Assembly (NCBI RefSeq): GCF_900104065.1
Contig: NZ_FNLC01000002.1
Span: 1-64,000, forward strand
DNA: 64,000 nt
Reading direction: 5' to 3'
Origin: Natronobacterium texcoconense
GTDB lineage: Archaea > Halobacteriota > Halobacteria > Halobacteriales > Natrialbaceae
Made by a program: the position numbers and the translations under genes. Below, piece after piece: positions 1 to 64,000 of the stretch. Below the pieces are notes generated by a model. That model did no database searches and was not told the origin of the DNA. It saw only the letters and a program-made list of their open reading frames with translations. Each line of letters opens with the position of its first letter. The stretch's first letter is position 1.

Positions 1-90
1 CGTAGAAGACGAGTTCGATAGACTCGGGGTGTACGCGCCAAGGCAACGAGGCGTTGAGCCCGCGAGCACTAACAGATCGAGCCACACACT
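1..90 (+). rRNA. 23S ribosomal RNA, 3' end (partial)
   Basis: The first bases continue an rRNA gene from outside the window. The segment around 60-85 (gagcactaacagatcgagcc) matches the conserved 3' terminus of haloarchaeal 23S rRNA, and a 5S gene follows about 125 bases downstream on the same strand, the usual rrn order. The exact 3' end cannot be fixed by eye; about 85-95 is likely. Confidence 0.85.
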
Positions 91-174
91 CATACACTAC
101 ATCGCATTGGATCCGTGACGCGAGAACGGGTCCGGACGCAAACTGGACTACACGTACACTACGGTCACAGCCTA

Positions 175-215
175 CCGGCATTGGTATGATCGCGGTTCGA
201 TTCCGCGAGTCGGCG
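175..215 (+). promoter_or_regulatory. tRNA-like processing element before 5S rRNA
   Basis: Directly upstream of 5S lies a T-arm mimic: stem cgcgg (191-195), seven-base loop ttcgatt, stem ccgcg (203-207). A short acceptor-like helix pairs ccggc (175-179) with gtcgg (209-213). It is known that in Haloferax volcanii a tRNA-like structure in front of 5S is cleaved by tRNase Z to make the 5S 5' end. This element fits that role, with cleavage expected at about 214-216. It is not a complete tRNA: no anticodon arm can be formed. Confidence 0.75.
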
Positions 216-336
216 TTAGGCGGCCAGAGCGGCGGGGTTCCTCCCGTACCCATCCCGAACACGGAAGATAAGCCCGCCCGCGTATCGGTAACTACTGGAG
301 TGGGAGACCCTCTGGGAACGCCGATTCGCCGCCCCA
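216..336 (+). rRNA. rrf: 5S ribosomal RNA
   Basis: The stretch ttaggcggccagagcggcgg through the terminal cgccgcc is a clear haloarchaeal 5S sequence, with the conserved internal block cccgtacccatcccgaacac. The terminal helix pairs ggcggc near 219-224 with gccgcc near 329-334. It follows 23S on the same strand as the last recognisable member of the rrn operon. I found no tRNA-Cys downstream, which some haloarchaeal rrn operons carry. The ends are accurate to a few bases. Confidence 0.93.
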
Positions 337-738
337 TTCATACTCCATTTCAGTAATTGAGAGCCGCAGGTACCGTCGTGGTGCCTGTGGCTTTCTGTAT
401 TTATACACAGAAACAGTGACAACGCATCCACTGACGACAGATTCGTCTCATCGTCGAGGAAACGTATCGCCCGGAACACTAACGTCCAGCGTCATCCCGT
501 GGCGGCATGCCGCGTCGGCTGGCTAACCCTCGTGCCGGGCGGAGGAGCGACGAGCTCCTCGATCGGGTGGGCGAAGCCCACCGAGTTACTGTCGCGTGCC
601 CGGGTTCGCCGTACTGTCATCGCACCCGAATGGGTTTGCTCGGACGGGGACTAAAGGCACGCACTCCCTCTAGGAACGTACGCCGTTTAACCCTTTCAGT
701 GATCGTCGTTCGAATCTAATCCGCGCTCATTTCAGTAC
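337..738. other. Intergenic region with perfect hairpins, no gene seen
   Basis: About 400 bases between 5S and the Mn-catalase gene. Apart from the hairpin at 363-391 there are two perfect stem-loops: 542-548 with 554-560 (loop gacga) and 566-572 with 576-582 (loop gaa). A 12-base palindrome, gcggcatgccgc, lies near 503-514. Open frames here are basic and unlike neighbouring proteins. An untranslated RNA in 500-680 is possible, but I do not recognise it as SRP RNA or RNase P RNA because their hallmark motifs are absent. Confidence 0.5.
363..398 (+). terminator. Hairpin after 5S rRNA, possible transcript end
   Basis: Twelve base pairs form between 363-374 and 380-391 (two G-U pairs) around the loop gtcgt, followed by the T-rich stretch tttctgtattt. 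This could be the end or a processing site of the rrn transcript. Archaeal termination depends mostly on T-runs rather than hairpins, so the role is inferred. Confidence 0.4.
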
Positions 739-1572
739 TTACCGCTGATCGTCAGTCGGATCGTTGTACGTCTTCGGATCCGGTTCCGGAGCGACGACTT
801 CGCCATCACCCGGCTGTTCGGGCACGTACGAGAACTCGCCTCTGCTGTCCGGCGTATCACCCTGCGTCCAGGGGGCGTCTGGATCGGGCTGTGGTTCTCG
901 TCGGGTCGACATGAACGCGTAGTTGAACTCCTGGTTTTCTTCTTCCTGTGGGAAACTCGAGGGGATCGGCACTGGATCGTCGAGGGCTTCGAGCGCCTCG
1001 AGCCACTGGTTTTGATGCATCGTATCGCGGGCGATGAGATAGGAGAGCATTTCTCGCATGCCAGGGTCGTCGGTGAGTTCGTAGAGGCGTGTGGCCAGGA
1101 GTCGGCCAGTGGATTCGGCCATGACGTTGGCGTAGAGGTCGGCGGCGAGGTTGCCGGAGGCAACGATCTGGCCGGCATCGAAGGGAACGCCGTTGCTGTC
1201 GATCGGCATCGCGGATTGGCCGGAGGAAAGCAGGTGTCGTGGCGTCTGTCCGGTCATCGACGCGGCCATAGCTGCGTGTTCTCTGGCCTGTTCTGTCTCT
1301 TCTTGGAGTTCATCGGGTGCGCCACGGAGGTTTTCCGTCACGGCGGTCGCGAGCATCTCGATGTGGCCGAGTTCTTCGGTGGCGGTTTCGAGCAACAGGT
1401 TTCGAAATTCGCCGTATTCGGGTGGGAGTGCCCAGGCCTGGAACATGTACTGCATGGCGACCCTGATTTCGCCTTCCGCGCCGCCGATGGCTTGCTGAAG
1501 TAGTTTCGCGAAGTGGGGGTCTGGCTCTTCGACGGTAACGTCGTATTGCAGTTCCGGCTCGTGGAAGAACAT
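739..1572 (-). CDS. Manganese catalase family protein
   Basis: The 277-residue protein matches the non-haem dimanganese catalase family (ferritin-like four-helix bundle), which converts hydrogen peroxide to water and oxygen. The expected metal ligands line up in order: E35, E67 and H70 in TEELGHIEM, E153 in MAESTGRL and H186 in RDTMHQNQW. The last 70 residues are an acidic, proline-rich tail (PEPDPKTYNDP), usual in the family for subunit contacts. The ATG at 1570-1572 has an AT-rich box about 27 bases upstream (near 1600), fitting a leaderless transcript. It stands alone, so peroxide defence is the likely role. The family call is firm; activity is inferred. Confidence 0.92.
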   Translation of the reverse strand: MFFHEPELQYDVTVEEPDPHFAKLLQQAIGGAEGEIRVAMQYMFQAWALPPEYGEFRNLLLETATEELGHIEMLATAVTENLRGAPDELQEETEQAREHAAMAASMTGQTPRHLLSSGQSAMPIDSNGVPFDAGQIVASGNLAADLYANVMAESTGRLLATRLYELTDDPGMREMLSYLIARDTMHQNQWLEALEALDDPVPIPSSFPQEEENQEFNYAFMSTRREPQPDPDAPWTQGDTPDSRGEFSYVPEQPGDGEVVAPEPDPKTYNDPTDDQR

Positions 1573-1699
1573 CGGTAGTCTCTGCCTCGAGAACGGGAAT
1601 AATGGTGTTACTTGCGAATTCGCTACCGTCGGTTATCGTTGTGTTCCCAGGGCAAACGACTATATCCGGAGTGGTGGTCGAGAACGGCGGATCCGAGAC

Positions 1700-2131
1700 A
1701 TGCGAGAGAACGCGACGACACGGCGAACGATACTCAAGTACGGCGTTGCGTCGACGGGAGCGTTCGCTGGCGCGACGACTGGTGTGACAGCCACAGAATC
1801 GACGGCTTCGGACGAGCGACGGACCAACGAAATCGACCGGGCGGTGATGTTTTCCTACCAGTACGTACCGGGGGGTCGGTTTACGATCGAGGATGTACTG
1901 GAATGGCAGCCACGAAGCCTCGAGGGGGCCTACCGAACGTATACGATCACGTACGAGAACGCACCGTCGTATCGCGCGTATCTCTTCGTCGACGTGGACG
2001 ATGACCGAGAGAGTGAAACCGGGGGTCCGGAGTCAGGAACGACGCTTACCACTGGTCGGATTACGGGATCTCCACCCGAGACAAACAGAAGCTACGTTAC
2101 CGTCGACCTCGAGAAGCCAGCGATGGGGTGA
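1700..2131 (+). CDS. Tat-signal secreted protein of unknown function
   Basis: 143 residues. The N-terminus has a twin-arginine motif (TRRTILKYG, residues 7-15) followed by an alanine/glycine-rich stretch, the type of Tat signal haloarchaea use to export folded proteins. The mature part is acidic, with a TYTITYENAPSYRAYLFVDV segment that looks like beta strands. No cysteine lipobox is visible, so it is probably released or held by other means. A TATA-like box (actatatcc, near 1660-1668) precedes the ATG. I do not recognise the family. Confidence 0.7.
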   Translation: MRENATTRRTILKYGVASTGAFAGATTGVTATESTASDERRTNEIDRAVMFSYQYVPGGRFTIEDVLEWQPRSLEGAYRTYTITYENAPSYRAYLFVDVDDDRESETGGPESGTTLTTGRITGSPPETNRSYVTVDLEKPAMG

Positions 2132-2194
2132 GCATCGCGCGTGACGTGGTGGGGGATTTTCCCACTGAGCGTCGTAGGAGTACGAGGGTAACTC

Positions 2195-2389
2195 GTGGAC
2201 GAAAACGGAGAAAAGCGGCGTGCTCCGGTACAGTGTACGAACTGTGGAACGATCGGCATCGTTCGGATTTCGGCCGACGAAACGTACACGCCGATCGGTC
2301 AGTCGACGATCTGTGACTGTGACGGGGGGACGCTTCGCGTTCTCGACGAAGAGATAGACGATGGATTCCCCGACGAAACGGTTCGATAG
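2195..2389 (+). CDS. Small zinc-ribbon-like protein (64 aa)
   Basis: A short acidic protein with CTNC at residues 14-17 and CDC at about 41-43, a spacing consistent with a small zinc-binding knuckle. The start is a GTG preceded by gaggg seven bases upstream, a reasonable ribosome-binding site. Such very small zinc proteins are abundant in haloarchaea and mostly uncharacterised. It lies between a Tat-exported protein and the convergent lipid reductase gene. Function unknown. Confidence 0.6.
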   Translation: MDENGEKRRAPVQCTNCGTIGIVRISADETYTPIGQSTICDCDGGTLRVLDEEIDDGFPDETVR

Positions 2390-2434
2390 CGATTCCGACG
2401 TTGGTTCGTCGTCGAACTGACGGTGTTTTCCGAC

Positions 2435-3826
2435 TCAGTAGACGTAGTCGTCTTCCGCGAACTGGACGTAGCGACCGTTGCGGTAGGTGAATTTGCGCTT
2501 CTTGTAGCTCGCGAGGATCTTGGTCGCGTCGATGCCGGCGGAGTACTTGTTCGAGATCAGGGCGTTGTCGCCGCCGTTGCCTTGCATGTCGTTGACGACG
2601 CCGAAGGCCCAGTCCCAGTCGTCGGGTTCGTAGTCCTCGACGATGTCGGCGAAGGCGATGTTCCGGAGGAGTTCGTCGCCGATGGCGTCCTTCCAGACGT
2701 CGTTGTAGTTCTCGAGCGAGTCGGTTGCGGCGAGTCGGCCGGCGATCTTGCCCGAGCGGACGGCGACGTGATAGCCGCCCTCGTGGAATGCGGAGGTGGT
2801 CCCCATCGCGCCGCCGGCGACGGCGATGTTCGCGCCGACGGGCGAGTCGATTGGTCGCGTCGAGGAGATTGGATAGGTCTCGGTTCCCTTGGACTTGCCG
2901 CGATCCTCGACGATCGGGATGTCCTCCTCGATGTCGTATTCGTCGCCGTACTCGAGTTCGAGCAGTCGGCTGATGTACTCCGAACCCGACGGTAGCTGGT
3001 CGTCGTCGGGCCGGAGGAGTTTGTAGGAGTCGGGGTTCTCGACGTCGTCGAGGGTCATGCCGATAGGCATCGTCAGGCCGACGCGGGCGACCGTACCGTC
3101 GTTGGGGAAGACCCACGGGTACGCGGTCTCGCCGGGCATGTATCCCCACCAGAACTTGAGTCGATCCTCGAACTCCTCGAATAGCTCGGGAGGGAACTCC
3201 CGGTACTCCTGATAGGCGATGTGGTTTGCCTCGGGCGGCGAAAGGTGATCGGAGGCGCTTCGGCCCGGCGGCGTGAACTGGTCGAGCGCCTCGAGCGTGA
3301 TTCGGCGCTGGGGGCCGTCCGCGAGGACGACGTACTGGGCTTCGATCTGGTCGCCGTTCGAGAGCGTCAGCGTGTGGGTCGGACCCTTCGAGCTATCGGA
3401 CCGGAGGTCGGTCTCGAGATCCGAGACGCCGGTACCGACGCGCAGGTCGGCACCCGCGTCGACCGCGCGTTCGTGGAGCCAGTCGTCCATGCGCGCGCGG
3501 TGGAAGGTGTAGCCGAACTTCGGATACGCGGCGTCGATCCCGGTCGTCGTCATTTCGACGCTCGTCGAGGGGCCGATGAATTCGGTGGCCTCGAGTTCCC
3601 GGTGGATCACCTCGTCGGGGATCTCCTCGTAGTCGAAGTCCATGATATCGATCCAGTAGTCGAGCATCCCGGCGGCGTCGGTCGAGTCGGGACCGAGTTC
3701 TTCGCGGTCCTCTCGTGGGACCCCCTGTTCGAACAGGACCGTCTCGGCACCGTGAGACGCGGCTCGTTCGGCCGCAGAAGCACCCGCCGGACCGCCACCG
3801 ACGATCGCAACGTCGACGTGTTCCAT
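2435..3826 (-). CDS. Geranylgeranyl reductase family FAD-dependent oxidoreductase
   Basis: 463 residues. An N-terminal Rossmann motif (VAIVGGGPAGASAAE, residues 6-20) binds FAD. The body follows the geranylgeranyl reductase / digeranylgeranylglycerophospholipid reductase pattern, with PWVFPNDGTVARVGLTMPIG in the middle and NIAVAGGAMGTTSAFHEGGY as the second FAD-contact region. These enzymes saturate the isoprenoid chains of archaeal membrane lipids. Haloarchaea carry several paralogs, some acting on other isoprenoids such as menaquinone side chains, so the substrate is uncertain. A TATA-like gtttaatatag lies about 28 bases before the ATG. It is divergent from the dehydrogenase at 3982. Confidence 0.88.
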   Translation of the reverse strand: MEHVDVAIVGGGPAGASAAERAASHGAETVLFEQGVPREDREELGPDSTDAAGMLDYWIDIMDFDYEEIPDEVIHRELEATEFIGPSTSVEMTTTGIDAAYPKFGYTFHRARMDDWLHERAVDAGADLRVGTGVSDLETDLRSDSSKGPTHTLTLSNGDQIEAQYVVLADGPQRRITLEALDQFTPPGRSASDHLSPPEANHIAYQEYREFPPELFEEFEDRLKFWWGYMPGETAYPWVFPNDGTVARVGLTMPIGMTLDDVENPDSYKLLRPDDDQLPSGSEYISRLLELEYGDEYDIEEDIPIVEDRGKSKGTETYPISSTRPIDSPVGANIAVAGGAMGTTSAFHEGGYHVAVRSGKIAGRLAATDSLENYNDVWKDAIGDELLRNIAFADIVEDYEPDDWDWAFGVVNDMQGNGGDNALISNKYSAGIDATKILASYKKRKFTYRNGRYVQFAEDDYVY

Positions 3827-3981
3827 ACTCCGTTGGGAGTCCTCGGGCTATATTAAACTGCGTGAAATTCGTGGCCGATGGGGTAACGTGGAATCCGTGT
3901 CTCGATTTCCGGGACGAGGGCACGGAGGAGGTCGAACGGCGAGGACGAACCGTTTTGATCGTTCCGTCCGAGTGGACTCAC

Positions 3982-4971
3982 ATGGTCGAACGTGAGTCCG
4001 ACGACAGTACCGAACCGGCGGACGTCCTCGTCCTCCGGAAGGGAACACACGGCGTGCCGATCGAACGGTATGCCGACGCGCTTCGCGACCGGCTTCCAGA
4101 CCTGACCGTCCGTCTCGCACGGACGCCGGCGGCCGAACGCGAACTGATCCGGGACGCCGAGTTCGTCACGGGCATGGCTCTCGAGGAGGACCGCCTCGAG
4201 CGCGCCGAGAACCTCGAGGTGTTCGCGTGTGCCTACGCGGGGACGGGCCACCTGCCGATGGATCGACTCGAGCAGCAGGGAGTGGCGGTAACGAACGCGT
4301 CGGGCGTCCACGGCCCGAACATCGGCGAACACGTCCTGGGATCGATCCTCCGATTTACCCGACGGTTCCACGTCGGCGATCGTAGACAGCGCCGACGGGA
4401 GTGGCGACACTACCAGGCCCACGAACTCCAGGGGTCGACGGTGACGGTCGTCGGTCTCGGCGCGATCGGCGAGGCCGTCTGTGAGCGACTCGAGCCGTTC
4501 GGCGTGGAGACGATCGGCGTCCGCTACTCGCCGGAGAAGGGCGGGCCGACGGACGAGGTCGTCGGCTTCGAACCGGATCCGTTCCACGAGGCACTCGCCA
4601 GGACCGACTACCTCGTGCTCGCGTGTCCGCTGACGGAGACGACGCGCGGACTGGTCGATCGCGACGCCCTGGTGACGCTGGATCCCGGTGCCGTTCTGGT
4701 CAACGTCGCCCGCGGACCAGTGGTCGACACCGACGCGCTCGTCGACGCGGTGCGCTCGAACTGGATTCGCGGGGCGGCACTCGACGTCACGGATCCCGAA
4801 CCGTTACCGGAAGAGCATCCACTCTGGAATTTCGAGAACGTCCGTATCACGCCTCACAACTCCGGCCACACGCCGAAATACTACGAGCGACTCGCCGACA
4901 TCGTGGCGGAAAACGCTCGCCGCTTCTACGAAGATTCTGGCGTAGAACTCGAGAATAGAGTCGATTTCTGA
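3982..4971 (+). CDS. D-2-hydroxyacid dehydrogenase (NAD-dependent)
   Basis: 329 residues from the ATG at 3982; the frame is open upstream, but residues before it do not match the family. A TATA-like gttttgatcg lies about 26 bases before this ATG, supporting a leaderless start. The nucleotide-binding GLGAIG is at 158-163, and the catalytic triad of the family is R244 (NVARG), E273 (DPEPLPE) and H292 (ITPHNSGHT). The enzyme interconverts a 2-keto acid and a D-2-hydroxy acid; the substrate cannot be read from the sequence. The stop codon touches the palindromic element at 4971-5052, and the next gene is convergent. Confidence 0.9.
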   Translation: MVERESDDSTEPADVLVLRKGTHGVPIERYADALRDRLPDLTVRLARTPAAERELIRDAEFVTGMALEEDRLERAENLEVFACAYAGTGHLPMDRLEQQGVAVTNASGVHGPNIGEHVLGSILRFTRRFHVGDRRQRRREWRHYQAHELQGSTVTVVGLGAIGEAVCERLEPFGVETIGVRYSPEKGGPTDEVVGFEPDPFHEALARTDYLVLACPLTETTRGLVDRDALVTLDPGAVLVNVARGPVVDTDALVDAVRSNWIRGAALDVTDPEPLPEEHPLWNFENVRITPHNSGHTPKYYERLADIVAENARRFYEDSGVELENRVDF

Positions 4972-5052
4972 TACGGATTGCTGTAACGATGTACCGGCGC
5001 AACCGCCGCCTGGATCGTGGTTGCGCCGGAAATGACTTACAGTAAACCGTAT
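4971..5052. repeat. Palindromic intergenic element, copy A
   Basis: Nested inverted repeats sit between two convergent genes: atacgg/ccgtat outside, ctgtaa (4981-4986)/ttacag (5037-5042), and an 11-bp inner stem ccggcgcaacc (4994-5004)/ggttgcgccgg (5019-5029). A closely related copy follows another stop codon at 61997-62069. It could act as a bidirectional transcript end or be a small dispersed repeat. Confidence 0.75.
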
Positions 5053-5059
5053 GAATCGA

Positions 5060-5449
5060 TCAGGCCGCTGCGTTCTGCTCGGCGAGCAGGGCCATCCCTT
5101 CCCCGGTGACCGTAACGGTGTTCGCGTCGGTGTTGAAGGTGACGGCGTCGGCCGCTGCCAGGCGGGGGACGTGATCGTGTCGCAGCGAGATGTGGATACG
5201 GCGGTGGGCACCGAGCAGCGCGTCGCCGTACTCTGCGAGTTTGCCCCTGTCTTCCGTTCGCTCCTCGAACGCCACGTGGTCCGCGAGGTCCGAGAGCGAA
5301 ACGGCCTCCCCGTCGTCCTGCTCCGCGAGATATCGAAGCACCGTCCGGCGGCGGTCGTTGTCCAGCACGCCGGCGGCCGGGCCGCTTTCGTCGGCGGCCG
5401 TCGAGGATGTGGTCGACAGGGATTCCGGTTCGGAAGTGACTGGGATCAT
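5060..5449 (-). CDS. DUF7344-like winged-helix regulator
   Basis: 129 residues. The pattern VLDNDRRRTVLRYLAE, then SDLADHVA, then HISLRHDHVPRLAAADAV, is typical of the haloarchaeal winged-helix family annotated as DUF7344, presumed DNA-binding regulators. The C-terminal stretch FNTDANTVTVTGEG forms the wing-like end. A GGAG about four bases before the ATG (cggagagt) is a plausible ribosome-binding site. It is convergent with the dehydrogenase. Targets are unknown. A second member of this family is at 48327-48692. Confidence 0.75.
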   Translation of the reverse strand: MIPVTSEPESLSTTSSTAADESGPAAGVLDNDRRRTVLRYLAEQDDGEAVSLSDLADHVAFEERTEDRGKLAEYGDALLGAHRRIHISLRHDHVPRLAAADAVTFNTDANTVTVTGEGMALLAEQNAAA

Positions 5450-5571
5450 ACTCTCCGTTAGAAGTAGACGCAGTTGTACCCGCTGCCAAACTGTGCAGGT
5501 AAACCAGTCACTCGCGTGAAATCTCGGATGATCGTAATCGAACGATAGGGAAGCCGAAAAGCAGCGACGGG

Positions 5572-6606
5572 TTAGATGTAGCCGTTCTCGAGCAACAACT
5601 CGCCGTTCAACACGCTCGCACCGGCGGCACCGCGGATCGTGTTGTGGGCGAGACAGTTGTACTGCAGGCCGAACGGCGTCTCCTGGAGTCCGCCGGCCGC
5701 GATAGCCATCCCGTCGCCAAGCGTGCGGTCCATCCGTGGCTGTGGTCGGTCGGGCGCATCGAAGACGTGGATGAGCGGGTCCGGCGAGGAGCGAAGGTCG
5801 AGCGAGGGGTACGACTCCATCGCGCCGGCGGCCTCCGCGATGGAGACGTCCTCTTCGGTCTCCACCCAGACGTTCTCGAGGTGGCCGTCGATCGTCGGGA
5901 TCCGGTTACAGGACGCGGAGACGGACATCTCGTCGTGGGTGAGTTCGGCACCGTCGAACTCGCCGAGCAGTTTCCGGGACTCGGTCTCGAGTTTGTCTTC
6001 TTCGCTGCCGATGTGGGGGATAGCGTTGTCGATGATCTCCATCGAGGAAACGCCGTCGTAGCCCGCGCCGGAGACGGCCTGCAGCGTCGCGACGTGGACC
6101 TTCTCGATGCCGTACTCTGCGAGTGCGGCCAGCGTCGGGACGAAGGTGATCGTCGAGCAGTTGGGGTTCTTGACGAGCGCGCCGTCCCAGCCTCGCTCGT
6201 CGCGCTGGACCTCGAGCAGGTCGAGGTGGTCGGCGTTGACCTCTGGAATCACGAGCGGAACGTCGTCGGCCATCCGCGCGTTCGAGGAGTTCGACGAGAC
6301 GACGTAGCCAGCCTCACAGAATCCGGGTTCGACCGCCGCGCCGACGCTCGAGGGGAGCGACGAGAAAAGCAGGCCGACGTCGTCCGGTACCTCGTCGGGG
6401 TCGGTCGCGGTGACGGTCATCTCCGCGACGTCGTCTGGTATCGGGCTGTCGACGCGCCACTTCGCTGCCTGTCTGTACGTCTTGCCCTCACTGGATTCGC
6501 TCGCCGTTAGAGCGGCGATTTCGAACTCCGGATGCGGGTCGAGAAGCTGAATGAGTCGTTGTCCGACGGCACCGGTTGCGCCGAGTACGCCTACACGTGC
6601 TGCCAT
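5572..6606 (-). CDS. asd: Aspartate-semialdehyde dehydrogenase
   Basis: 344 residues from the ATG at 6604-6606 (MAARVGVLGATGAVGQ); the open frame extends 22 codons further upstream without family similarity. It makes L-aspartate-4-semialdehyde from aspartyl phosphate with NADPH, the branch point to threonine, methionine and lysine. The NADP-binding GATGAVGQ is at 9-16, and the catalytic cysteine is C150 in KNPNCST. The gene lies near rps17e, a neighbourhood I recall from other haloarchaea, although a small membrane-protein gene intervenes on the other strand. Confidence 0.95.
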   Translation of the reverse strand: MAARVGVLGATGAVGQRLIQLLDPHPEFEIAALTASESSEGKTYRQAAKWRVDSPIPDDVAEMTVTATDPDEVPDDVGLLFSSLPSSVGAAVEPGFCEAGYVVSSNSSNARMADDVPLVIPEVNADHLDLLEVQRDERGWDGALVKNPNCSTITFVPTLAALAEYGIEKVHVATLQAVSGAGYDGVSSMEIIDNAIPHIGSEEDKLETESRKLLGEFDGAELTHDEMSVSASCNRIPTIDGHLENVWVETEEDVSIAEAAGAMESYPSLDLRSSPDPLIHVFDAPDRPQPRMDRTLGDGMAIAAGGLQETPFGLQYNCLAHNTIRGAAGASVLNGELLLENGYI

Positions 6607-6789
6607 TTTCCGTCCCTCGGAGTTGTGTCCGCAAAACGGTTTGGGTTTCCGACTCACACCTGACAGTGACACGATGAGACATTGGCGGAGCCGCGCATAG
6701 AAGAAATTAAGAAATCAGAGTGAAATCTAGCGACCGATGCAACGACAACAGCAACTCGAGACGAACGGCCGTCGGCCTGGGTGGTCGCG

Positions 6790-7053
6790 ATGACGAACGC
6801 GACTGCGAACTCGAACGAGAACGACACCGACCTGTTCGATACGCGGTTCAGTATCGGTGCCGCCGTCGTGTCGGCGATTTCGTTCGTCCTCGCACTCCTC
6901 TTCATCTGGACGGGGTTCCAGGAGGCGGAACTCCTGATCGTCGGAACCGAACTGACCCTCGTCTCCGGGCTGGCCGGGATGATGCTTCTCTTGCTCGTCT
7001 CCGTGACGTCGCTGTTCGCTGCGCTCTACATGGAGCCCGGATTCGACCACTGA
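6790..7053 (+). CDS. Small two-helix membrane protein
   Basis: 87 residues with two strongly hydrophobic segments (about 23-42 and 48-77), a short polar N-terminus and the end YMEPGFDH. The ATG at 6790 is preferred to an in-frame GTG nine bases upstream. An AT-rich box (gaaattaagaaat) is near 6703-6715. It sits on the plus strand between asd and rps17e. No family recognised; it resembles small conserved haloarchaeal membrane proteins. Confidence 0.65.
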   Translation: MTNATANSNENDTDLFDTRFSIGAAVVSAISFVLALLFIWTGFQEAELLIVGTELTLVSGLAGMMLLLLVSVTSLFAALYMEPGFDH

Positions 7054-7123
7054 CCGATCGTTTTCGACTCGCTTTCGATGCCCGTCGCTCGTCAGGCTGT
7101 GAACTCGAGACAGAAGAACCGTC

Positions 7124-7315
7124 TTAGGCAGGGACCTGAGCGCTTTTCTTCCGCGTGACGTAGCCCGCGATGCGGTTGCGGACGCCCTTCGATTCGACGT
7201 TGGTGAGCTTTGTGACGCTGTCTTTGTTCTGTTCGAAGTCGGTCGTGAACGCGTCCGGGTACCGCTCCAGGAGGAGGTTCCCGGTCTTCTTGACGTAGGC
7301 CGGTTTGATTGCCAT
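7124..7315 (-). CDS. rps17e: 30S ribosomal protein S17e
   Basis: 63 residues, the normal length for archaeal S17e: [20 protein letters not shown], then [20 protein letters not shown], then [12 protein letters not shown]. The frame stays open for 62 codons upstream, but those residues have no S17e counterpart. The ATG at 7313-7315 has a TATA-like ggattaagag about 26-30 bases upstream and no Shine-Dalgarno sequence, so a leaderless mRNA is likely. It is part of the small ribosomal subunit. Confidence 0.96.
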
Positions 7316-7585
7316 GTAGGGGGGTTCCGTCCAGAGGCTCTTAATCCCTTTCTCTTCGGTCGTCGACAGTGCAAGGGTTCGGTCCTCGACGGTGATCAGC
7401 CCATCGTATTTCCTGTTGCATGCCGATACGGTGTATTTAGTCTGTTCTGTGGGTACCGCAACCGGTCCGATTCTACCCGTCGTGTCGTCGCTGTTTGCCA
7501 TTCTTCGATACGATATCGCTTTGCAGTCGTTGAGGAATGTATTAGATCAGTGAATTTAAATAATATAACTAAGCTAAGCAGTTCT

Positions 7586-8602
7586 ATGGTCTTACACTTC
7601 AGAGAAGCAACCAGTGTGTACAGGAAAACGTTACCGTACGCCCTTCTTCAGCTCGGGATCGGCGTCATATTCGCGGTTCTCGGCGTGATATACCTGAGCC
7701 TCATCGGATGGCTCGCCGTCCGATTCTTCTGGGGCGATGGTGGTCTGAGTCTCGTTATCGTCGGGGGCGTAATGTTGCTCGGCCTCGCGAGTTTCGCGTT
7801 CATCTGGCGGCTGATTCAGAAGTACTTCCTCTATATGGTCAAGACAGGGCACGTCGCCGTCATCGCACACGTCGTCGAAGAAGGTGAGGTGCCGGAAAAC
7901 CAGATCAGCTACGGAATGAAGCAAGTGGGCGAATACTTCGTCTCGGCCAGCGGACTGTTCACCGTCAGCGTCATCGTCGACGCCGTCCTCGAGCAGTTCA
8001 ACCGGGCGGTCGCACGGGTGCAATCGGTGCTTCCGTTTCCGGTGCCACAGAACCTGCAGACGCTCATTAGCCTGGTCCAGAAGTCGATCCGGCTGGCAGT
8101 GAAGTACCTCGACAACGCGATCATCGCCTACATGTTCGTCGACCGAAACGAAAATCGCTGGCAGTCCGCCCGTGACGGCCTCGTCCTCTACGGGAAAACC
8201 TGGAAGATGGTGCTCGGCTCGACGCTGCTGATCGTCTTCGGGATGTATGCCCTCTCGTTCGTCCTCCTCACGCTGCTTGCACCGCTTGCCGTCGCGCTCG
8301 ACTTTCTCCCGACGTCGCTCGAGCTCGTCTCGTGGCTGTTCGTCGGTGGGATGGTCGCCGTCGTCCACACCGGCGTCGTCAAGCCGTGGGTGAAGACGGT
8401 CGTGATCACGACGTTCCTCATCGAACAGCGCGACGAAGAACCCGACAGTGAAACGATGGAGTGGATCTCCGAACACTCCGATCGGTTCGACGAACTCCGC
8501 GAGAAAGCCGAAAACAACGAGCCGCTGGCCGAAGACGCGCCGGAAACCGGCGGACCGACAGACGCACCCGCCGATTCTGGCAGCGACCTGGCCGACGACT
8601 AA
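7586..8602 (+). CDS. Polytopic membrane protein, haloarchaeal, unknown function
   Basis: 338 residues from the ATG at 7586, which lies about 26 bases after the box atttaaataat and so fits a leaderless start; an in-frame GTG at 7550 is less likely. About five or six hydrophobic segments are visible in two groups (residues about 20-75 and 110-260), separated by the polar loop KTGHVAVIAHVVEEGE. The tail of about 50 residues is acidic (ENNEPLAEDAPE) and probably cytoplasmic. I do not recognise the family. It is convergent with the DUF447 gene. Confidence 0.75.
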   Translation: MVLHFREATSVYRKTLPYALLQLGIGVIFAVLGVIYLSLIGWLAVRFFWGDGGLSLVIVGGVMLLGLASFAFIWRLIQKYFLYMVKTGHVAVIAHVVEEGEVPENQISYGMKQVGEYFVSASGLFTVSVIVDAVLEQFNRAVARVQSVLPFPVPQNLQTLISLVQKSIRLAVKYLDNAIIAYMFVDRNENRWQSARDGLVLYGKTWKMVLGSTLLIVFGMYALSFVLLTLLAPLAVALDFLPTSLELVSWLFVGGMVAVVHTGVVKPWVKTVVITTFLIEQRDEEPDSETMEWISEHSDRFDELREKAENNEPLAEDAPETGGPTDAPADSGSDLADD

Positions 8603-8618
8603 CTCGGCTGGCTCGTTT

Positions 8619-9200
8619 TCACCACTCCGAGTGCTCGCGAACCCGCTCGAGTGCCTCTCGCTCCCGGTCGCTGCCAGCTCGTTCGACGACCGAAGCGAAG
8701 TACTCGAGTCGGTCACGAAGCTGTTCCTCGTCGTAGCCGTCGACACCGAGCCGTGAGGCGGCGACGGTCGCCTCGATCACGGCTCCGAAACCGCGGTCGA
8801 TCGTCGGCACCGTCGTTCGCTCGACCGCAGTTTCGACGGGCTCGAGTCGCCATTTCTCCCACTCGGTTCCGTCCTCGGTACCCGTCTCGATCGAGTCGAC
8901 CTCCACGCGCGTCCAGGCGCACGCGGACTCGAGGACGGGGTCGTCGTACTCGTCGATCGAGAGCGCGGCGTCGGCGAAGACGACCAGGTCGTCGACGAAC
9001 TGGACGTAGCCCTCGCCCTGGCGGTGGAAGTTGCCGCGGGTACGGGTCGACCCCCAGGTCGTCGCGGTGACGGGGTCGCCGGCGAAGACGCCGAGGGCGG
9101 CGGCGTTCCACAGGTCGTTCGGCCCGAGCGTCGTGACGACGGTTTCGGTGACACCGGAAAGCGAGACGGGCCACTCCGTGGCGTCGTTCTCGTCGCTCAT
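8619..9200 (-). CDS. DUF447 family protein (FMN-binding split-barrel type)
   Basis: 193 residues. The arrangement of NDLWNAAALGVFAGDPV, then STRTRGNFHRQGEGYVQFVD and CAWTRVEVDSIE, matches the archaeal DUF447 family, thought to have a flavin-nucleotide-binding split-barrel fold. Its start overlaps the stop of the next gene by four bases (9197-9200), so it is translationally coupled to the CitG-like protein upstream. That pairing recurs in archaea and suggests a shared cofactor-related task, but no substrate is known to me. Confidence 0.78.
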   Translation of the reverse strand: MSDENDATEWPVSLSGVTETVVTTLGPNDLWNAAALGVFAGDPVTATTWGSTRTRGNFHRQGEGYVQFVDDLVVFADAALSIDEYDDPVLESACAWTRVEVDSIETGTEDGTEWEKWRLEPVETAVERTTVPTIDRGFGAVIEATVAASRLGVDGYDEEQLRDRLEYFASVVERAGSDREREALERVREHSEW

Positions 9201-10054
9201 ACCTCGAGTCCTCCGCGCTCGAGTGCAATGTAGAGTCCGGCAGCGGTAACGTCCGCCGTCGTTCCGGGATTGATCCCGCGTTCGACGAGGTCCTCGGCGA
9301 AGGTTTCGACGGCGTCGGGATCGGTCTCGAGAGCGTCTCGCTCGAAGAGCGTGGCAGCGCGGTCGCTCACCTTTCGAGCGACGTCTTCGTCGTGGCGGTT
9401 CGCAACGAGCGTGTCCGGTCGCTCCGCGAGCAGGGAGAGGAAGACGCTCGCGGCCCGATCGGTCGCTGGACCCTCGGCCTCAACGAGGCGGTCGGCCGCG
9501 GCGAACGAGCGTTCGAAGCCCGTAACCCACTCGCGTGCGACGTCGTCGCCGGGGACGCTGCGGTCCATCACGTCGAGCAAGGTCAATCCTCGGTCCTCGA
9601 GTGCTGGCACGGCATCCGAACCACGCCGGACGTCGAGTGGCTCCATCTCCGTGGGCGGATCGGCGACGAAGACGTCGACGTGATCGAACGCACGGTAGAA
9701 GCCCGCGGCATCGGCGACGGTCGTCTCCTCGACGACGGATTCGACGGTCGACGGAGAGAGTCGTTCGCCGTCCGCAGTTGCCCGAACGAGCGGGACGAGC
9801 AACAGCAGCGCGCCGAACTGGGTGTTGCCGCCGCCCTGGGAAGCCATCCCCTCGACGGCGCGTTCGAACGCGTCACCGACGGAATCGCCGTTCTGGGCCA
9901 TCTCGAGTCCCTCCTCGGCCCCGACAGTCCCAGCGAGGAAGTGCTCGAACCGGAGGTCCGCGAGGTCGCGACGCCGGTCCACGTTACCCGGTTTGGGCGT
10001 GCCGGCGACCTCGAGCAGGAGTGCCAGGCGTGCGTTTTGTGCTGGCGTTCGCAT
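9197..10054 (-). CDS. CitG-like triphosphoribosyl-dephospho-CoA synthase family protein
   Basis: 285 residues from the ATG at 10052-10054 (MRTPAQNARLALLLEVAGTP); an upstream in-frame start lacks family similarity. Family motifs are PKPGNVDR near the N-terminus, SQGGGNTQFGALLLL in the middle, and NPGTTADVTAAGLYIAL at the end. In bacteria CitG/MdcB transfer a triphosphoribosyl unit to dephospho-CoA for citrate or malonate decarboxylase. No decarboxylase genes are nearby, so the archaeal reaction probably differs. It is coupled to the DUF447 gene by an ATGA overlap. A TATA-like ctaagc lies about 27 bases upstream. Confidence 0.82.
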   Translation of the reverse strand: MRTPAQNARLALLLEVAGTPKPGNVDRRRDLADLRFEHFLAGTVGAEEGLEMAQNGDSVGDAFERAVEGMASQGGGNTQFGALLLLVPLVRATADGERLSPSTVESVVEETTVADAAGFYRAFDHVDVFVADPPTEMEPLDVRRGSDAVPALEDRGLTLLDVMDRSVPGDDVAREWVTGFERSFAAADRLVEAEGPATDRAASVFLSLLAERPDTLVANRHDEDVARKVSDRAATLFERDALETDPDAVETFAEDLVERGINPGTTADVTAAGLYIALERGGLEV

Positions 10055-10142
10055 ATCTCGAGGGAGTAGTTGGGTGGGCTTAGGGTTAGGGTCTCCAGTC
10101 GGGACCACCACCCCTAAACCGCCCGTCTCCTAACTGCCACCG

Positions 10143-11072
10143 ATGACCGAGACCGAGGCCCCACCGGAGCCGGCCCTCCCCGAGGACCTCGAGGCCGTCC
10201 GCGAGGCGCTGATCGAGTGGTACGAGGACGACCATCGGGACTTCCCGTGGCGACGTACCGACGATCCTTACGCCATCCTCGTGAGCGAGGTGATGAGCCA
10301 GCAGACCCAGCTGGGACGCGTCGTCGAGGCCTGGGATGAGTTCCTCGAGCGGTGGCCGACGACGGCGGAACTCGCGGCAGCCGACAGGGCCGACGTGGTG
10401 GGGTTCTGGACGAGTCACAGCCTCGGGTACAACAACCGGGCGAAGTACCTCCACGAGGCCGCTGCCCAGGTTGAGACCGAGTACGACGGTGAGTTCCCGA
10501 CAACGCCCGAGGAACTCCAGGAGCTGATGGGTGTCGGTCCCTACACCGCGAACGCGGTCGCGAGCTTCGCGTTCAACAACGGCGACGCGGTCGTCGACAC
10601 GAACGTCAAGCGCGTCCTCTATCGGGCGTTCGACGTCCCGGACGACGACGCGGTGTTCGAGGAGAACGCAAACGAGATCATGCCCAACGGACGCTCTCGC
10701 GTCTGGAACAACGCGATCATGGAACTGGGCGGCGTCGCCTGCGAGCAGACGCCAAGCTGTGACGAGGCCGGCTGTCCGTGGCGGGAGTGGTGTTCGGCCT
10801 ACGAGAGCGGCGATTTCACCGCACCCGACGTCCCGACCCAGCCGTCGTTCGAGGGGAGCCGCCGCCAGTTCCGCGGCCGCATCATCTCGACGCTGAAGGA
10901 GTACGACGAACTCGAGCTAGATACGCTCGGTCCACGAATCCGCGTCGACTACACCCCCAACGGCGAGTACGGCCGGGAGTGGCTCGAGGGGCTGCTCTCG
11001 GATCTCGAGGACGACGAACTCGTCGACGTCGACCGACGCGACGGCGAGGTCGTCGCGCGACTTCGTCGGTGA
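10143..11072 (+). CDS. mutY: A/G-specific adenine glycosylase MutY
   Basis: 309 residues. MutY removes adenine mispaired with 8-oxoguanine. The catalytic glutamate is E49 in SEVMSQQTQL, and the helix-hairpin-helix GVGPYTANAV leads to the aspartate in VVDTNVKRVL. The iron-sulfur cysteines are present (CEQTPSC, then CPWREWC), but the spacing is C-x5-C-x4-C-x5-C rather than the usual C-x6-C-x2-C-x5-C. The C-terminal domain is short compared with bacterial MutY. The ATG lies about 29 bases after cctaaacc, fitting a leaderless start. It is divergent from the CitG-like gene. Confidence 0.93.
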   Translation: MTETEAPPEPALPEDLEAVREALIEWYEDDHRDFPWRRTDDPYAILVSEVMSQQTQLGRVVEAWDEFLERWPTTAELAAADRADVVGFWTSHSLGYNNRAKYLHEAAAQVETEYDGEFPTTPEELQELMGVGPYTANAVASFAFNNGDAVVDTNVKRVLYRAFDVPDDDAVFEENANEIMPNGRSRVWNNAIMELGGVACEQTPSCDEAGCPWREWCSAYESGDFTAPDVPTQPSFEGSRRQFRGRIISTLKEYDELELDTLGPRIRVDYTPNGEYGREWLEGLLSDLEDDELVDVDRRDGEVVARLRR

Positions 11073-11206
11073 GACGCGCTACGCGTTTTTTTCCGGGATC
11101 TGGAGTAACAACCTGTCCCCTTGTGACACACCACCACTATTAGTTGGCGGAATATACATTTTATCTTTCCATCAGATTAAAGTAGAATAATTCTGAAGGT
11201 AGGGGC

Positions 11207-13930
11207 ATGCAAAGACGTGAAATGATCGTCGGAAGCGGTACCGTCGCAACCTTTGCCCTCACCGGCTATGCCGGCGCAACGACGGACGACGCTGACGACG
11301 ACGGTGAGACGACCCTGTCGTCTGACCTCGAGTCCGTTCTCGAACTGGTCCCCGCAGAATCGACCCTCGATGCGAGCTATCAGCGACTCCAGTACGTCCA
11401 CGTCGAGAATACTGACGACGAACTCGACCACCAGACGCGGCGTACTCTCGACGATCTAGAGGAGGTCGATCCCGACACGGTATCGGACGTGATCTCGGTT
11501 GTTGCCGACGACGGCCGCGTTCGACTTAGTGCCGTCACTGGCTCGTTCGATCGGCCCGACATCGGCGGAAGCGAGGAAGACGACAACTGGCTGGTCGGCG
11601 ACCTCGACGGCGAGGACGCGTTCGCGGCCGCGGACGGAAAGATGATCGTCGCCTCCGGTGAAGATGCGAACGAGGTCGTCCAGACGGCGGTCGACGCCGT
11701 CCACGGTGACGCCGACTCGATCCTGGCCAGCCCCGAAGAAACCGAGCCGGTATTCGAGCGACTCGAGTCGATGGAGTACGTGACGTTCTTCCCGAACGTC
11801 GAGGACTACGCCTACTTCGAGTTCGACGGCGAGGTGTCGTCGTTCGCTGTCGGATTCCAGCAACCCCCGATGGCGCTTTCGGGCACGACGGAAAACGAGT
11901 ACGTCGTCGCAGCCGAGTCGACCGTCGACGACGACTGGCTCCTCGAACGGATCGAGCGAATCGAACAGGGGCAGTTCGTCGAGACGACGGTCGACCGTTC
12001 GGACGGGTTCGTCCACGTCGAGGCAGTCGTCGACCAGCCGCCCGAACGCGACCGCGATGCGGCACCCGACGCGAGCGTCCGCGCTCGAGCCGACGCCGAC
12101 GAGGGGGTCGTGACGTTCGAACATGCCGACGGCGAAACGATCGATACCGAGAATCTCGAAGTGTGGAAAGACGGCGAACTCGCAGACGACCAGCCTGCCG
12201 ACGACCACGTGACGTTCGCCGAAGGCGATCGCTTCGAACTCGAGACGGGACCGCTCGCAGACGTCGGCCTTCGCTGGTTCGACGAGAGCGAGGACGTCTA
12301 TTACTACTACGATACGGCCCTCGTCGGGCGCAACTCGTTCGAGACGAGCCACGACATCGACGACGACACAGTAGAGATCACCTACGTCGGCGAACTCGAG
12401 GCCGACCCCGCCCGTCTCGAACTCGTTCATCGGGACGACGAGCGAACCGACCTCGAGCGAAGGACTCTCGATGACGTCCTGGAATCGCTCACGACGGGCG
12501 ACTCGATCACTGTCGACGACGTCACGCTCGGCGACCGCGTCTCGCTCGAGCTTTCGGTTCCGGCTAACCCGAACCGGGGCCAGCGGTCGTTGGCCAGACA
12601 CCGCGTTCGACCGCCGCGAATGTTCATCAGCCGTCGTGAATCCGGTGTCGTGGCACGGTACCACGACGATCAAGACCGCGACGCGGACGAGTTCCGCGTG
12701 CTCGTCGACGACGAGACAGCATCCGTACAGTTTACCGACGAGACCGACACCCTCTCGGCGGGTGACGAGATCGAACTCGGTGACGTTTCACACGGCTCGA
12801 CCGTCACCATCGAGTGGCTCGAGCCGGACGAGCCGACTGTCATCGAGGAGACGGTCGTTTATCCCTACAGTCGCGTCGACATGACCTACGACGACGCGTC
12901 GGGAACGGTGACGGTCGACTACGAGGACGGTGACGAGATCGATGCCGACGACCTCGAGCTACGGATCGACGACGAACCGGCGGCCGACCAGCCGGCCGAC
13001 GAGTACGACACCTTCGAGCCCGGCGACGAACTCACGACTGCCGTCGATCCGTTCGCGACGGCCGAATTCGTCTGGGAGGGTCCCGACGACACCGAACACC
13101 GGTTCGGCCAGGTCATCGCCGGTCGAGAGTCGCTCGATGCCGCGTACGATCCTGACGCCGAAACCGTCGAGCTCGTCTACACGGGCGAGCAGTCTGCCGA
13201 CCCCGAGTCCCTGTCGGTCGATCGACGTGACGACGTCAGCTCGGAGGACGACGAGAACCTGTTCGCACAGGAATACGACACGCTGACTACCGGAGACAGC
13301 GTCGTCATCGAAGACGTCGGCCTCGAGGAGCGGATCACTGTCATGCTGGTACAGGAGGGAGAGAACCACGTCTCGCGCCGGTCTATCTTCCGGTTCAGGC
13401 CGGAACCCCAATGGGCGTTTACGTTTTCCGACCGGGACGACGGTCTCGTCGCCGTCTATCGCGAGGAGTCCGATCGTGACGCCGCCAACTTCGAACTGCT
13501 CGCCGATGGCGAGCCAGCCGACGTGCAGCCGTCGGATCGATACGACACGCTGACGCGAGGTGACGAACTCGCGGTCGGCGAGTTCGAGGCAGGTACCGAA
13601 CTCGTCATCCAGTGGATCGTTCCCGACGAGCCCCGGGAGATCCGTGACCACGTCGTCGTCCCGGAAGCCGAGTTCGAGTTCGAATACCACTCGGACGACG
13701 AGGAAGTTACTGTCGAGCACGCAGGCGGCGACGAAATCGCCGCCAGCGAACTGGGCGTGATCGTCGAACCGACCAGTGCCGAGCCGAGTGGCTGGGACGA
13801 GGACGGGATGGTCACCGAGGGCGATTCCACGACGGTCGACGCCGAACCTGAAGGCGGTCGTGACCCGATCGGAGTCGCGGTCGTCTTCCGAGAGCAGAAC
13901 CTGATCGACCGCGAACGGATCGAGGACTAA
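11207..13930 (+). CDS. Large secreted protein with seven tandem beta domains
   Basis: 907 residues, extremely acidic. The N-terminus (MQRREMIVGSGTVATFALTG) is a Tat-like or Sec-like signal. Residues about 40-290 form a unique domain with no match I know. From about 298 to 900 there are seven copies of an 80-90-residue unit, each with the core pattern V-x-hydrophobic, D-x-L-x-hydrophobic, a DTL-x-x-GD turn and a closing strand ending near W or L. Units 1, 4 and 7 resemble each other (EHADGETIDTENLEV, DYEDGDEIDADDLEL, EHAGGDEIAASELGV), as do 2 and 5 and also 3 and 6, giving ABC-ABC-A. The unit recalls the C-terminal domain of archaeal type IV pilins, but this is inference. It is probably a cell-surface protein. 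Preceded by AT-rich promoter DNA. Confidence 0.8.
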   Translation: MQRREMIVGSGTVATFALTGYAGATTDDADDDGETTLSSDLESVLELVPAESTLDASYQRLQYVHVENTDDELDHQTRRTLDDLEEVDPDTVSDVISVVADDGRVRLSAVTGSFDRPDIGGSEEDDNWLVGDLDGEDAFAAADGKMIVASGEDANEVVQTAVDAVHGDADSILASPEETEPVFERLESMEYVTFFPNVEDYAYFEFDGEVSSFAVGFQQPPMALSGTTENEYVVAAESTVDDDWLLERIERIEQGQFVETTVDRSDGFVHVEAVVDQPPERDRDAAPDASVRARADADEGVVTFEHADGETIDTENLEVWKDGELADDQPADDHVTFAEGDRFELETGPLADVGLRWFDESEDVYYYYDTALVGRNSFETSHDIDDDTVEITYVGELEADPARLELVHRDDERTDLERRTLDDVLESLTTGDSITVDDVTLGDRVSLELSVPANPNRGQRSLARHRVRPPRMFISRRESGVVARYHDDQDRDADEFRVLVDDETASVQFTDETDTLSAGDEIELGDVSHGSTVTIEWLEPDEPTVIEETVVYPYSRVDMTYDDASGTVTVDYEDGDEIDADDLELRIDDEPAADQPADEYDTFEPGDELTTAVDPFATAEFVWEGPDDTEHRFGQVIAGRESLDAAYDPDAETVELVYTGEQSADPESLSVDRRDDVSSEDDENLFAQEYDTLTTGDSVVIEDVGLEERITVMLVQEGENHVSRRSIFRFRPEPQWAFTFSDRDDGLVAVYREESDRDAANFELLADGEPADVQPSDRYDTLTRGDELAVGEFEAGTELVIQWIVPDEPREIRDHVVVPEAEFEFEYHSDDEEVTVEHAGGDEIAASELGVIVEPTSAEPSGWDEDGMVTEGDSTTVDAEPEGGRDPIGVAVVFREQNLIDRERIED

Positions 13931-14020
13931 CGAGCCGTTTGCCCGTGTAACGACGGAGGATCGCTCCGTCTCGACGCTCTCAGGCAAAGCCCCTTCTTTC
14001 TCGCTCCCGACGACAGGGAC

Positions 14021-14608
14021 ATGACGGACGTTCACGTCGTCGGCATCTGTGGCAGCCTTCGCGACGAGAGCAAGACTCGACTCGCCCTCGAGCGACTGCT
14101 CGAGGCCTCCAGACGAGCGGGAGCAACGACCGAACTGCTCGGCCTGCGGGAGTACGAACTGCCGACCTTCGACGCCGACCGCGACCGCGAGGGGGCAGGC
14201 GACGCCGAGTCACTCGCGAAACGCGTCCGGGAGGCGGACGCGGTCGTACTCGGAACGCCGGTGTATCACGGTTCGTACTCCTCGCCGCTGAAGACGGCGA
14301 TCGATTACTGTGGGTTCGACGAGTTCAGGGGGAAGACAGTCGGCCTGCTGGCCGTCTCAGGCGGTGCGTTTCCCGTGCTGGCGCTCGATCACCTGCGGTC
14401 GGTCTGTCGGGCGCTCAACGCGTGGGTGATCCCACACGAGGCAGCGATCGCAAACTCCGGGTCGGCGTTCGAGGACGGCTCGTTCGTCGACGAGAAACTC
14501 GAGCAGCGGGTCGCGACGCTCGGCCGGCGGGCGGTCCAGTACGCGAACATCGAACCGGATCCGGACTCGTTCGAGAGCGACCAGAACGTGGGTGCGGAAG
14601 GGAAGTAG
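14021..14608 (+). CDS. NADPH-dependent FMN reductase family protein
   Basis: 195 residues of flavodoxin-like fold. The phosphate-binding loop GICGSLRDESKTRLAL (residues 8-23) and the flavin-contact segments GTPVYHGSYSSPLKTAIDYC (about 85-104) and VSGGAFPVLALDHLR match the NAD(P)H:FMN reductase family (SsuE/azoreductase type), which reduce free flavin or quinones. No partner oxygenase is adjacent, so the electron acceptor is unknown. It is the last gene before an AT-richer acetyltransferase on the other strand. Confidence 0.88.
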   Translation: MTDVHVVGICGSLRDESKTRLALERLLEASRRAGATTELLGLREYELPTFDADRDREGAGDAESLAKRVREADAVVLGTPVYHGSYSSPLKTAIDYCGFDEFRGKTVGLLAVSGGAFPVLALDHLRSVCRALNAWVIPHEAAIANSGSAFEDGSFVDEKLEQRVATLGRRAVQYANIEPDPDSFESDQNVGAEGK

Positions 14609-14669
14609 CCACTGAACGCCGATGCACCCCCGATCGAACACCGTCGTGCGATCGCAACGAGAACGGCCG

Positions 14670-15200
14670 TCAGATTTGCGTCTCTCGTCGATACAGTTGC
14701 GTCTCGAGCGGTTCGCTATATAATGTAATCGTCCGGTGGTCAAACCGGGTAAATTCGATCGATTCGTAGAACGCACGACCTCGTTCGTTGGCGGAGAGCA
14801 CTTCCACGAATAACTCGTCTATCTCCCCCGGAATCGCTTTGCGTCCGGTTTCGAACAGCGACGTTCCGATTCCTTCTCTCCAGAATTTCGGGTCGAGATA
14901 GAGCGATCGAATCTCACAGCCATCCGGCTTGACGAACTCGTGTGTATTGTCTTCTCCCCAACAGAAGTTGATAATTCCTGCAATCTCATCGTCAGAGAGG
15001 GCAACAAAAAAGAGGAGTTCTTCGTCGCTGAGCTTTCGCTGGAACCGCTCTTCCGGGTAGAACTCGGCAGGTTTGTCGGTCAGTTCGATCAGCTGTTCCT
15101 CACTAATCAGGCCACCATAGCCCTGTCTCCATGAATTGGCAACAGCGCGTTGAATCCCCGTAATATCGTCGGCAGTAGCACGACGAATCGTTTGACCCAT
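14670..15200 (-). CDS. GNAT family N-acetyltransferase
   Basis: 176 residues. Acetyl-CoA binding motif A is visible as SLYLDPKFWREGIGTSLFE, with the pyrophosphate-binding REGIGT, and FVEVLSANERGRAFYESIEF forms motif B. GNAT enzymes move an acetyl group to an amine; the substrate is not evident. The gene uses more A/T-ending codons and more lysine than its neighbours, a mild hint of recent transfer. Upstream DNA (cttatcaaagaatttg) is AT-rich and offers a promoter. Confidence 0.9.
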   Translation of the reverse strand: MGQTIRRATADDITGIQRAVANSWRQGYGGLISEEQLIELTDKPAEFYPEERFQRKLSDEELLFFVALSDDEIAGIINFCWGEDNTHEFVKPDGCEIRSLYLDPKFWREGIGTSLFETGRKAIPGEIDELFVEVLSANERGRAFYESIEFTRFDHRTITLYSEPLETQLYRRETQI

Positions 15201-15277
15201 ACCTATAGAAGAACAAATTCTTTGATAAGACTTTCACCGATACGAAACGCGCGTTTCAGCGACTATCAACGGATCGT

Positions 15278-15928
15278 TCAGCAGCCGTTCGCGAGGAGCC
15301 GGTAGAACCGCTGTTGATGGGCGAGGAAGGCACAGAGCCCGAAGGCGACGATACCGAGGTGGACGGCTTCGATCTGGATCACGAACGTCGTCACCTCGAG
15401 CGACAGCGGCGGTGAGACGATCGTCCAGTCTATGAATTGACTCGAGACGAGCAACGCTGCCGAACCTGCGGCCAGCAACGCGGCGGGGAGTACTGCCCAG
15501 GGTGACGGAACTCGATCGGCGTCGATCCGGAAGACGTGCCGCTCGAACGCGAACTGGGCCATGAGGAGGCCGATCAGGACGACTGTGGCGACGACAACGC
15601 CGACGATACCGCCGAGCAGATCGGCGACGAGCAGCCAGACGATCCAGCTGCCGGTAAACGCGACTGCGGCACTGAGTCGGCGCGGTTGCAGGAGATCACC
15701 CAGCGTGCTGATCGTCGCCTCGAAGAGGCCAGCACGCAAGAGCGCCCCACAGAAGAGAATGCCGAGCGCGGCGAGCGCCGTCGACGCCGTCTGTGCGTCG
15801 ACGACGAGCCAAAACCAGAGCCCGACGGCAACCGTCTCGAGCGCCGCCGTCGAGATCGCTGCGGTGATCCCGACGACGCGACGTCGAGTCGTCCGACCGA
15901 GCACCCCAGGCTGGCGAATGACGCTCAT
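15278..15928 (-). CDS. Polytopic membrane protein, unknown function
   Basis: 216 residues from the ATG at 15926-15928 (MSVIRQPGVLGRTTRRR); a TTG in frame further upstream is unlikely. It has about six hydrophobic segments and a basic N-terminal loop, so the N-terminus is probably cytoplasmic. Segment pairs are LFCGALLRAGLFE, GGIVGVVVATVVLIGLLMAQ and EAVHLGIVAFGLCAFLAHQQ. No catalytic motif or family was recognised. Confidence 0.65.
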   Translation of the reverse strand: MSVIRQPGVLGRTTRRRVVGITAAISTAALETVAVGLWFWLVVDAQTASTALAALGILFCGALLRAGLFEATISTLGDLLQPRRLSAAVAFTGSWIVWLLVADLLGGIVGVVVATVVLIGLLMAQFAFERHVFRIDADRVPSPWAVLPAALLAAGSAALLVSSQFIDWTIVSPPLSLEVTTFVIQIEAVHLGIVAFGLCAFLAHQQRFYRLLANGC

Positions 15929-16287
15929 ACCTGCTGATAGGTGGGTACCCGTTTCGTTATGCAAGACATTACAGGATTCGAACGGACTCCGTTCGAAACT
16001 TCATAGCGGAGTAATCCGTTATTTCCCGTCGCCAGTCCGCTGACTGGCGCCTCTCGACGCGAGCGGATCGGGAGTCTTCGACACACGAGTCGATCTCTCG
16101 AGCGAGACCCTCACGAACTGCGCCACGTGATACCGTATCGCGTTACCGTTATCCGGGTCGTCGCACGCCCGACGGTCTCGCGTTCGAGGACGTCGACCGA
16201 GTAGGCGGTCGATAACGCCGCTTCCAGTCAGTAAATCAGTCGAAACGTTGAACAGGATTATATACGCCGAAGTGGTCGATGCGGATT
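15929..16287. other. Intergenic region with divergent promoters
   Basis: About 360 bases between two divergently transcribed membrane-protein genes. A clear TATA-like box (gattatatacg, 16256-16266) serves the plus-strand gene. A short inverted repeat, ccagtccgctgactgg, is near 16034-16049. No tRNA or coding frame with family features was seen. Confidence 0.5.
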
Positions 16288-16863
16288 ATGCCGGAGACGG
16301 AGCAACAGGACAAGACGCTGTCCGAACTCGTTGTAAAAGAAGCGGTCGGTAAAGGACTCGATAGCCCCCTACGCGATTCGATACTCGAGGCCGTCGAGGA
16401 GACGGAAGGATCGCCCCGATCCCGTCGACTCCCACTCGTGGGTGCGGTGTTCGGTCTGGGCGCGGCGGTTGGATATCTCGCGGGCCAACAGTCTGAGGAC
16501 CTGATGGATCGCTCTCTCGACGAAATCGAGGAACCCGAGGTCGTCGAGGAGGTCGTCGAACAGACGGATAAAATCACCGAGACGGGAGACGAGGACGAAT
16601 CCATGGGGATGGAAGGCGAGACCGACGAGGGCGGCTCGTCGATGCTTCCACGAATTCTGCTCGGACTAGGCATCCTCGCGGGTGCCGTGATCCTCCGCCG
16701 TCGTCTCAGTGAAAGCGAGGAAGAGGAGTGGGAGCCGATCGAGGAGTTCGAGCCCGCGACAGATATCGACGAAGAGGAAGAAGAGAGCGAAGCGATGGAA
16801 GACGAGGCCGAGGACGAAGACGAAAGCGAAGCCGAGTCGGAAGCGGACGAGACCGAAGAGTAA
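16288..16863 (+). CDS. Acidic membrane protein with two hydrophobic segments
   Basis: 191 residues from the ATG at 16288, about 27 bases after the TATA-like gattatatacg and so probably leaderless; an in-frame ATG at 16279 is the alternative. An amphipathic N-terminal region (TLSELVVKEAVGKGLDSPLR) precedes a short hydrophobic segment (LVGAVFGLGAAVGYLAG), an acidic linker, and a second one (MLPRILLGLGILAGAVILRR). The tail is almost all glutamate and aspartate. This architecture is common in haloarchaea; function unknown. Confidence 0.65.
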   Translation: MPETEQQDKTLSELVVKEAVGKGLDSPLRDSILEAVEETEGSPRSRRLPLVGAVFGLGAAVGYLAGQQSEDLMDRSLDEIEEPEVVEEVVEQTDKITETGDEDESMGMEGETDEGGSSMLPRILLGLGILAGAVILRRRLSESEEEEWEPIEEFEPATDIDEEEEESEAMEDEAEDEDESEAESEADETEE

Positions 16864-16973
16864 CGTCGATCACCCTCCCCGTTCCCGTTCGATTTTCTCG
16901 AGTCTTCGTTCGTTGCCCGCTTGCCTCCCGGTGACGAAGGAGCTAAGGGGGCGACGCTGTCAGTGTGAAGCCA

Positions 16974-18035
16974 ATGGAGACGACCCATCGAGTTTTCGTC
17001 GGCGACGCGCGGGACCTCTCGGAAATCGAGGACGACACGGCGGAACTCGTCGTCACGTCGCCGCCGTACCCGATGATCGAGATGTGGGACGACCTCTTTA
17101 CCGAACTCGATCCGGCCATCGGCGACGCACTCGAGTCGGGAGCGGGTCGCGAGGCGTTCGAGGCGATGCACGATCAACTCGATCGGGTCTGGGACGAACT
17201 CGAGCGCGTGCTCGTCGACGGCGGTATTGCCTGCATCAACGTCGGCGACGCGACGCGGTCGGTCGACGACAGCTTTCGAGTCTATCCGAACCACGCCCGC
17301 GTGCTCGAGGCTTTCGAGTCGCGAGGGTTCGATCCGCTCCCGGACGTCCTCTGGCGCAAACCGGCAAACAGTGCGGCGAAGTTCATGGGAAGCGGCACAC
17401 TGCCGCCGAACGCTTACGTCACGCTCGAACACGAGTACGTCCTGATCTTCCGCAAGGGCGGAGAAAAACGCGACTTCGAGCCGAAGGCCGACTGCCGCTA
17501 CGAGGCCGCCTACTTCTGGGAGGAGCGAAACCAGTGGTTTTCGGACGTCTGGACCGACGTCAGGGGCAAACTGCAGGCGCTCGAGGACGACGAACTCCGG
17601 GATCGGTCGGCTGCGTACCCATTCGAGATTCCGTACCGGCTGATCTGTATGTACTCGGCCTACGACGACACCGTGCTCGACCCGTTCTGGGGGACCGGCA
17701 CCACGTCGCTCGCGGCGATGTGTGCCGGCCGGAATTCCGTGGGGTACGAACTCGAGTCGGAGTTCCTCGAGGTCTTCCAGGACCGGGTGACGGACGCGCC
17801 CGATCTCTCGCGGTCGGTCGGTCGGGCGCGTCTCGAGCGCCATCGCGAGTTCGTCGAGCGTCGTCGCGAGGAGGGCAAGGAGTTCGGCTACGAGGCCGAC
17901 TACTACGATACGCCGGTGGTGACGAAGATGGAACAGGGACTGCGATTCCGCGAGGTCGCCGGCCTCGATCGGCTGGACGGCGACCGCGAGTCGACCGGCT
18001 ATCTGGCCGAACACGTCCCGCTCACGCTCGAGTGA
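16974..18035 (+). CDS. Orphan DNA methyltransferase (beta-class, probably N4-cytosine or N6-adenine)
   Basis: 353 residues from the ATG at 16974; a GTG nine bases earlier is in frame. The catalytic motif IV TSPPY is at 28-32, and the AdoMet-binding FWGTG motif is at 238-242. Catalytic motif before cofactor motif is the beta-class order. No restriction endonuclease gene is adjacent, so it is an orphan modification enzyme. Haloarchaea share a widely conserved orphan methylase that modifies CTAG (called Zim in Haloferax); this gene may be that enzyme, but I infer it from context and cannot prove the target. Confidence 0.85.
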   Translation: METTHRVFVGDARDLSEIEDDTAELVVTSPPYPMIEMWDDLFTELDPAIGDALESGAGREAFEAMHDQLDRVWDELERVLVDGGIACINVGDATRSVDDSFRVYPNHARVLEAFESRGFDPLPDVLWRKPANSAAKFMGSGTLPPNAYVTLEHEYVLIFRKGGEKRDFEPKADCRYEAAYFWEERNQWFSDVWTDVRGKLQALEDDELRDRSAAYPFEIPYRLICMYSAYDDTVLDPFWGTGTTSLAAMCAGRNSVGYELESEFLEVFQDRVTDAPDLSRSVGRARLERHREFVERRREEGKEFGYEADYYDTPVVTKMEQGLRFREVAGLDRLDGDRESTGYLAEHVPLTLE

Positions 18036-18087
18036 GAAACCGGCCGCTTCACCAGCGTTTTTGGGTGTCGTCCACGCGCACACTCCC

Positions 18088-19755
18088 ATGGACGAATCCG
18101 TCGATCTGGACCGATTCGACTCGAGACGCTCGACAGCCTACGGAAACCGGGGTATGGTCGCCACGAGCCAGCCCCTCGCCGCGGAAGCCGGCCTCTCCGT
18201 GCTCCGTGACGGTGGGAACGCCTTCGACGCGGCCGTCGCGACCGCGGCCGCGCTCAACGTCGTCGAACCGACCTCCACGGGACTGGGCGGCGACGTCTTC
18301 GCGCTCTACCGTACCGCAGACGGCGAGGTTGGAGCGATGCGCTCCTGTGGGCCGGCCCCCGCGGAGGCGACCATCGAGAACGTCAAAGGCGCACTCGAGG
18401 AGACCGACGACCTCGAGGAGTACTACCCAGAATCCCGTGGCTACGCCGTCGACAGCGACCAGGACGCCGACGACCTCGGAATGCCGTTTCTCGGACCACA
18501 CGCCGTCACGGTTCCCGGTACCGCACGCGGGTGGGAGGCAACCGTCCAGGAACTGGGTCGGAAGAGCCTGGGCGAGGTCCTCGAGCCGGCGATCCACTAC
18601 GCGACGGAGGGCTACCCTGTCTCGGAGATCATCGCCTACTACTGGAGCGGTGCGGAGGACCTGTTTACCGACGAGCACGCACGCGAGGCGTATCTCTTCG
18701 ACGGCGAGAGCCCCGATCCAGGCCAGACGGTCACGCTCCCACGTCTGGGCGAATCACTCGAGATGATCGCCGAAAACGGCGCCGACGTCGTCTACGAAGG
18801 CGAGATCGCCGACGCGATCGTCGAGGAGATCCAGTCCGCCGGCGGCTTCATGACCCACGACGACCTGGCGAGTTTCGAACCCGAGTTCGTCGACCCCGTC
18901 AGCACGACCTACAACGGCGCAGAGATCTACGAACTGCCACCGAACAACCAGGGCCTGCTCGCACTCGAGGCGCTGAACATCGCCGAGGAGATCGGGGCCG
19001 GAGAGCACGAGTACGACACGCCCGATCGGATTCACGCCTTCACGGAGGCGATGAAACTCGCGTTCGTCGACGGCCACCACTACGTCACCGACCCCGAGTT
19101 CGAGGAGATCCCGCCGCTGGAGTCGAAGTCCTACGCCCGCGAGCGCGCGCAGGCGATCGGCGACGAGCCGATTTCGAACCCGGAGGTCGGCGTCCCGAAT
19201 GCAAACGCCGAGGACGCAGACACCGTCCTGCTGACCGTCGGCGACGAGGAGGGGAACCTCGTCTCCTACATCAACTCCCGCTTTGCCGGCTTCGGGAGCG
19301 GACTCGTGGCGGGCGAGACGGGCATCGCGCTGCAGAACCGCGGCGCCTCGTTCTCGCTCGATCCCGACCATCCGAACAGCCTCGAGCCGAACAAACGGCC
19401 GTTCCACACGCTCGTGCCGGCGGTCGCGAAACTCGACGAGGACGACTGGATGGCCTTCGGCGTCATGGGCGGCTACATGCAGCCCCAGGGCCACGTCCAG
19501 GTCGTCTCGAACCTCGTCGACTACGGGATGACTCCCCAGGCCGCACTCGACGCACCGCGGTGGCGCTACCGCGAGGACGGAACCGTAGGTGTCGAGGAAC
19601 GGTTGCCGAAGAAGGCCAAACTCGCGCGGCGAGGCCACGACGTCGGCGTCCTGCCGCCCGTGATGTTCGGCGGCGCACAGCTCGTCCGTCGGCAGGGTGA
19701 CACCCTCGCCGGGGCGACGGAGCCGAGAAAGGACGGCGTCGCGATCGGCTACTAG
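18088..19755 (+). CDS. Gamma-glutamyltransferase family protein (Ntn hydrolase)
   Basis: 555 residues from the ATG at 18088. N-terminal features are GMVATSQPLAAEAGLSVLRD, GGNAFDAAVATAAALNVVEP and TGLGGDVFAL, the standard large-subunit signature. The family self-cleaves before a threonine that becomes the nucleophile; here T379 in EDADTVLLTV occupies that place, but the usual TTH is replaced by TVL. There is no export signal, so it should act in the cytosol, like some gamma-glutamyl hydrolase or acylase-type relatives. The substrate could be gamma-glutamylcysteine, the main haloarchaeal thiol, or another gamma-glutamyl compound. Confidence 0.88.
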   Translation: MDESVDLDRFDSRRSTAYGNRGMVATSQPLAAEAGLSVLRDGGNAFDAAVATAAALNVVEPTSTGLGGDVFALYRTADGEVGAMRSCGPAPAEATIENVKGALEETDDLEEYYPESRGYAVDSDQDADDLGMPFLGPHAVTVPGTARGWEATVQELGRKSLGEVLEPAIHYATEGYPVSEIIAYYWSGAEDLFTDEHAREAYLFDGESPDPGQTVTLPRLGESLEMIAENGADVVYEGEIADAIVEEIQSAGGFMTHDDLASFEPEFVDPVSTTYNGAEIYELPPNNQGLLALEALNIAEEIGAGEHEYDTPDRIHAFTEAMKLAFVDGHHYVTDPEFEEIPPLESKSYARERAQAIGDEPISNPEVGVPNANAEDADTVLLTVGDEEGNLVSYINSRFAGFGSGLVAGETGIALQNRGASFSLDPDHPNSLEPNKRPFHTLVPAVAKLDEDDWMAFGVMGGYMQPQGHVQVVSNLVDYGMTPQAALDAPRWRYREDGTVGVEERLPKKAKLARRGHDVGVLPPVMFGGAQLVRRQGDTLAGATEPRKDGVAIGY

Positions 19756-19780
19756 CCCATCGGTCGGGCGTGGGCCGTCA

Positions 19781-20632
19781 CTAGCGAATACGAAGGGCGA
19801 TCTCACCCAGTATCGTCGTCCGGAACCGCTCCTTTCCGCGTTCGACGAGCTCTTTCTTCTGGAGTTTCTCGACCACGTCGGCTGCCGGCGGCGCGTCCTC
19901 CGGGAGCAGGGTCGGGATGGAGTCGGGTCCGAGTCCGACCTGGACGGCGCCGAGCGCGTTCTCCTCGGCTGCCGAGAGCGCGACCTTTTCCGCCTTTCCG
20001 CGAGTGTCCCGGTAGTCGCTCTGGAGGTACTGGCCGAGAAGCTGTAGCTTCCGCGTGTCCGGAGCGGCGACGATCGTCGTCGTCGGCTGTGTCCCGGCTC
20101 GATGGGTGCACTCGACCGACGGATAGCTGGTCCGAAACGTCTCCTCGGTCTCGTAGCGCAGGTGGATCACCGACGAGAGGTCGATCGAGAGCGATCCGTT
20201 TTTCGTGGAGAACACCGCCTTCCCCCGTTTCGCGGAAATTTTGGCCCGGCGCGACGACGGCTCGAGCATCCGGCCGCTGCGTCTCGCCGGATGGTACAGC
20301 AAGACCGTCGTCCCGCGAAGCAACAGATTCGTCAACAACAGCCTGAACTTCTCGGCCATCGCGCCGTCCTTCTCGATGTGGAGGGTCTGACCGCCGCGTT
20401 TCGTCCTGTACTTTACCGTGATCGTGTTCGAGAAGAACCGCTCGAGTTTTCCCGAAATCGAGTTCATCGAGACGTGGACGATCCGATCGGTCGGTACGGT
20501 GACTTTCTCGTTGCTCGAGACGGCGATGAGCCGGTCGTTGGCGAGAAGCACACGGGAGCGGACGGGCTTGTTGCCCCCCATTCGGGGCGTCACTACCCGT
20601 GCCGTAAAGTCTGCGATGACGGAATCTCCCAT
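19781..20632 (-). CDS. CheF-like taxis adaptor protein
   Basis: 283 residues. The opening MGDSVIADFTARVVTPRMGG, the pleckstrin-like beta stretches (VLLANDRLIAVSSNEKVTVP, SFSTKNGS-type strands), and the winged-helix-like C-terminus (EENALGAVQVGLG, then VEKLQKKELVERGKERFRTT) match the archaeal CheF family. CheF links the chemotaxis protein CheY to the archaellum switch. No che or arl genes are in this window, so this may be a dispersed paralog. A TATA-like cttaatt lies about 30 bases upstream of the ATG. Confidence 0.78.
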   Translation of the reverse strand: MGDSVIADFTARVVTPRMGGNKPVRSRVLLANDRLIAVSSNEKVTVPTDRIVHVSMNSISGKLERFFSNTITVKYRTKRGGQTLHIEKDGAMAEKFRLLLTNLLLRGTTVLLYHPARRSGRMLEPSSRRAKISAKRGKAVFSTKNGSLSIDLSSVIHLRYETEETFRTSYPSVECTHRAGTQPTTTIVAAPDTRKLQLLGQYLQSDYRDTRGKAEKVALSAAEENALGAVQVGLGPDSIPTLLPEDAPPAADVVEKLQKKELVERGKERFRTTILGEIALRIR

Positions 20633-20873
20633 GCGACCTATCCGACAATCCGTGCATCATCAATTAAGTGTTAAGTCTCGATTCGCCGTTTCGAGTCGTG
20701 AATCATATCGTCGGCATTGTCCCAGCCCGTAGCCACTACGAATTGCCGCTACTCGACTGAACGGCACGAACCGGATAATCCAACGCCTGATATGACACTC
20801 ATTAGATACTGGTCGACGAGTCTCCCCACAGGACGGTGTCAGCGAACGAAGAACGAACGTACTCGAGCCAGTC

Positions 20874-21128
20874 TCAACGCAGTTCGCCACTCACCAAATC
20901 CAGCGCGTCGTCTATCCACCCAGGAAGCGGCCGCGTCGGTGGATCTCGATCGACACAGCGTCCATCCTCGAACTCGAGGATCCACTCGTCTTGGCCGTGT
21001 TCGATCGTGACGGTTCGGCGGGTTCCGTCGCCGTATTCGACCTCGAGGGTGGCCTCGCTCGGTACTTCCGACGGAACGTCGTGCCCGAGGTCGCTGCGGA
21101 GGTCGATTCGTCGCTCGATAGTTGCCAT
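20874..21128 (-). CDS. Small acidic protein (84 aa), unknown function
   Basis: A short beta-rich protein (ATLEVEYGDGTRRTVTIEHG, then WILEFEDGRCVD) of a type conserved in haloarchaea, ending in an amphipathic helix (PGWIDDALDLVSGELR). The ATG is at 21126-21128. A TATA-like catttaatgg is at about 21155-21164 and two perfect palindromes lie between it and the start codon, so the gene may be tightly regulated. No function recognised. Confidence 0.65.
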   Translation of the reverse strand: MATIERRIDLRSDLGHDVPSEVPSEATLEVEYGDGTRRTVTIEHGQDEWILEFEDGRCVDRDPPTRPLPGWIDDALDLVSGELR

Positions 21129-21129
21129 G

Positions 21130-21155
21130 ACAGTCGACTGTTGGACCGACGGTCC
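21130..21155 (-). promoter_or_regulatory. Two adjacent palindromes between TATA box and start
   Basis: The 12-base palindrome acagtcgactgt (21130-21141) is followed by ggacc-gac-ggtcc (21143-21155). Both are downstream of the TATA-like box of the 84-residue gene and within its expected leader, so they are candidate operators or an mRNA hairpin. Confidence 0.45.
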
Positions 21156-21352
21156 ATTAAATGATCCTACAATTTCGGTTCGTGGGAGCGAGAAATATAC
21201 CGTGTCTCGAGATAGTGGCAGCGTGTCCGAACTCTCTTGTTACTGGTAGAACCAGCATGTTACAGCGGCTTTCGAACTAACACTGATTCAGCGGATCGTC
21301 GAAATAGTCAACTGGCCAAAATTTATTAACAGCTTCTATTACGATCACCACT

Positions 21353-21703
21353 ATGGCAAGTGCTCAGATGGAGCGATCAGCCGGAGAAACCGAGAAATAT
21401 TGCTCGAGTTGTGGAGAGATAATCAAAAAGAAGGCAGAACTCTGTCCCGAGTGTGGGGTTCGAAATGAGAACCCAACTTCCTCGGGAGAGTCTTCAACTA
21501 TCGGGTATCAGGGCTACCTGATTATTGGGGTCCTTTCAGCGACTCTCGCTCTTCTCTTCGTCCCGCCTGTCTTCGGTGCAGTCGCCATCTTTTGTGGCTA
21601 TCAGGTCTACAAGAGACACAACGAACTGGGTGGGATCGGGCTGATGATCTACGGCGGAGTCGCGCTCGTATTTGGAATGATACTCGGAATGATTACTTTT
21701 TGA
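21353..21703 (+). CDS. Zinc-ribbon membrane protein
   Basis: 116 residues. A zinc ribbon with CSSCGEI (residues 17-23) and CPECGVR (about 31-37) sits at the N-terminus, followed by two hydrophobic segments (GYLIIGVLSATLALLFVPPV and GIGLMIYGGVALVFGMILGM). This is the common zinc-ribbon-plus-two-helices architecture of small membrane proteins. The TATA-like aatttattaaca is about 27 bases before the ATG, so the mRNA is probably leaderless. Role unknown. Confidence 0.8.
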   Translation: MASAQMERSAGETEKYCSSCGEIIKKKAELCPECGVRNENPTSSGESSTIGYQGYLIIGVLSATLALLFVPPVFGAVAIFCGYQVYKRHNELGGIGLMIYGGVALVFGMILGMITF

Positions 21704-21977
21704 GACGATTCGGAAACCAGATCTCGAACAACGCAGTAACCCCGTCGACGTCAGATGACGGTGACGAGCCCGTCATCGAACACGCTGGGCACAGACTACA
21801 GACTCGTCACTCGTCTTCGACTCGTTTCGTTTGAGGAGGGCTCCGAACCTACGAGAGAGCAAACTTTCTCGAGCCTACGCTCGCTCGTTTCACTCGCTCG
21901 CGAAGACCATCGGGTTCTCCGCCTCCCCGGGCATTTTACGGCGTCGCCACTCACTGCGTTCGTGGCTCCATCGAAAA
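21704..21977. other. Region downstream of tRNA-Met with inverted copy of the tRNA 3' end
   Basis: A perfect 16-bp inverted repeat joins cctccccgggcatttt (21922-21937) to the tRNA-Met 3' end and flank at 21974-21989. The loop contains a short stem, gccac/gtggc, around tcactgcgttc. Further out, near 21888-21905, is the haloarchaeal-style repeat gctcgctcgtttcactcgctcgcg. Short frames here overlap these repeats and are not convincing genes. Confidence 0.7.
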
Positions 21978-22128
21978 TGCCCGGGGAGGGCTCCGAACCC
22001 TCGATCTCCGCATGTCCCAGGTCCGAGGCTCGGCGGTCCTCGTGGGGACACGGAGGCTTCCAAGGCGTACCGCACCGAATCTCTGAACCCTATGAGTGCG
22101 GCGCTATGTCCAGCTAAGCCACCCGGGC
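21978..22128 (-). tRNA. Elongator tRNA-Met (CAU) with intron
   Basis: The acceptor stem pairs GCCCGGG (22122-22128 on the complement) with CCCGGGC next to discriminator A at 21978. The D-arm GGCTTAGCTGGACATAGCGCC, anticodon stem CCGCA/TGCGG and T-arm GAGGGTTCGGAGCCCTC are clear. The anticodon CAT is at 22092-22094. A 77-base intron (22014-22090) interrupts the anticodon loop after position 37, the canonical archaeal site, and haloarchaeal elongator tRNA-Met is known to carry an intron. A TATA-like gcttaaag (22155-22162) lies about 30 bases upstream. Confidence 0.92.
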
Positions 22129-22231
22129 TCACTCTCCCGTTGTGCGGTTTGACTCTTTAAGCTTCTCATTCGGATCTGTTATGCAACGGGGACCCACGGA
22201 TTTATCACAGGGCCATGCGAAACATTTCGCC

Positions 22232-23446
22232 ATGAGCTTCCCCGGCATCGTTCAGTCTACTCTCGGTGGTGAGGAAATCGCAGCGCGAGTCTCTCTCGGC
22301 GGCGACGACGAACTCTTCGTTACTTCTTCACGCACGCTCGTGTACCGCGCAGACGGACTTCTGAGCGACGAATCGGTCGAAGAATACAGCCACGAAGCCG
22401 ATCGTTTAACCCTCTCGGAAGGCCGTCGCAAGACCAAGTTCACCCTCGAGTACTCCCTCGAGGACACCCAGAAGTTCACGATCCCCTCGAGCAAGACCGA
22501 CGCCGTCCTCCACCCGGTGCTTGCTGGCGTCTTGAACGGCAACGGGATCACCGAACCTGGCGAGACGGTCGTCCAGACCTACCGGTTCAGCGAACTCACG
22601 CTGATCATTACGAGCGAACGCCTCGTCAAACACATCGGTGAGGCAGTCTGGGACGAGGACTACCAGGAGTATCACTTCTCGAACGTGACCGAACTCGCCT
22701 TCGAAGACGGAAGCGTCGCAACCCAGATCGTCCTCACCGTCGACGGTCGCCCACAGCGGATCAAAGCCCCCAACGAGCAGGCAAACGACCTCCGCGAACG
22801 GCTCAAACGAGCCCTGTTCGAATACCACGACGTCTCCTCGCTCGAGGAGTTCAACGAACTCGCCAGCGAGGACGACGAGTTCGAACCGGCCGACGACCGC
22901 AGTGCCTCGATGGACTTCGGCGACAGCGTCGATCCGCTCACGTCCGACTCGTCTGAGGCTGTCGACGCCGATCCAGATGTCCCACCCGCGAGGGAAAACA
23001 CGGCTTCGGACTCGACTGCGGACCCGCTCTCCGGTGGCAGCGACGCACAGACGGTCGGTCGCACGGAACCGGCCGAGGAGACACAGGCCGTCGACCAGCA
23101 GCGGGCCGAGACACAGAGCCGACAGCAGACCGAACGCGTCGAGTCCGGAACCAGTGAGGGTGACGACGAGTTCGAGCCTGCGACCGTCGAAACCGCGAAC
23201 GTCTTCGACGCGGAGGCCGAGGAAGCCGAGGCCGGGAGACAGTCCGGAACGGCAACCGAGCCCGAACCCGAAACGGAGCCCGCGTCCAGCAAGACGTCAG
23301 CCGCGACCACGACGACGGAGACGGACCCGGAGCTTCTCGAGCGCATCGAGAGCCTCGAGGAGACCGTCCAGCATCAGAGCGACGTCATCGAAAAACAGCG
23401 ACAGACGATCGAACAGCTGATCGCGGAACTTCGACAGGGCCGATAG
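22232..23446 (+). CDS. DUF7115-type haloarchaeal protein with PH-like N-terminus and coiled-coil end
   Basis: 404 residues from the ATG at 22232, about 27 bases after the box atttatca and so likely leaderless; the open frame extends upstream into the tRNA region without meaning. Residues about 1-210 contain two beta-rich halves (ELFVTSSRTLVYRADGLLSD and LTLIITSERLVKHIGEAVWD) that look like paired PH-like or short-PH domains. A very acidic, low-complexity linker of about 150 residues follows, then a C-terminal coiled coil (IESLEETVQHQSDVIEKQRQ). A cytoplasmic scaffold role is possible; function unknown. Confidence 0.72.
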   Translation: MSFPGIVQSTLGGEEIAARVSLGGDDELFVTSSRTLVYRADGLLSDESVEEYSHEADRLTLSEGRRKTKFTLEYSLEDTQKFTIPSSKTDAVLHPVLAGVLNGNGITEPGETVVQTYRFSELTLIITSERLVKHIGEAVWDEDYQEYHFSNVTELAFEDGSVATQIVLTVDGRPQRIKAPNEQANDLRERLKRALFEYHDVSSLEEFNELASEDDEFEPADDRSASMDFGDSVDPLTSDSSEAVDADPDVPPARENTASDSTADPLSGGSDAQTVGRTEPAEETQAVDQQRAETQSRQQTERVESGTSEGDDEFEPATVETANVFDAEAEEAEAGRQSGTATEPEPETEPASSKTSAATTTTETDPELLERIESLEETVQHQSDVIEKQRQTIEQLIAELRQGR

Positions 23447-23458
23447 CCCACCTCCTTC

Positions 23459-23875
23459 TTACTCTCTGCCCGTTACTTTCCGAATACAGGACGAGCCAAA
23501 GGGTCCGAGTTCGCCCGCCTCGAGGTCGACGAAGTAGCCGGTCGAGAGCCCGGAGCCACAACGCTTGCAGGTGAACTCTCCTTCCTTGGTGATCACGTCG
23601 CTGTCGAACCGCACGTACTGGCGGCTCTTCGGGCGAATGATCCCGTCCTCGCGGTCGATGATGCCGTGGAGTTCGGCCTCGTCGAGGATCGTCCGGGTAA
23701 CTGTCGGATCCGTCGTGACGGTTTCGATCCGGTCGACGACCGCTGGAAGCGGCAGCGACTCGTGTTCGAGTCGCTCAAGCAAGGCGAGACCGAGTTCGAC
23801 CCGATCGTCGTCGTACTCGCGGCGCTGGCCGTCGCTGCTCGATTCCGCGTCGGTCCCGCTTCCGTCGCCAGCCAT
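23459..23875 (-). CDS. DUF5830 family protein (zinc-binding)
   Basis: 138 residues. An N-terminal helical part (VELGLALLERLEHESLPLPA, then TDPTVTRTILDEAELHG) resembles a winged helix, and the C-terminal part has CKRCGSGLSTGYFVDLE and a later cysteine (GSSCIRK), consistent with a zinc ribbon that recalls nucleic-acid-binding proteins. This fits the haloarchaeal family annotated as DUF5830. It is divergent from the TVP38-like gene with 90 bases between. Function unknown. Confidence 0.72.
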   Translation of the reverse strand: MAGDGSGTDAESSSDGQRREYDDDRVELGLALLERLEHESLPLPAVVDRIETVTTDPTVTRTILDEAELHGIIDREDGIIRPKSRQYVRFDSDVITKEGEFTCKRCGSGLSTGYFVDLEAGELGPFGSSCIRKVTGRE

Positions 23876-23965
23876 CGACCGAGACGTCGGCCCGTACCGA
23901 CTACTGTCTTTTGGGCTCGCCGGGCGAGCACAAGACCTTCAACACTCGAGGCAGAATTCGGATCG

Positions 23966-24694
23966 ATGATGTTGCCGTCGGTCCCACGTCGAGCGATCGG
24001 TGGAGCGGTCGTAGCGGTCGCGGTCGTCACCGCCGGACTCGTGCTGTCGCCGTCGGCGGCGTCCGACACGCTCGAAGCAGTTTCGAACGATCCGTATCTC
24101 TTCGGGCTCGTCGTCGCCTCTCTCTATCTCGTCCGACCGCTGCTTGCCTGGCCGACGACGCCGCTCGCGCTGGTCGTCGGTTACGGCTTCGGCGTCGCCG
24201 TCGGCGTTCCCGTCGCCCTCGCAGGCGTCGTCGTAACGGTCTTGCCGGTCTTTCTTGCAGTTGGCTGGTTCGCGACCGACGACGAACCCGCCGGTACTGG
24301 CGTGACGTGCGACGGCGACGTTCTCGAGCGGGCTGGCGACGTCGTCGCCCGGTACTACGAGACTGCCGGCTCGGTTCGAGGGGTCACGGCCTCGAGACTG
24401 GCACCGATCCCGTCGGACGTCTCGACCGCTGCTGCAGCGATTAGTGGCGTCCGACTGCGACACTTCGTGGCTGGAACGGTACTCGGCGAGTTCCCCTGGA
24501 CTGTTGCGGCGGTCGTCGTCGGCGCGTCCGCCTCGAGCGTCACGACCGACGGTCTCGGCGAGGTCGGACTGGCGGTTTCCGTCGCGTGTGTCCTCGGTGC
24601 CGTCGTGTTGCTCGCACGGCCTGCCTACCGGTCGCTGCAGGGTCGCCATCGAACGCGAGACTCGCAGTCCTCGAGTCGACCACCGGACGGGTAG
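23966..24694 (+). CDS. TVP38/TMEM64 (DedA-like, VTT domain) membrane protein
   Basis: 242 residues from the double ATG at 23966/23969; sequence upstream in the frame is unrelated. About five hydrophobic segments are present. The VTT-domain signature is recognisable as the re-entrant segment GSVRGVTASRLAPIPSDVST followed by GVRLRHFVAGTVLGEFPWT. The family is linked to lipid scrambling or small-molecule membrane transport in bacteria; the archaeal role is unclear. Confidence 0.82.
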   Translation: MMLPSVPRRAIGGAVVAVAVVTAGLVLSPSAASDTLEAVSNDPYLFGLVVASLYLVRPLLAWPTTPLALVVGYGFGVAVGVPVALAGVVVTVLPVFLAVGWFATDDEPAGTGVTCDGDVLERAGDVVARYYETAGSVRGVTASRLAPIPSDVSTAAAAISGVRLRHFVAGTVLGEFPWTVAAVVVGASASSVTTDGLGEVGLAVSVACVLGAVVLLARPAYRSLQGRHRTRDSQSSSRPPDG

Positions 24695-24777
24695 TTCCGT
24701 TCCAGCCGTCTGCTGCGGGGTCGAACCGACTCGAAAAGAGGGGGCGCCCCATCAGATCAGGCCTGGACCGCCACTGA

Positions 24778-25350
24778 TCAGTTCGTCTCCCTGCCGTCGG
24801 AATCGTCGTTCCTGTTTGCCTTCGAGGCCATGTCGCGTTTCACGTTCGTATCCCACCAGTTCGAGGATTTCTTGTCGTCTTCGTTCTCGTCGGAGTCCGT
24901 CCGGTCGTTTCCGTCCGAATCCGACCGTGGTTTCGGCCGCTGTCGCTCGAGAAAGGAAGGGCGTCGTACTCGCTGCGTGCTGTCGACGTAGAACGTGTCG
25001 ATGTCGAGCCCTCGAAGCGGCCGCGGGAGACCGAGCGTTTCGTCGAGGTCGACCGAGTCCGGCATGTCGTCCGGATCGACCGTCGTCTTCTCCTCGACGA
25101 GTTGCTCCCAGACCTGTTCGTCGCGGCTGACGGTCGGCCGCGTGGCACCTGCCCGCTCTCGCCCCTTCTGGTAGGCAATCTCGACGAAACTCCGGTCGTA
25201 GGTCGTCTCGGCTGCCTCCGTGAGTCGGTCCAGTTCGCCGGGATACTCCTCACCCAGTTCTTCGGCAACTCCCAGCGCAAACGCCCGTCCGATGATCTGA
25301 TCGCGATCATCGAGCGTCTCCCAGTCGGTGCCGAAGTTGCGTTCGTACAT
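24778..25350 (-). CDS. Acidic protein of unknown function, coupled to KaiC-like ATPase
   Basis: 190 residues. It starts on the ATG that shares a base with the stop of the upstream ATPase (25350), so the two are co-translated. An N-terminal helical half (DQIIGRAFALGVAEELGEEY, then RSFVEIAYQKGRERA) precedes a central PRPLRGLDIDTFYVDS segment and a highly charged disordered tail. I know no family for it. The coupling suggests that it works with, or is regulated by, the ATPase. Confidence 0.7.
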   Translation of the reverse strand: MYERNFGTDWETLDDRDQIIGRAFALGVAEELGEEYPGELDRLTEAAETTYDRSFVEIAYQKGRERAGATRPTVSRDEQVWEQLVEEKTTVDPDDMPDSVDLDETLGLPRPLRGLDIDTFYVDSTQRVRRPSFLERQRPKPRSDSDGNDRTDSDENEDDKKSSNWWDTNVKRDMASKANRNDDSDGRETN

Positions 25351-26060
25351 CAGGATTTGATCTTTTCGTTCGGATTGACGCGGAATCCGCTCTCGGTGAA
25401 CTCGGCCTCGCGGATGTCACAGTCGATCGACGTCCCTCGCATCTTGATGAGTTGCAGGCCGCGAGTCATTCCGCCCGACTCGAGGTAGTTGTGCATGAAC
25501 ACGACGCCGTGAGCGAGGTAGTGACCGTCGGAGTACGAAGTGGGATCGGTCATCTCCGAGATCAGCAAGACGGTGACGTCGGCCCGCTTGAGCTTCGTCA
25601 GGAAGGTTACCAGCTCGTCGGTGTTATCCGAGAAGTAGTACTCGAGCAGCATCGTCGAGTCGATAACCAGGCGGTCGACGCCTTTCGACTCGACGAACGA
25701 GACGAGTTTGTTCGAGAGGTTCTCGACGCTCGAGGGGCGGTCGGCGTTGGAGCGAGAAGAAGACAGCAACAGCCGTTTCGTCTCGGCGTCGAAGACGTCG
25801 AGGAACTTCAACTTGCCCGAGGAGAGCGCCTGCTCGAACCCGAACTCGAAGTTCGACATGTCGCTGACGAGCTCCTGTTTGGACTCGTGCATACTCAGGT
25901 AGAGCCCGGTTTCACCCTCGAAGGCACCTTTCGTGAGCGCCTGCGCACAGAAGGTCGTCTTTCCGCTACCGGGTGGGCCGCTGACGATGTAGAGCCGATC
26001 TTTCAGGAGTCCACCGTCGACTAGCTCGTCGAACCCCGGTACGCCCGTAGGTACTCGCAT
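25350..26060 (-). CDS. KaiC/RAD55-like RecA-superfamily ATPase
   Basis: 236 residues. Walker A is SGPPGSGKTT (27-36), and Walker B is LVIDSTMLLE in the middle. The opening MRVPTGVPGFDELVDGGLLK is the standard single-domain KaiC-like start. Such archaeal ATPases bind ATP and often act as signalling or motility-related switches, but no specific partner is known here beyond the coupled downstream gene. A TATA-like cctatttagcc lies about 29 bases before the ATG. Confidence 0.88.
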   Translation of the reverse strand: MRVPTGVPGFDELVDGGLLKDRLYIVSGPPGSGKTTFCAQALTKGAFEGETGLYLSMHESKQELVSDMSNFEFGFEQALSSGKLKFLDVFDAETKRLLLSSSRSNADRPSSVENLSNKLVSFVESKGVDRLVIDSTMLLEYYFSDNTDELVTFLTKLKRADVTVLLISEMTDPTSYSDGHYLAHGVVFMHNYLESGGMTRGLQLIKMRGTSIDCDIREAEFTESGFRVNPNEKIKS

Positions 26061-26132
26061 CGTTGAATCGAGGGTCTTTCACGGCTAAATAGGTTCTGGC
26101 AATGGAATATTATACTAGAGTGGTTTTGCAGT

Positions 26133-26270
26133 TTACCAGAAGGTGTCCGAACAGTCGTAGACGACCCCGTGCTGTGGACAGACGTACTTGCAGTGGCGTT
26201 TGTACAGCGGTTCGCCACACTGCGGACAGGGCCGGCCACCGGTCTCGCGGCTGTCGTCGTCGGCTGCCAT
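26133..26270 (-). CDS. Very small zinc-finger protein (45 aa)
   Basis: The reading frame MAADDDSRETGGRPCPQCGE continues with a CKYVCPQHGVVYDC region and ends in SDTFW. It has a CPQCG knuckle (15-19) and a second C-x3-C-type cluster, typical of the haloarchaeal small CPxCG-related zinc-finger proteins, several of which affect growth or stress behaviour in Haloferax. A TATA-like acttagcata is about 29 bases upstream of the ATG. It is too short for most gene callers. Confidence 0.8.
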   Translation of the reverse strand: MAADDDSRETGGRPCPQCGEPLYKRHCKYVCPQHGVVYDCSDTFW

Positions 26271-26349
26271 AGCTTTTCGTTGGCGAGGGGGTATGCTAAG
26301 TGCTTCGAGCGTTCGTCGAGAGAAGAAATTCGGTCAGGAGTCGGCTACG

Positions 26350-29300
26350 TCAGCACTCGCTCCAGCCACAGGACTCGCAGGTCTTGCAGCCTTCGGAGTA
26401 GTACAGCGACAGCGAGCCACAGTCGGGACACTCGGGAGACTCACCGGCGTCGATGAGATCCTGGGTCGCGTCCTGGTCTGCGTTTGCTCCCGATTCGGAG
26501 CCGTCACCGGCTGGAGCGGTCGTCGCGCCGCCGTCGGTCTGTGGGCCGTCGTAACCCGGGGATTCGGCGGACTCTTCTAGGGTCTGCTGGGTCGGGTACG
26601 GCTTGTCGATCTCGTTCTCGAGGTAGCGTCGCAGCGCGGTCCCGATGGCGTCCGGGATCGACTGGATCTGTTCGCCCTTGTCCCAGGCGACTTTCGGACT
26701 GCGGGTTCCACAGAGTTCGTCGACCATCTCCTCGGGGTCGACGCCGGAGCGCAGCGAGGTCGAGATGACCTTCGCCAGCGCCTCGGTGAAGGAGTTGGTG
26801 AAGCCACCCGAGTGACCGATGTTCGCGAACAGTTCGAACGGCTGGCCGGTCTCGGGATCCTCGTTGATCGTCACGTAGAGTTTCCCGTAGCCAGTGTCGA
26901 TCCGCTGACTGACACCCTGCAGGGCGTCCGGCCGGTCGCGTTTCTCGGTGTAGTCGACCTGGACGGGCTCGGTAGCGTCGCCGAGGACTCCGGAGACGTC
27001 TTCTTCGAGGATATCCTGGACGTCCTCACTCTCGAGGAACGCCTCGAGGCCACCGAAGATTTCGTCGATCTGCTCGACGAGGGTCTCAGCGGCTTCGGTC
27101 TCGTCGGCGAAGTCGGTGTTCTCGGCGCGGGTCGTCAGCACCTGCTTCGAGCGGGTGCCGTCACGGTAGTAGGTGACGCCCTTGCCGCCGTGTTCGTAGA
27201 TGTACTCGAAGACGTCCTTGGCGTCCTCGAGCGTCGAGTCGTTGGGCGCGTTGACGGTCTTCGAGATGGCGGAGTCGACACCCTGTTGACAGGCGACCTG
27301 GACGCCGGCGTGGTCTTTCGCCGAGAGATCGCCGGTCGTGACGAACAGTTCGCCGATGGCGTCGGGCACCGTCGAGAGCCCTTCGACGCCGTTGAACTGG
27401 TTGGTCGCCATCTGCTCCTGGGCCTCTTCCTTGACGGCGTCGACGTCGATGTCGTTGTCCTCCAGCACGCGGAGGAAGTAGTCGTCGAACTCGACTAACA
27501 TCTCGTCGCCCTGGACGTCGTCGGAGACGTTCTTGTAGTAGGCGACGTTGTAGATCGGCTCACAGCCACCGGTGGTGTTGCCGACCATGCTCGTCGTTCC
27601 GGTGGGAGCGATCGTCGTCGTGTTGTGGTTGCGAATCGGGAATCCGTCCTCCCAGTCGTCAGCGTCGAGACCGGTCTGGTGTTCGAACCACTCACGGTAC
27701 TCGGTCGGGTTCGCGTACTTCGACTTGTCCCACTCGTCGAAGCTCCCGCGCTGCTCTGCGAGTTCGTGGGACGTCCACTTCGAGGTGTGGTTGATGTGGG
27801 TCATCAACTGACGCGCGACCTCGTTGGAGGCCTCGCTGCCGTACTCCATGCCAAGCTGGATGTACAGCTGGGCGAGTCCCATGATGCCCAGCCCGATCTT
27901 GCGCATCTTCCGGACCTTCTGTTCGATCTTCTCCACCGGGAAGTCCGACATCGTGACGACGTTCTCGAGGAATCGCGTCCCCATCTCGATGCGGTGGTCG
28001 AACTCCTCGAAGTCGACGGCGTCCTCGAGGAAGGCGTCGACGGCGGCCTCGATGTCGTCGTACTCGTCGCCGTGCTCGTCGTACCAGACGCGCCAGTCCG
28101 GTGCCTCGAGATCCGCGAGCGTCGAGAGGTTGATGTGACCGAGGTTACAGGCCTCGTACTCCTCGAGTGGCTGTTCGCCACACGGGTTCGTCGCGAGGAT
28201 GCGGTGGTCGGGATGCTTCTCGACGTCGAAGGAGTGTTGTTTGTTGACTCGCTCGAGGTAGATGACGCCGGGTTCGCCGTTCTCGTGTGCGCCCTCGACG
28301 ATGTCGTCCCAGAGCTCTTCTGCGGGAATCGACAGTTCCTCGCCGACCTCGACGTGTTCGCCGAGGCCGAACATCTCGTACAGTTCCTTGGTTTCCTCGG
28401 TGGCGATGTGTGGCTCTTCCGTGCGCGGGTTCGTGAACGTGAACTCCTCGCCGTTCTTGACGGCCTCCATGAAGTCGTCGGTGATGCCGACGGAGATATT
28501 GAAGTTCGAGAGGTGGCCCTCGACGGCGTTCCGGAGGTGTTTGGGGACTCGACCCTCGTCGTCGATGAGTTCGCGGGCCTCCTCTAAGGCGTCCTGGAAG
28601 GAGGTGTGCGTGTAGTCGTCGGGGTCGTTGAGACGCAGGGTCTCGGCAAGCGAGACGTCCTTGTTCTTGGCGTGGATGAACTGGATGACGTCAGGGTGAG
28701 AGACGCGCATGACGCCCATCTGTGCGCCACGTCGAGCGCCGCCCTGGGCGATCGTCTCGCACATCTGGTCGTACGTGCGCATGAACGTGATCGGACCGGA
28801 GGCGATGCCGCCGGTCGAGCCGACCGCGTCGCCGTAGGGACGGAGTCGCCAGAACGCATACCCCATGCCGCCGCCGCTCTGGAAGACCTGTGCGGCTTCC
28901 TTTGCGGTCTGGTGGATGTCGTCGATGTCGTCCTTCGGAGAGTCGACGAAACACGCCGAGAGCTGCTGGAGTTCGTCGCCTGCGTTCATCAGGGTCGGCG
29001 AGTTCGGCATGAAATCGAGGTTCTCCATCATGTCCTGGAACTCGTCGGCGACGTCCTCGACGTGTGTGCGGACCTCGTCGGGGAGTTCGGGGACGACGGT
29101 GTCGTAGGCGAACTTGTTGACGTTGTAGATAGACAGCTCCGTCTCGACGTCGTCCGTCGGCGTAGTGCCCGCTCCGAAGACTTCCTCGGCGAGTTCGTCG
29201 CGTCGCGGATGGTCGGGCTTGAGCTGGTCGGGCGTGACCGTGATCTCGAGGTCTCGCTTTTCGCCCTCGTAGACGGCTTCCGCGAGTGCGATGTTCTTGC

Positions 29301-29481
29301 CGACGCGCTCGAAGAGGTCCTCCTGTTCTTCGACGAGTTCGCCGTCGGCGTCCTTGCGCAGATAGCGGGCCGGGAGGATGTTGTAGTAGGCGTTGTCCGT
29401 CAATCGCTCCTCGAGCGTCTCCCCTTCGGTACGCTTGATCGGGAGCGTCAGTTCTTCCGCGGAAAGGTCGCTCTGGCTCAT
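26350..29481 (-). CDS. nrdJ: Adenosylcobalamin-dependent (class II) ribonucleotide reductase
   Basis: 1043 residues. The enzyme reduces ribonucleotides to deoxyribonucleotides using adenosylcobalamin, independent of oxygen. C177 in LSACFVDS and C445 are the redox pair; NPCGE (432-436) holds the radical cysteine C434 and the catalytic E436. The glycine-rich segment QSGGGMGYAFWRLRP and the phosphate-binding PTGTTSMVGNTTGG follow the family order. The C-terminus carries a zinc-ribbon-like tail with CPDC and CKTCESCGWSEC. Length and architecture are usual for archaeal NrdJ. A leader of roughly 80 bases and a tandem octamer precede it. Confidence 0.96.
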   Translation of the reverse strand: MSQSDLSAEELTLPIKRTEGETLEERLTDNAYYNILPARYLRKDADGELVEEQEDLFERVGKNIALAEAVYEGEKRDLEITVTPDQLKPDHPRRDELAEEVFGAGTTPTDDVETELSIYNVNKFAYDTVVPELPDEVRTHVEDVADEFQDMMENLDFMPNSPTLMNAGDELQQLSACFVDSPKDDIDDIHQTAKEAAQVFQSGGGMGYAFWRLRPYGDAVGSTGGIASGPITFMRTYDQMCETIAQGGARRGAQMGVMRVSHPDVIQFIHAKNKDVSLAETLRLNDPDDYTHTSFQDALEEARELIDDEGRVPKHLRNAVEGHLSNFNISVGITDDFMEAVKNGEEFTFTNPRTEEPHIATEETKELYEMFGLGEHVEVGEELSIPAEELWDDIVEGAHENGEPGVIYLERVNKQHSFDVEKHPDHRILATNPCGEQPLEEYEACNLGHINLSTLADLEAPDWRVWYDEHGDEYDDIEAAVDAFLEDAVDFEEFDHRIEMGTRFLENVVTMSDFPVEKIEQKVRKMRKIGLGIMGLAQLYIQLGMEYGSEASNEVARQLMTHINHTSKWTSHELAEQRGSFDEWDKSKYANPTEYREWFEHQTGLDADDWEDGFPIRNHNTTTIAPTGTTSMVGNTTGGCEPIYNVAYYKNVSDDVQGDEMLVEFDDYFLRVLEDNDIDVDAVKEEAQEQMATNQFNGVEGLSTVPDAIGELFVTTGDLSAKDHAGVQVACQQGVDSAISKTVNAPNDSTLEDAKDVFEYIYEHGGKGVTYYRDGTRSKQVLTTRAENTDFADETEAAETLVEQIDEIFGGLEAFLESEDVQDILEEDVSGVLGDATEPVQVDYTEKRDRPDALQGVSQRIDTGYGKLYVTINEDPETGQPFELFANIGHSGGFTNSFTEALAKVISTSLRSGVDPEEMVDELCGTRSPKVAWDKGEQIQSIPDAIGTALRRYLENEIDKPYPTQQTLEESAESPGYDGPQTDGGATTAPAGDGSESGANADQDATQDLIDAGESPECPDCGSLSLYYSEGCKTCESCGWSEC

Positions 29482-29889
29482 GCGCGACGCACCTCGCTGC
29501 TATCCCGTCCACAGGTGGCGATTCTGGCGTGGGTCCGAGTCCTGACTCTCATCATTCGTGACGAAGGTTCGGTATTCGTGCATCCATCATAAAGCTGTCC
29601 TAGCTGTCCCATTTTTATTGGATTAGTACAACGATGTTTTCAAAGATGTCTCTGTACGATTTCGTTCGACAGTCGACCACGGCCGACGAAACGGCCGCGT
29701 CTTCCTTCGTGAGTACCTACGTGCGCGGTGGCCTTAACGATTTTCAGACCAGCCTGAAAGTGGACGGAAGTGTCATTCATCGTCTCGCTTGCTTGCGATT
29801 TTCTCTTTCATTCGGCTCATCAACGTTTCCGTTCTCGAGTCAGTCACGACATCCAGAAAGATTACGTCACTGGGATACGGAGTGAGAAT
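29482..29889. other. nrdJ upstream region, otherwise empty
   Basis: About 400 bases. The first 100 are the nrdJ leader and promoter. The rest has one frame of about 80 codons from 29634 or 29646, but its composition (few acidic residues, many serines and arginines) is not haloarchaeal, and I leave it unannotated. No structural RNA recognised. Confidence 0.5.
29584..29609 (-). promoter_or_regulatory. Putative nrdJ promoter with tandem octamer
   Basis: Read on the minus strand, the octamer ggacagct occurs twice with one base between (29602-29609 and 29593-29600), immediately followed by a TATA-like ctttatgatg. The octamers fall where a BRE/activator site would lie. No known regulator site is recognised. 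Confidence 0.4.
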
Positions 29890-30072
29890 ATGCTCGAACC
29901 ACTGACGTCCTCGCCGGTCCTCCTCGTGCTGGCTGCGCTTGCGGCCTTCGCGGTTGCTGTCGTGGCGATTCGAATCGCGATCAAACTCGCCGTCCGAATC
30001 GGCATCGTCGCCGCAGTCGTCCTCGCGGCACTGTACGCGACCGGGATGCTCGAGTTGCTCCCCGGCGTCTGA
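29890..30072 (+). CDS. Small membrane protein (60 aa)
   Basis: Two hydrophobic helices (PVLLVLAALAAFAVAVVAIR and VRIGIVAAVVLAALYATGML) with a lysine/arginine between them form a helical hairpin. The ATG at 29890 has ggagtgag five to twelve bases upstream, a convincing ribosome-binding site, so I prefer it over upstream starts in the frame. It sits 35 bases from the end of trpG on the other strand. Function unknown. Confidence 0.65.
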   Translation: MLEPLTSSPVLLVLAALAAFAVAVVAIRIAIKLAVRIGIVAAVVLAALYATGMLELLPGV

Positions 30073-30107
30073 TCGGTCGACCGAAACTCTCCGCTTCTCG
30101 CGAACTG

Positions 30108-30728
30108 CTAAACACTCGAGAGGAAGTTCTCGATGACGTCGTGCCCGGCAGCCGTGAGAACGCTCTCGGGGTGGAACTGGACGGCCTCGATCGGATGCTC
30201 GCGGTGGCGAACGCCCATCACGAGCGTCTCGTCTCCGTGTTCTGCCGTCGCCGTCACCTCGAAACAGTCGGGTACCTCGGTCGCGACCAGCGAGTGATAT
30301 CGGCCGGCGCGAAAGCCCTGTTCGATCCCCTCGAAGACACCAGTCTCGTCGTGGTCCACCGCCGACGACTTCCCGTGGATCGGATCGGGGGCTCGACCGA
30401 CGCTCCCGCCGTAGGCGTAGACGGCCGCCTCGAGGCCGAGACAGACGCCGAGCGTCGGGACTTCGGGGCTGACCTCGCTGAGCACGTCCATCGTCACGCC
30501 CACGTCGCGGTCGTTTTTCGGATGGCCGGGACCTGGACTGACGACGATCGCGTCGGGATCGGCCGCGCGAACGTCCTCGAGCGTGGCGGTATTTTTGACG
30601 ATCTCGGTTTCTGTTCCCGGTAACTGACTGACGTACTCGACGAGGTTGTAGGTAAACGAGTCGTAGTTGTCGACGAACAGGACTCGTATCGTCTCGCCGC
30701 CGGCGTCCTGTGCTGTGGTCGACGTCAT
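30108..30728 (-). CDS. trpG: Anthranilate synthase component II (glutaminase)
   Basis: 206 residues. A class I glutamine amidotransferase that supplies ammonia to TrpE for anthranilate synthesis. The nucleophile is C96 in TLGVCLGLE, where the usual CLGHQ has become CLGLE; H186 and E188 in QFHPES complete the triad. The oxyanion segment PGPGHP (65-70) is present. It is the last gene of the trp cluster, overlapping trpE by four bases (30725-30728), and the pair should form the two-subunit synthase. Confidence 0.93.
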   Translation of the reverse strand: MTSTTAQDAGGETIRVLFVDNYDSFTYNLVEYVSQLPGTETEIVKNTATLEDVRAADPDAIVVSPGPGHPKNDRDVGVTMDVLSEVSPEVPTLGVCLGLEAAVYAYGGSVGRAPDPIHGKSSAVDHDETGVFEGIEQGFRAGRYHSLVATEVPDCFEVTATAEHGDETLVMGVRHREHPIEAVQFHPESVLTAAGHDVIENFLSSV

Positions 30729-32518
30729 CGACTCACCTCGGGTTCGGGCACTTCGCGGTCGTCGGCCGGGAGTTCGATTTCCTCGAGTGCGGCCAGCACG
30801 CCACCCATCTTCTTCTCGGTTTCCTCGTACTCGCTCTCAGGGTCGCTGTCGGCGACGAGTCCGGCGCCGGCCTGGACAGTGATCCGATCTCGGCCGTCGT
30901 CGACGTCTGCTCGCGGGTCGTTCCTCCCCGCTCGCTTTTCCGCGGCGTCTTGGAAGACATCGTCTTCCAATGGTCGGGAACTCTCCGAGTTCCCTCGACG
31001 TGGCGCCGCGCCACTTTCTACAGTTGCCGTCCGAATCACGATCGCGAAATCGGCGTCCCCAGTCCAGGAGTAGTAGCCGACACCGCCACCGTACAACCCT
31101 CGTGGCTCGGCCTCGAGAGCGTCGATGATCTCCATCGCACGAATCTTCGGCGCACCCGAGAGCGTTCCAGCAGGGAACGAGGCTCGCGTCGCGTCGAACG
31201 CGTCGGGAGACGAAGTCTCCCGGGCTGCCGAACGCGGTTCGGCAACATCTGCGTCCGCGGCCAGCCGTCCCGTCACCGTCGACTCGATGTGCTGGACGTG
31301 GCTGTACTTGAGGACGTTCATGAACTCGTCGACCCGCACTGTGCCCGCCTCGGAGACCCGGCGGACGTCGTTTCGTGCGAGATCGACGAGCATCGTGTGC
31401 TCGGCACGTTCCTTCTCGTCTGCCAGCATCTCGCCCGCGAGCCGTCGATCTTCGACGGGGCTGGTCCCGCGGTCGCAGGTCCCCGCGATCGGGTTGGACA
31501 TGACCTCGCGCCCGCGTACGGAAACAAGCGTCTCGGGACTCGCGCCGACGACGGTCAGGTCGTCGTGCTCGAGCAGGTACATGTACGGCGAGGGATTGAC
31601 CTCGCGCATCGCCTCGTAGAATCCGAGCGTATCGACGTCGCCGTACAGCTCTCGCTTCCGGGAGACGACGCCCTGGTAGATGTCGCCGTCGAGGACGTGT
31701 TCTTTCGCCTTCCGAACGCTGTCCTCGTAGTCGGCCTTCGAGCCTGCAACCTCGTCTTCGCGGAGGAAGCCGCCGGTTTCGGGCCCCTCGTCGCTGGCCG
31801 TCCGTAGCGTCTCCGCTACAGCCTCGGCTTCGGACCGGATCTCGTCGTAGACCGCGTCCGGATCGTCGTCGGGGCCGACGACGGGCGTACAGACGAGCGA
31901 GACGGTTCCCTCGCGGTCGTCGAACGCGAGCGTCTTCGTCGTCAGGACGAACTGGGCGTCCGGGAACCGCGAGTCGGGTCGCTCGAGGCCGACCTCTTCG
32001 AGCCAGAGGTCGTAGACGGCGTCGTAGGCCAGGAAGCCGACCAGCCCGCCGGTCAGGTGCTGGCGACCGTGATCCGGTGCGTTCTCGAACCGAACGTCGG
32101 GCATCGCCGCCCGGAGTGCGTCGACAGTATCACCATCATCACCGACGTCGGTGTCGATCGACTCGAGCGGTGCATCGTCCGAAAGCGCCTCGACGCTCGT
32201 TCCGTCCGGATCGACCGTGACGACGGCTTCGGGATCGTAGCCGACGTACGAGAAGCGCGCGTGTCGTTCCGCGTCCGCCGAACTGGGTCTGAACGCACCG
32301 TCGGGATCGCTCGAGGCGGTCTTCTCCGCGCTCTCGAGCAAGAACGCGTACGGCGATCGGTCCCGGTCGCTATCAGGGGTGCGACCGGTGAGCGCCGCGT
32401 ACGCACCCAGCGGCGTCGTCTCGGCCTCGAGGGTTGCGACGGTTCGGACGACGACCGGCCGGTCGCCGCGGTCGACGTGCTCGCGGAACGCCTCTCGGTC
32501 GAGATCGAACCTCGTCAT
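30725..32518 (-). CDS. trpE: Anthranilate synthase component I, with palindrome-rich inserts
   Basis: 597 residues. It converts chorismate plus ammonia to anthranilate. Chorismate-enzyme motifs are present: KEHVLDGDIYQGVVSRKREL, NPSPYMYLLEHDDLTVVGAS, NPIAGTCDRG, FPAGTLSGAPKIRAMEIID and the C-terminal ITVQAGAGLVADSDPESEYE. Two stretches do not fit the family: residues about 425-440 (AEPRSAARETSSP) and about 501-542 (SGAAPRRGNSESS onward). Both are encoded by consecutive perfect hairpins, making the protein longer than the roughly 500-550 residues I expect. The frame stays open, so the gene is probably functional. It overlaps trpF and trpG by four bases each. Confidence 0.93.
   Translation of the reverse strand: MTRFDLDREAFREHVDRGDRPVVVRTVATLEAETTPLGAYAALTGRTPDSDRDRSPYAFLLESAEKTASSDPDGAFRPSSADAERHARFSYVGYDPEAVVTVDPDGTSVEALSDDAPLESIDTDVGDDGDTVDALRAAMPDVRFENAPDHGRQHLTGGLVGFLAYDAVYDLWLEEVGLERPDSRFPDAQFVLTTKTLAFDDREGTVSLVCTPVVGPDDDPDAVYDEIRSEAEAVAETLRTASDEGPETGGFLREDEVAGSKADYEDSVRKAKEHVLDGDIYQGVVSRKRELYGDVDTLGFYEAMREVNPSPYMYLLEHDDLTVVGASPETLVSVRGREVMSNPIAGTCDRGTSPVEDRRLAGEMLADEKERAEHTMLVDLARNDVRRVSEAGTVRVDEFMNVLKYSHVQHIESTVTGRLAADADVAEPRSAARETSSPDAFDATRASFPAGTLSGAPKIRAMEIIDALEAEPRGLYGGGVGYYSWTGDADFAIVIRTATVESGAAPRRGNSESSRPLEDDVFQDAAEKRAGRNDPRADVDDGRDRITVQAGAGLVADSDPESEYEETEKKMGGVLAALEEIELPADDREVPEPEVSR
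30950..31014 (-). repeat. Three consecutive perfect hairpins inside trpE
   Basis: Stems are 30950-30958/30962-30970 (9 bp, loop atc), 30976-30983/30987-30994 (8 bp, loop tcc) and 31000-31005/31009-31014 (6 bp, loop ccg). All have three-base loops. They encode part of the larger extra segment in TrpE. Confidence 0.85.
31204..31244 (-). repeat. Two consecutive perfect hairpins inside trpE
   Basis: Stems are 31204-31211/31215-31222 (8 bp, loop gaa) and 31226-31233/31237-31244 (8 bp, loop gcg). They coincide with the smaller extra segment of TrpE (about residues 425-440) and share the three-base-loop design of the cluster at 30950-31014. Confidence 0.85.
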
Positions 32519-33177
32519 GGTGCAGGTTCCACCGTCCGAGAGGCAGTCGTCGCGCGTTCGACGAACGATTCGACCGCCGCGTCGTCTTTGACGCCGCCCT
32601 CGGCTTCGACGCCGCTCGCGACGTCGACCGCGAAGGGCTCGACAGTCTCGACGGCGTTCGCGACGTTGTCTGGGGTGAGCCCCCCTGCGAGGACGAGCGG
32701 TGACTCGAGGTCGTCCGCGACTTCCCGCGTCCGGTCCCAGTCGTGAGTCTCTCCAGTTCCGCCGCCGCCGTCCTCGTCTACCGAATCGATCACGAGCGCG
32801 TCGACGACTCCGTCGTACCGTTTGGCCTCGGCCGGATCGTCCGCGTCGACCGCGTAGAGGACGTCGGCGCCCGTCTGCGAGCGTACCGTCTCGAGTTCAT
32901 CTGGCTCGAGGCCGTCGTGGATCTGGACGGCGTCGGGGTCGACGGTCTCGACGAGTTCGACTGCGTGTGCGACGTCGTCGGGCATCGTCACGAGTACGGC
33001 GGTTACGAACGGCGGGACGGCGTCGGCCAGTTCGGTCGCGCGTTCGACCGACACCTCGCGTGGCGTGTCCACTGGTACGTCACAGGTAATTCCGACGGCG
33101 TCAGCGCCAGCGGCGACGACGATTTCGAGGTTCGATTCGGTCGTCACGCCACAGATCTTGACCCGCGGTCGACTCAT
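32515..33177 (-). CDS. trpF: Phosphoribosylanthranilate isomerase
   Basis: 220 residues forming a TIM barrel. VKICGVTTESNLE near the N-terminus carries the catalytic cysteine, and the phosphate-binding LAGGLTPDNVANAV lies near the C-terminus, with the catalytic aspartate probably in the VQIHDGLEPDELE to YAVDADD region. It converts N-(5-phosphoribosyl)anthranilate to CdRP in tryptophan synthesis. It overlaps trpD (33174-33177) and trpE (32515-32518) by four bases, so translation of the cluster is coupled. Confidence 0.94.
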   Translation of the reverse strand: MSRPRVKICGVTTESNLEIVVAAGADAVGITCDVPVDTPREVSVERATELADAVPPFVTAVLVTMPDDVAHAVELVETVDPDAVQIHDGLEPDELETVRSQTGADVLYAVDADDPAEAKRYDGVVDALVIDSVDEDGGGGTGETHDWDRTREVADDLESPLVLAGGLTPDNVANAVETVEPFAVDVASGVEAEGGVKDDAAVESFVERATTASRTVEPAP

Positions 33178-34184
33178 CGTACCTCCGCTTCCGTCGCCGC
33201 CAGCTGCTCGAGTTTCGTCGCGGCATCACCCTCCTCGATCGCTTCGCGGGCGATCGCTGCGCCTTCTTCGAGCGAGTCGGCTTCGCCGGCAACGTAGATC
33301 GCTGCGCCCGCGTTCGCCAGGATGACGTCCCGTTTCGCGCCGGTGACGTCGCCCTCGACGATTCCGCGGAGGTCGGCCGCGTTCTCCTCGGGACTGCCAC
33401 CCGAAATGTCCGAGATGTCGTGGCTCTCGAGGCCCAGGTCGGCAGGCTCGAGGGTGTACTCCTCGACCGACTCGCCATCGACCTCGGCAGCGACCGTCTC
33501 TCCGTGGATCGCGATCTCGTCGGTGCCCGACCCGTGGACGACCAGCGCGCGTTCGACGTCCATGCGAGCGAGTGCGTCCGCGAGCACGGGGACGAGGTCC
33601 GGATCGTAGACGCCGACGACCTGTGCGTCCGCACCGGCGGGGTTCGTCAGCGGCCCGAGTACGTTGAAGACGGTCCGCATTCCGAGTTCCTTGCGCGGGC
33701 CGATGACGGCCTTCATCGCGGGGTGAAAGACCGGCGCGAGCATGAAGCCGATGCCGTCGCGTTCGATAGCGTTCTCGACGGCCGGCGGTTCCGCCTCGAC
33801 GTCGACGCCCGCGACCTCGAGGACGTCCGCGCTGCCGGACGACGAGGAGACGGAGTAGTTGCCGTGTTTCGCGACCGGGACGCCGGCACCCGCGGCGACG
33901 ACCGCGCTCGTCGTCGAGACGTTGATCGTGTCGTAGTCGTCGCCACCGGTTCCGCAGGTGTCGACCAGCGGTTCGCGATCGGGCGAGATCGTTCGGGCCG
34001 CCTCGCGCATCCCTTCGGCGAAGCCAGCTATCTCGGCTTCTGTTTCACCTTTCGCGCGCAACGCAGCCAGCAGCGCGCCGATCTGTGCCTCCGTTGCATC
34101 CTCGAAAACGGCTCTCGAGGCCGCTCGAGCGTCCGCCTGGGTGAGATCCTCGCCCTCCGTGACGCGTTCGACGTATTCCTGCAT
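33174..34184 (-). CDS. trpD: Anthranilate phosphoribosyltransferase
   Basis: 336 residues from the ATG at 34182-34184 (MQEYVERVTEGEDLTQADAR); the open frame has 13 earlier codons without family similarity. It joins anthranilate to phosphoribosyl pyrophosphate. The PRPP-binding DTCGTGGDDYDTINVST and the conserved VAKHGNYSVSSSSGSADVLE are present, as is NVLGPLTNPAGA. It is the first gene of trpD-trpF-trpE-trpG. The remaining steps (trpC, trpB, trpA) are not in the window, consistent with a split pathway in haloarchaea. Confidence 0.95.
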   Translation of the reverse strand: MQEYVERVTEGEDLTQADARAASRAVFEDATEAQIGALLAALRAKGETEAEIAGFAEGMREAARTISPDREPLVDTCGTGGDDYDTINVSTTSAVVAAGAGVPVAKHGNYSVSSSSGSADVLEVAGVDVEAEPPAVENAIERDGIGFMLAPVFHPAMKAVIGPRKELGMRTVFNVLGPLTNPAGADAQVVGVYDPDLVPVLADALARMDVERALVVHGSGTDEIAIHGETVAAEVDGESVEEYTLEPADLGLESHDISDISGGSPEENAADLRGIVEGDVTGAKRDVILANAGAAIYVAGEADSLEEGAAIAREAIEEGDAATKLEQLAATEAEVR

Positions 34185-34195
34185 AGTGGACACCA

Positions 34196-34242
34196 ATGTA
34201 CGTAGTTGTCTTGTGATGTTCAAATGAGTACATCAACTTAAG
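34196..34242 (-). promoter_or_regulatory. trp operon promoter with inverted repeat
   Basis: A TATA-like cttaag at 34237-34242 predicts a start site near 34213. An inverted repeat, atgtac (34196-34201) and gtacat (34228-34233), brackets that start. The archaeal tryptophan repressor TrpY of Methanothermobacter binds TGTACA-like boxes, so this could be an analogous operator; that link is inference. Confidence 0.5.
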
Positions 34243-34350
34243 GGTATCGGAGGTTCGGCCATGGGGGCCACTCGCGTACGGCGTCCGATTCGAAACCTTC
34301 AATTACGGTGGCCGGCAACGAATGAATGCAGACAGAGAACGAAGCCAGGC

Positions 34351-34425
34351 GGGTTGGTGGTCTAGTCTGGTTATGACACCTCCTTGACATGGAGGAGGCC
34401 GGCAGTTCAAATCTGCCCCAACCCA
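34351..34425 (+). tRNA. tRNA-Val (GAC)
   Basis: Seventy-five bases fold as a normal tRNA: acceptor GGGTTGG/CCAACCC with discriminator A, D-arm containing GGTCTAGTCTGGTTATGAC, anticodon stem CCTCC/GGAGG with loop TTGACAT (anticodon GAC), and T-arm GGCAGTTCAAATCTGCC. No intron. It lies about 150 bases upstream of, and divergent from, the trpD start. A second exact copy of its 3'-terminal 18 bases occurs 177 bases downstream. Confidence 0.96.
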
Positions 34426-34748
34426 TTTCTGACGGAACAACAACCGACGAGCGGAGCGTGGCGATACCGCCACGCGGCGCGAGTCATTCAGTTCCGTCAG
34501 AAATTGTTACGGGAGATTTGAACCAGACGAGTCGCAGCTCGCACAGCGAACGAAGTGAGCGAGCAAGAACGTCTCGGCGTGGTTCAAATCTGCCCCAACC
34601 GTTTCTCCCGGACTAGCGGCCGGTCAGCCGTACTCAACTCCGACTCGAGTCGCCTCGAGCCAATCACTCGATCGAGACGATTCGCCACGTAGCGACGACC
34701 ACAGTTACTCGAGCGGCCAGCCCGAAAAACACCGTAACCGAATCGCGC
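34426..34748. other. Inverted-duplication region downstream of tRNA-Val
   Basis: No gene. Two composite hairpins follow the tRNA. The first has 14-bp perfect arms (34425-34438 and 34491-34504) with an inner 8-bp stem gcgtggcg/cgccacgc. The second has 12-bp arms agatttgaacca (34514-34525) and tggttcaaatct (34580-34591), with gctcgc/gcgagc inside around cgaacgaagtgag. The right arm continues as an exact 18-base copy of the tRNA-Val 3' end (34583-34600). The rest to 34748 is the 3' flank of the next gene. Confidence 0.75.
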
Positions 34749-35432
34749 TCAACTCGAGAACAACCGCTTGAGACGACCGATCAGCCCTGATTCCGATTCC
34801 TCACGGTCTGTCGCACTCGAGTCGTCGTCCTCGTCGGTTCCGGCGTCGATCGATCCGGCGAGTGGGCCGGCAGCGTCGCTGCCACCGGTCGTCGAATCCG
34901 ACGTTCCGACCTCGAGGTCGTCCAGCGAGAGGTCGACGTCGTCGATGTCGGGCGTCGATTCGCGTCCCTCGCCGGCTTCGGCGGCGCGAACGTCGGCACC
35001 GGTGACGTCGCCGCGTTCGATCCGAGCGGCGAGTTCGTCGGGGTCGATGGTGGCGTCCTGGCTCGATTCTGGCTCTGTGTCGTCGATGCGTTCCGAATCC
35101 GGGTCCGGCGTTTCGACTTGACTCGAGGGCGCCGGTTCTGACTCGAGTTCGGGTTCGGTCTCGGAGTCGCCACTCGAATCGTCGACGTTGTCGTTTTCGT
35201 CCTCTTCTCCGGTCGGGTCGACGAAATCGTCCGGTTCGTTCGCTGTGGTATCCGGAGTCGTCGTGAGACTCGAGTCCGACGTCGAATCGTCGAGTGAGTC
35301 GAGGATGTCGTCGACGCTCTCCTCGGAGACGACTCGCTGGGGGCCGCCGCCGGTTTCGATTCCGCCGGCGACCAGTTCTCCGGATTCGGCGTCGTCGGCC
35401 CCGGAAGACTGTTTTGATCGGTCGTCGCTCAT
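34749..35432 (-). CDS. Low-complexity acidic protein, unknown function
   Basis: 227 residues from the ATG at 35430-35432 (MSDDRSKQSSGADD); earlier in-frame residues are arginine-rich and not credible. The protein is dominated by D, E, S and T, with short predicted helices (SVDDILDSLDD, DPDELAARIERGDVTGADVR) and a basic amphipathic end (GLIGRLKRLFSS) that may touch membrane or nucleic acid. It is probably intrinsically disordered at low salt. Haloarchaea have many such proteins; no family recognised. Confidence 0.62.
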   Translation of the reverse strand: MSDDRSKQSSGADDAESGELVAGGIETGGGPQRVVSEESVDDILDSLDDSTSDSSLTTTPDTTANEPDDFVDPTGEEDENDNVDDSSGDSETEPELESEPAPSSQVETPDPDSERIDDTEPESSQDATIDPDELAARIERGDVTGADVRAAEAGEGRESTPDIDDVDLSLDDLEVGTSDSTTGGSDAAGPLAGSIDAGTDEDDDSSATDREESESGLIGRLKRLFSS

Positions 35433-35569
35433 CGTCTTGAATAGACGACCGAGTGAACATAATCTTTCTCCTGAATACTCGATTCGAACGGTAGTGACGG
35501 TCAGCCCCGGTCTGATAGGTTGGCGCCTGTGCGGGCGGTTCGCTCCATCCGTCGACGGGTGAAACGGGA

Positions 35570-36361
35570 CTAGACTGCAAGCGAGGGACGGGACCACACG
35601 ACGTTGAGGACGGCCCCGGCCAGGATGATGATGCCGGCGAAGTAGAGCCAGGTGACGAAGAGGAGGACGGCACCGACGGCGCCGTAGGCCTGGTAGCGCC
35701 CGGCGAAGGTCGTGTAGAGTTGAAATCCTGCTTGCAGGATCGACCAGCCGATTGCCGTGAAGATCACGCCGGGGAGGATCTCCCTGGCCGTGACGGTGAT
35801 CGGCGGCAACACGTAGTAGACGGGGACGAAGACGAAGACGAGTCCGAGAAACAGCGTGATCCAGCTTATCGTCCCCGCGAAGGGAATGGTGTTTTCGGCG
35901 AGTCGGAGGGCCGCTCCGACGACGATCATCAGCGCGACTGCACCGACTCCCGCGACGATGACGATAACGCCGTTTCGGGCCTCCTCGAGCAAGGTAACTT
36001 CACCGACGTCGTTGTAGATCGCTTCGAACGCGAGGCTGAGTCCCCGAAACACCTTGAGTACGCCCCAGAGACCGACAGCGAGTGCGACGACGGTCGCCTC
36101 CGTGCGACCGGCTTCGGTCTCCAGGGCTTCGACGAGGAGTTCTTCGCCCGCTTCCGGGAAGAAGTCACCTGCGACGAGAACCAGTTGTTCTGCCGCGTCC
36201 TGGCCGCCGAGCAGAGAGCCGACGACGAGTGCGAGCAAGACGATCGGAATCAGCGATACGAACGCGTAGTAGGCGAAACTAGCCGCGAGGAAGGTAATCT
36301 CTCGCTCGCTCGCTGTCCGATAGACCGAGGTAAGTGTCTCCCGGATCCCCTCGACGTCCAT
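35570..36361 (-). CDS. YihY/BrkB-like membrane protein
   Basis: 263 residues from the ATG at 36359-36361 (MDVEGIRETLTSVYRTASER). Six hydrophobic segments are visible. Family signatures are ITFLAASFAYYAFVSLIPIV near the start and AYGAVGAVLLFVTWLYFAGI near the end. The family was once called ribonuclease BN by error and is now regarded as membrane proteins of unclear, possibly transport-related, function. The adjacent CAP-domain gene is on the same strand, 60 bases upstream. Confidence 0.88.
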   Translation of the reverse strand: MDVEGIRETLTSVYRTASEREITFLAASFAYYAFVSLIPIVLLALVVGSLLGGQDAAEQLVLVAGDFFPEAGEELLVEALETEAGRTEATVVALAVGLWGVLKVFRGLSLAFEAIYNDVGEVTLLEEARNGVIVIVAGVGAVALMIVVGAALRLAENTIPFAGTISWITLFLGLVFVFVPVYYVLPPITVTAREILPGVIFTAIGWSILQAGFQLYTTFAGRYQAYGAVGAVLLFVTWLYFAGIIILAGAVLNVVWSRPSLAV

Positions 36362-36422
36362 AGGTTCGTTACGACGAGTAGGGACAAGAGTGTGACAACA
36401 CTTTCGCAATCAGTGGAACTCC

Positions 36423-37193
36423 TCACATCGTCAGACAGAAATTGTGCGAGGCGTAGACCGAACCGTCGTCGGCGACGTAGACGCCGACACCGCCACGATC
36501 CCAGCCGTGGGAGGCGTGTTCTTCGAGGATCGCCTCTCGATGTGCGGTGGAGTTCATCCACTGATTCACGAGGCCGGTCGCGACCCCTTCGGCCGTTCGG
36601 TACTCGACGAGGTCGTCGTCGCCCGGTCGTTCGACCGGCCTGTCGACCCACGTCAGGGCGATGTTCTCGCCGTAGGCCCGGCAGTAGCCGTCGACGTCGT
36701 TGAACCGGTCGTAGGGTCCCTCCTCGTCGGGGTTCGTGTGCGCGAAGTAGTCCCGTTCGGCCATGTCGTGGCTGTGGGCCCGCGAGACGGAGGCAACGGT
36801 GCCGTCCCACTCGAGCGGTTCGAGGCCGTGTTCGGCCCGACGATCGTTGACCTCGGCGTGGACGAAGTCCTCGACCGTCTCCGAGGAGATGCTCTCGACG
36901 TCGGTCCCGTAGGTCGACTCACCGGGGTCGTCCGGATCGGTCGTCTCCGGGTTTCGCTCGCCGGCCGGCGGCGGATCGGCGCTCGGACTCGGTCCGTCGA
37001 CGATTTCGACGTCGTCGATCCGCTCTAAGTCGTCCAGGCCATCGAGCAGCACCGGTGCGAACGCGGCGGTCGCGAGGACCACTGCACAGAGTACGAGGAC
37101 GAGAACGAACAGTCGCAACAGTCCCCGCAGGAGGGCCCGGTCGGATCGGTCGCGAGGACCGGGCGAATCTCGCATCCGGCGTGGTGGCCTCAT
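36423..37193 (-). CDS. CAP (SCP/PR1) domain protein, membrane-anchored
   Basis: 256 residues. A basic N-terminus and one hydrophobic segment (LLRLFVLVLVLCAVVLATAA) anchor the protein outside the membrane, followed by a proline/aspartate-rich linker. The CAP domain spans about 105-255: VHAEVNDRRAEHGLEPLEWD, SRAHSHDMAERDYFAHTNPD, YGENIA, MNSTAHREAILEEHASHGWD and GVGVYVADDGSVYASHNFC. Conserved histidines and glutamates of the CAP cavity are present. Extracellular CAP proteins have diverse roles; no specific one can be assigned. Confidence 0.88.
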   Translation of the reverse strand: MRPPRRMRDSPGPRDRSDRALLRGLLRLFVLVLVLCAVVLATAAFAPVLLDGLDDLERIDDVEIVDGPSPSADPPPAGERNPETTDPDDPGESTYGTDVESISSETVEDFVHAEVNDRRAEHGLEPLEWDGTVASVSRAHSHDMAERDYFAHTNPDEEGPYDRFNDVDGYCRAYGENIALTWVDRPVERPGDDDLVEYRTAEGVATGLVNQWMNSTAHREAILEEHASHGWDRGGVGVYVADDGSVYASHNFCLTM

Positions 37194-37264
37194 TGGAATA
37201 GACGTCCGTCGCTCGGACCATGAGGGCGACGGTCAGTTGCAGGAACTGATACGCGCCAGTTCTC

Positions 37265-37573
37265 CTACTGATTCCCGTCGCCGAAGATCGTCTCGTGGAC
37301 GCCGAGGACGAGTCCCGGCACGACGGCCATGAAGAGGTGTTCCTCGAGCGGAATGCCTGCAACGTCGATCCCAGTCCGAAGTTTGATGTCGAAGACGCCG
37401 ACCGCGAGCGTGTACCGATCCCAGACGTACGCGATGGGGTACAGCGCGAGGATCGTCACCGCGGCTTTTCGCAGGGCGTTCGCGCGCCGGAGCAACAGGG
37501 CGGCGATCGTTCCCCAGAACAGTTCCGTCGCGAGGTACGTGTAGCGACCGAGCACGCTGATGTCGGGTGCCAT
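37265..37573 (-). CDS. Lycopene cyclase domain protein (single domain)
   Basis: 102 residues from the ATG at 37571-37573 (MAPDISVLGRYTYLATELFW). Three hydrophobic segments and the signature GIPLEEHLFMAVVPGLVLGV match the CrtYc/CrtYd-type lycopene cyclase domain. Full archaeal cyclases (CrtY/LitAB-like) have two such domains; this has one, about half length. It may pair with another subunit or have a different isoprenoid-related role. No carotenoid genes are next to it. Confidence 0.75.
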   Translation of the reverse strand: MAPDISVLGRYTYLATELFWGTIAALLLRRANALRKAAVTILALYPIAYVWDRYTLAVGVFDIKLRTGIDVAGIPLEEHLFMAVVPGLVLGVHETIFGDGNQ

Positions 37574-37671
37574 GGGCACGCCTTCCAGAGACAGGGTCAA
37601 GAACGTTCTCGAGGCAAGTGGGAACAGGCAATATCTTCAAAACCCCGGCCACAGTACATCCACTCGTAACG

Positions 37672-38829
37672 ATGAATATCGCTGATATCGCCATCGAGGA
37701 TTACATTGAGGTCGACGTCGGGACGCGCATGGGGAAGGTCCGTTCTATGTTCGAGAACGGCAACCCCAAGGGAATTATCGTCATGAACGACGGGGAGTAC
37801 GAGGGCGTCATCAGCGAGCGGGAGGTCCTCCAGTCCCACGTCGAGGACGACGCGAAGGTGTCTGCACTCATCAAACCGAGTCGGAACGATCCGGCCCCCC
37901 AGATCGACCGGGACGAAGACGTCCGGGAGACTGCCCGACTGCTGATCGAAGGCAACTCGAAGGTCGCTCCCGTGTTCGAGCACGGCGACCTCTGGGGTGT
38001 CATCACGAACGACGCCATCCTCGAGGCCGTCCTCGAGAACCTCGAGACGCTGACCGTCGAGGACATCTACTCGGCGGACCCGGTCACCGTCAAAGAGGAC
38101 GACGGCGTCGGCAAGGCGATCAACCTCCTCCGGGAACACGGCATCTCGCGGCTGCCGGTGCTCAACGAGAACGGCAAGCTCTCCGGCGTCGTCACCACCC
38201 ACGACATCGCCGACTTCGCGATCCGGAAGAACAACAAGACGACGACCGGCGACCGCGTCGGTGACAGCCAGCGGCTGCTCGACGTCCCGATTTACGACAT
38301 CATGAACAGCCCGGTCGAGACGACGACGCTCGACGCGACCGCAAAGGAGGCCGTCGAGCACATGCTCGAACTGGACTACGCCGGTCTGATGGTCACGCCC
38401 GAAGACGACGACCAGGTCGTCATCGGCGTCGTCACGAAGACCGACGTCCTGCGTGCGCTGACCTTCACCGAAGAGGAGCGCATGGACGTCCAGATCACGA
38501 ACGTCTCCCTGCTGGATACGATTACCCGGGAGTCGATCTACGAGAGCATCGAGGAGGTCGCCGACAAGTACGCGGACATGCAGGTCCTTCACGCGCACGT
38601 CCGGTTCAAAGAACACAAGGAGAAACTCCGCGGAACGTCGCTGGTTCACTGCCAGATTCGGCTGCGAACCAACAAGGGACAGGTCGCCGGAACCGGCGAA
38701 GGCTACGGCGCGGAGAACTCCTTCCGCGTCGCCCTGGACAAACTCGAGCGCAACGTCCTCGAAGTCAAAGGCGTCACGAGCGACGAGGAGTACCGCGGCC
38801 AGCTCCTGCGTAAACTGAACGAACTGTAA
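37672..38829 (+). CDS. Four-CBS protein with HPF-like C-terminal domain
   Basis: 385 residues from the ATG at 37672 (MNIADIAIEDYIEVDVGTRM); upstream frame is unrelated. Four CBS motifs in two Bateman modules occupy about 1-285: GIIVMNDGEYEGVISEREVL, KVAPVFEHGDLWGVITNDAI, ISRLPVLNENGKLSGVVTTH and AGLMVTPEDDDQVVIGVVTK. CBS pairs bind adenine nucleotides. Residues about 290-375 (ADMQVLHAHVRFKEHKEKLR, then VHCQIRLRTNKGQVAGTGEG and FRVALDKLERNVLEV) look like the beta-alpha-beta fold of ribosome hibernation factors (HPF/RaiA). CBS-based hibernation factors are known in other archaea, so a ribosome-dormancy role is plausible. Confidence 0.82.
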   Translation: MNIADIAIEDYIEVDVGTRMGKVRSMFENGNPKGIIVMNDGEYEGVISEREVLQSHVEDDAKVSALIKPSRNDPAPQIDRDEDVRETARLLIEGNSKVAPVFEHGDLWGVITNDAILEAVLENLETLTVEDIYSADPVTVKEDDGVGKAINLLREHGISRLPVLNENGKLSGVVTTHDIADFAIRKNNKTTTGDRVGDSQRLLDVPIYDIMNSPVETTTLDATAKEAVEHMLELDYAGLMVTPEDDDQVVIGVVTKTDVLRALTFTEEERMDVQITNVSLLDTITRESIYESIEEVADKYADMQVLHAHVRFKEHKEKLRGTSLVHCQIRLRTNKGQVAGTGEGYGAENSFRVALDKLERNVLEVKGVTSDEEYRGQLLRKLNEL

Positions 38830-38862
38830 GTCGACACCGACTGCGCGTAGAACTTTTAGTTT

Positions 38863-39639
38863 TTAGAACCGCTGACTTTCATCGCCGCCTTCGAGCCCCG
38901 TATCCGTAATTTTGAACTGTACCGACTCGCCGACTGGCTTCGAGCGGTGCTTCTCGAGCGTCGCCCGTCGATTTCCGCCACGGAATCGCTCGAGACGGAC
39001 GACGACGCCGGTCCAGTGCTCCAGGGTATTTCCACCGAGCGCGCGCGTGCGATCAGAGTCGGGATCGGAGAACACCTGGTTCGTCAGGACGACTGCGAGG
39101 TCGTGTTTGCGGGCAAGCGAGAGGAGATGCGTCACCTGTCGGGTGACTCGTCGCAGGGCTTCACCTTCGTCGCCGTCGCCAGTTCGCTCGAGTCGGTAGA
39201 AACCCGTCGCGCTGTCTAAGACGATCAGGTCCGCGCGTTCGGCGAACTCCTCGGTGTCGCGGACCGCTTCGGCCTGTTCCTCGAAGTCGACGGCGTCCTC
39301 GATGACGATTCGGGATGCGATCGACTCGACGTCGAGGCCGTCCTCCGCCGTCGCGGACGCTTCCTCGAGGCCTGTGCCGTCTTTCGCCAGGGTCGGATCG
39401 CCGTCGGCGTCCGCTCGAGCCGACAGCAGTTGCTCGAAGCGGTCGACGGAGACGCCTTCGGTGTCTATGTAGACGACCGTCCCGCCCGCGGCGGCCGCTT
39501 CGACGGCGGCCGATAGCGCGAGGTTCGTCTTCCCCGCGGCCGGCGTCCCGTAAATTTGGGTGACGGTCCCGCGCTCGAACCCTCCATCGAGCAGGTCGTC
39601 GACCGGGCCACAGCCGGTCGGGATTACCTCGTCGTTCAC
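38863..39639 (-). CDS. radB: DNA repair and recombination protein RadB
   Basis: 258 residues from a GTG at 39637-39639 (MNDEVIPTGCGPVDDLLDGG). This start gives the short N-terminus expected of RadB; the frame continues 54 codons upstream without similarity. Walker A GTPAAGKT is at 31-38, Walker B is LIVLDSATGFY, and the C-terminal EHWTGVVVRLERF matches the family. RadB is a RadA paralog that assists RadA in homologous recombination. It lacks the N-terminal helix-hairpin-helix of RadA. A poorly conserved insert (about 75-100, rich in A, D and G) lies in the ATPase core. Divergent from a RuvX-like gene. Confidence 0.92.
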   Translation of the reverse strand: MNDEVIPTGCGPVDDLLDGGFERGTVTQIYGTPAAGKTNLALSAAVEAAAAGGTVVYIDTEGVSVDRFEQLLSARADADGDPTLAKDGTGLEEASATAEDGLDVESIASRIVIEDAVDFEEQAEAVRDTEEFAERADLIVLDSATGFYRLERTGDGDEGEALRRVTRQVTHLLSLARKHDLAVVLTNQVFSDPDSDRTRALGGNTLEHWTGVVVRLERFRGGNRRATLEKHRSKPVGESVQFKITDTGLEGGDESQRF

Positions 39640-39762
39640 GGGCAGAATTGGTCCGTTCGGCGCAAAAAGCCCCCGGAACTGACTGGGATCGGCGTCGGGA
39701 CCGACTCGAGTGCTTGCCGCCGTCCGGATACGTTTATTCCGGCCGGGAGCAAACGTCCACTC

Positions 39763-40524
39763 GTGATCGTCGTTGCAACGTCGGACTTCGAAGTGTACCA
39801 CGGCGTCGTCAACGAGCTACGGGACCGCGGGACGACGTTTACGACCGTCGAACCCGATGAGAGCCTTCCCGAGGAAACCGCCGTCGTCGTCACCGGGGAC
39901 GATCACGCCGACGACTTCCCGAACGTGACGACGATCGTCGCGGACCCCGACGATCCGCGACGGGCGATCGACCAGGCGCTGACCGCAGTCCGTGGCGACG
40001 GCGGTCGAACCATCATCGGCGTCGATCCGGGGCGCAAACCCGGCATCGCCGTCCTCGCCGGCGAGATGGTCGTCGCCGCGTTTCAGGTGCCACTCGCCGA
40101 CGCCGTCGACGCCATCCAGCGCGAGGTAGCCGAGGCTGCCGACCCGGTCGTCCGGATCGGCGACGGCTCCCGGCTCCAGGGTGCAACGCTGGTCAACGAC
40201 CTCGAGGACGTCCGCGTCGAACTCGTCGACGAAACCGGAACGACTCCCTACCTCGGCACGGGCGCCAGGGGGATGGAAGACGTCCTCGCCGCGGTCAATA
40301 TCGCCCGACTCGAGGGCGAAGTCGTCGACGCCCGCGAGATCGAGCCGACGGCGGGCGAGTTACAGGTGATCAAGGATCGCTCCCGCGAACAAAGCGAGAC
40401 GAACCGGGCGATCGACGAGGTCCTGGCTCGACGGGTTGCGGCCGGCGAGTTGACGATCGAAGAGGCACTCGACGAGCACCGCAACGGCGGCGAGACGAAC
40501 GGCGGGACGGAGCCTGACGACTAG
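39763..40524 (+). CDS. RuvX/YqgF-like RNase H-fold protein
   Basis: 253 residues starting at the GTG at 39763, about 27 bases after the TATA-like cgtttattcc, so a leaderless GTG start. Residues 1-75 form an unassigned alpha/beta domain. Residues 82-185 follow the YqgF/RuvX order of the RNase H fold: TIIGVDPGRKPGIAVLAG (D88), VRIGDGS, VELVDETGTT (D156/E157, compare the DERxTT motif), and MEDVLAAVNIAR (D173). The C-terminal 60 residues are helical and acidic. It may be a Holliday-junction resolvase-like or RNA-processing nuclease. It lies divergent from radB. Confidence 0.68.
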   Translation: MIVVATSDFEVYHGVVNELRDRGTTFTTVEPDESLPEETAVVVTGDDHADDFPNVTTIVADPDDPRRAIDQALTAVRGDGGRTIIGVDPGRKPGIAVLAGEMVVAAFQVPLADAVDAIQREVAEAADPVVRIGDGSRLQGATLVNDLEDVRVELVDETGTTPYLGTGARGMEDVLAAVNIARLEGEVVDAREIEPTAGELQVIKDRSREQSETNRAIDEVLARRVAAGELTIEEALDEHRNGGETNGGTEPDD

Positions 40525-40645
40525 CGACAGTTCGGTCCCGGTTACAGACCGCAGGAAAGAAACGAAAACCGAAAACGATCCGCGTCGGTCACGTCGGCCG
40601 AAAACCGACCGAGTGACGGGCGAAACGGAACGTGTGACTCTCGAG

Positions 40646-42166
40646 TTACGATGCAGCCCAGACGTTCGTCGCAGCGACCGAGGCGAACTGGACGTTCTCG
40701 TTCTCCTGGATCGCTAGCTGGGCAGCGTCGGCGCTGTCGCCGTTCTCGGCGATGGCGACGGCGGCCTGCTGTTCGTTGATGTTCTGCTGGTTGACGAACT
40801 GGACCTGCTCGATCTGGGCGCTCGCGTGCTGTTCGACGTCGTTGGTCTGGGTGGCGTCGGAGTCGTAGGCGATTCCTTCGAAGCCGTCGACCTCGTCACC
40901 GCCGAGGTTCACGCTGGTGGTCTCGGAGGCGATGACGCCGTCCTGGACGTGACCGGGGCCGGCGTAGACGTTCAGCGCCTCGGCGAAGCCGACCTGGGCG
41001 TTGATGTTCTGCTGGTAGGACAGCTGGATCGCGGTCGCTTCGCTACCGTTGGTCGCGTACGCCAGCGCGGTGTTTTGCAGGTTGACGTTCATCTGCTCGA
41101 CCTCCTGGCTCTGGGTCACTTCGGAGGTCGCAGTCTGGACGCTGTCACCCTTCTTGTGGTGGTCTTTGTCCTTGTCACCGTGCAGGTTCTCGAGCTTTTG
41201 TTCGGTCTGGACGATGCCGTTGTCGCCGTCGAAGCCGGCAGTCGCGACGTTCATGCCCGGCATCGCGTCGATGACGTTCGAGGCGTCAGCCTCACCGATC
41301 TGCTGGTTGAGGTTGGTCTGTTCGGTGAACTGGAGCGCGGTCGCCGTACTGCCGTTGCCGACGGCGATCGCGACGGCGCCGTCCTGCTCGTTGACGTTCA
41401 TCTGGTCACCTTCCTGTCCCTGCGCGACCGACGCGCTCGCGGACTGATCGGTGAACTCGCCACCGGAGTAGACGTTAGTTGCGTTAGCGACGCCCTGTTG
41501 CAGGTTCTGGTTTGCCTGCTGGGACTGCTGCAGGGCGATCGCTTCGCTCTCGTTTTCGGCGATCGCGAAGGCAACGTTCTGTTCGTTGTAGTTCAGCTGG
41601 CCGACTTCCTGGACCTGGGTCACTTCGGCGTCGGCAGCCTGGTCAGGGTCGACGTCTGCCTTGTCACCTTTCTTGTCCGCGATGCCCCAGCCGTCGAAGT
41701 GCTTGCCGTCGCCGTTACCCATGACGACGAACACGTTACCGACGTCCTCGAACTCCGTGGTCTGGACGTTCGAGGCCGACGCGTCACCGAACTGGATGGC
41801 GTCGTTCTGCTGGGTCGACTCCTGGATCGCGGTGGCTTCACCGCCGTCGATCGTGATCGCAGTCGCGTTCGCCTGCTGGTTGATGTTTACCTGATCGACG
41901 TCCTGGTACTGCGTGACCTCAGCGTCGACCTCCTGTGCTGCATCGGACGCGTGCGCTTCGATGTACTCCTCGAGCGTCATGTCGCCGAGATCGGCTCCGA
42001 AGACCAGGTAGAGGTCTTCACCGTTCTCGAGCGCGTGGACTGACTCTGCCGTGGCGTCGTCGCCGGCAGCAACTGCCGGTGCGCCACCGGCTACCATCGC
42101 TAAGGCGACTATACAGGCAATAAGAACCGTCGTACACTGTGAACGTATCGTCGTCGTGTTGGTCAT
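40646..42166 (-). CDS. Secreted protein with five Q/N-rich curlin-like repeats
   Basis: 506 residues from the ATG at 42164-42166. Residues 9-34 are a Sec signal (VLIACIVALAMVAGG, APAVAA). After a short unique domain (ENGEDLYLVFGADLGDMTLE) come five repeats of about 57 residues at roughly 82-136, 180-238, 243-300, 348-404 and 448-506. Each follows the pattern VTQ-x-Q-x-V-x-Q-x-NIN-x-Q, A-x-AIA-x-NGSEATA-x-Q, Q-x-N-x-N-x-Q, A-x-NVY. Regular Q, N and A spacing resembles the curlin repeat of bacterial amyloid fibres. Linkers are histidine/lysine- or glycine-rich. Two further secreted Q/N-repeat proteins are divergent. It is probably extracellular; amyloid or fibre formation is inferred. Confidence 0.75.
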   Translation of the reverse strand: MTNTTTIRSQCTTVLIACIVALAMVAGGAPAVAAGDDATAESVHALENGEDLYLVFGADLGDMTLEEYIEAHASDAAQEVDAEVTQYQDVDQVNINQQANATAITIDGGEATAIQESTQQNDAIQFGDASASNVQTTEFEDVGNVFVVMGNGDGKHFDGWGIADKKGDKADVDPDQAADAEVTQVQEVGQLNYNEQNVAFAIAENESEAIALQQSQQANQNLQQGVANATNVYSGGEFTDQSASASVAQGQEGDQMNVNEQDGAVAIAVGNGSTATALQFTEQTNLNQQIGEADASNVIDAMPGMNVATAGFDGDNGIVQTEQKLENLHGDKDKDHHKKGDSVQTATSEVTQSQEVEQMNVNLQNTALAYATNGSEATAIQLSYQQNINAQVGFAEALNVYAGPGHVQDGVIASETTSVNLGGDEVDGFEGIAYDSDATQTNDVEQHASAQIEQVQFVNQQNINEQQAAVAIAENGDSADAAQLAIQENENVQFASVAATNVWAAS

Positions 42167-42836
42167 GATTCGTTTGACTTGAGCCGTGAGAGTCTTTTGT
42201 TTCTGCATCTCCACGGCGTGAACCTTCGTATCCCGATGACAGACTTTGTTATCTGTCAGTTGATTCGGATATGATGCGGCCTACTCGAGACGGCTCGAGT
42301 GCGGCAACTTCGAAAGCGGAAACTTCGAATTACAGGCGGCGAATACGCGGTCTGTGGTGTGTGGTATCAATGAACAAGAAATGCGGCGAGTAGCGTTCGC
42401 GAACTCGATCGGCCAGTTGTATCGAGGGCTGTGAGTATCACAGTCGTCAACGGGTGCCTGTTGTTGGTGGGTTGAACACTACCCGGTCTCTACTCGGTAT
42501 TTCGGGGACGTGATGGAGCAATGAATCGACGTAACTGGGCAAAACAACACAATAGGATCGTCGTACCGGCGACGGAAGTTCGTTCGTCGCCAGTGGATTC
42601 TCTCGGAAAACAACTAAATTGTAGCCTCAACGCCTCTAATCAGGTAATTCCCTCCGAAACCGTTCTTCGGGTTGAAGTAGGTCTCCGTGATGAGTGGCGA
42701 TTGGGCAACGCGTCACAGCGGGAGTTGCAGGGGAGATGGCGGAGCCTACCCCGACGAGCTGTAGCTCTCTCAGGGCTCAGCTCTGTTACGGCCCGCCCGC
42801 GTGATGCGTGCCTAATAGATAATCCAAAATTCAACT
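42167..42836. other. Long divergent intergenic region between secreted-protein genes
   Basis: About 670 bases of lower-than-average G+C separate the 506-residue gene from the plus-strand 184-residue gene. It contains the palindromes described at 42237-42300, a direct repeat of aacttcgaa near 42310-42335, and an AT-rich box (cctaatagataat, about 42810-42822) before the downstream ATG. One frame of 169 codons exists but is basic, cysteine-rich and unlike any haloarchaeal gene, so I do not annotate it. Confidence 0.55.
42237..42300 (-). promoter_or_regulatory. Palindromic sites in the promoter of the curlin-like gene
   Basis: Two inverted repeats are visible: tgacaga (42237-42243) with tctgtca (42252-42258), and actcgag (42283-42289) with ctcgagt (42294-42300). 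A TATA-like atcatatcc lies between them at about 42266-42274 on the minus strand, so the first palindrome would overlap the transcription start and the second the BRE region, as operators often do. Confidence 0.45.
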
Positions 42837-43391
42837 ATGAAGCGCGCACTCACACTCGCACTGGTAGTAGCAGTCGTCGGCGGCCTCACGTTCATGGGGC
42901 TCGCTGGAACAGCAGCGGCACACGACTACGACAAGAACGGCGTCGCCGAAGAGCAGGTCGCCGCAGACGTCCCGCAGGTCCAGATCGGCCAGGCTGCCGA
43001 TGCGTCGGTGAACCAGGCCCAGGACGGTAACCAGGTGAACCTCAACAACCAGGAAGCCGGTATCGAGCAGTCCGCTGACGCGAACGCTGGCGATGGTGGC
43101 GAAGTTGTCATTGAAGCGCCGGATGATGCTGACGAAAACGCTACTGACGATAATAACACCAACACTGCTGGTGCTGCACAGGCACCTGTCAACCCAGGAC
43201 CGGTCTTCGGTGACGAGGTCGGTGACAACGTGACTATCGACGCACCTGTCGATACGACTATCACTGCTGACGGTGGTGACGCTACGGTCGAGAACGTGAC
43301 CCAGAATGCGGATATCACCCAGAGCGCTGAGCAGAGCAACACTGCTACCCAGAACGGCGAAGCCTCTGCCTTCAACCTCATCGGCAGCTAA
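42837..43391 (+). CDS. Secreted Q/N-rich repeat protein (companion 1)
   Basis: 184 residues with a Sec signal (MKRALTLALVVAVVGGLTFM through AGTAAA). The mature part has a Q/N block near the start (SVNQAQDGNQVNLNNQEAGI, then EQSADANA), an acidic N/D/A-rich middle with unusually A/T-ending codons, and a second block at the end (VENVTQNADITQSAEQSNTA). The blocks share the Q-x5-N-x-N-x-Q rhythm of the 506-residue protein. By analogy with curli systems it could be a minor subunit or nucleator, but no assignment is possible from sequence alone. Confidence 0.68.
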   Translation: MKRALTLALVVAVVGGLTFMGLAGTAAAHDYDKNGVAEEQVAADVPQVQIGQAADASVNQAQDGNQVNLNNQEAGIEQSADANAGDGGEVVIEAPDDADENATDDNNTNTAGAAQAPVNPGPVFGDEVGDNVTIDAPVDTTITADGGDATVENVTQNADITQSAEQSNTATQNGEASAFNLIGS

Positions 43392-43666
43392 TTGCAGTAG
43401 CCGATAGCAACAGAGCAGAACGAATTTCACTTTTTCTTCGAGAAACTGAAACGGGTAGACTCGAGTCCGTTCACCGAACGGTCCGAAGACGGTCCAATAT
43501 TGGCTATCGATAGTAGTCGCTACGGTCGTTCGCCGGTCTGATTACTCCGTATCGAACGAACATCGCCGTTTCAAAGTCGGTGCTTACCGACGAAACAGTT
43601 CTCGGCGTTCAAATAGCAGGGTGTGAAGACCGAAGATAGCGGCCGAACCGAACAATCGATCAACTC

Positions 43667-44146
43667 ATGAAACGAATCGCACTCGGCGTCATCGCACTCG
43701 TCTGTCTGGCTGCTATCGTCGGCGCCGGCATCGGTGGTGGGGTGGGAGACGAGACGACCGACGACGCCGAGACAGACGAGGACACGTCCATGTGGAACGT
43801 ACTGATCAACATCACGAGCAGCGACGACGATGACGAGGTGACCGTCTCGAGCGACTCCGAGGTCGTCGTCTCGAACGAATCGGGCGAGAAACGGATCGTG
43901 ACGAACTCGAGTTCGAACGCGAGCATCTCGATCACGCAAAACGCGTCCGAGGCGGCCGAACAGAACGTATCGATCTCGCAATCGGCCTCGGCGGAGGGTG
44001 GCGACGCCGAGGTAACCGACGTCGACCAATCCGTCTCGGTGAGCCAGTCGACGTCCGTCTCGAGTTCGGGGGAAGACGGTAGTGACGGCGAAGATGGCTC
44101 GGTCAACGTATCGATCTCTACCGGCGACGACAGAGACGACGCGTAG
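43667..44146 (+). CDS. Secreted S/Q/N-repeat protein (companion 2)
   Basis: 159 residues with a signal-like N-terminus (MKRIALGVIALVCLAAIVGA). The mature region alternates short hydrophobic or serine residues with N and Q: SNASISITQNASEAAEQNVS, then ISQSASAEG and VDQSVSVSQSTSVSSS. This strict every-second-residue pattern suggests beta strands. It follows companion 1 on the same strand after 275 bases. The short, regular beta repeats support the idea of a fibre or surface-layer component. No family recognised. Confidence 0.65.
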   Translation: MKRIALGVIALVCLAAIVGAGIGGGVGDETTDDAETDEDTSMWNVLINITSSDDDDEVTVSSDSEVVVSNESGEKRIVTNSSSNASISITQNASEAAEQNVSISQSASAEGGDAEVTDVDQSVSVSQSTSVSSSGEDGSDGEDGSVNVSISTGDDRDDA

Positions 44147-44603
44147 CCGGTGGAGATCGCTTCGTCGCCTCGGGTGAATAACCGCTATCGACGGGACCGC
44201 CCGGTGAACTGCATACCGCCGTCGACCTCCCGGCGAACCCGAACGGCCGAACGGGTATCGCTCGCGACTGATCCTCCATACGCTACTTACGGGACTCTCG
44301 ACCCGGAGTGAACCGATCTCCGGCGCTCTCGTTTCGTCGGCCACAGAATTCATTTGTAATTGACATACTATGAACACTCGAGCGTCGATACGCGTGGGCA
44401 GCGACACGCCGAACGTCGTCACCGTCACGTCTCCGACGTTCGCTCGAGTCAGCCGCTCGTCTGACGTACAGTCCCGCCGGTGCCGTCACATCTATGTATC
44501 TTCCAGCCGTTACTTGACGTGGTAGCATCCCTCAAACTCGAGTGAGCAAAAAACCTATCCGATCACGAATCGGAGTCATTGACATCGCCGTCCATCCCGA
44601 ATC
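44147..44603. other. Intergenic region upstream of cdc48 with alternative stem-loops
   Basis: About 460 bases. Two overlapping inverted repeats compete: actcgagcg (44376-44384) with cgctcgagt (44441-44449), and cgaacgtcg (44410-44418) with cgacgttcg (44434-44442). An AT-rich box (gtaattgacatacta) lies just before, near 44356-44370, so a small RNA could start here. Near 44560 a further short inverted repeat, ccgat-cacga-atcgg, precedes cdc48. Open frames here are basic and not credible. Confidence 0.5.
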
Positions 44604-46835
44604 ATGAACGAAGTTCAACTGGAGGTTGCGAAGGCATACCCGAACGACTCGGGTCGTGGTATCGCCCGACTCGACCCGGACACGCTGTTGCATCTCAAGC
44701 TGAGTCCGGGCGACATCATCGAAATCGAAGGTGCGGATACGACCGCCGCGAAGGTGTGGCGTGCAGACCGGCAGGACTGGAACACGGACACAGTTCGCAT
44801 CGACGGCTTCACCCGTCAGAACGCCGACGTCGGCATCGGCGAGCGCGTCACGATCCGGAAGGCCGAGGCGACGAAAGCCGAAGAACTCGTCCTCGCACCG
44901 CCCGAAGAAGCGTCGGTCCAGTTCGGTTCCGACGCTGCCGGCATGGTAAAACGGCAGATCCTCAAGCGGCCGGTGGTCGGCCGAGACATCGTCCCGGTCA
45001 TGTCCTCGACGAATCATCCATTCATGCGGTCGCCCGGCCAGGCGATTCCGCTCATCGCAGTCGAGACTGAACCGGAAGGTGTCGTTCTCATCACCGAGGA
45101 CACCGACGTCGAACTCCGGGAGGAACCGATCTCCGGCTTCGAGAAGACCGGTGGTGGGATCACCTACGAGGACATCGGCGGGCTCCAGAGCGAGATCCAG
45201 CGGGTCCGCGAGATGGTCGAGTTGCCGATGAAACACCCCCAGATCTTCAAGAAACTGGGGATCGAGCCGCCACAGGGAGTCTTGCTCCACGGGCCGCCGG
45301 GTACCGGGAAGACCCTGCTGGCGAAGGCCGTCGCCAACGAGACCTCCGCGAGTTTCTTCTCTATCGCCGGCCCGGAGATCATCTCGAAGTACTACGGCGA
45401 GTCCGAACAACAGCTCCGGGAGATATTCGAGGACGCAAGCGAGGAGTCACCGGCGATCATCTTCATCGACGAACTCGACTCCATCGCACCCAAGCGGGAG
45501 GACGTCACCGGCGAGGTCGAACGCCGGGTCGTCGCCCAACTACTGACGATGATGGACGGCCTCGAGGCCCGCGGCCAGGTGATCGTCATCGCCGCGACGA
45601 ACCGCGTCGACAGCGTCGATCCTGCCCTGCGCCGTCCGGGTCGATTCGACCGCGAGATCGAGATCGGCGTCCCCGACGAGACGGGTCGCGAGGAGATCCT
45701 CCAGATCCACACGCGCGGAATGCCCCTCTCGGACGACGTCAACCTCTCCCATCTGGCCGACGAGACCCACGGTTTCGTCGGTGCCGACATCGAGAGCCTG
45801 ACGAAAGAGGCCGCGATGAAGGCGCTTCGGCGGTACCTCCCCGAGATCGATCTCGACGAGGAGGACATCCCGCCGAGCCTCATCGACCGGATGATCGTCA
45901 AACGCGAGGACTTCCGTGGCGCGCTCAACGAGGTCGAACCCTCGGCGATGCGAGAAGTCCTCGTGGAACTCCCCAAGATCTCCTGGGACGACGTCGGCGG
46001 CCTCCACGAGGCCAAAGACCAGGTCAAAGAGTCCGTCGAGTGGCCGCTCTCGAACCCCGGCCGGTTCGATCGGCTCGGCATCGATCCGCCGGCCGGCGTC
46101 TTGCTCTACGGCCCGCCCGGGACGGGGAAGACCCTGATGGCGAAAGCCGTCGCCAACGAGACCAACGCGAACTTCATCTCGGTCCGTGGCCCACAGCTGC
46201 TCTCGAAGTGGGTCGGCGAGTCCGAGAAGGCGATCCGCCAGACGTTCCGGAAGGCCCGTCAGGTCTCGCCGACGGTGATCTTCTTCGACGAACTCGACGC
46301 GCTCGCGCCCGGTCGCGGCGGCAGTGAGAGTGGCTCGAACGTCTCCGAACGCGTCGTCAACCAGCTGCTGACCGAACTCGACGGCCTCGAGGAGATGGAG
46401 GACGTGATGGTGATCGGCGCAACCAACCGGCCGGACATGATCGACCCCGCACTCCTGCGATCGGGCCGGTTCGACCGGCTGGTCATGATCGGCGAACCCG
46501 ACGTCGATGGACGGGAACGCATCCTCGATATCCACACCCAGAACATGCCGCTGGCCGCGGACGTCACGCTCAAGGAGATCGCCGAGATCACCGACGGCTA
46601 CGTCGGCAGCGACCTCGAGTCGATCGCCCGCGAAGCGGCGATCGAGGCCCTGCGCGAGGACAAGGAGGCCGACGTCGTCGAGATGAGTCACTTCCGTCAG
46701 GCTATGGAGAACGTCCGGCCGACGATCACCGACGAGATTCTCGACTACTACGAGCGGATCGAAGAGGAGTTCAAGGGCGGCTCCAGCGGACCGGATCCGA
46801 CCGGTCGCCGCAGCAGTCGCATCGGATTCCAGTAA
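44604..46835 (+). CDS. cdc48: AAA+ ATPase Cdc48/VCP family
   Basis: 743 residues. An N-terminal double-psi barrel ([20 protein letters not shown] to about 185) is followed by two AAA+ domains. D1 has Walker [16 protein letters not shown] at about 231, Walker [13 protein letters not shown] and arginine fingers in [14 protein letters not shown]2 has Walker [16 protein letters not shown] at about 504, Walker [13 protein letters not shown] and [12 protein letters not shown]. It unfolds substrates for the proteasome. Haloarchaea carry more than one Cdc48 paralog. The gene stands alone after a regulatory-looking intergenic region. Confidence 0.96.
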
Positions 46836-47086
46836 CTCGCGCCGGGGGTTACTCGAGCCGTTTTCGCAGGCTACTCCGGTGAAACGTGTGCCTACCGCGA
46901 TGCAAACCGATATTGTCCGATGTCGGCAGTCCGTGACTCGAGTGGCGGCTGTCCCGAGGTCGACGAGTGAACCGGTTGGCGTCGATTTAGTGCGATTATT
47001 CGGCTGAATCGCTACCAACCGAGCGAAACCGTTGTGCCGATATATGCGACGTCGGCGAGAACCATCGCTGCCTAGCAGGTGTTTCG

Positions 47087-47335
47087 ATGCCGGATGTGAA
47101 CCAGGCGACCGCAAACGAACCGGACGACGATCACCGTGGCGCTCTCGAGCAAGCGTTCCCGTCGCTCGCACCGTCGATCCGGAAGGTTGGGTTCTGGGCG
47201 GGAATCGGTTTGCCTTTTCTCCACGTTCCGGTGCTTCTGACGGGGCTGTCGACGTCGATCGAGACGCTCGTCTTTCTCGGACTTCTCGCTCTCAATCTGG
47301 GAGCGTTGTACGTCGGTCACTCTTACCGGCGATAG
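47087..47335 (+). CDS. Small membrane protein (82 aa)
   Basis: An acidic N-terminus of about 30 residues precedes two hydrophobic segments (GFWAGIGLPFLHVPVLLTGL and TLVFLGLLALNLGALYVGHS) with a basic end (YRR). This is a typical conserved small haloarchaeal membrane protein of unknown role. It ends one base before the stop of the convergent EamA-family gene. Confidence 0.65.
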   Translation: MPDVNQATANEPDDDHRGALEQAFPSLAPSIRKVGFWAGIGLPFLHVPVLLTGLSTSIETLVFLGLLALNLGALYVGHSYRR

Positions 47336-47336
47336 C

Positions 47337-48269
47337 TCACTCTCTCGAGTAGATCCGGTTGACGTGATCGAACTCCTCTCGGAGCGCCCGTCGCTTGACG
47401 ACCGCGAAGCCGGCGACGATGAGCGCGAAGCCAAGCAGCGTCGTCGCGTCGACGACTTCGCCGAGGTAGAGCCAGCCGACGATCGCCGTGAAGATCGGCG
47501 CGACGTACGAGACCATGTTGATCTCGACTGCGCCCAGTCGCTCGAGCAGATCGAAGTACAGCAGGAAGCCGAGCGCGCTCGCGACCAGCGCGAGGTACGC
47601 GAGTGCGCCCAGCGCTTCCGGGTGGGTCCAGGCTGCGGGCTCGATCGGTTCGCCGAGTCCGAGACTGATCGCGTGCATCACGAGGGCACCGCCGAGCATC
47701 GACCAGGCTTCCATCGTCTCGATCGGGAGCGAGGCGTCGATTCGGCGCGTGAGGACGCTCCCGAGGGCAAACGAGGCTGCAGCACAGAAGACGAGTAGTT
47801 TCGCGACGAAATCGGGGGCCAGCAGGTCCGCGGGATCGGGCTGTGAGATCACTGCGACGCCGACGAGCCCCAGGACGACCCCGAAGACGCCGACGACCGA
47901 CAGGGCGTCCGAGGGAACCAGCGCACGCGCGAACCCGGTGGTCAACACCGGCGAGAGACTGACGAGGATCGCGGCTGCTGCCGCAGTCGTATTCTGCTGT
48001 CCGACGAAGAGAAACGCATGGTAGGCCGCGATCAACAGGACGGCACCGACCGCCACGACCGCCCACTCGTCGCGGCCGTGTGGTAGCCACTCGTCACCCT
48101 CGAGCGTATAGGCTGCGTACGCGAGCATGACGATGCCTGCGACGTCGTACCGTAGCGCCGCAAAGAGGACGGGTGGAAAGTGCTCGAGACCGGCGCTGAT
48201 CGCGACGAACGCCGTTCCCCAGCAGGCTGCAAGCGTCAGGAAGAGACCGAAGTTACGATACCGGCTCAC
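47337..48269 (-). CDS. EamA/DMT family transporter
   Basis: 310 residues starting at a GTG (MSRYRNFGLFLTLAACWGTA). About ten transmembrane segments in two EamA halves are visible: the first with FLTLAACWGTAFVAISAGLE, the second with LGALAYLALVASALGFLLYF and VAPIFTAIVGWLYLGEVVDA. These drug/metabolite transporter family proteins export amino acids, nucleobases or other metabolites; the substrate is not evident. A DUF7344-like regulator gene lies just upstream on the same strand, separated by 57 bases. Confidence 0.9.
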   Translation of the reverse strand: MSRYRNFGLFLTLAACWGTAFVAISAGLEHFPPVLFAALRYDVAGIVMLAYAAYTLEGDEWLPHGRDEWAVVAVGAVLLIAAYHAFLFVGQQNTTAAAAAILVSLSPVLTTGFARALVPSDALSVVGVFGVVLGLVGVAVISQPDPADLLAPDFVAKLLVFCAAASFALGSVLTRRIDASLPIETMEAWSMLGGALVMHAISLGLGEPIEPAAWTHPEALGALAYLALVASALGFLLYFDLLERLGAVEINMVSYVAPIFTAIVGWLYLGEVVDATTLLGFALIVAGFAVVKRRALREEFDHVNRIYSRE

Positions 48270-48326
48270 ACCGGTACTCCCGACCGATGTCTCCTATGTA
48301 TTTCGATTCGAAATCGACCGGCCGCG

Positions 48327-48692
48327 TTACAGCAGTGGCCGTTCGCGGAGTTCCGGCTCCTCTTCGGTCTGTTTGAACTGCTCGAGAAGTGGCTTGATGT
48401 CGTCGAACCCTTCCGCGAGGACGATGTCGCCGCTGCGGAGGTCGTAGTCGATGATGTCGTAGTCTGCGAGACGAGGGAGGTGGTTGTGAACCAGCGAGAC
48501 GTAGGTTCGCTGTCTGGTTTCGCCGGTGATTCGGTCGACCGATTCGTCGTGTTCCCACGCGGCGACCTGGGTGACGAGGTCTTCGATGTGGGCGGATTCG
48601 TCCTGAGCGAGCTGATAGAGCACGTAGCGGCGCTTCGACTTGGCGAGAAGAGAGCAGGCAGCCTCCATTCGGCTATCGGTGGTCTCGTTCAT
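48327..48692 (-). CDS. DUF7344-like winged-helix regulator
   Basis: 121 residues. LLAKSKRRYVLYQLAQDESA followed by EDLVTQVAAWEHDE and RTYVSLVHNHLPRLADYDII is the winged-helix pattern of the haloarchaeal DUF7344-type family. It could regulate the EamA transporter gene immediately downstream, but this is inference. The same family is represented at 5060-5449; the two are only distantly alike. Confidence 0.78.
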   Translation of the reverse strand: MNETTDSRMEAACSLLAKSKRRYVLYQLAQDESAHIEDLVTQVAAWEHDESVDRITGETRQRTYVSLVHNHLPRLADYDIIDYDLRSGDIVLAEGFDDIKPLLEQFKQTEEEPELRERPLL

Positions 48693-48938
48693 ACTTGATC
48701 CAGACCCCCGTCGGTATTACACCTGCTGCCAATACAGATTGGTTCCCCCGGTATTACGGGTACTATGGGGCGTCTATCCGTCGATTAGTGAGACGGTCGG
48801 GTGATGGAGATAGTCCATCTGGAGCGATCGAAGTGTCGATACAGGTGCTTCTGAACGTCACTGTGTATCCGGTCGCACGACGGGAGTGTGGTTCGAAGGA
48901 GCGAGAACCCGGCGACTGGGATCGATGTCCAGACGGTG

Positions 48939-50570
48939 TCAATCGGTCTGATAGTCGTCCGAACCGGGCTCGCCCGGAACCGACGCATCGTAGAGGTGGC
49001 AGGCAGCGGGGTGGTCCGAATCCGCGTGCGATACGGCGAGTGGCGGGTTCTCTCGTTCACAGACGCTCTCGTACGTTTCACGGAGCCGCTGTGCAGCACC
49101 GTCCCAGTCTGACTCGGCAAGATGCGCCAGCGCTTCCTCGACGACGGCGTCGTGTTCCGCCGGTAGCTTTCGGTCGAGCAGGCGGTCTTTCAGCGCCGCG
49201 ACGAACGCATCGACGTCTCCGCCGGACACCTGCCCGTCCTCGAACTCGAACTCGCCGCCGTCGCCGACCGTCTCGAGCGAAACGTCCCGTCCCTCGACGC
49301 GCTCGCGAAGATCCATGAGATCACGGAAGACGTCCTGGTCGATATTCATGTCCGCCGGCGGGATCACCTTCGGACACCGAGTCCGGAACCGGCAGCCGCT
49401 GGGTGGATCTCGCGGGGAGGGGACGTCGCCGGACAGCGTCTCGATGTCGCGGTCCTGTTCGGCTGTCGAGGCTCGCGGAACGCTCTCGAGCAAGGCCCTC
49501 GTGTACGGGTGTTTCGGTTCCTCGAAGATTGCCTCGACCGGCCCGATTTCGACGATTTCGCCGAGATACATCACGGCGACGCGGTCACAGATGTGCCGGA
49601 TCACCGAGAGGTCGTGGCTGATCAGCAGGTAGGTGAGATCGAACTCTTCCTGGAGGTCGTCCAGCAGGTTCAGCACCTGCGCCTGAACCGAGACGTCCAG
49701 CGCGCTCGTCGGTTCGTCCAGCACGAGGAACTCGGGCTCTAAGGCGAGCGCCCGCGCGATACCGATCCGCTGGCGCTGGCCGCCGGAGAACTCGTGTGGG
49801 TATCGATCCAGCTGGTCGACCGAGAGACCCACCCGATCGAGCAGACCCGTCGCGTGGTTCCGGCGGAGCTCTCCGGTCGAACGATCGACCGAGACGTGGA
49901 CGGTGATCCCCTGGTCTCGAGTCACCTCGACGGTGAGATCCTCCTCGACTTCGGCGACGACGCCGTCCGCCACGTCGACGGTGTGGTCGGCAGCGACGTC
50001 CTCGGCGAGCCGTTCGACGTCCGCGTCGGCACGGACGGTTACGTGTGCCGTCGCGACGCCGTCCGTCGGGGTCACCAGCTTGTCGATGTCGTCGGCCGCG
50101 GTCGCGGTGACGATGTCGTCGGAAATGCCGTCGGTTCGCACCTCGACTCGCGTCTCGACCCCGGGGTCGGTCCAGGGCCAGTCGTGGATCTCGAGTGGCT
50201 GGGTGACGATCTCACCGATCGTCATCCGCGGGTCGAGACTCGAGAACGGATCCTGGAAGACGACCTGTGCCTCCCGTCGGAAGTCGTTGAGCGCGGCCCC
50301 CTCGAGGTCGTAGACGCTCCGGCCGTCGAACTCGACGTCACCGTCGCTGCGGTCCTGTAACCGAAGCAGCGTTTCGCCGGTCGTCGACTTCCCACAGCCG
50401 GATTCACCGACGAGACCGAGGGTTTCGCCCTCGTGAATGTCGAAGCTGACGCCGTCGACTGCTCTGACGGCAACTGGTTCGTCGCCGAGCAGTCGATCGA
50501 GCAGCGAGTCGTTCTCCCAGAAGTACTTCTGGAGGTCGTCGACGCGGACGAGTGGTTCATCGGTACTCAT
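48939..50570 (-). CDS. ABC transporter ATP-binding protein, peptide/nickel type, with large insert
   Basis: 543 residues. Walker [10 protein letters not shown] is at about 55-63, the ABC signature [15 protein letters not shown] at about 261-275, and Walker [13 protein letters not shown] at about 281-292. The oligopeptide-transporter C-terminal motif [10 protein letters not shown] follows, extended by about 120 further residues. Between the Q-loop ([12 protein letters not shown]) and the signature sits an unusual insert of roughly 105 residues (about 131-235, beginning [12 protein letters not shown]), rich in D, V and T. It is the last gene of the importer operon and overlaps the previous ATPase gene by four bases. 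Confidence 0.92.
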
Positions 50571-51847
50571 CGGGTCTCACCTCCGGATTCCTCGATCTGT
50601 GTCTGTGCTCGCTCTTCGATGGCTCGCTCGTCGTCCGTGATTTCGTCCCGTTCGTCGAGCGGGGTTCGGTCGTCGGTCGCGAACCAGTCGTCCGGAACGG
50701 CACGGGACTCGTCGTACGCCATCTCCGCGAGGACACACCGTACCTCGTGCTGGTCGCTGCCCTCGGCGTCGTACTCCGGCGGATGGTCGAGACACTCCTC
50801 CATGGCTTTCGGACAGCGATCGGCGAAGTAACAGCGGTCTTCCATCTCGTGATCGAGCAGGCTCGGCACGTTGCCCGGAATCGGATCGAGCCGTCCACCT
50901 GCGTCCTCGAGGTCGGGGATCGACCCCAGCAGACCCTCGGTGTAGGGGTGGACGTAGTCGTCGAAGACGTCCGCCAGGGTGCCGCGTTCGACGATCTCGC
51001 CGGCGTACATCACGCCGACGCGGTCGCACATCCGTGCGATGACGCCGAGGTTGTGCGTGATCAGGAGGATCGTCATTCCGGTTTCCTCCTGGAGGTCGGA
51101 AAGCAAGTCCAGTACCTGAGCCTGAATCGTCACGTCCAGCGCGGTCGTCGGCTCGTCGGCGACGAGCACGTCGGGTTCGCCCGCAAGCGCCTGGGCGATC
51201 ATCGCCCGCTGGAGCATCCCGCCGGAGTACTCGTGTGGGTACTCGTCGGCCCGTTCGACGGGATCGGGGATGCCGACCATCTCGAGGAGTTCGATCGCTC
51301 GCTTCCGACTCGCCTCGGTGACGTACTTCTGGGAGGGCAACATCGTCGACAGCACGAAGTTGCCAAGCGAGTACTCCTCGGACTGGGTTCGGGCTCGTGT
51401 CGATCGCGGGTTCGCGCTGGCGCGTTGCTGGACTTCGACGGCTTCGGCGATCTGTTCGCCGACCGTGAGACTCGGGTTGAAGCTGCTCTCGGGGTCCTGG
51501 AAGATCATGCTGAAGGTCGTCCCCCGGAGCGATCGCCTGGTCTCGTCGGGTAGCTGCCGGAGGTCGACGAAGTCGCCGTCGACCGCTTCCGGCTGGTCGT
51601 CCCGAACGGTTTCTGCCAGTTCGGGGTCGTTGAACCAGACCTCGCCGTCGGTGATCTGGCCGGGTGACTCGATCAGGTCGACGATCGAGCGTGCGGTCAC
51701 GCTCTTCCCGGAGCCGCTCTCGCCGACGATGCCGAACACGTCGCCGCGTTCGATCCTCAGATCGAGATCCTCGACGGCGTTTACCTGTCCCTGTTCGGTG
51801 AAAAACCGCGTCGAAAGTCCGTTGATGCGTAGTATCTCCTCAGACAT
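50567..51847 (-). CDS. ABC transporter ATP-binding protein, peptide/nickel type
   Basis: 426 residues. Walker [10 protein letters not shown] is at 42-50, signature [15 protein letters not shown], Walker [13 protein letters not shown], then the oligopeptide-type C-terminus ([20 protein letters not shown]) that often carries cysteines. Together with the second ATPase it would energise import through the two permeases. The C-terminal extension is acidic and disordered. Order on the strand is lipoprotein, permease 1, permease 2, this protein, second ATPase. Confidence 0.94.
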
Positions 51848-51849
51848 GA

Positions 51850-52854
51850 TTATCCCGCGCCACCTCCTTCGCCCTCGATGTTCGGGTCGAGGGAGTCCCT
51901 GAACCAGTCGCCGAGCAGATTGATGCTAACCACCGCGAGGACGATCCCGATTCCGGGGACCGTCGAGACCCACCAGGCCGTCCGGAGGTAGTCCTGGCCC
52001 TGCTGGATCTCGTACCCCCACGAGAGCGTCGTCCCGGAGAACCCGAGATAGGACAGCGAACTCTCGAGCAGGATGACTGCCGCGACCTGGATCGTCGCGA
52101 GTACGATCACCGGCGTGAGACTGTTCGGAAGCACGTGTTTCAGCAGGATCTTCCGGTTGCTCGCGCCGAGGCTTCTGGCGGCTTTCACGTACTCTTCGTT
52201 GCGTATCGACATGGCCTCGCCGCGTGCGACGCGGGCGAACCAGACCCACGTGACGAGTCCGACGACGATCGTCACGGTCCCGGGGAGGATCGTCGACTCG
52301 GGCATTCCATCGCCGAAGCCGGCCATCACGAGTGGATCGGGCACCGGTATAGCGAGCGATCCGAAGACGCCGATCAGCGCAAGTGCAAGCACCAGCGACG
52401 GGAACGCGAGCATCACGTCGGCGACTCGCATCATCGCATCGTCGATTCTGCCGCCGTAGTAACCCGATATCAACCCGAACGGAACGCCGATGATGACGGC
52501 CAGCCCGGTTCCGAGGATGCCGACCATGAGCGACGTTCGAGCGCCGTACAGGAGTCGGGAGAAGACGTCCTGACCGACGTTGTTCGTCCCCAGCAGATGC
52601 TCGGTACTGTATTCAGCGGTGTAGGTCACGCGCTCGCCGTCCTCCCACTGGTGGCTCTCGTAGCTTACTCCGACCGGTGGATACGAGTTTCCGCTATCGT
52701 CGAAGTGGCCGGTCGTGTTCGGGTTGTGGGTCGCAAGCACCGGCGCGAAAAGCGCCATGACGAGTATGATCAGCAAGATGACGAGCCCGAGTTTCGCCAG
52801 GAGGCTCTGTCGGAACTCCTGGCTGAGATTCGACTTGATTCGATCGGAGATCAT
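51850..52854 (-). CDS. ABC transporter permease, DppC/OppC-like
   Basis: 334 residues. An N-terminal transmembrane segment (LGLVILLIILVMALFAPVLA) and the family FAPVLATHNPN region are followed by LGTNNVGQDVFSRLLYGART and the DppC inner-membrane motif RGEAMSIRNEEYVKAARSLG, with the EAA-type loop contacting the ATPase. About six helices. It starts four bases inside the end of the other permease gene (52851-52854) and stops three bases before the next ATG, so the genes are one transcription unit. Confidence 0.95.
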   Translation of the reverse strand: MISDRIKSNLSQEFRQSLLAKLGLVILLIILVMALFAPVLATHNPNTTGHFDDSGNSYPPVGVSYESHQWEDGERVTYTAEYSTEHLLGTNNVGQDVFSRLLYGARTSLMVGILGTGLAVIIGVPFGLISGYYGGRIDDAMMRVADVMLAFPSLVLALALIGVFGSLAIPVPDPLVMAGFGDGMPESTILPGTVTIVVGLVTWVWFARVARGEAMSIRNEEYVKAARSLGASNRKILLKHVLPNSLTPVIVLATIQVAAVILLESSLSYLGFSGTTLSWGYEIQQGQDYLRTAWWVSTVPGIGIVLAVVSINLLGDWFRDSLDPNIEGEGGGAG

Positions 52855-53840
52855 TCGTCGATCACCCGTGGATTGAGTTTTGCGTAGACAGCGTCGACGC
52901 CGATGTTGATGACGACGTAGCCGACACCGATGAAGATGATGATGCCCTGGATGAGCGGCCAGTCGAGGTTGTGGATCGCAGAGATCAGCCGCAGACCGAG
53001 TCCGGGCCAGGAGAAGACCGTCTCCGTGATCACTGCACCCCCGAGCAGGGTCCCGAGTTGCAGGCCGAGTACGGTGATGATGGGAATCATCGTGTTTCGC
53101 AGCACGTGTTTGTACCGGACCAGTACTCTCGGAATCCCCTTCGCCTCGGTCGCCGTCACGTAGGGTTTCCCGTACTCGTCTAACATCCCGCTTCTGGTCA
53201 GGCGAGTGATTAGGGCCGTGAAGTACGTTCCTAACGTGACCGCCGGCAGTATGATGTGCCGGAGCCAGGTCAACAGGTCACCCACGTAGAACGTCGTCAG
53301 GAACGTCCACAACGCAGCGTGGAACGCGACCGGGCGACGACCCGTCGGGAAGAGATCGAACTGGACCCCGAGCAACAGGATCAACATGATCCCGAGCCAG
53401 AAGTTCGGCGTACTGATCCCGATCAACGAGAACGTCGTCGCGCCATAGTCGGCGGGTTCGTTCCGCCGGGTTCCGCTGATGACGCCGAGTGGAATCGCGA
53501 TCACCAGTGCGATGATCGTCGCTGCGATCGCCAGTTCCAGCGTCGCCGGGATCCGCTCGATGACCATCGTCGACACCGGCCGACTCGCCTGATAGGAGTA
53601 GCCGAGGTCGCCGACGAGAAGTCCCTGAAGATAGTCGAGATACTGGACGTATATCGGCTGATCCAGCCCGAGTTCCTCACGGATGCGATCCCGCGTAGCC
53701 TGGTCGACCGCCGGGTCGACGATGAGATTGACCGGATCGCCCGGCGTAATCGCTCGCAGCCCGAACAGTACGGTGACGACGCCCCAGATGACGACGATCC
53801 CCTGTAACGATCGCTTGAGTAGAAACTTACCGAATGACAT
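52851..53840 (-). CDS. ABC transporter permease, DppB/OppB-like
   Basis: 329 residues. MSFGKFLLKRSLQGIVVIWG opens a first transmembrane helix, then a periplasmic-type loop, and RLTRSGMLDEYGKPYVTATE is the EAA loop that binds the ATPases. Six helices in the DppB order. The upstream lipoprotein gene ends 100 bases before the start; its AT-rich spacer (caataattcgaag) could hold a weak promoter or processing site. Confidence 0.95.
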   Translation of the reverse strand: MSFGKFLLKRSLQGIVVIWGVVTVLFGLRAITPGDPVNLIVDPAVDQATRDRIREELGLDQPIYVQYLDYLQGLLVGDLGYSYQASRPVSTMVIERIPATLELAIAATIIALVIAIPLGVISGTRRNEPADYGATTFSLIGISTPNFWLGIMLILLLGVQFDLFPTGRRPVAFHAALWTFLTTFYVGDLLTWLRHIILPAVTLGTYFTALITRLTRSGMLDEYGKPYVTATEAKGIPRVLVRYKHVLRNTMIPIITVLGLQLGTLLGGAVITETVFSWPGLGLRLISAIHNLDWPLIQGIIIFIGVGYVVINIGVDAVYAKLNPRVIDE

Positions 53841-53940
53841 TACGAGACGAACAATAATTCGAAGGCGATTTCATGGATTGGACGGTTTGATCGATTCCGG
53901 ATTTTCTCCGGACGCCAAAAGCGGTTGCGATTCCCGTGTT

Positions 53941-55509
53941 CTACGTTTCCATCTCCCAGAGGTAGATGCTCTCGTCCATCCGTGGCTCCCAGTCGATGTC
54001 CTCCCGGACGCCGTAGACGCTGTCCTGGGAGTGCAGGAAGACCCACGGGGCCTCCTCGCGAAGTTCCTCGTTGATATCCTGCAGTGCCTGTTCGCGTTCG
54101 CCTTCGTCCTCGATCTCCTGGCTCTCGAGGATCTGCTCGGAGACGTCCTCGTTACGCAGCGTCTCGAGTGGGGCCTCCTCGACGAAGAACGGTGCGAGCC
54201 CGTAGTCGGAGTCGCCCGTGATGACGCCCCAGCCGATCAGGAAGAACGGCATCTCTTCGTCGTCGTAGCCCGCGCTGTTCGCGTCGGAGATATCGGGGAA
54301 GGGAACGATATCCACGTCGCAGTCGACGTTGTCGAGCTGGTCGATGTGGTCCGCCGCCGTCTGAGCGACGTCCGCGTCGTTGAGGTACCGGCCTTCCGGC
54401 GCGTGGAGCGTGATCTCGACGTCTTCGTGGCCGCTCTCCTCGACCAGTTCCTCGGCACGCTCGAGGTCCTGCGAGTACGGATCTAGGTCCGGGTTGTAGC
54501 CGAACACGCCTTCGGGAATCGGCTGGGACATCGGGTCCGCGAAGCCGCCGAGGACGGTTTCGATGATCTCCTCGTTGTCGACGGCGTAGTTCATCGCCTG
54601 GCGGAACTCCTGGCTGTCGAACGGTTCGACGCCGGATTTCATCACGAGGAAGACGTTCCGGAGGCTCGTTTCGTTGCGAATCTCGATGCCGTCGGTTTCG
54701 TCGACGTCGGCGACGTCCTCGGGGATGACGTTGTCGACGATGTCGCTCTCGCCGGCCTCGAGTGCGTTCACGCGACCGCTGGATTCGCCGTCGGCGTTGA
54801 AGACGACGCGCTCGATGTCCGGAACCTCGCCCCAGTAGTCCTCGAACGGCTCGAGGACGATCCGAACGTCGGGTTCGTACTCGACGACTTCGAACGGACC
54901 GGTGCCGTTGAAGGCGTCGGCGTCGTCACCGGCGACCGGCTGTTCCTGGTCTTCGATCCACTCCTGGTTGACTGCGCGACCGTAGTTTGCGTACTCGTAC
55001 TCGGCGAGCGACGGCGCGACGCCGTGCTCGAGACGGACGGTCGTGTCGTCGACTGCTTCGGCTTCGTCGATCGCACCCAGACCGGCGGCCTGGTCGCTCT
55101 CGACGCCGAGTTCGTCGTCGATCTGCCGGTTGAACGTGTACGCGACGTCTTCGGCGGTCAGTTCCTCGCCGTTGTGGAACTGGACGTCGTCGCGGATCGT
55201 GAGTTCGGCCGCCCCGTCGCCGGTGTCTTCCCACTCTTCGACGACACGCGATTGGAACTCGAACTCCGGCGTGACGTCGAACAACGGTTCGTAGACAGCG
55301 TCGAGGATGTTGAAGTACGGCCCCGTGATGTGGTCGTTCGGATCGGGGTTCTCGATAAACTCTCCCTGGGTAATGACGAGTTCGTCCGCGTCGTCCCCCT
55401 CGGGATCGTCGAGACAGCCGGCGAGCCCGGTCAGGCTCGCTGCACCGGCCACCCCGGAAAGCTTCAGGACTGTTCGGCGACCATAGTTCGGTCTGTCAGC
55501 ACCCTGCAT
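53941..55509 (-). CDS. Peptide/nickel-type ABC substrate-binding lipoprotein (Tat)
   Basis: 522 residues using the ATG at 55507-55509; another ATG nine bases upstream is possible, but the TATA-like atatataaat (55536-55545) sits at the leaderless distance from the chosen one. The Tat motif is GRRTVLKLSG (10-19) and the lipobox ends in C32 (TGLAGC), so it is exported folded and lipid-anchored. The body follows solute-binding family 5 (IDDELGVESDQAAG-type lobe, DYWGEVPDIERVVF, QEFRQAMNYAVDNEEI). It is the first gene of the five-gene importer. Ligand unknown; di/oligopeptides are likeliest. Confidence 0.93.
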   Translation of the reverse strand: MQGADRPNYGRRTVLKLSGVAGAASLTGLAGCLDDPEGDDADELVITQGEFIENPDPNDHITGPYFNILDAVYEPLFDVTPEFEFQSRVVEEWEDTGDGAAELTIRDDVQFHNGEELTAEDVAYTFNRQIDDELGVESDQAAGLGAIDEAEAVDDTTVRLEHGVAPSLAEYEYANYGRAVNQEWIEDQEQPVAGDDADAFNGTGPFEVVEYEPDVRIVLEPFEDYWGEVPDIERVVFNADGESSGRVNALEAGESDIVDNVIPEDVADVDETDGIEIRNETSLRNVFLVMKSGVEPFDSQEFRQAMNYAVDNEEIIETVLGGFADPMSQPIPEGVFGYNPDLDPYSQDLERAEELVEESGHEDVEITLHAPEGRYLNDADVAQTAADHIDQLDNVDCDVDIVPFPDISDANSAGYDDEEMPFFLIGWGVITGDSDYGLAPFFVEEAPLETLRNEDVSEQILESQEIEDEGEREQALQDINEELREEAPWVFLHSQDSVYGVREDIDWEPRMDESIYLWEMET

Positions 55510-55679
55510 ACCTAACATCGTCGTAAGACGATTATTTATATATTTGGAATTGTCGACTGATGGTGTGTGACACGTGCACTTATGCCCAGGTTTGGGTGTA
55601 GATGTGCAATTCCTGTTCGAGAATCGGTTCGTGAAACCCCTGCCACAAGCTTAAGTTGCGCAAGCGTCCTACTACAGGT

Positions 55680-56327
55680 ATGGCCGCTCACGGCCGGTCC
55701 GCACTGCGGGACCTGTTCGACGAGTCGCCCACGCCGCATATCGCCCATCCTCCCCGGACTCACCACCGCGACTTCTACGTCGCCACCGACGGGTCCTTCC
55801 GGGAGTCGGGCGGCGGCCTGGGGGCCGTTATCGAAACGCGCGACGGCACCCGTGTCGCACGCATCGCGACCGCGGATACGCCGCCGGACAACAACGTCGC
55901 CGAGTACCGGGCACTACACCTCGGGCTCGACGTACTGGCGGCGAGAGCGCCTCGAGACGCTCGCGTCGGCCTCCTCGTCGATCACGACGTGCTCGCGAGT
56001 AACGTCAACAACGCCGTCCTCGCCGCCGATCACCCCGACTGGAAGCCGCCACAGCCGTTCTCGGTCCCGGCGGCGACGCGCAACCACTGGCGAGGGATCC
56101 GCGCTCGACTCAGTGGGTTCGACGAGATCCGCGCTGCACGCATCCACAGCGACCAGAACCCCGCCCACCCCCTCGCGAACGAACCGGACCGGTACCAGCA
56201 TCTCGAGGGAGAACCCGACCGCTGTGTCCTCCCCGACCCACCCGAACCCACGACGACGGCGACGGAGTTCCCGCCGCCGTCTCGAGCGGATCGAAACAGT
56301 GAGAGTGGCAATCGAGCCTCCGACTGA
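55680..56327 (+). CDS. Ribonuclease HI family protein
   Basis: 215 residues from the ATG at 55680, about 27 bases after the TATA-like gcttaagttg, so probably leaderless. Catalytic acidic residues follow the RNase HI order: D37 in VATDGSF, E75 in NNVAEYRALHLGL and D101 in LLVDHDVL. Later segments (HWRGIRARLSGFDEI, then HSDQNPAHPLANE) resemble the archaeal-type enzymes, which lack the basic protrusion of the bacterial form. It removes RNA from RNA-DNA hybrids. The last 40 residues are a proline-rich tail. Confidence 0.9.
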   Translation: MAAHGRSALRDLFDESPTPHIAHPPRTHHRDFYVATDGSFRESGGGLGAVIETRDGTRVARIATADTPPDNNVAEYRALHLGLDVLAARAPRDARVGLLVDHDVLASNVNNAVLAADHPDWKPPQPFSVPAATRNHWRGIRARLSGFDEIRAARIHSDQNPAHPLANEPDRYQHLEGEPDRCVLPDPPEPTTTATEFPPPSRADRNSESGNRASD

Positions 56328-56373
56328 CCGGGAACCGCCACCGTTATTTCGTCGCTAGAGAGAGTCGTCTTCG

Positions 56374-56826
56374 ATGAGCCTTCGCGTCGCCGTCGCCGCT
56401 CCCTTCGTCCAGCACGGCACCGATTGCCTCGAGGAAGGCGAGTTCGTCGTCGCGCTCTCGCTGGATCGTGACTGGTTCTCGCCCGACCAGGCCAAACGGC
56501 TGATCGACGTCGCCACCCAGGAGGGACTGCTCGAGCGCGAGGACGACGACCTCGTCGCAGCGTTCGACCACACTGACGTGACGGTCCCCGAGGAGTTCGT
56601 CCCCGACGACGAGATCCTCCGCGAGCGATCCACCTTCGAGCGCGTGCTGGACGCCCTCGTCGCCGAGGGAATGGAGAAACACGAGGCCGTCGGCGCGATC
56701 AACGGGCTTCAGGAGGAACTCGGACTGACGATCGAGGCGGCAGCGGTCGTCTACGCACGACGCGAGGGGATCGACGTCTCGGAACTCGCACCGATCGCGA
56801 AGGACGCGCTCGAGGACGAATCGTGA
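56374..56826 (+). CDS. DUF2240 family protein
   Basis: 150 residues. The opening MSLRVAVAAPFVQHGTDCLE, the helical LDRDWFSPDQAKRLIDVATQ, GLLEREDDDLVAAFDHTDVT and the end EAAAVVYARREGIDVSELAP match the archaeal DUF2240 family, predicted to be a winged-helix-type protein. It follows RNase HI by 46 bases on the same strand and may be co-transcribed, hinting at a nucleic-acid-related role. Function unknown. Confidence 0.85.
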   Translation: MSLRVAVAAPFVQHGTDCLEEGEFVVALSLDRDWFSPDQAKRLIDVATQEGLLEREDDDLVAAFDHTDVTVPEEFVPDDEILRERSTFERVLDALVAEGMEKHEAVGAINGLQEELGLTIEAAAVVYARREGIDVSELAPIAKDALEDES

Positions 56827-56833
56827 CGCCGTT

Positions 56834-57205
56834 CTACCCCTTCAACTCGACCCGGAGTGCGTGGTAGGGGACGGTGTCGACGTTCTCGACTGCGTGTGGC
56901 CCCTCCGGTTCCATCCACTCCGTTTCGGGCGGGGAGCGGTCGGCAGTCTCGCCGTCTTCTCGTTCGGGTGATTCGTACGCGAGGTCGTCGTTCTCGTCGT
57001 AGTATCGAATGCGTGCGGCGCGGTCGACCATCATCACGCTCGGCCATCGATGGGTGTGGAGTGGTTCCTTCTCGCCGGGCGGGATGATCACCTCGACGAC
57101 TCGCACGCGATCGTTCTCGAGAAGTACCACGTGGGAGTCCGGAGCGGCCTCGACAGCGTCGAGGGAATCGGGCCAGGGCCAGCCGGAGTCGGTGCGATCG
57201 GACAT
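56834..57205 (-). CDS. Cupin-domain protein
   Basis: 123 residues. VRVVEVIIPPGEKEPLHTHR contains the cupin G-x-H-x-H-like metal site (LHTHR), and GPHAVENVDTVPYHALRVEL the second motif. A small single-domain cupin, possibly an enzyme or sensor; no substrate is evident. It is convergent with the DUF2240 gene, ending eight bases from it. Its start region is 112 bases from the next plus-strand gene. Confidence 0.8.
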   Translation of the reverse strand: MSDRTDSGWPWPDSLDAVEAAPDSHVVLLENDRVRVVEVIIPPGEKEPLHTHRWPSVMMVDRAARIRYYDENDDLAYESPEREDGETADRSPPETEWMEPEGPHAVENVDTVPYHALRVELKG

Positions 57206-57316
57206 GTCGTACAGATAACTGGTGCCGCGTACATGAATTCACCGTTGCGTTCGGCCAGCAGTAGACGGCCGGGACGACCCGAAGAGAGTTACTTTCCCGA
57301 CCCCCGAACCCAGGAC

Positions 57317-57712
57317 ATGGTCGAAGAGCAGATCACGAACGGAAAGCGAATCGCCCAGTTGCTCTCCTCGGAACTGGACGGGCGCGACGACGGCGTACTC
57401 GAGCCCGTCGCCGTAACCAACGCCGACGCGGACGTCGAACCGACGGTCGACGGCGAACGAGCCTACGACGTCGAACTGGACGCGGACGGCGAGACCACCC
57501 GCCTCGCACGCGTGTTCGTACACGAAGACCGCGCTCGAGTCGAGTTCGAGGTCGGTCAGGACCGTGCGGCCGAGGAAGCGAAAGCCGTCGAGCTTCGAAC
57601 CCGTCCGAAAGCGAGTCAGCCGCCTCGAACGCTGCTGTTCGTCGAGAGCGGTGCGGAAGTCAAACGGGCGACGGATGTCGTGCAGGCCGTCGTTCGCGGC
57701 GAGTTCGATTAG
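57317..57712 (+). CDS. Small acidic haloarchaeal protein, unknown function
   Basis: 131 residues from the ATG at 57317 (MVEEQITNGKRIAQLLSSEL); sequence upstream in frame is unrelated. Beta-strand-rich and acidic (YDVELDADGETTRLARVFVH, then RARVEFEVGQDRAAEEAKAV), ending in a helix (VKRATDVVQAVVRGEFD). The length and style match conserved haloarchaeal hypothetical proteins. It ends four bases before the stop of the convergent HAD gene. Confidence 0.7.
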   Translation: MVEEQITNGKRIAQLLSSELDGRDDGVLEPVAVTNADADVEPTVDGERAYDVELDADGETTRLARVFVHEDRARVEFEVGQDRAAEEAKAVELRTRPKASQPPRTLLFVESGAEVKRATDVVQAVVRGEFD

Positions 57713-57715
57713 GAC

Positions 57716-58375
57716 TCACTCGAGGTCCGCGACGATTCCAGGTACTGCCGTCGCGACCTCGTCCTGGTCGACGTGGGCGACGGCCCGCGAATCGGGGTCG
57801 GGGCCGTCTTCGAGAAGAACCTGGATTACCCGCATTCCTGCGTTCGTCGCGCCGTAGACGTCGGCCTCGACGTCGTCGCCGACGTAGACTACGTTTTCGG
57901 GTGCGACCTCGAGCGCGTCAGCGACTGCTTCGAACGCCCGCGGATCGGGTTTGCCCGCCTCGAGTTCGCCGGTCACGACGGCGGCGTCGAAGACGTCCTC
58001 CCAGCCGAGCGTCTCGAGTTTGTCCCGCTGGGCGCGGACGGGGCCGTTGGTGAGCAAGCCGACGCGATACCCTCCACGGAGGTCCGCAAGCATAGCCTCG
58101 ACGCCGACCAACGGCTCGAGCGCGTCGGCGATGGTCTCGCGGTACGCTCGAGCGAGGGTCTCGGGGTCGGCGTCGGTCGTTCGATCCGCGAGCAGGTCGG
58201 CGAAAATCGGCGCTCGCGTCTCGCGGGTGAGGTTCTGGCTGTGGGCTGTGAGGTACGCCTCGCGGCTCAGTTCGGGAGCGTCGACGGCGTCGGCGGCCTC
58301 CTGCAGAATGGTTTCACGGTCCCGTGACGGAACCGCGAGCGTGTAATCGAGATCGAAGACGACCGCCTGTACCAT
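57716..58375 (-). CDS. HAD-superfamily hydrolase
   Basis: 219 residues from the ATG at 58373-58375. HAD motifs in order: FDLDYTLA (D8 nucleophile, D10), LLTNGPVRAQ (motif II), GKPDPRAFEAV (motif III lysine) and YVGDDVEADVYGATNAG (motif IV). The helical cap between motifs I and II places it with phosphoglycolate-phosphatase-like or 2-haloacid-dehalogenase-like enzymes (subfamily IA). The substrate cannot be told; haloarchaea carry many such phosphatases. Divergent from the antiporter array. Confidence 0.9.
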   Translation of the reverse strand: MVQAVVFDLDYTLAVPSRDRETILQEAADAVDAPELSREAYLTAHSQNLTRETRAPIFADLLADRTTDADPETLARAYRETIADALEPLVGVEAMLADLRGGYRVGLLTNGPVRAQRDKLETLGWEDVFDAAVVTGELEAGKPDPRAFEAVADALEVAPENVVYVGDDVEADVYGATNAGMRVIQVLLEDGPDPDSRAVAHVDQDEVATAVPGIVADLE

Positions 58376-58545
58376 GGGAGTCACGGCGGACTCGAGGGGG
58401 TTGAAGCTGTCCCTTCGGGGGCATCGAGACCGGACTCGGGGCTGTGACCGCCTGACAGCCGTCGCCCAACGAGTGTTCACGTTTGTCGGGAGAACAGAAC
58501 CGCTATCGGTACCATTAATTCGGGGGACCCGTCAGTTCGTACCGA

Positions 58546-60306
58546 ATGGTCACAGAGGTAGCACTCACTCTCGATCTCGCCATTATTATTCTCAGCGCGA
58601 CGCTCGCCGGCTTCGCCGCCAAACGGACGGGACAGCCGACGATCATCGCCTACATTCTCGTAGGCGTGGTGATCGGGCCGGCAGCCCTGGGAATCGTCGA
58701 GGTCAGCGAACTCACCGACCTGCTTTCGGAACTCGGACTCGCCTTTCTGCTGTTCCTGCTCGGGATCAAGATGCGACTCGACGACGTCAGGCACGTCCTC
58801 ACGCCGATCGTCAAGATTTCGATCCCGCAGATGCTCGCCATCTTTCTCGCCGGAATGGGCGTGGCGCTCGCCTTGCCGCCGTTTGGCCTTCTCGAGTCGT
58901 TCCTGATCGGCCTCGCGGTGATGTACAGTTCGACGGCGGTCGTCATCAAGATGCTGAACGACAAAGACGAGGCGACGTCGTTACACGGCAAGATCGACGT
59001 CGGCGTCCTCCTCGTGCAGGACATCGTCGTCGTCATCATCCTCGCGGTGCTCGCTGCCGGCCGGCCGGACGACCTGGCAGAGGTCGCCACGACGCTGGCC
59101 GTCGTTCTCGTCCTCGTCGCGATCATCACCGTCGCGGCGATCGGTGCCTCCCAGTCGGTACTGCCGACGGTCTTCCGCCGTATCGCCGACGACAAGGAGG
59201 TATTCTTCCTCGTCGCTCTCTCGTGGGCGTTCCTGTTCGTCTTCGTCTCCGAAAACATCAACCTCTTTCTGGAACCCTTCGGAATCACTGCGTACCTCTC
59301 GATCGAGATGGGGGCGTTCATGGCAGGGCTGGCCCTCGCCCAGCTTCCCTACAGCAAGGAACTCCAGGACCGGGTCAATCCGCTGACCGACCTGTTCGTG
59401 ATGGTGTTCTTCGTCTCCGTCGCGCTCGATCTGCGGGCCGCGGAGTTGCTCGCCCACTGGCACGAGGCGATTATCGCCGGACTCGTGTTGATGCCGGTGA
59501 AATTCCTCGTGTTCTTCTACCTGCTCGACTGGCAGGGCTTCGACTCCGAGACGACGTTCCTCGGCTCCATCAACATGATCCAGGTCAGCGAGTTCGGGAT
59601 CATCGTCGCCGCCGTCGCCTACGAGGGCGACTTCATCCCAGCCGAGGTGCTCGGGTTCATGACGCTACTGGCGATCTTCACGATGAGCGTCTCCGTCTAC
59701 CTCGTCGAGTTCAACCACGCACTATACGACCGGTTCGAGGCGCCGATCGACCGGTGGACCGGCGACCGCGAGTTCGAAAGCGGCAAGCGGGAGTACCGCG
59801 ACCACGCCGTCGTCATCGGGTACGACGAGGTAACGAAAAACTCTCTCCCGCTGCTTGCCGACAACTACGAGGACGTCGTCGTCGTCGACCGAACCGTCAG
59901 CCACATCGAAACCCTCGAGGAAGAAGGATACGATGTAATCTTCGGCGACGCCAGAAACGCCACGATCCGAAAGGACGCGGCCGTGAAGAAGGCCGACTTC
60001 GTCCTCTCGTCAGCGGGTGATCCAGCGGTAAACGAGGCGTTGCTCAGGGACGTCAGCGACGACGCAACGGTGTTCGTCGAGGCGAAGCGGATCGAACACG
60101 CACGCGACCTCTACGACAGCGGTGCTCACTGCGTTATCATGACACCATACCTCGCAGCCGACAGACTCGCGGAGTACCTCCGGACCTACCTCGAGGAAGA
60201 GGAAGATGTCCTGATGGAAGCGATCGACAGCGATGTCGAACTGCTCGAGACGCCGGATCCGCTCCCGGAGGCCCGCAGCCGACTCGGGGGTGGTCTCGAT
60301 GAGTGA
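58546..60306 (+). CDS. CPA2-type cation:proton antiporter with RCK domain (array member 1)
   Basis: 586 residues. About twelve transmembrane segments (residues 1-400) with the CPA2 features GLAFLLFLLGIKMRLDDVRH, GLAVMYSSTAVVIKMLNDKD and the aspartate-bearing LLVQDIVVVIILAVLAA, which carries Na+ or K+/H+ exchange. A cytoplasmic TrkA-N/RCK domain follows (DHAVVIGYDEVTKNSLPLLA, then VVVDRTVSHIETLEEEGYDV), which senses nucleotide. A C-terminal acidic helix (ELLETPDPLPEARSRLG) ends the protein. The TGA overlaps the start of array member 2 by eight bases. Confidence 0.92.
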   Translation: MVTEVALTLDLAIIILSATLAGFAAKRTGQPTIIAYILVGVVIGPAALGIVEVSELTDLLSELGLAFLLFLLGIKMRLDDVRHVLTPIVKISIPQMLAIFLAGMGVALALPPFGLLESFLIGLAVMYSSTAVVIKMLNDKDEATSLHGKIDVGVLLVQDIVVVIILAVLAAGRPDDLAEVATTLAVVLVLVAIITVAAIGASQSVLPTVFRRIADDKEVFFLVALSWAFLFVFVSENINLFLEPFGITAYLSIEMGAFMAGLALAQLPYSKELQDRVNPLTDLFVMVFFVSVALDLRAAELLAHWHEAIIAGLVLMPVKFLVFFYLLDWQGFDSETTFLGSINMIQVSEFGIIVAAVAYEGDFIPAEVLGFMTLLAIFTMSVSVYLVEFNHALYDRFEAPIDRWTGDREFESGKREYRDHAVVIGYDEVTKNSLPLLADNYEDVVVVDRTVSHIETLEEEGYDVIFGDARNATIRKDAAVKKADFVLSSAGDPAVNEALLRDVSDDATVFVEAKRIEHARDLYDSGAHCVIMTPYLAADRLAEYLRTYLEEEEDVLMEAIDSDVELLETPDPLPEARSRLGGGLDE

Positions 60307-61993
60307 ACTGCTCACGGCGGTCTCGATACTCTTCATCGTGACCGGTCCTCTCCTGCTCGTCGCTCACCGATTCGATCTGCCGGCGGTGCCGGCGCTGGTC
60401 CTCGGTGGACTGCTCGCCGGCTGGGTCGTCGAGCCGGATCCGCTGCTCGAGCTTGCGTACTACGGAATCGCACTGCTCGTGTTCACGTGGGCGACGCGGG
60501 TCGACCTCGCGGCGATCCGGACGGTGATCGTCGACGGTGAGCTCGCAGCGCTCGGCCAGATCCTCGTCGTCGGCTCGCTCGGCATCGGGTTCGGTATCCT
60601 CCTTGGCGTCTCGCCCACCGACGCGATCTACCTCGGGATCGCTGTCGCACTCTCGTCGACGATCGTCGGCACAGGCCTGTTACACCGGGAGATCACCACA
60701 GATCTCGTTCGCGGCCGACTGGCACAGTCGCTGCACTTCGTTCAGGACCTGGTCGCCGTCGTCATCGTGTTACTTCTCGGCGCCGGCACGCTCGAGGCTG
60801 GATACGTGGGACCGGCGCTCGCTGGTGGAGCAGCACTGTTGGGCGCGGCCGTCCTCGTCAACAGGTACGTGTTCGACGTCATCGGCCGATTGGCCGGGGA
60901 CTCGGACGAACTCATGATTCTGGGGGTCGTCGCGTTGCTCACGATATTCGTCGGCGCGGCCGAGCTCGCCGGTATTTCGATCGTCGTCGGGGCGTTCGCG
61001 GCCGGGCTCGCGGTGCGACACGACCCCGTCGAGTACCTCGGGCTGTTCAACGGGCTGCAGTCGATAAGGGACTTCTTCGTCGCGATCTTCTTCGTCACGG
61101 TCGGCGCGCTCGTCGTTTTCCCGTTCATCGGCGAAATCGGGTGGACCGAGTCCGTCGAGAAGCTCGCCCTCGTTGCAGGCCTGGTCGTCCTGACCGCGGT
61201 CGTGAAGCCAGCCGTCACTACGGCGATCCTGATCGCTCGCGGATACGAGGCTCGATCGGCGACCCTCGCCAGCCTCAACACCGATCAGGTCAGCGAATTC
61301 GGGCTGATCATCGCGATCCAGGCGCTCACGTTCGAGGCGTTGAGCCCGGCCGTCTTCGACGCGATCATCCTCGCCGCTGCGGTGACGATGATCACCTCGA
61401 GTCTGACCAACCGGTACAACGAGGAGATCTACCGCGCGCTCGCCGACCGCGGCGTAATAGACGGAAAGCACGACCGGATCGACGAGTGGAGCGACGTGCC
61501 CGACGGCATCTCCGATCACGTCGTCATCGTCGGGTACGGACGACAGGGGGCGAGACTCGTCGAAACCTGCGAGGACCTCGATCATCCCTACGTCGTCATC
61601 GAGAACGATCCCGCCCGCAGGGAAGCGGTCATCAACGAGTGTGAGGCCGCCGTCGTCGGCGACGCGATGGAAGACTACACCTGGGAGAAAGCCAACGTCG
61701 AGGACGCGAAACTCGTCCTCTCGACGGTCGATTCCCGCCCAGTCTCGCGTCGCATCCTCTCGCTGGACGTTGCAGCCGACGTGACGCTGCGATCGAGAGA
61801 CCGGGCGACCGCTCTCGAATTACTCGACGAAGGCGCATTGTACGTCGGTCACCCCGAACTGCTCGCGGGCCAGCAACTGGCTCAGCAGATCGAGGACCTG
61901 TTCGAGGGTGAACTAACGCGCGCGGAACTCCGGGAGTACCAGCGGGACGAACTCGAGCGACAAGCCGATCACGCGCCGCTTCACCTTCAGTGA
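60299..61993 (+). CDS. CPA2-type cation:proton antiporter with RCK domain (array member 2)
   Basis: 564 residues from the ATG at 60299; earlier in-frame starts lie inside the previous gene. The transmembrane part differs clearly from members 1 and 3 (FIVTGPLLLVAHRFDLPAVP, LHFVQDLVAVVIVLLLGAGT, GSATLASLNTDQVSEFGLII), and the RCK domain is present (DHVVIVGYGRQGARLVETCE). It ends in an amphipathic C-terminus. Its stop codon is directly followed by palindromic element B. A paralog of distinct lineage inside an otherwise tandem set. Confidence 0.92.
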   Translation: MSELLTAVSILFIVTGPLLLVAHRFDLPAVPALVLGGLLAGWVVEPDPLLELAYYGIALLVFTWATRVDLAAIRTVIVDGELAALGQILVVGSLGIGFGILLGVSPTDAIYLGIAVALSSTIVGTGLLHREITTDLVRGRLAQSLHFVQDLVAVVIVLLLGAGTLEAGYVGPALAGGAALLGAAVLVNRYVFDVIGRLAGDSDELMILGVVALLTIFVGAAELAGISIVVGAFAAGLAVRHDPVEYLGLFNGLQSIRDFFVAIFFVTVGALVVFPFIGEIGWTESVEKLALVAGLVVLTAVVKPAVTTAILIARGYEARSATLASLNTDQVSEFGLIIAIQALTFEALSPAVFDAIILAAAVTMITSSLTNRYNEEIYRALADRGVIDGKHDRIDEWSDVPDGISDHVVIVGYGRQGARLVETCEDLDHPYVVIENDPARREAVINECEAAVVGDAMEDYTWEKANVEDAKLVLSTVDSRPVSRRILSLDVAADVTLRSRDRATALELLDEGALYVGHPELLAGQQLAQQIEDLFEGELTRAELREYQRDELERQADHAPLHLQ

Positions 61994-61996
61994 GGC

Positions 61997-62069
61997 GATT
62001 ACTGTAACGATTTCCCGCGCAACCGCAGGACAGGTCGCGGTTGCGCTGGTATTGACTTACAGTAGTCGT
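61997..62069. repeat. Palindromic intergenic element, copy B
   Basis: It begins four bases after the stop codon of antiporter 2. Outer arms tactgtaa (62000-62007) and ttacagta (62057-62064), inner arms gcgcaaccgc (62017-62026) and gcggttgcgc (62037-62046). It shares the blocks gatt, ctgtaacgat, gcgcaacc, ggttgcgc, tgacttacagta and cgtatg, in the same order and spacing, with copy A at 4971-5052. Confidence 0.75.
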
Positions 62070-62121
62070 ATGGACGGGACCCAACCTCGATCGGTTCCCG
62101 GGACGAAACGCCATTTCTTTG

Positions 62122-62340
62122 ATGCGGCCGCCGGTATCTACTGGCGTGTTCGAAACCGCCCAAGTGCTTCGGATCGGCCGTAATCTGGTCGTCTACGCCG
62201 TGGGTGTCGGATTGCTCGTCGCCGGCGCACTCGGGATGGCAGATGCGATCGATCTGACGACGACCGTCGCCATTCCGTCTTTCGTCGTCGGGTTGCTTCT
62301 CGTGTTGTTTGTGCACGAATACTTCGGTGGGCCGGTGTGA
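62122..62340 (+). CDS. Small two-helix membrane protein (72 aa)
   Basis: Two hydrophobic segments (NLVVYAVGVGLLVAGALGMA and TTVAIPSFVVGLLLVLFVHE) joined by a short loop, ending EYFGGPV. The ATG at 62122 gives 72 residues; a GTG at 62146 is also possible because an AT-rich box (atttcttt, near 62113) sits at leaderless distance from it. It is placed between two antiporter genes and may assist them, but no family is known. Confidence 0.62.
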   Translation: MRPPVSTGVFETAQVLRIGRNLVVYAVGVGLLVAGALGMADAIDLTTTVAIPSFVVGLLLVLFVHEYFGGPV

Positions 62341-62499
62341 GATACCCGCATCACCTCGTATAGGGCGGGCTGTCGTACCTGATTGATTGAGCTTCCTCGG
62401 TGATCGAACGTCGTCCACTCACTGTTTCAACCCCTGGATAACTACTCCCACGAGCTTTTTATTTCCCGAAGAGAAGACCGAGCCCAGGTGAGCTAGGGT

Positions 62500-64000
62500 A
62501 TGGTCGAGGTCGGCCTCGCGAGTGACGTAGCCACGATCCTCGTCGCCGCTGCGATCGTCGGCGTGCTCGCTGTAAAGCTAGGGCAACCGACGATCATCGG
62601 ATACATCCTCACCGGCGTGGTAATCGGTCCAGTCGGACTTGGAATCGTAGAGCCGAGCATTATCACAGACACGATGGCCGAGCTCGGTCTGGCATTTTTG
62701 TTGTTCCTGCTCGGCATCAAGATGCGCATCGGCGATATCCGACACCTCATCGCTCCGATCGTAAAGATCTCGATTCCGCAGATGGCCGCGATCGGGCTCG
62801 TCGGGTTCGGGCTCGCGATCGCCCTCCCGTTTTCCTTCGAGGAGGCGGTAATCATCGGTCTGGCGGTAATGTACAGCTCGACCGCCGTGGTCATCAAGAT
62901 GTTAAACGACAAGGGAGAAGCGACGTCGCTCCACGGCAAGATCGACGTCGGCATCCTCCTCGCTCAGGACATCGTCGTCGTCATCATTCTCGCGGTACTG
63001 GCCGCAGGCCGTCCCGAGGACGCTGCAGACGTGGCGGCGACGCTCGCGGTCGTGATGGTTCTGGTCACGGTCACCACCGTCGCGGCGATCGCCGCGTCCA
63101 GGTACGTGCTCCCGCCGCTCTTTCGGCGGATCGCTGACGATACGACGTTCCTGTTCCTCGTCGCCATCTCGTGGCTCTTCCTGTTCGTCCTCGTCTCCGA
63201 CCAGATCGATGTTCTCCTCGCACCGTTTGGAGTCGACGCGTATCTCTCCGTCGAGATGGGAGCGTTCCTCGCCGGGCTAGCGATCGCACAGCTTCCCTAC
63301 AGCAAGGACCTCCAGGGCCGAGTCAACCCGTTGACCGACCTGTTCGTGATGGTGTTTTTCGTCTCCGTCGCCCTCGACTTCGAAGCCCGACATCTCCTCG
63401 AATACTGGACGGAGGCGATCGTCGTCGCCGTGGTATTGCTGGTCGTCAAGTTCGTCGTATTCTTCACGCTTCTCTACTGGCAGCAGTTCGACCTCGAGAC
63501 GACGTTCCTCGGCAGCATCGGGATGATCCAGGTTAGCGAGTTCGGGATCGTCGTCGCCGTCGCTGCGGCCGAGAGCGATCCCCCGTTCATTGGACAGGAG
63601 GAACTCGGCTTCATCACCCTCGTCGCGCTGCTGACGATGAGCGTCTCAGTGTACTTTATCCAGTACAACAAACAGCTGTTCGAGCGGGTGAAACCGCACC
63701 TCTCGCGGTGGGAACAAATCGATCCCGTCGAGCCGGCCGACACGGAGTATCGAGACCACGTCGTCGTGGTCGGCTACGACGAGATCGCACGCAGAGCGTT
63801 GCGGATCCTCGAGGAGCGGTACGACGAAATCGTGGTCGTCGATCGCAACGTCGAGCACGTCGAGGCGATCGAAAAGGCTGGGTACGAAGTTCTGTTCGGT
63901 GACTTCCAGTACGAGAAGATTCGCAAGGATGCCGGCGTCAAATACGCAGACTTCGTGTTCTCGTCGTCCGACCAGATGGAGATCAACGAGATGATTCTCA
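62500..64000 (+). CDS. CPA2-type cation:proton antiporter with RCK domain (array member 3), cut by window end
   Basis: At least 500 residues, continuing beyond 64000. It closely resembles member 1: GLAFLLFLLGIKMRIGDIRH, GLAVMYSSTAVVIKMLNDKG, LLAQDIVVVIILAVLAAGRP and TDLFVMVFFVSVALDFEARH align almost without gaps, whereas member 2 does not. The RCK domain begins with DHVVVVGYDEIARRALRILE. The ATG at 62500 is preceded by ggtgag about eleven bases upstream. Members 1 and 3 look like a duplication separated by member 2 and a small membrane gene. Confidence 0.9.
   Translation, partial: MVEVGLASDVATILVAAAIVGVLAVKLGQPTIIGYILTGVVIGPVGLGIVEPSIITDTMAELGLAFLLFLLGIKMRIGDIRHLIAPIVKISIPQMAAIGLVGFGLAIALPFSFEEAVIIGLAVMYSSTAVVIKMLNDKGEATSLHGKIDVGILLAQDIVVVIILAVLAAGRPEDAADVAATLAVVMVLVTVTTVAAIAASRYVLPPLFRRIADDTTFLFLVAISWLFLFVLVSDQIDVLLAPFGVDAYLSVEMGAFLAGLAIAQLPYSKDLQGRVNPLTDLFVMVFFVSVALDFEARHLLEYWTEAIVVAVVLLVVKFVVFFTLLYWQQFDLETTFLGSIGMIQVSEFGIVVAVAAAESDPPFIGQEELGFITLVALLTMSVSVYFIQYNKQLFERVKPHLSRWEQIDPVEPADTEYRDHVVVVGYDEIARRALRILEERYDEIVVVDRNVEHVEAIEKAGYEVLFGDFQYEKIRKDAGVKYADFVFSSSDQMEINEMIL

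Follow-up and report, generated by a model that had tools for sequence, protein, structure and literature searches.

A conserved pair of secreted Q/N-repeat proteins in haloarchaea as a candidate extracellular amyloid-like fibre system

Described fibre systems and the Natronobacterium locus

The FapC/FapB system of Pseudomonas is characterized by stacked all-beta layers, an invariant network of Asn and Gln residues and a related nucleator, and each repeat of FapC folds as a Greek-key layer (PMC12392863, PMC12822426). In the literature consulted, archaeal functional amyloids are represented by the sheath proteins found in some methanogens and related organisms. The core of the sheath protein (SH) of Methanospirillum and Methanothrix consists of two six-stranded antiparallel sheets with a cap domain, and the protein forms hoops that encircle the cell (PMC10593813, PMC11576556). 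Biofilms of the haloarchaeon Haloferax volcanii bind Congo red and thioflavin T, and the gene involved is not firmly assigned, with only a distant guess on offer (PMC4180959).

A stretch of 64,000 nucleotides from Natronobacterium texcoconense (the window) encodes a large secreted repeat protein, P1, and, on the opposite strand, two smaller secreted proteins, P2 and P3 (Table 1).

Table 1. Features of the P1-P2-P3 region, in window coordinates
Feature	Position	Strand	Basis
P1, putative major fibre subunit, 506 aa, secreted, five Q/N-ladder repeats	40646..42166	-	
P1 signal peptide, Sec type, about 34 aa, ending AVAA before GDD	42065..42166	-	sequence; cleavage site inferred
P1 repeat 1	41762..41932	-	
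P1 repeat 2	41465..41641	-	
P1 repeat 3	41267..41446	-	
P1 repeat 4	40961..41137	-	
P1 repeat 5	40655..40831	-	
P1-upstream inverted repeat ACAGATAACAAAGTCTGT, conserved, putative operator or promoter element	42239..42256	-	
19-mer GATAACAAAGTCTRTCATC overlapping the inverted repeat upstream of P1	42235-42253		
P2-leader inverted repeat, conserved, 5' arm GGGCAACGCGTCACA	42703..42717	+	
P2-leader inverted repeat, 3' arm GTGATGCGTGCCT	42801..42813	+	
P2, putative nucleator, cap or minor subunit, 184 aa, secreted, one split P1-type repeat	42837..43391	+	
P2 first half-repeat, mature residues 24-53	42990..43079	+	P1-repeat HMM
P2 second half-repeat, mature residues 128-154	43302..43382	+	P1-repeat HMM
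P3, 159 aa, secreted, Ser-rich, alternating S/V; link to the P1/P2 system uncertain	43667..44146	+	

Repeats and predicted structure of P1, P2 and P3

P1 is encoded on the minus strand, with its ATG at 42166, and is an acidic, cysteine-free chain with a Sec-type N-terminal signal peptide. The original prediction of a 506-residue secreted protein with five repeats of about 57 residues proved accurate, the five repeats measuring 58-61 residues as cut (n = 5) with a mean pairwise identity of 48%. Their consensus, Q.A.AeVtQ.QeV.Q.N.NeQ..A.AIA.NGseAtA.Q.s.Q.N.N.Q.G.A.A.NV, has a near-invariant Q, N or A at every second residue, and K, R, C and P are absent from all five. Repeats and alternation are far above chance: the motif Q.{3}Q.[NY].N.Q occurs nine times in P1, against a mean of 0.01 and a maximum of 1 in shuffled sequences, and the lag-2 autocorrelation of Q/N was equalled in 0 of 2000 shuffles (P=0). 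Across 17 species, 70% of Q/N residues are invariant in the repeats versus 8% in the linkers, and conservation along P1 alternates from residue to residue (0.30 on average at lag 2; no shuffle exceeded 0.18). The linkers differ in length between species, are modelled with pLDDT <50, and contain conserved motifs unrelated to the repeats (DLYLVFGAD..MTLEEYI, VMGNGDGK.FDGWG and GMNVATAG).

Structure prediction, which had been proposed as a check for beta-solenoid folding, gave all-beta repeats with high local confidence; global confidence was low and fold matches were not significant. In the AlphaFold2 model the five repeats form ten long beta segments joined by disordered linkers, with block-mean pLDDT in the repeats of about 60-89, mostly 70-89, while the whole model has a mean pLDDT of only 54.7 and a pTM of 0.50. 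A capping domain is predicted at neither end of the repeat stack. Repeats 2-3 modelled alone reached a pLDDT of 45.5, and this two-repeat model was left out of the fold searches because of its low confidence. Foldseek listed three solved structures for the P1 model, none of them a significant match. The two best are bacterial functional amyloids, FapC (E 0.064, probability 0.01) followed by CsgA (E 1.9), and the third is an ice-binding protein (E 9.9); a viral structure library likewise gave nothing significant. The VIA-align match to CsgA extends over model residues 50-465 (Z 3.9, 97 residues, 2.3 A), a span that is expected if the P1 repeats stack. Searches of PDB chains with P1 (phmmer) and its profile (hmmsearch) gave no match at E 0.1 or better and no FapC at E<=10.

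P2 carries a signal peptide and a single P1-type repeat that is split by an insert of about 74 residues. The P1-repeat HMM scores its first half at 18.6 bits and its second at 10.1 (best shuffle 8.8), comparing the P1 profile with those of the two P2 types gives 95% and 91%, and the P2 repeat halves are homologous to the P1 repeats. P2 is what two-subunit fibre systems also possess, a linked gene for a smaller protein with homologous repeats. P3 is less readily placed, as its serines alternate at lag 2 (P=0.0004), its Q+N content is only 10%, and the P1-repeat HMM gives no match (-1.2 bits), so that repeat homology is not detectable. The same rhythm had been ascribed to both small proteins; it is exact for P2, which matches the repeat HMM in both halves, and loose for P3, which shows serine alternation only.

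Distribution, gene pairing and surface anchoring

P1 is present in 84 of 391 haloarchaeal genomes. Among the matches listed, P2 occurs in 77 of the 391, every one of which (77/77) also carries P1 (hypergeometric P about 5e-74, without correction for phylogeny), and seven P1 genomes are without P2. The pair is found in most Natrialbaceae examined and in a few other haloarchaea. P2 is divergent from P1 and within 6 kb of it in 63 of the 84 P1 genomes, with a median start-to-start distance between nearest partners of 685 bp, and an adjacent P2 is missing at 30 of 93 P1 loci. The P1-P2 neighbourhood thus recurs beyond this window, as the genome survey that had been proposed would have it. Conservation of all three genes together, also expected, holds for P1 and P2 and fails for P3, whose one clear homologue is in a congeneric sister species; P3 was rejected as a third conserved subunit for that reason. 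Taken from sequence comparison, these data support a conserved secreted repeat system composed of a large multi-repeat protein and a small single-repeat partner.

P2-type proteins have nearly identical signal peptides and diverged mature parts, and are encoded in one to three copies per locus. Near-constant signals on fast-changing, multicopy products are features that secreted effectors or bacteriocin-like peptides could also show, with P1 as their receptor, carrier or immunity factor. Both Q/N half-repeats, with their homology to P1, are nevertheless retained in the mature P2 proteins, and no toxin-like domain, export gene or immunity gene was identified; we consider this reading very improbable.

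Conserved inverted repeats lie between the divergent genes (Table 1). The 5' arm in the P2 leader has one match (<=1 mismatch) in the whole 4.0-Mb genome, and the leader corresponds to no known family in Rfam. Covariation in the leader stem is weak, with compensatory changes at one pair, and a DNA operator is therefore as likely as an RNA stem.

The PGF-CTERM signal is typical of surface glycoproteins. Like archaeosortase substrates of this type, five P1 homologues carry it at their C-terminus, four of them above the NCBIfam cut-off (TIGR04126, PF18204). The P1 of the window differs in that Pfam and NCBIfam profiles find no PGF-CTERM (PGF motif, TM helix, basic tail), and it would be released or matrix-bound. 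A twin-arginine-like signal is present in one type of P1 homologue.

Both signals would suit a surface adhesin, and P1 might be a monomeric or capped beta-solenoid that does not polymerise and binds a partner or surface through its loops, with P2 as a related small ligand or accessory. Five repeats suffice for a self-contained solenoid, and the conserved linker motifs look like functional loops. P1 conservation, however, sits in the Q/N/A ladder rather than at exposed positions, as it does in amyloid subunits, neither end of the stack has a predicted cap, and a plain adhesin hardly explains a conserved single-repeat partner. We regard an adhesin as unlikely, if still a serious competitor to a fibre.

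Relation to curli and Fap, and a proposed fibre

The proteins had been called curlin-like, a membership that did not survive comparison with true curlins. PF07012 finds nothing in the genome or among P1-P3, while the same Pfam model, as a positive control, scores haloarchaeal curlin at E 1e-36; Pfam and NCBIfam matches of P1-P3 are at chance level only. Against haloarchaeal curlin, hhalign gives P1 a probability of 0.5% and aligns P2 over the signal peptide only, and the P1-repeat HMM scores -11 bits. The curlin unit of about 23 residues, a strand-arc-strand with N-x-psi-x-psi-x-Q, contrasts with a P1 unit of 58-60 residues and the motif Q..V.Q.N.N.Q..A.A. CsgG (PF03783) was found in four control genomes and is absent from this one, in agreement with the earlier statement that csgEFG-like genes are lacking nearby. 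Lacking a PF07012 match, profile similarity and CsgG, P1 was rejected as a curlin. A bona fide curlin is encoded in one related haloarchaeal genus (PF07012 E 1e-36 to 2e-45).

P1 and P2 do share with curli a Sec-exported multi-repeat subunit with a small partner, N/Q at every second residue and small hydrophobic core positions (PMC10192328, PMC3521004). Descent from the bacterial CsgA/CsgB family as a divergent archaeal branch could draw on these likenesses, on beta alternation, on the weak CsgA structural match and on the curlin of the related genus; with the profile results, repeat length and missing CsgG against it we consider it very improbable.

With FapC, P1 shares long imperfect Q/N-rich repeats, disordered linkers of variable length and an invariant Asn/Gln network. 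Archaea have no outer membrane, and P1 differs from FapC in this aspect of its host as well as in having five repeats versus three. FapB almost always has three repeats, whereas P2 has one split repeat (PMC12392863, PMC12822426). The layout of P1 and P2, with imperfect repeats, variable linkers and a smaller partner, resembles FapC/FapB more than CsgA/CsgB. P1 would also be like the methanogen sheath protein in being a secreted archaeal cross-beta surface polymer, the cross-beta structure of P1 being one that we infer (PMC10593813, PMC11576556). Compared by description only, SH differs from P1, which is built of Q/N-ladder repeats and has a single-repeat partner encoded divergently.

We favour, at a probability of roughly 55%, the explanation that Natrialbaceae and a few other haloarchaea make an extracellular amyloid-like (cross-beta, beta-solenoid) fibre with P1 and P2 as its subunits. 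After export of P1 by Sec, each repeat would fold into flat all-beta layers in which Q, N and A side chains point inward and form continuous ladders; the repeats would stack together with the acidic linkers looping outward, as in FapC, and exposed repeat edges would permit end-to-end stacking of P1 molecules. P2, with its repeat split by a long loop, would most likely nucleate, cap or limit this stacking, in the manner of FapB or CsgB, and in some relatives PGF-CTERM on the P1 homologue would lead to anchoring at the cell surface by archaeosortase. Such a cell-surface or matrix fibre would likely serve adhesion, aggregation or the biofilm matrix. More tentatively, the system may be a functional amyloid that evolved independently in archaea, the searches having detected no homologue in bacteria. 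Its major subunit of five repeats and one to three single-split-repeat partners would then be expressed from divergent promoters with conserved inverted-repeat control elements and assemble outside a monoderm cell without a dedicated secretion channel.

P1 and P2 provide a named, conserved two-gene candidate for the haloarchaeal biofilm amyloid. If the proposal is true, stacked imperfect Q/N repeats with a small related partner would represent a convergence with FapC and curli that works in molar salt and needs no outer-membrane pore.

A divergent pair of secreted-protein genes

In the window, a stretch of Natrialbaceae chromosome, the genes for P1 (a putative major fibre subunit with five Q/N-ladder repeats) and the smaller secreted proteins P2 and P3 are flanked by a RadB-like gene region and a gene for a CDC48-type AAA ATPase. 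P1 homologues (E ≤ 0.001) occur in 89 of 391 haloarchaeal genomes, mostly in the same family with a few in three others, and the closest named relatives are those of Halobiforma nitratireducens and H. haloterrestris (83-84% identity). A P2 profile has matches in 85 genomes, and P1 was present in every one of the 77 genomes for which P2 places were listed (hypergeometric P about 5e-74, uncorrected for shared ancestry). Among 93 P1 loci from 84 genomes, 63 are accompanied, within 6 kb, by between one and three P2 genes, all divergent; start to start, the nearest P2 lies a median of 685 bp away (IQR 642-724). A P2-type gene lies upstream of P1 in all 15 named loci with enough flank. CDC48 adjoins the pair in most named loci but not in locus L033, whose upstream neighbours differ, so the pair stays together even where synteny breaks. 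A clear P3 homologue was found in one congener only, at the same place; of the three genes whose joint conservation the original prediction proposed to survey, P1 and P2 are the ones conserved together. The two form a genuine secreted system conserved among haloarchaea, and no family name for them was found in Pfam or NCBIfam.

Coordinates of the genes and upstream elements in the window and of curlin genes in four species of one haloarchaeal genus
Feature	Position	Strand	Description
P1 gene	40646-42166	minus	506 aa counted from ATG, Sec signal
P2 gene	42837-43391	plus	184 aa, divergent from P1
P3 gene	43667-44146	plus	159 aa, Ser-rich, downstream of P2
ACAGATAACAAAGTCTGTCATC block	42235-42256	minus	conserved upstream of P1 in many genera, with inverted arms; the inverted repeat ACAGATAACAAAGTCTGT upstream of P1 is conserved across genera
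P2 leader inverted repeat GGGCAACGCGYCACA ... GTGATGCGTGCCT	42703-42717 and 42801-42813	plus	variable loop
Curlin	L044:1303-2037	minus	
Curlin	L045:994-1614	plus	
Curlin	L046:1360-2037	minus	
Curlin	L047:1078-1698	plus	

Both P1 and P2 carry Sec-type signals. A PGF-CTERM signal is present at the C-terminus of five P1 homologues and exceeds the NCBIfam cut-off in four. CsgG is absent from the N. texcoconense genome. A diverged P1 type lacks a nearby P2 (L020:1324-2943, plus strand, and similar loci); L020 has a twin-arginine-like start in place of the Sec-type signal and a lysine-rich C-terminal tail, and a folded-export route would bear on the timing of repeat folding. Elsewhere in the window (11207-13930, plus strand), a 907-aa protein starts with a twin-arginine-like signal and contains several repeats of a unit of about 200 residues. 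In H. nitratireducens a zinc-ribbon transposase-like fragment (L027:3975-4631, minus strand) adjoins the P2 gene.

Elements upstream of P1 and P2

The ACAGATAACAAAGTCTGTCATC block is a candidate operator or promoter element. An in-frame stretch between it and the P1 ATG, MQKQKTLTAQVKRIM, is also conserved, so that the true P1 start may be a different one or the stretch may have a leader function. In 23 distinct P2 leaders an inverted repeat, made up of GGGCAACGCGYCACA and GTGATGCGTGCC, stands 82-153 nt ahead of the P2 start; the P2-leader 15-mer has a single match in the 4.0-Mb genome, one mismatch allowed. This repeat may be either an operator or a structured cis-regulatory leader RNA, since the window's leader has a strong predicted RNA stem (z -3.9) but a compensatory change occurs at one pair only. 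The leader matches no Rfam family.

Repeats and predicted fold

The five P1 repeats (58-61 residues as cut; pairwise identity 40-58%, mean 48%) have the consensus Q.A.AeVtQ.QeV.Q.N.NeQ..A.AIA.NGseAtA.Q.s.Q.N.N.Q.G.A.A.NV and are free of Lys, Arg, Cys and Pro. The motif Q...Q.[NY].N.Q occurs nine times in P1 against 0.01 expected from shuffles, and Q/N alternation at lag 2 and lag 4 exceeds all 2000 shuffles. In a 17-species alignment 70% of Q/N are invariant in the repeats versus 8% in linkers (alanine, 50% versus 6%), and conservation has a two-residue period (mean lag-2 autocorrelation 0.30; maximum of 5000 shuffles 0.18). Judged by sequence, this is the pattern expected of beta-strands having one conserved inward face. 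Open frames of about 470-1120 residues in two other haloarchaeal families (genomes G088, G121, G186, G237 and G368) match the P1 profile solely over its N-terminal part, about positions 1-100, which may represent a separate mobile N-terminal domain.

A repeat HMM made from 85 P1 repeats matches P2 as two halves about 74 residues apart. The first half (mature residues 24-53) scores 18.6 bits and the second (mature residues 128-154) 10.1 bits, where the top score among 520 shuffled P2-type proteins was 8.8. Most other P2-type proteins also score above shuffles, and profile comparison of P1 with the two P2 types gave 95% and 91% probability. P2 is a one-repeat version of P1. P3 does not match (-1.2 bits), though its serine and hydrophobic alternation is significant; of the repeat rhythm once ascribed to all three proteins, the P2 part is borne out in detail and the P3 part loosely at best.

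The AlphaFold2 model of mature P1 (mean pLDDT 54.7, pTM 0.50) contains ten all-beta segments of 26-29 residues, with repeat block means mostly 70-89 and linkers below 50. Residues aligned to CsgA by VIA-align (97 residues, 2.3 A, Z 3.9; not significant alone) run from 50 to 465, suggesting that the repeats are stacked on each other in the model. Foldseek against 350,542 PDB chains listed three matches, none significant. FapC came first (E 0.064), with Pontibacter korlensis CsgA next (E 1.9) and an ice-binding protein last (E 9.9). An all-beta stacked-repeat fold is predicted as likely and no more firmly, because no single match is significant, two repeats folded alone gave no confident model, and AlphaFold2 is biased towards beta-solenoids when repeats are perfect (PMC11795689).

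Relation to curli and Fap fibres

CsgA repeats are about 23 residues long with N-x-psi-x-psi-x-Q motifs (PMC10192328). P1 was rejected as a CsgA-type curlin, the curlin profile and profile comparison being negative and a true curlin scoring -11 bits on the P1 repeat HMM; the initial label of curlin was wrong. True curlin (PF07012) is found in 4 of the 391 genomes, which belong to a single genus of Natrialbaceae, the family of the window, and all have P1 homologues as well. These secreted proteins of 207-245 residues are built of 19-residue repeats, NDADVDQRNKAGVFQDGKY, and have eight to ten Pfam curlin matches (E 1e-36 and 2e-45 for the two proteins scanned). Contamination is an unlikely source, given their presence in four separate genomes and their haloarchaeal, acidic composition. 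Dueholm and colleagues (2012) mentioned one archaeal protein with curli-like repeats, giving no name (PMC3521004), and it may be this curlin.

FapC has long imperfect repeats, each forming one cross-beta layer, linkers of widely varying length and conserved Asn/Gln networks, and FapB is a related nucleator (PMC12392863, PMC12822426). The layout of P1 and P2 is like that of FapC and FapB, whereas sequence similarity is not detectable. On the tests made, P1 and P2 belong to neither the FapC nor the curli family, and by analogy they would work like FapC or curli. The wider proposal, an archaeal fibre or amyloid, is compatible with every computational test run, and the P1/P2 system is most likely an amyloid-type extracellular fibre.
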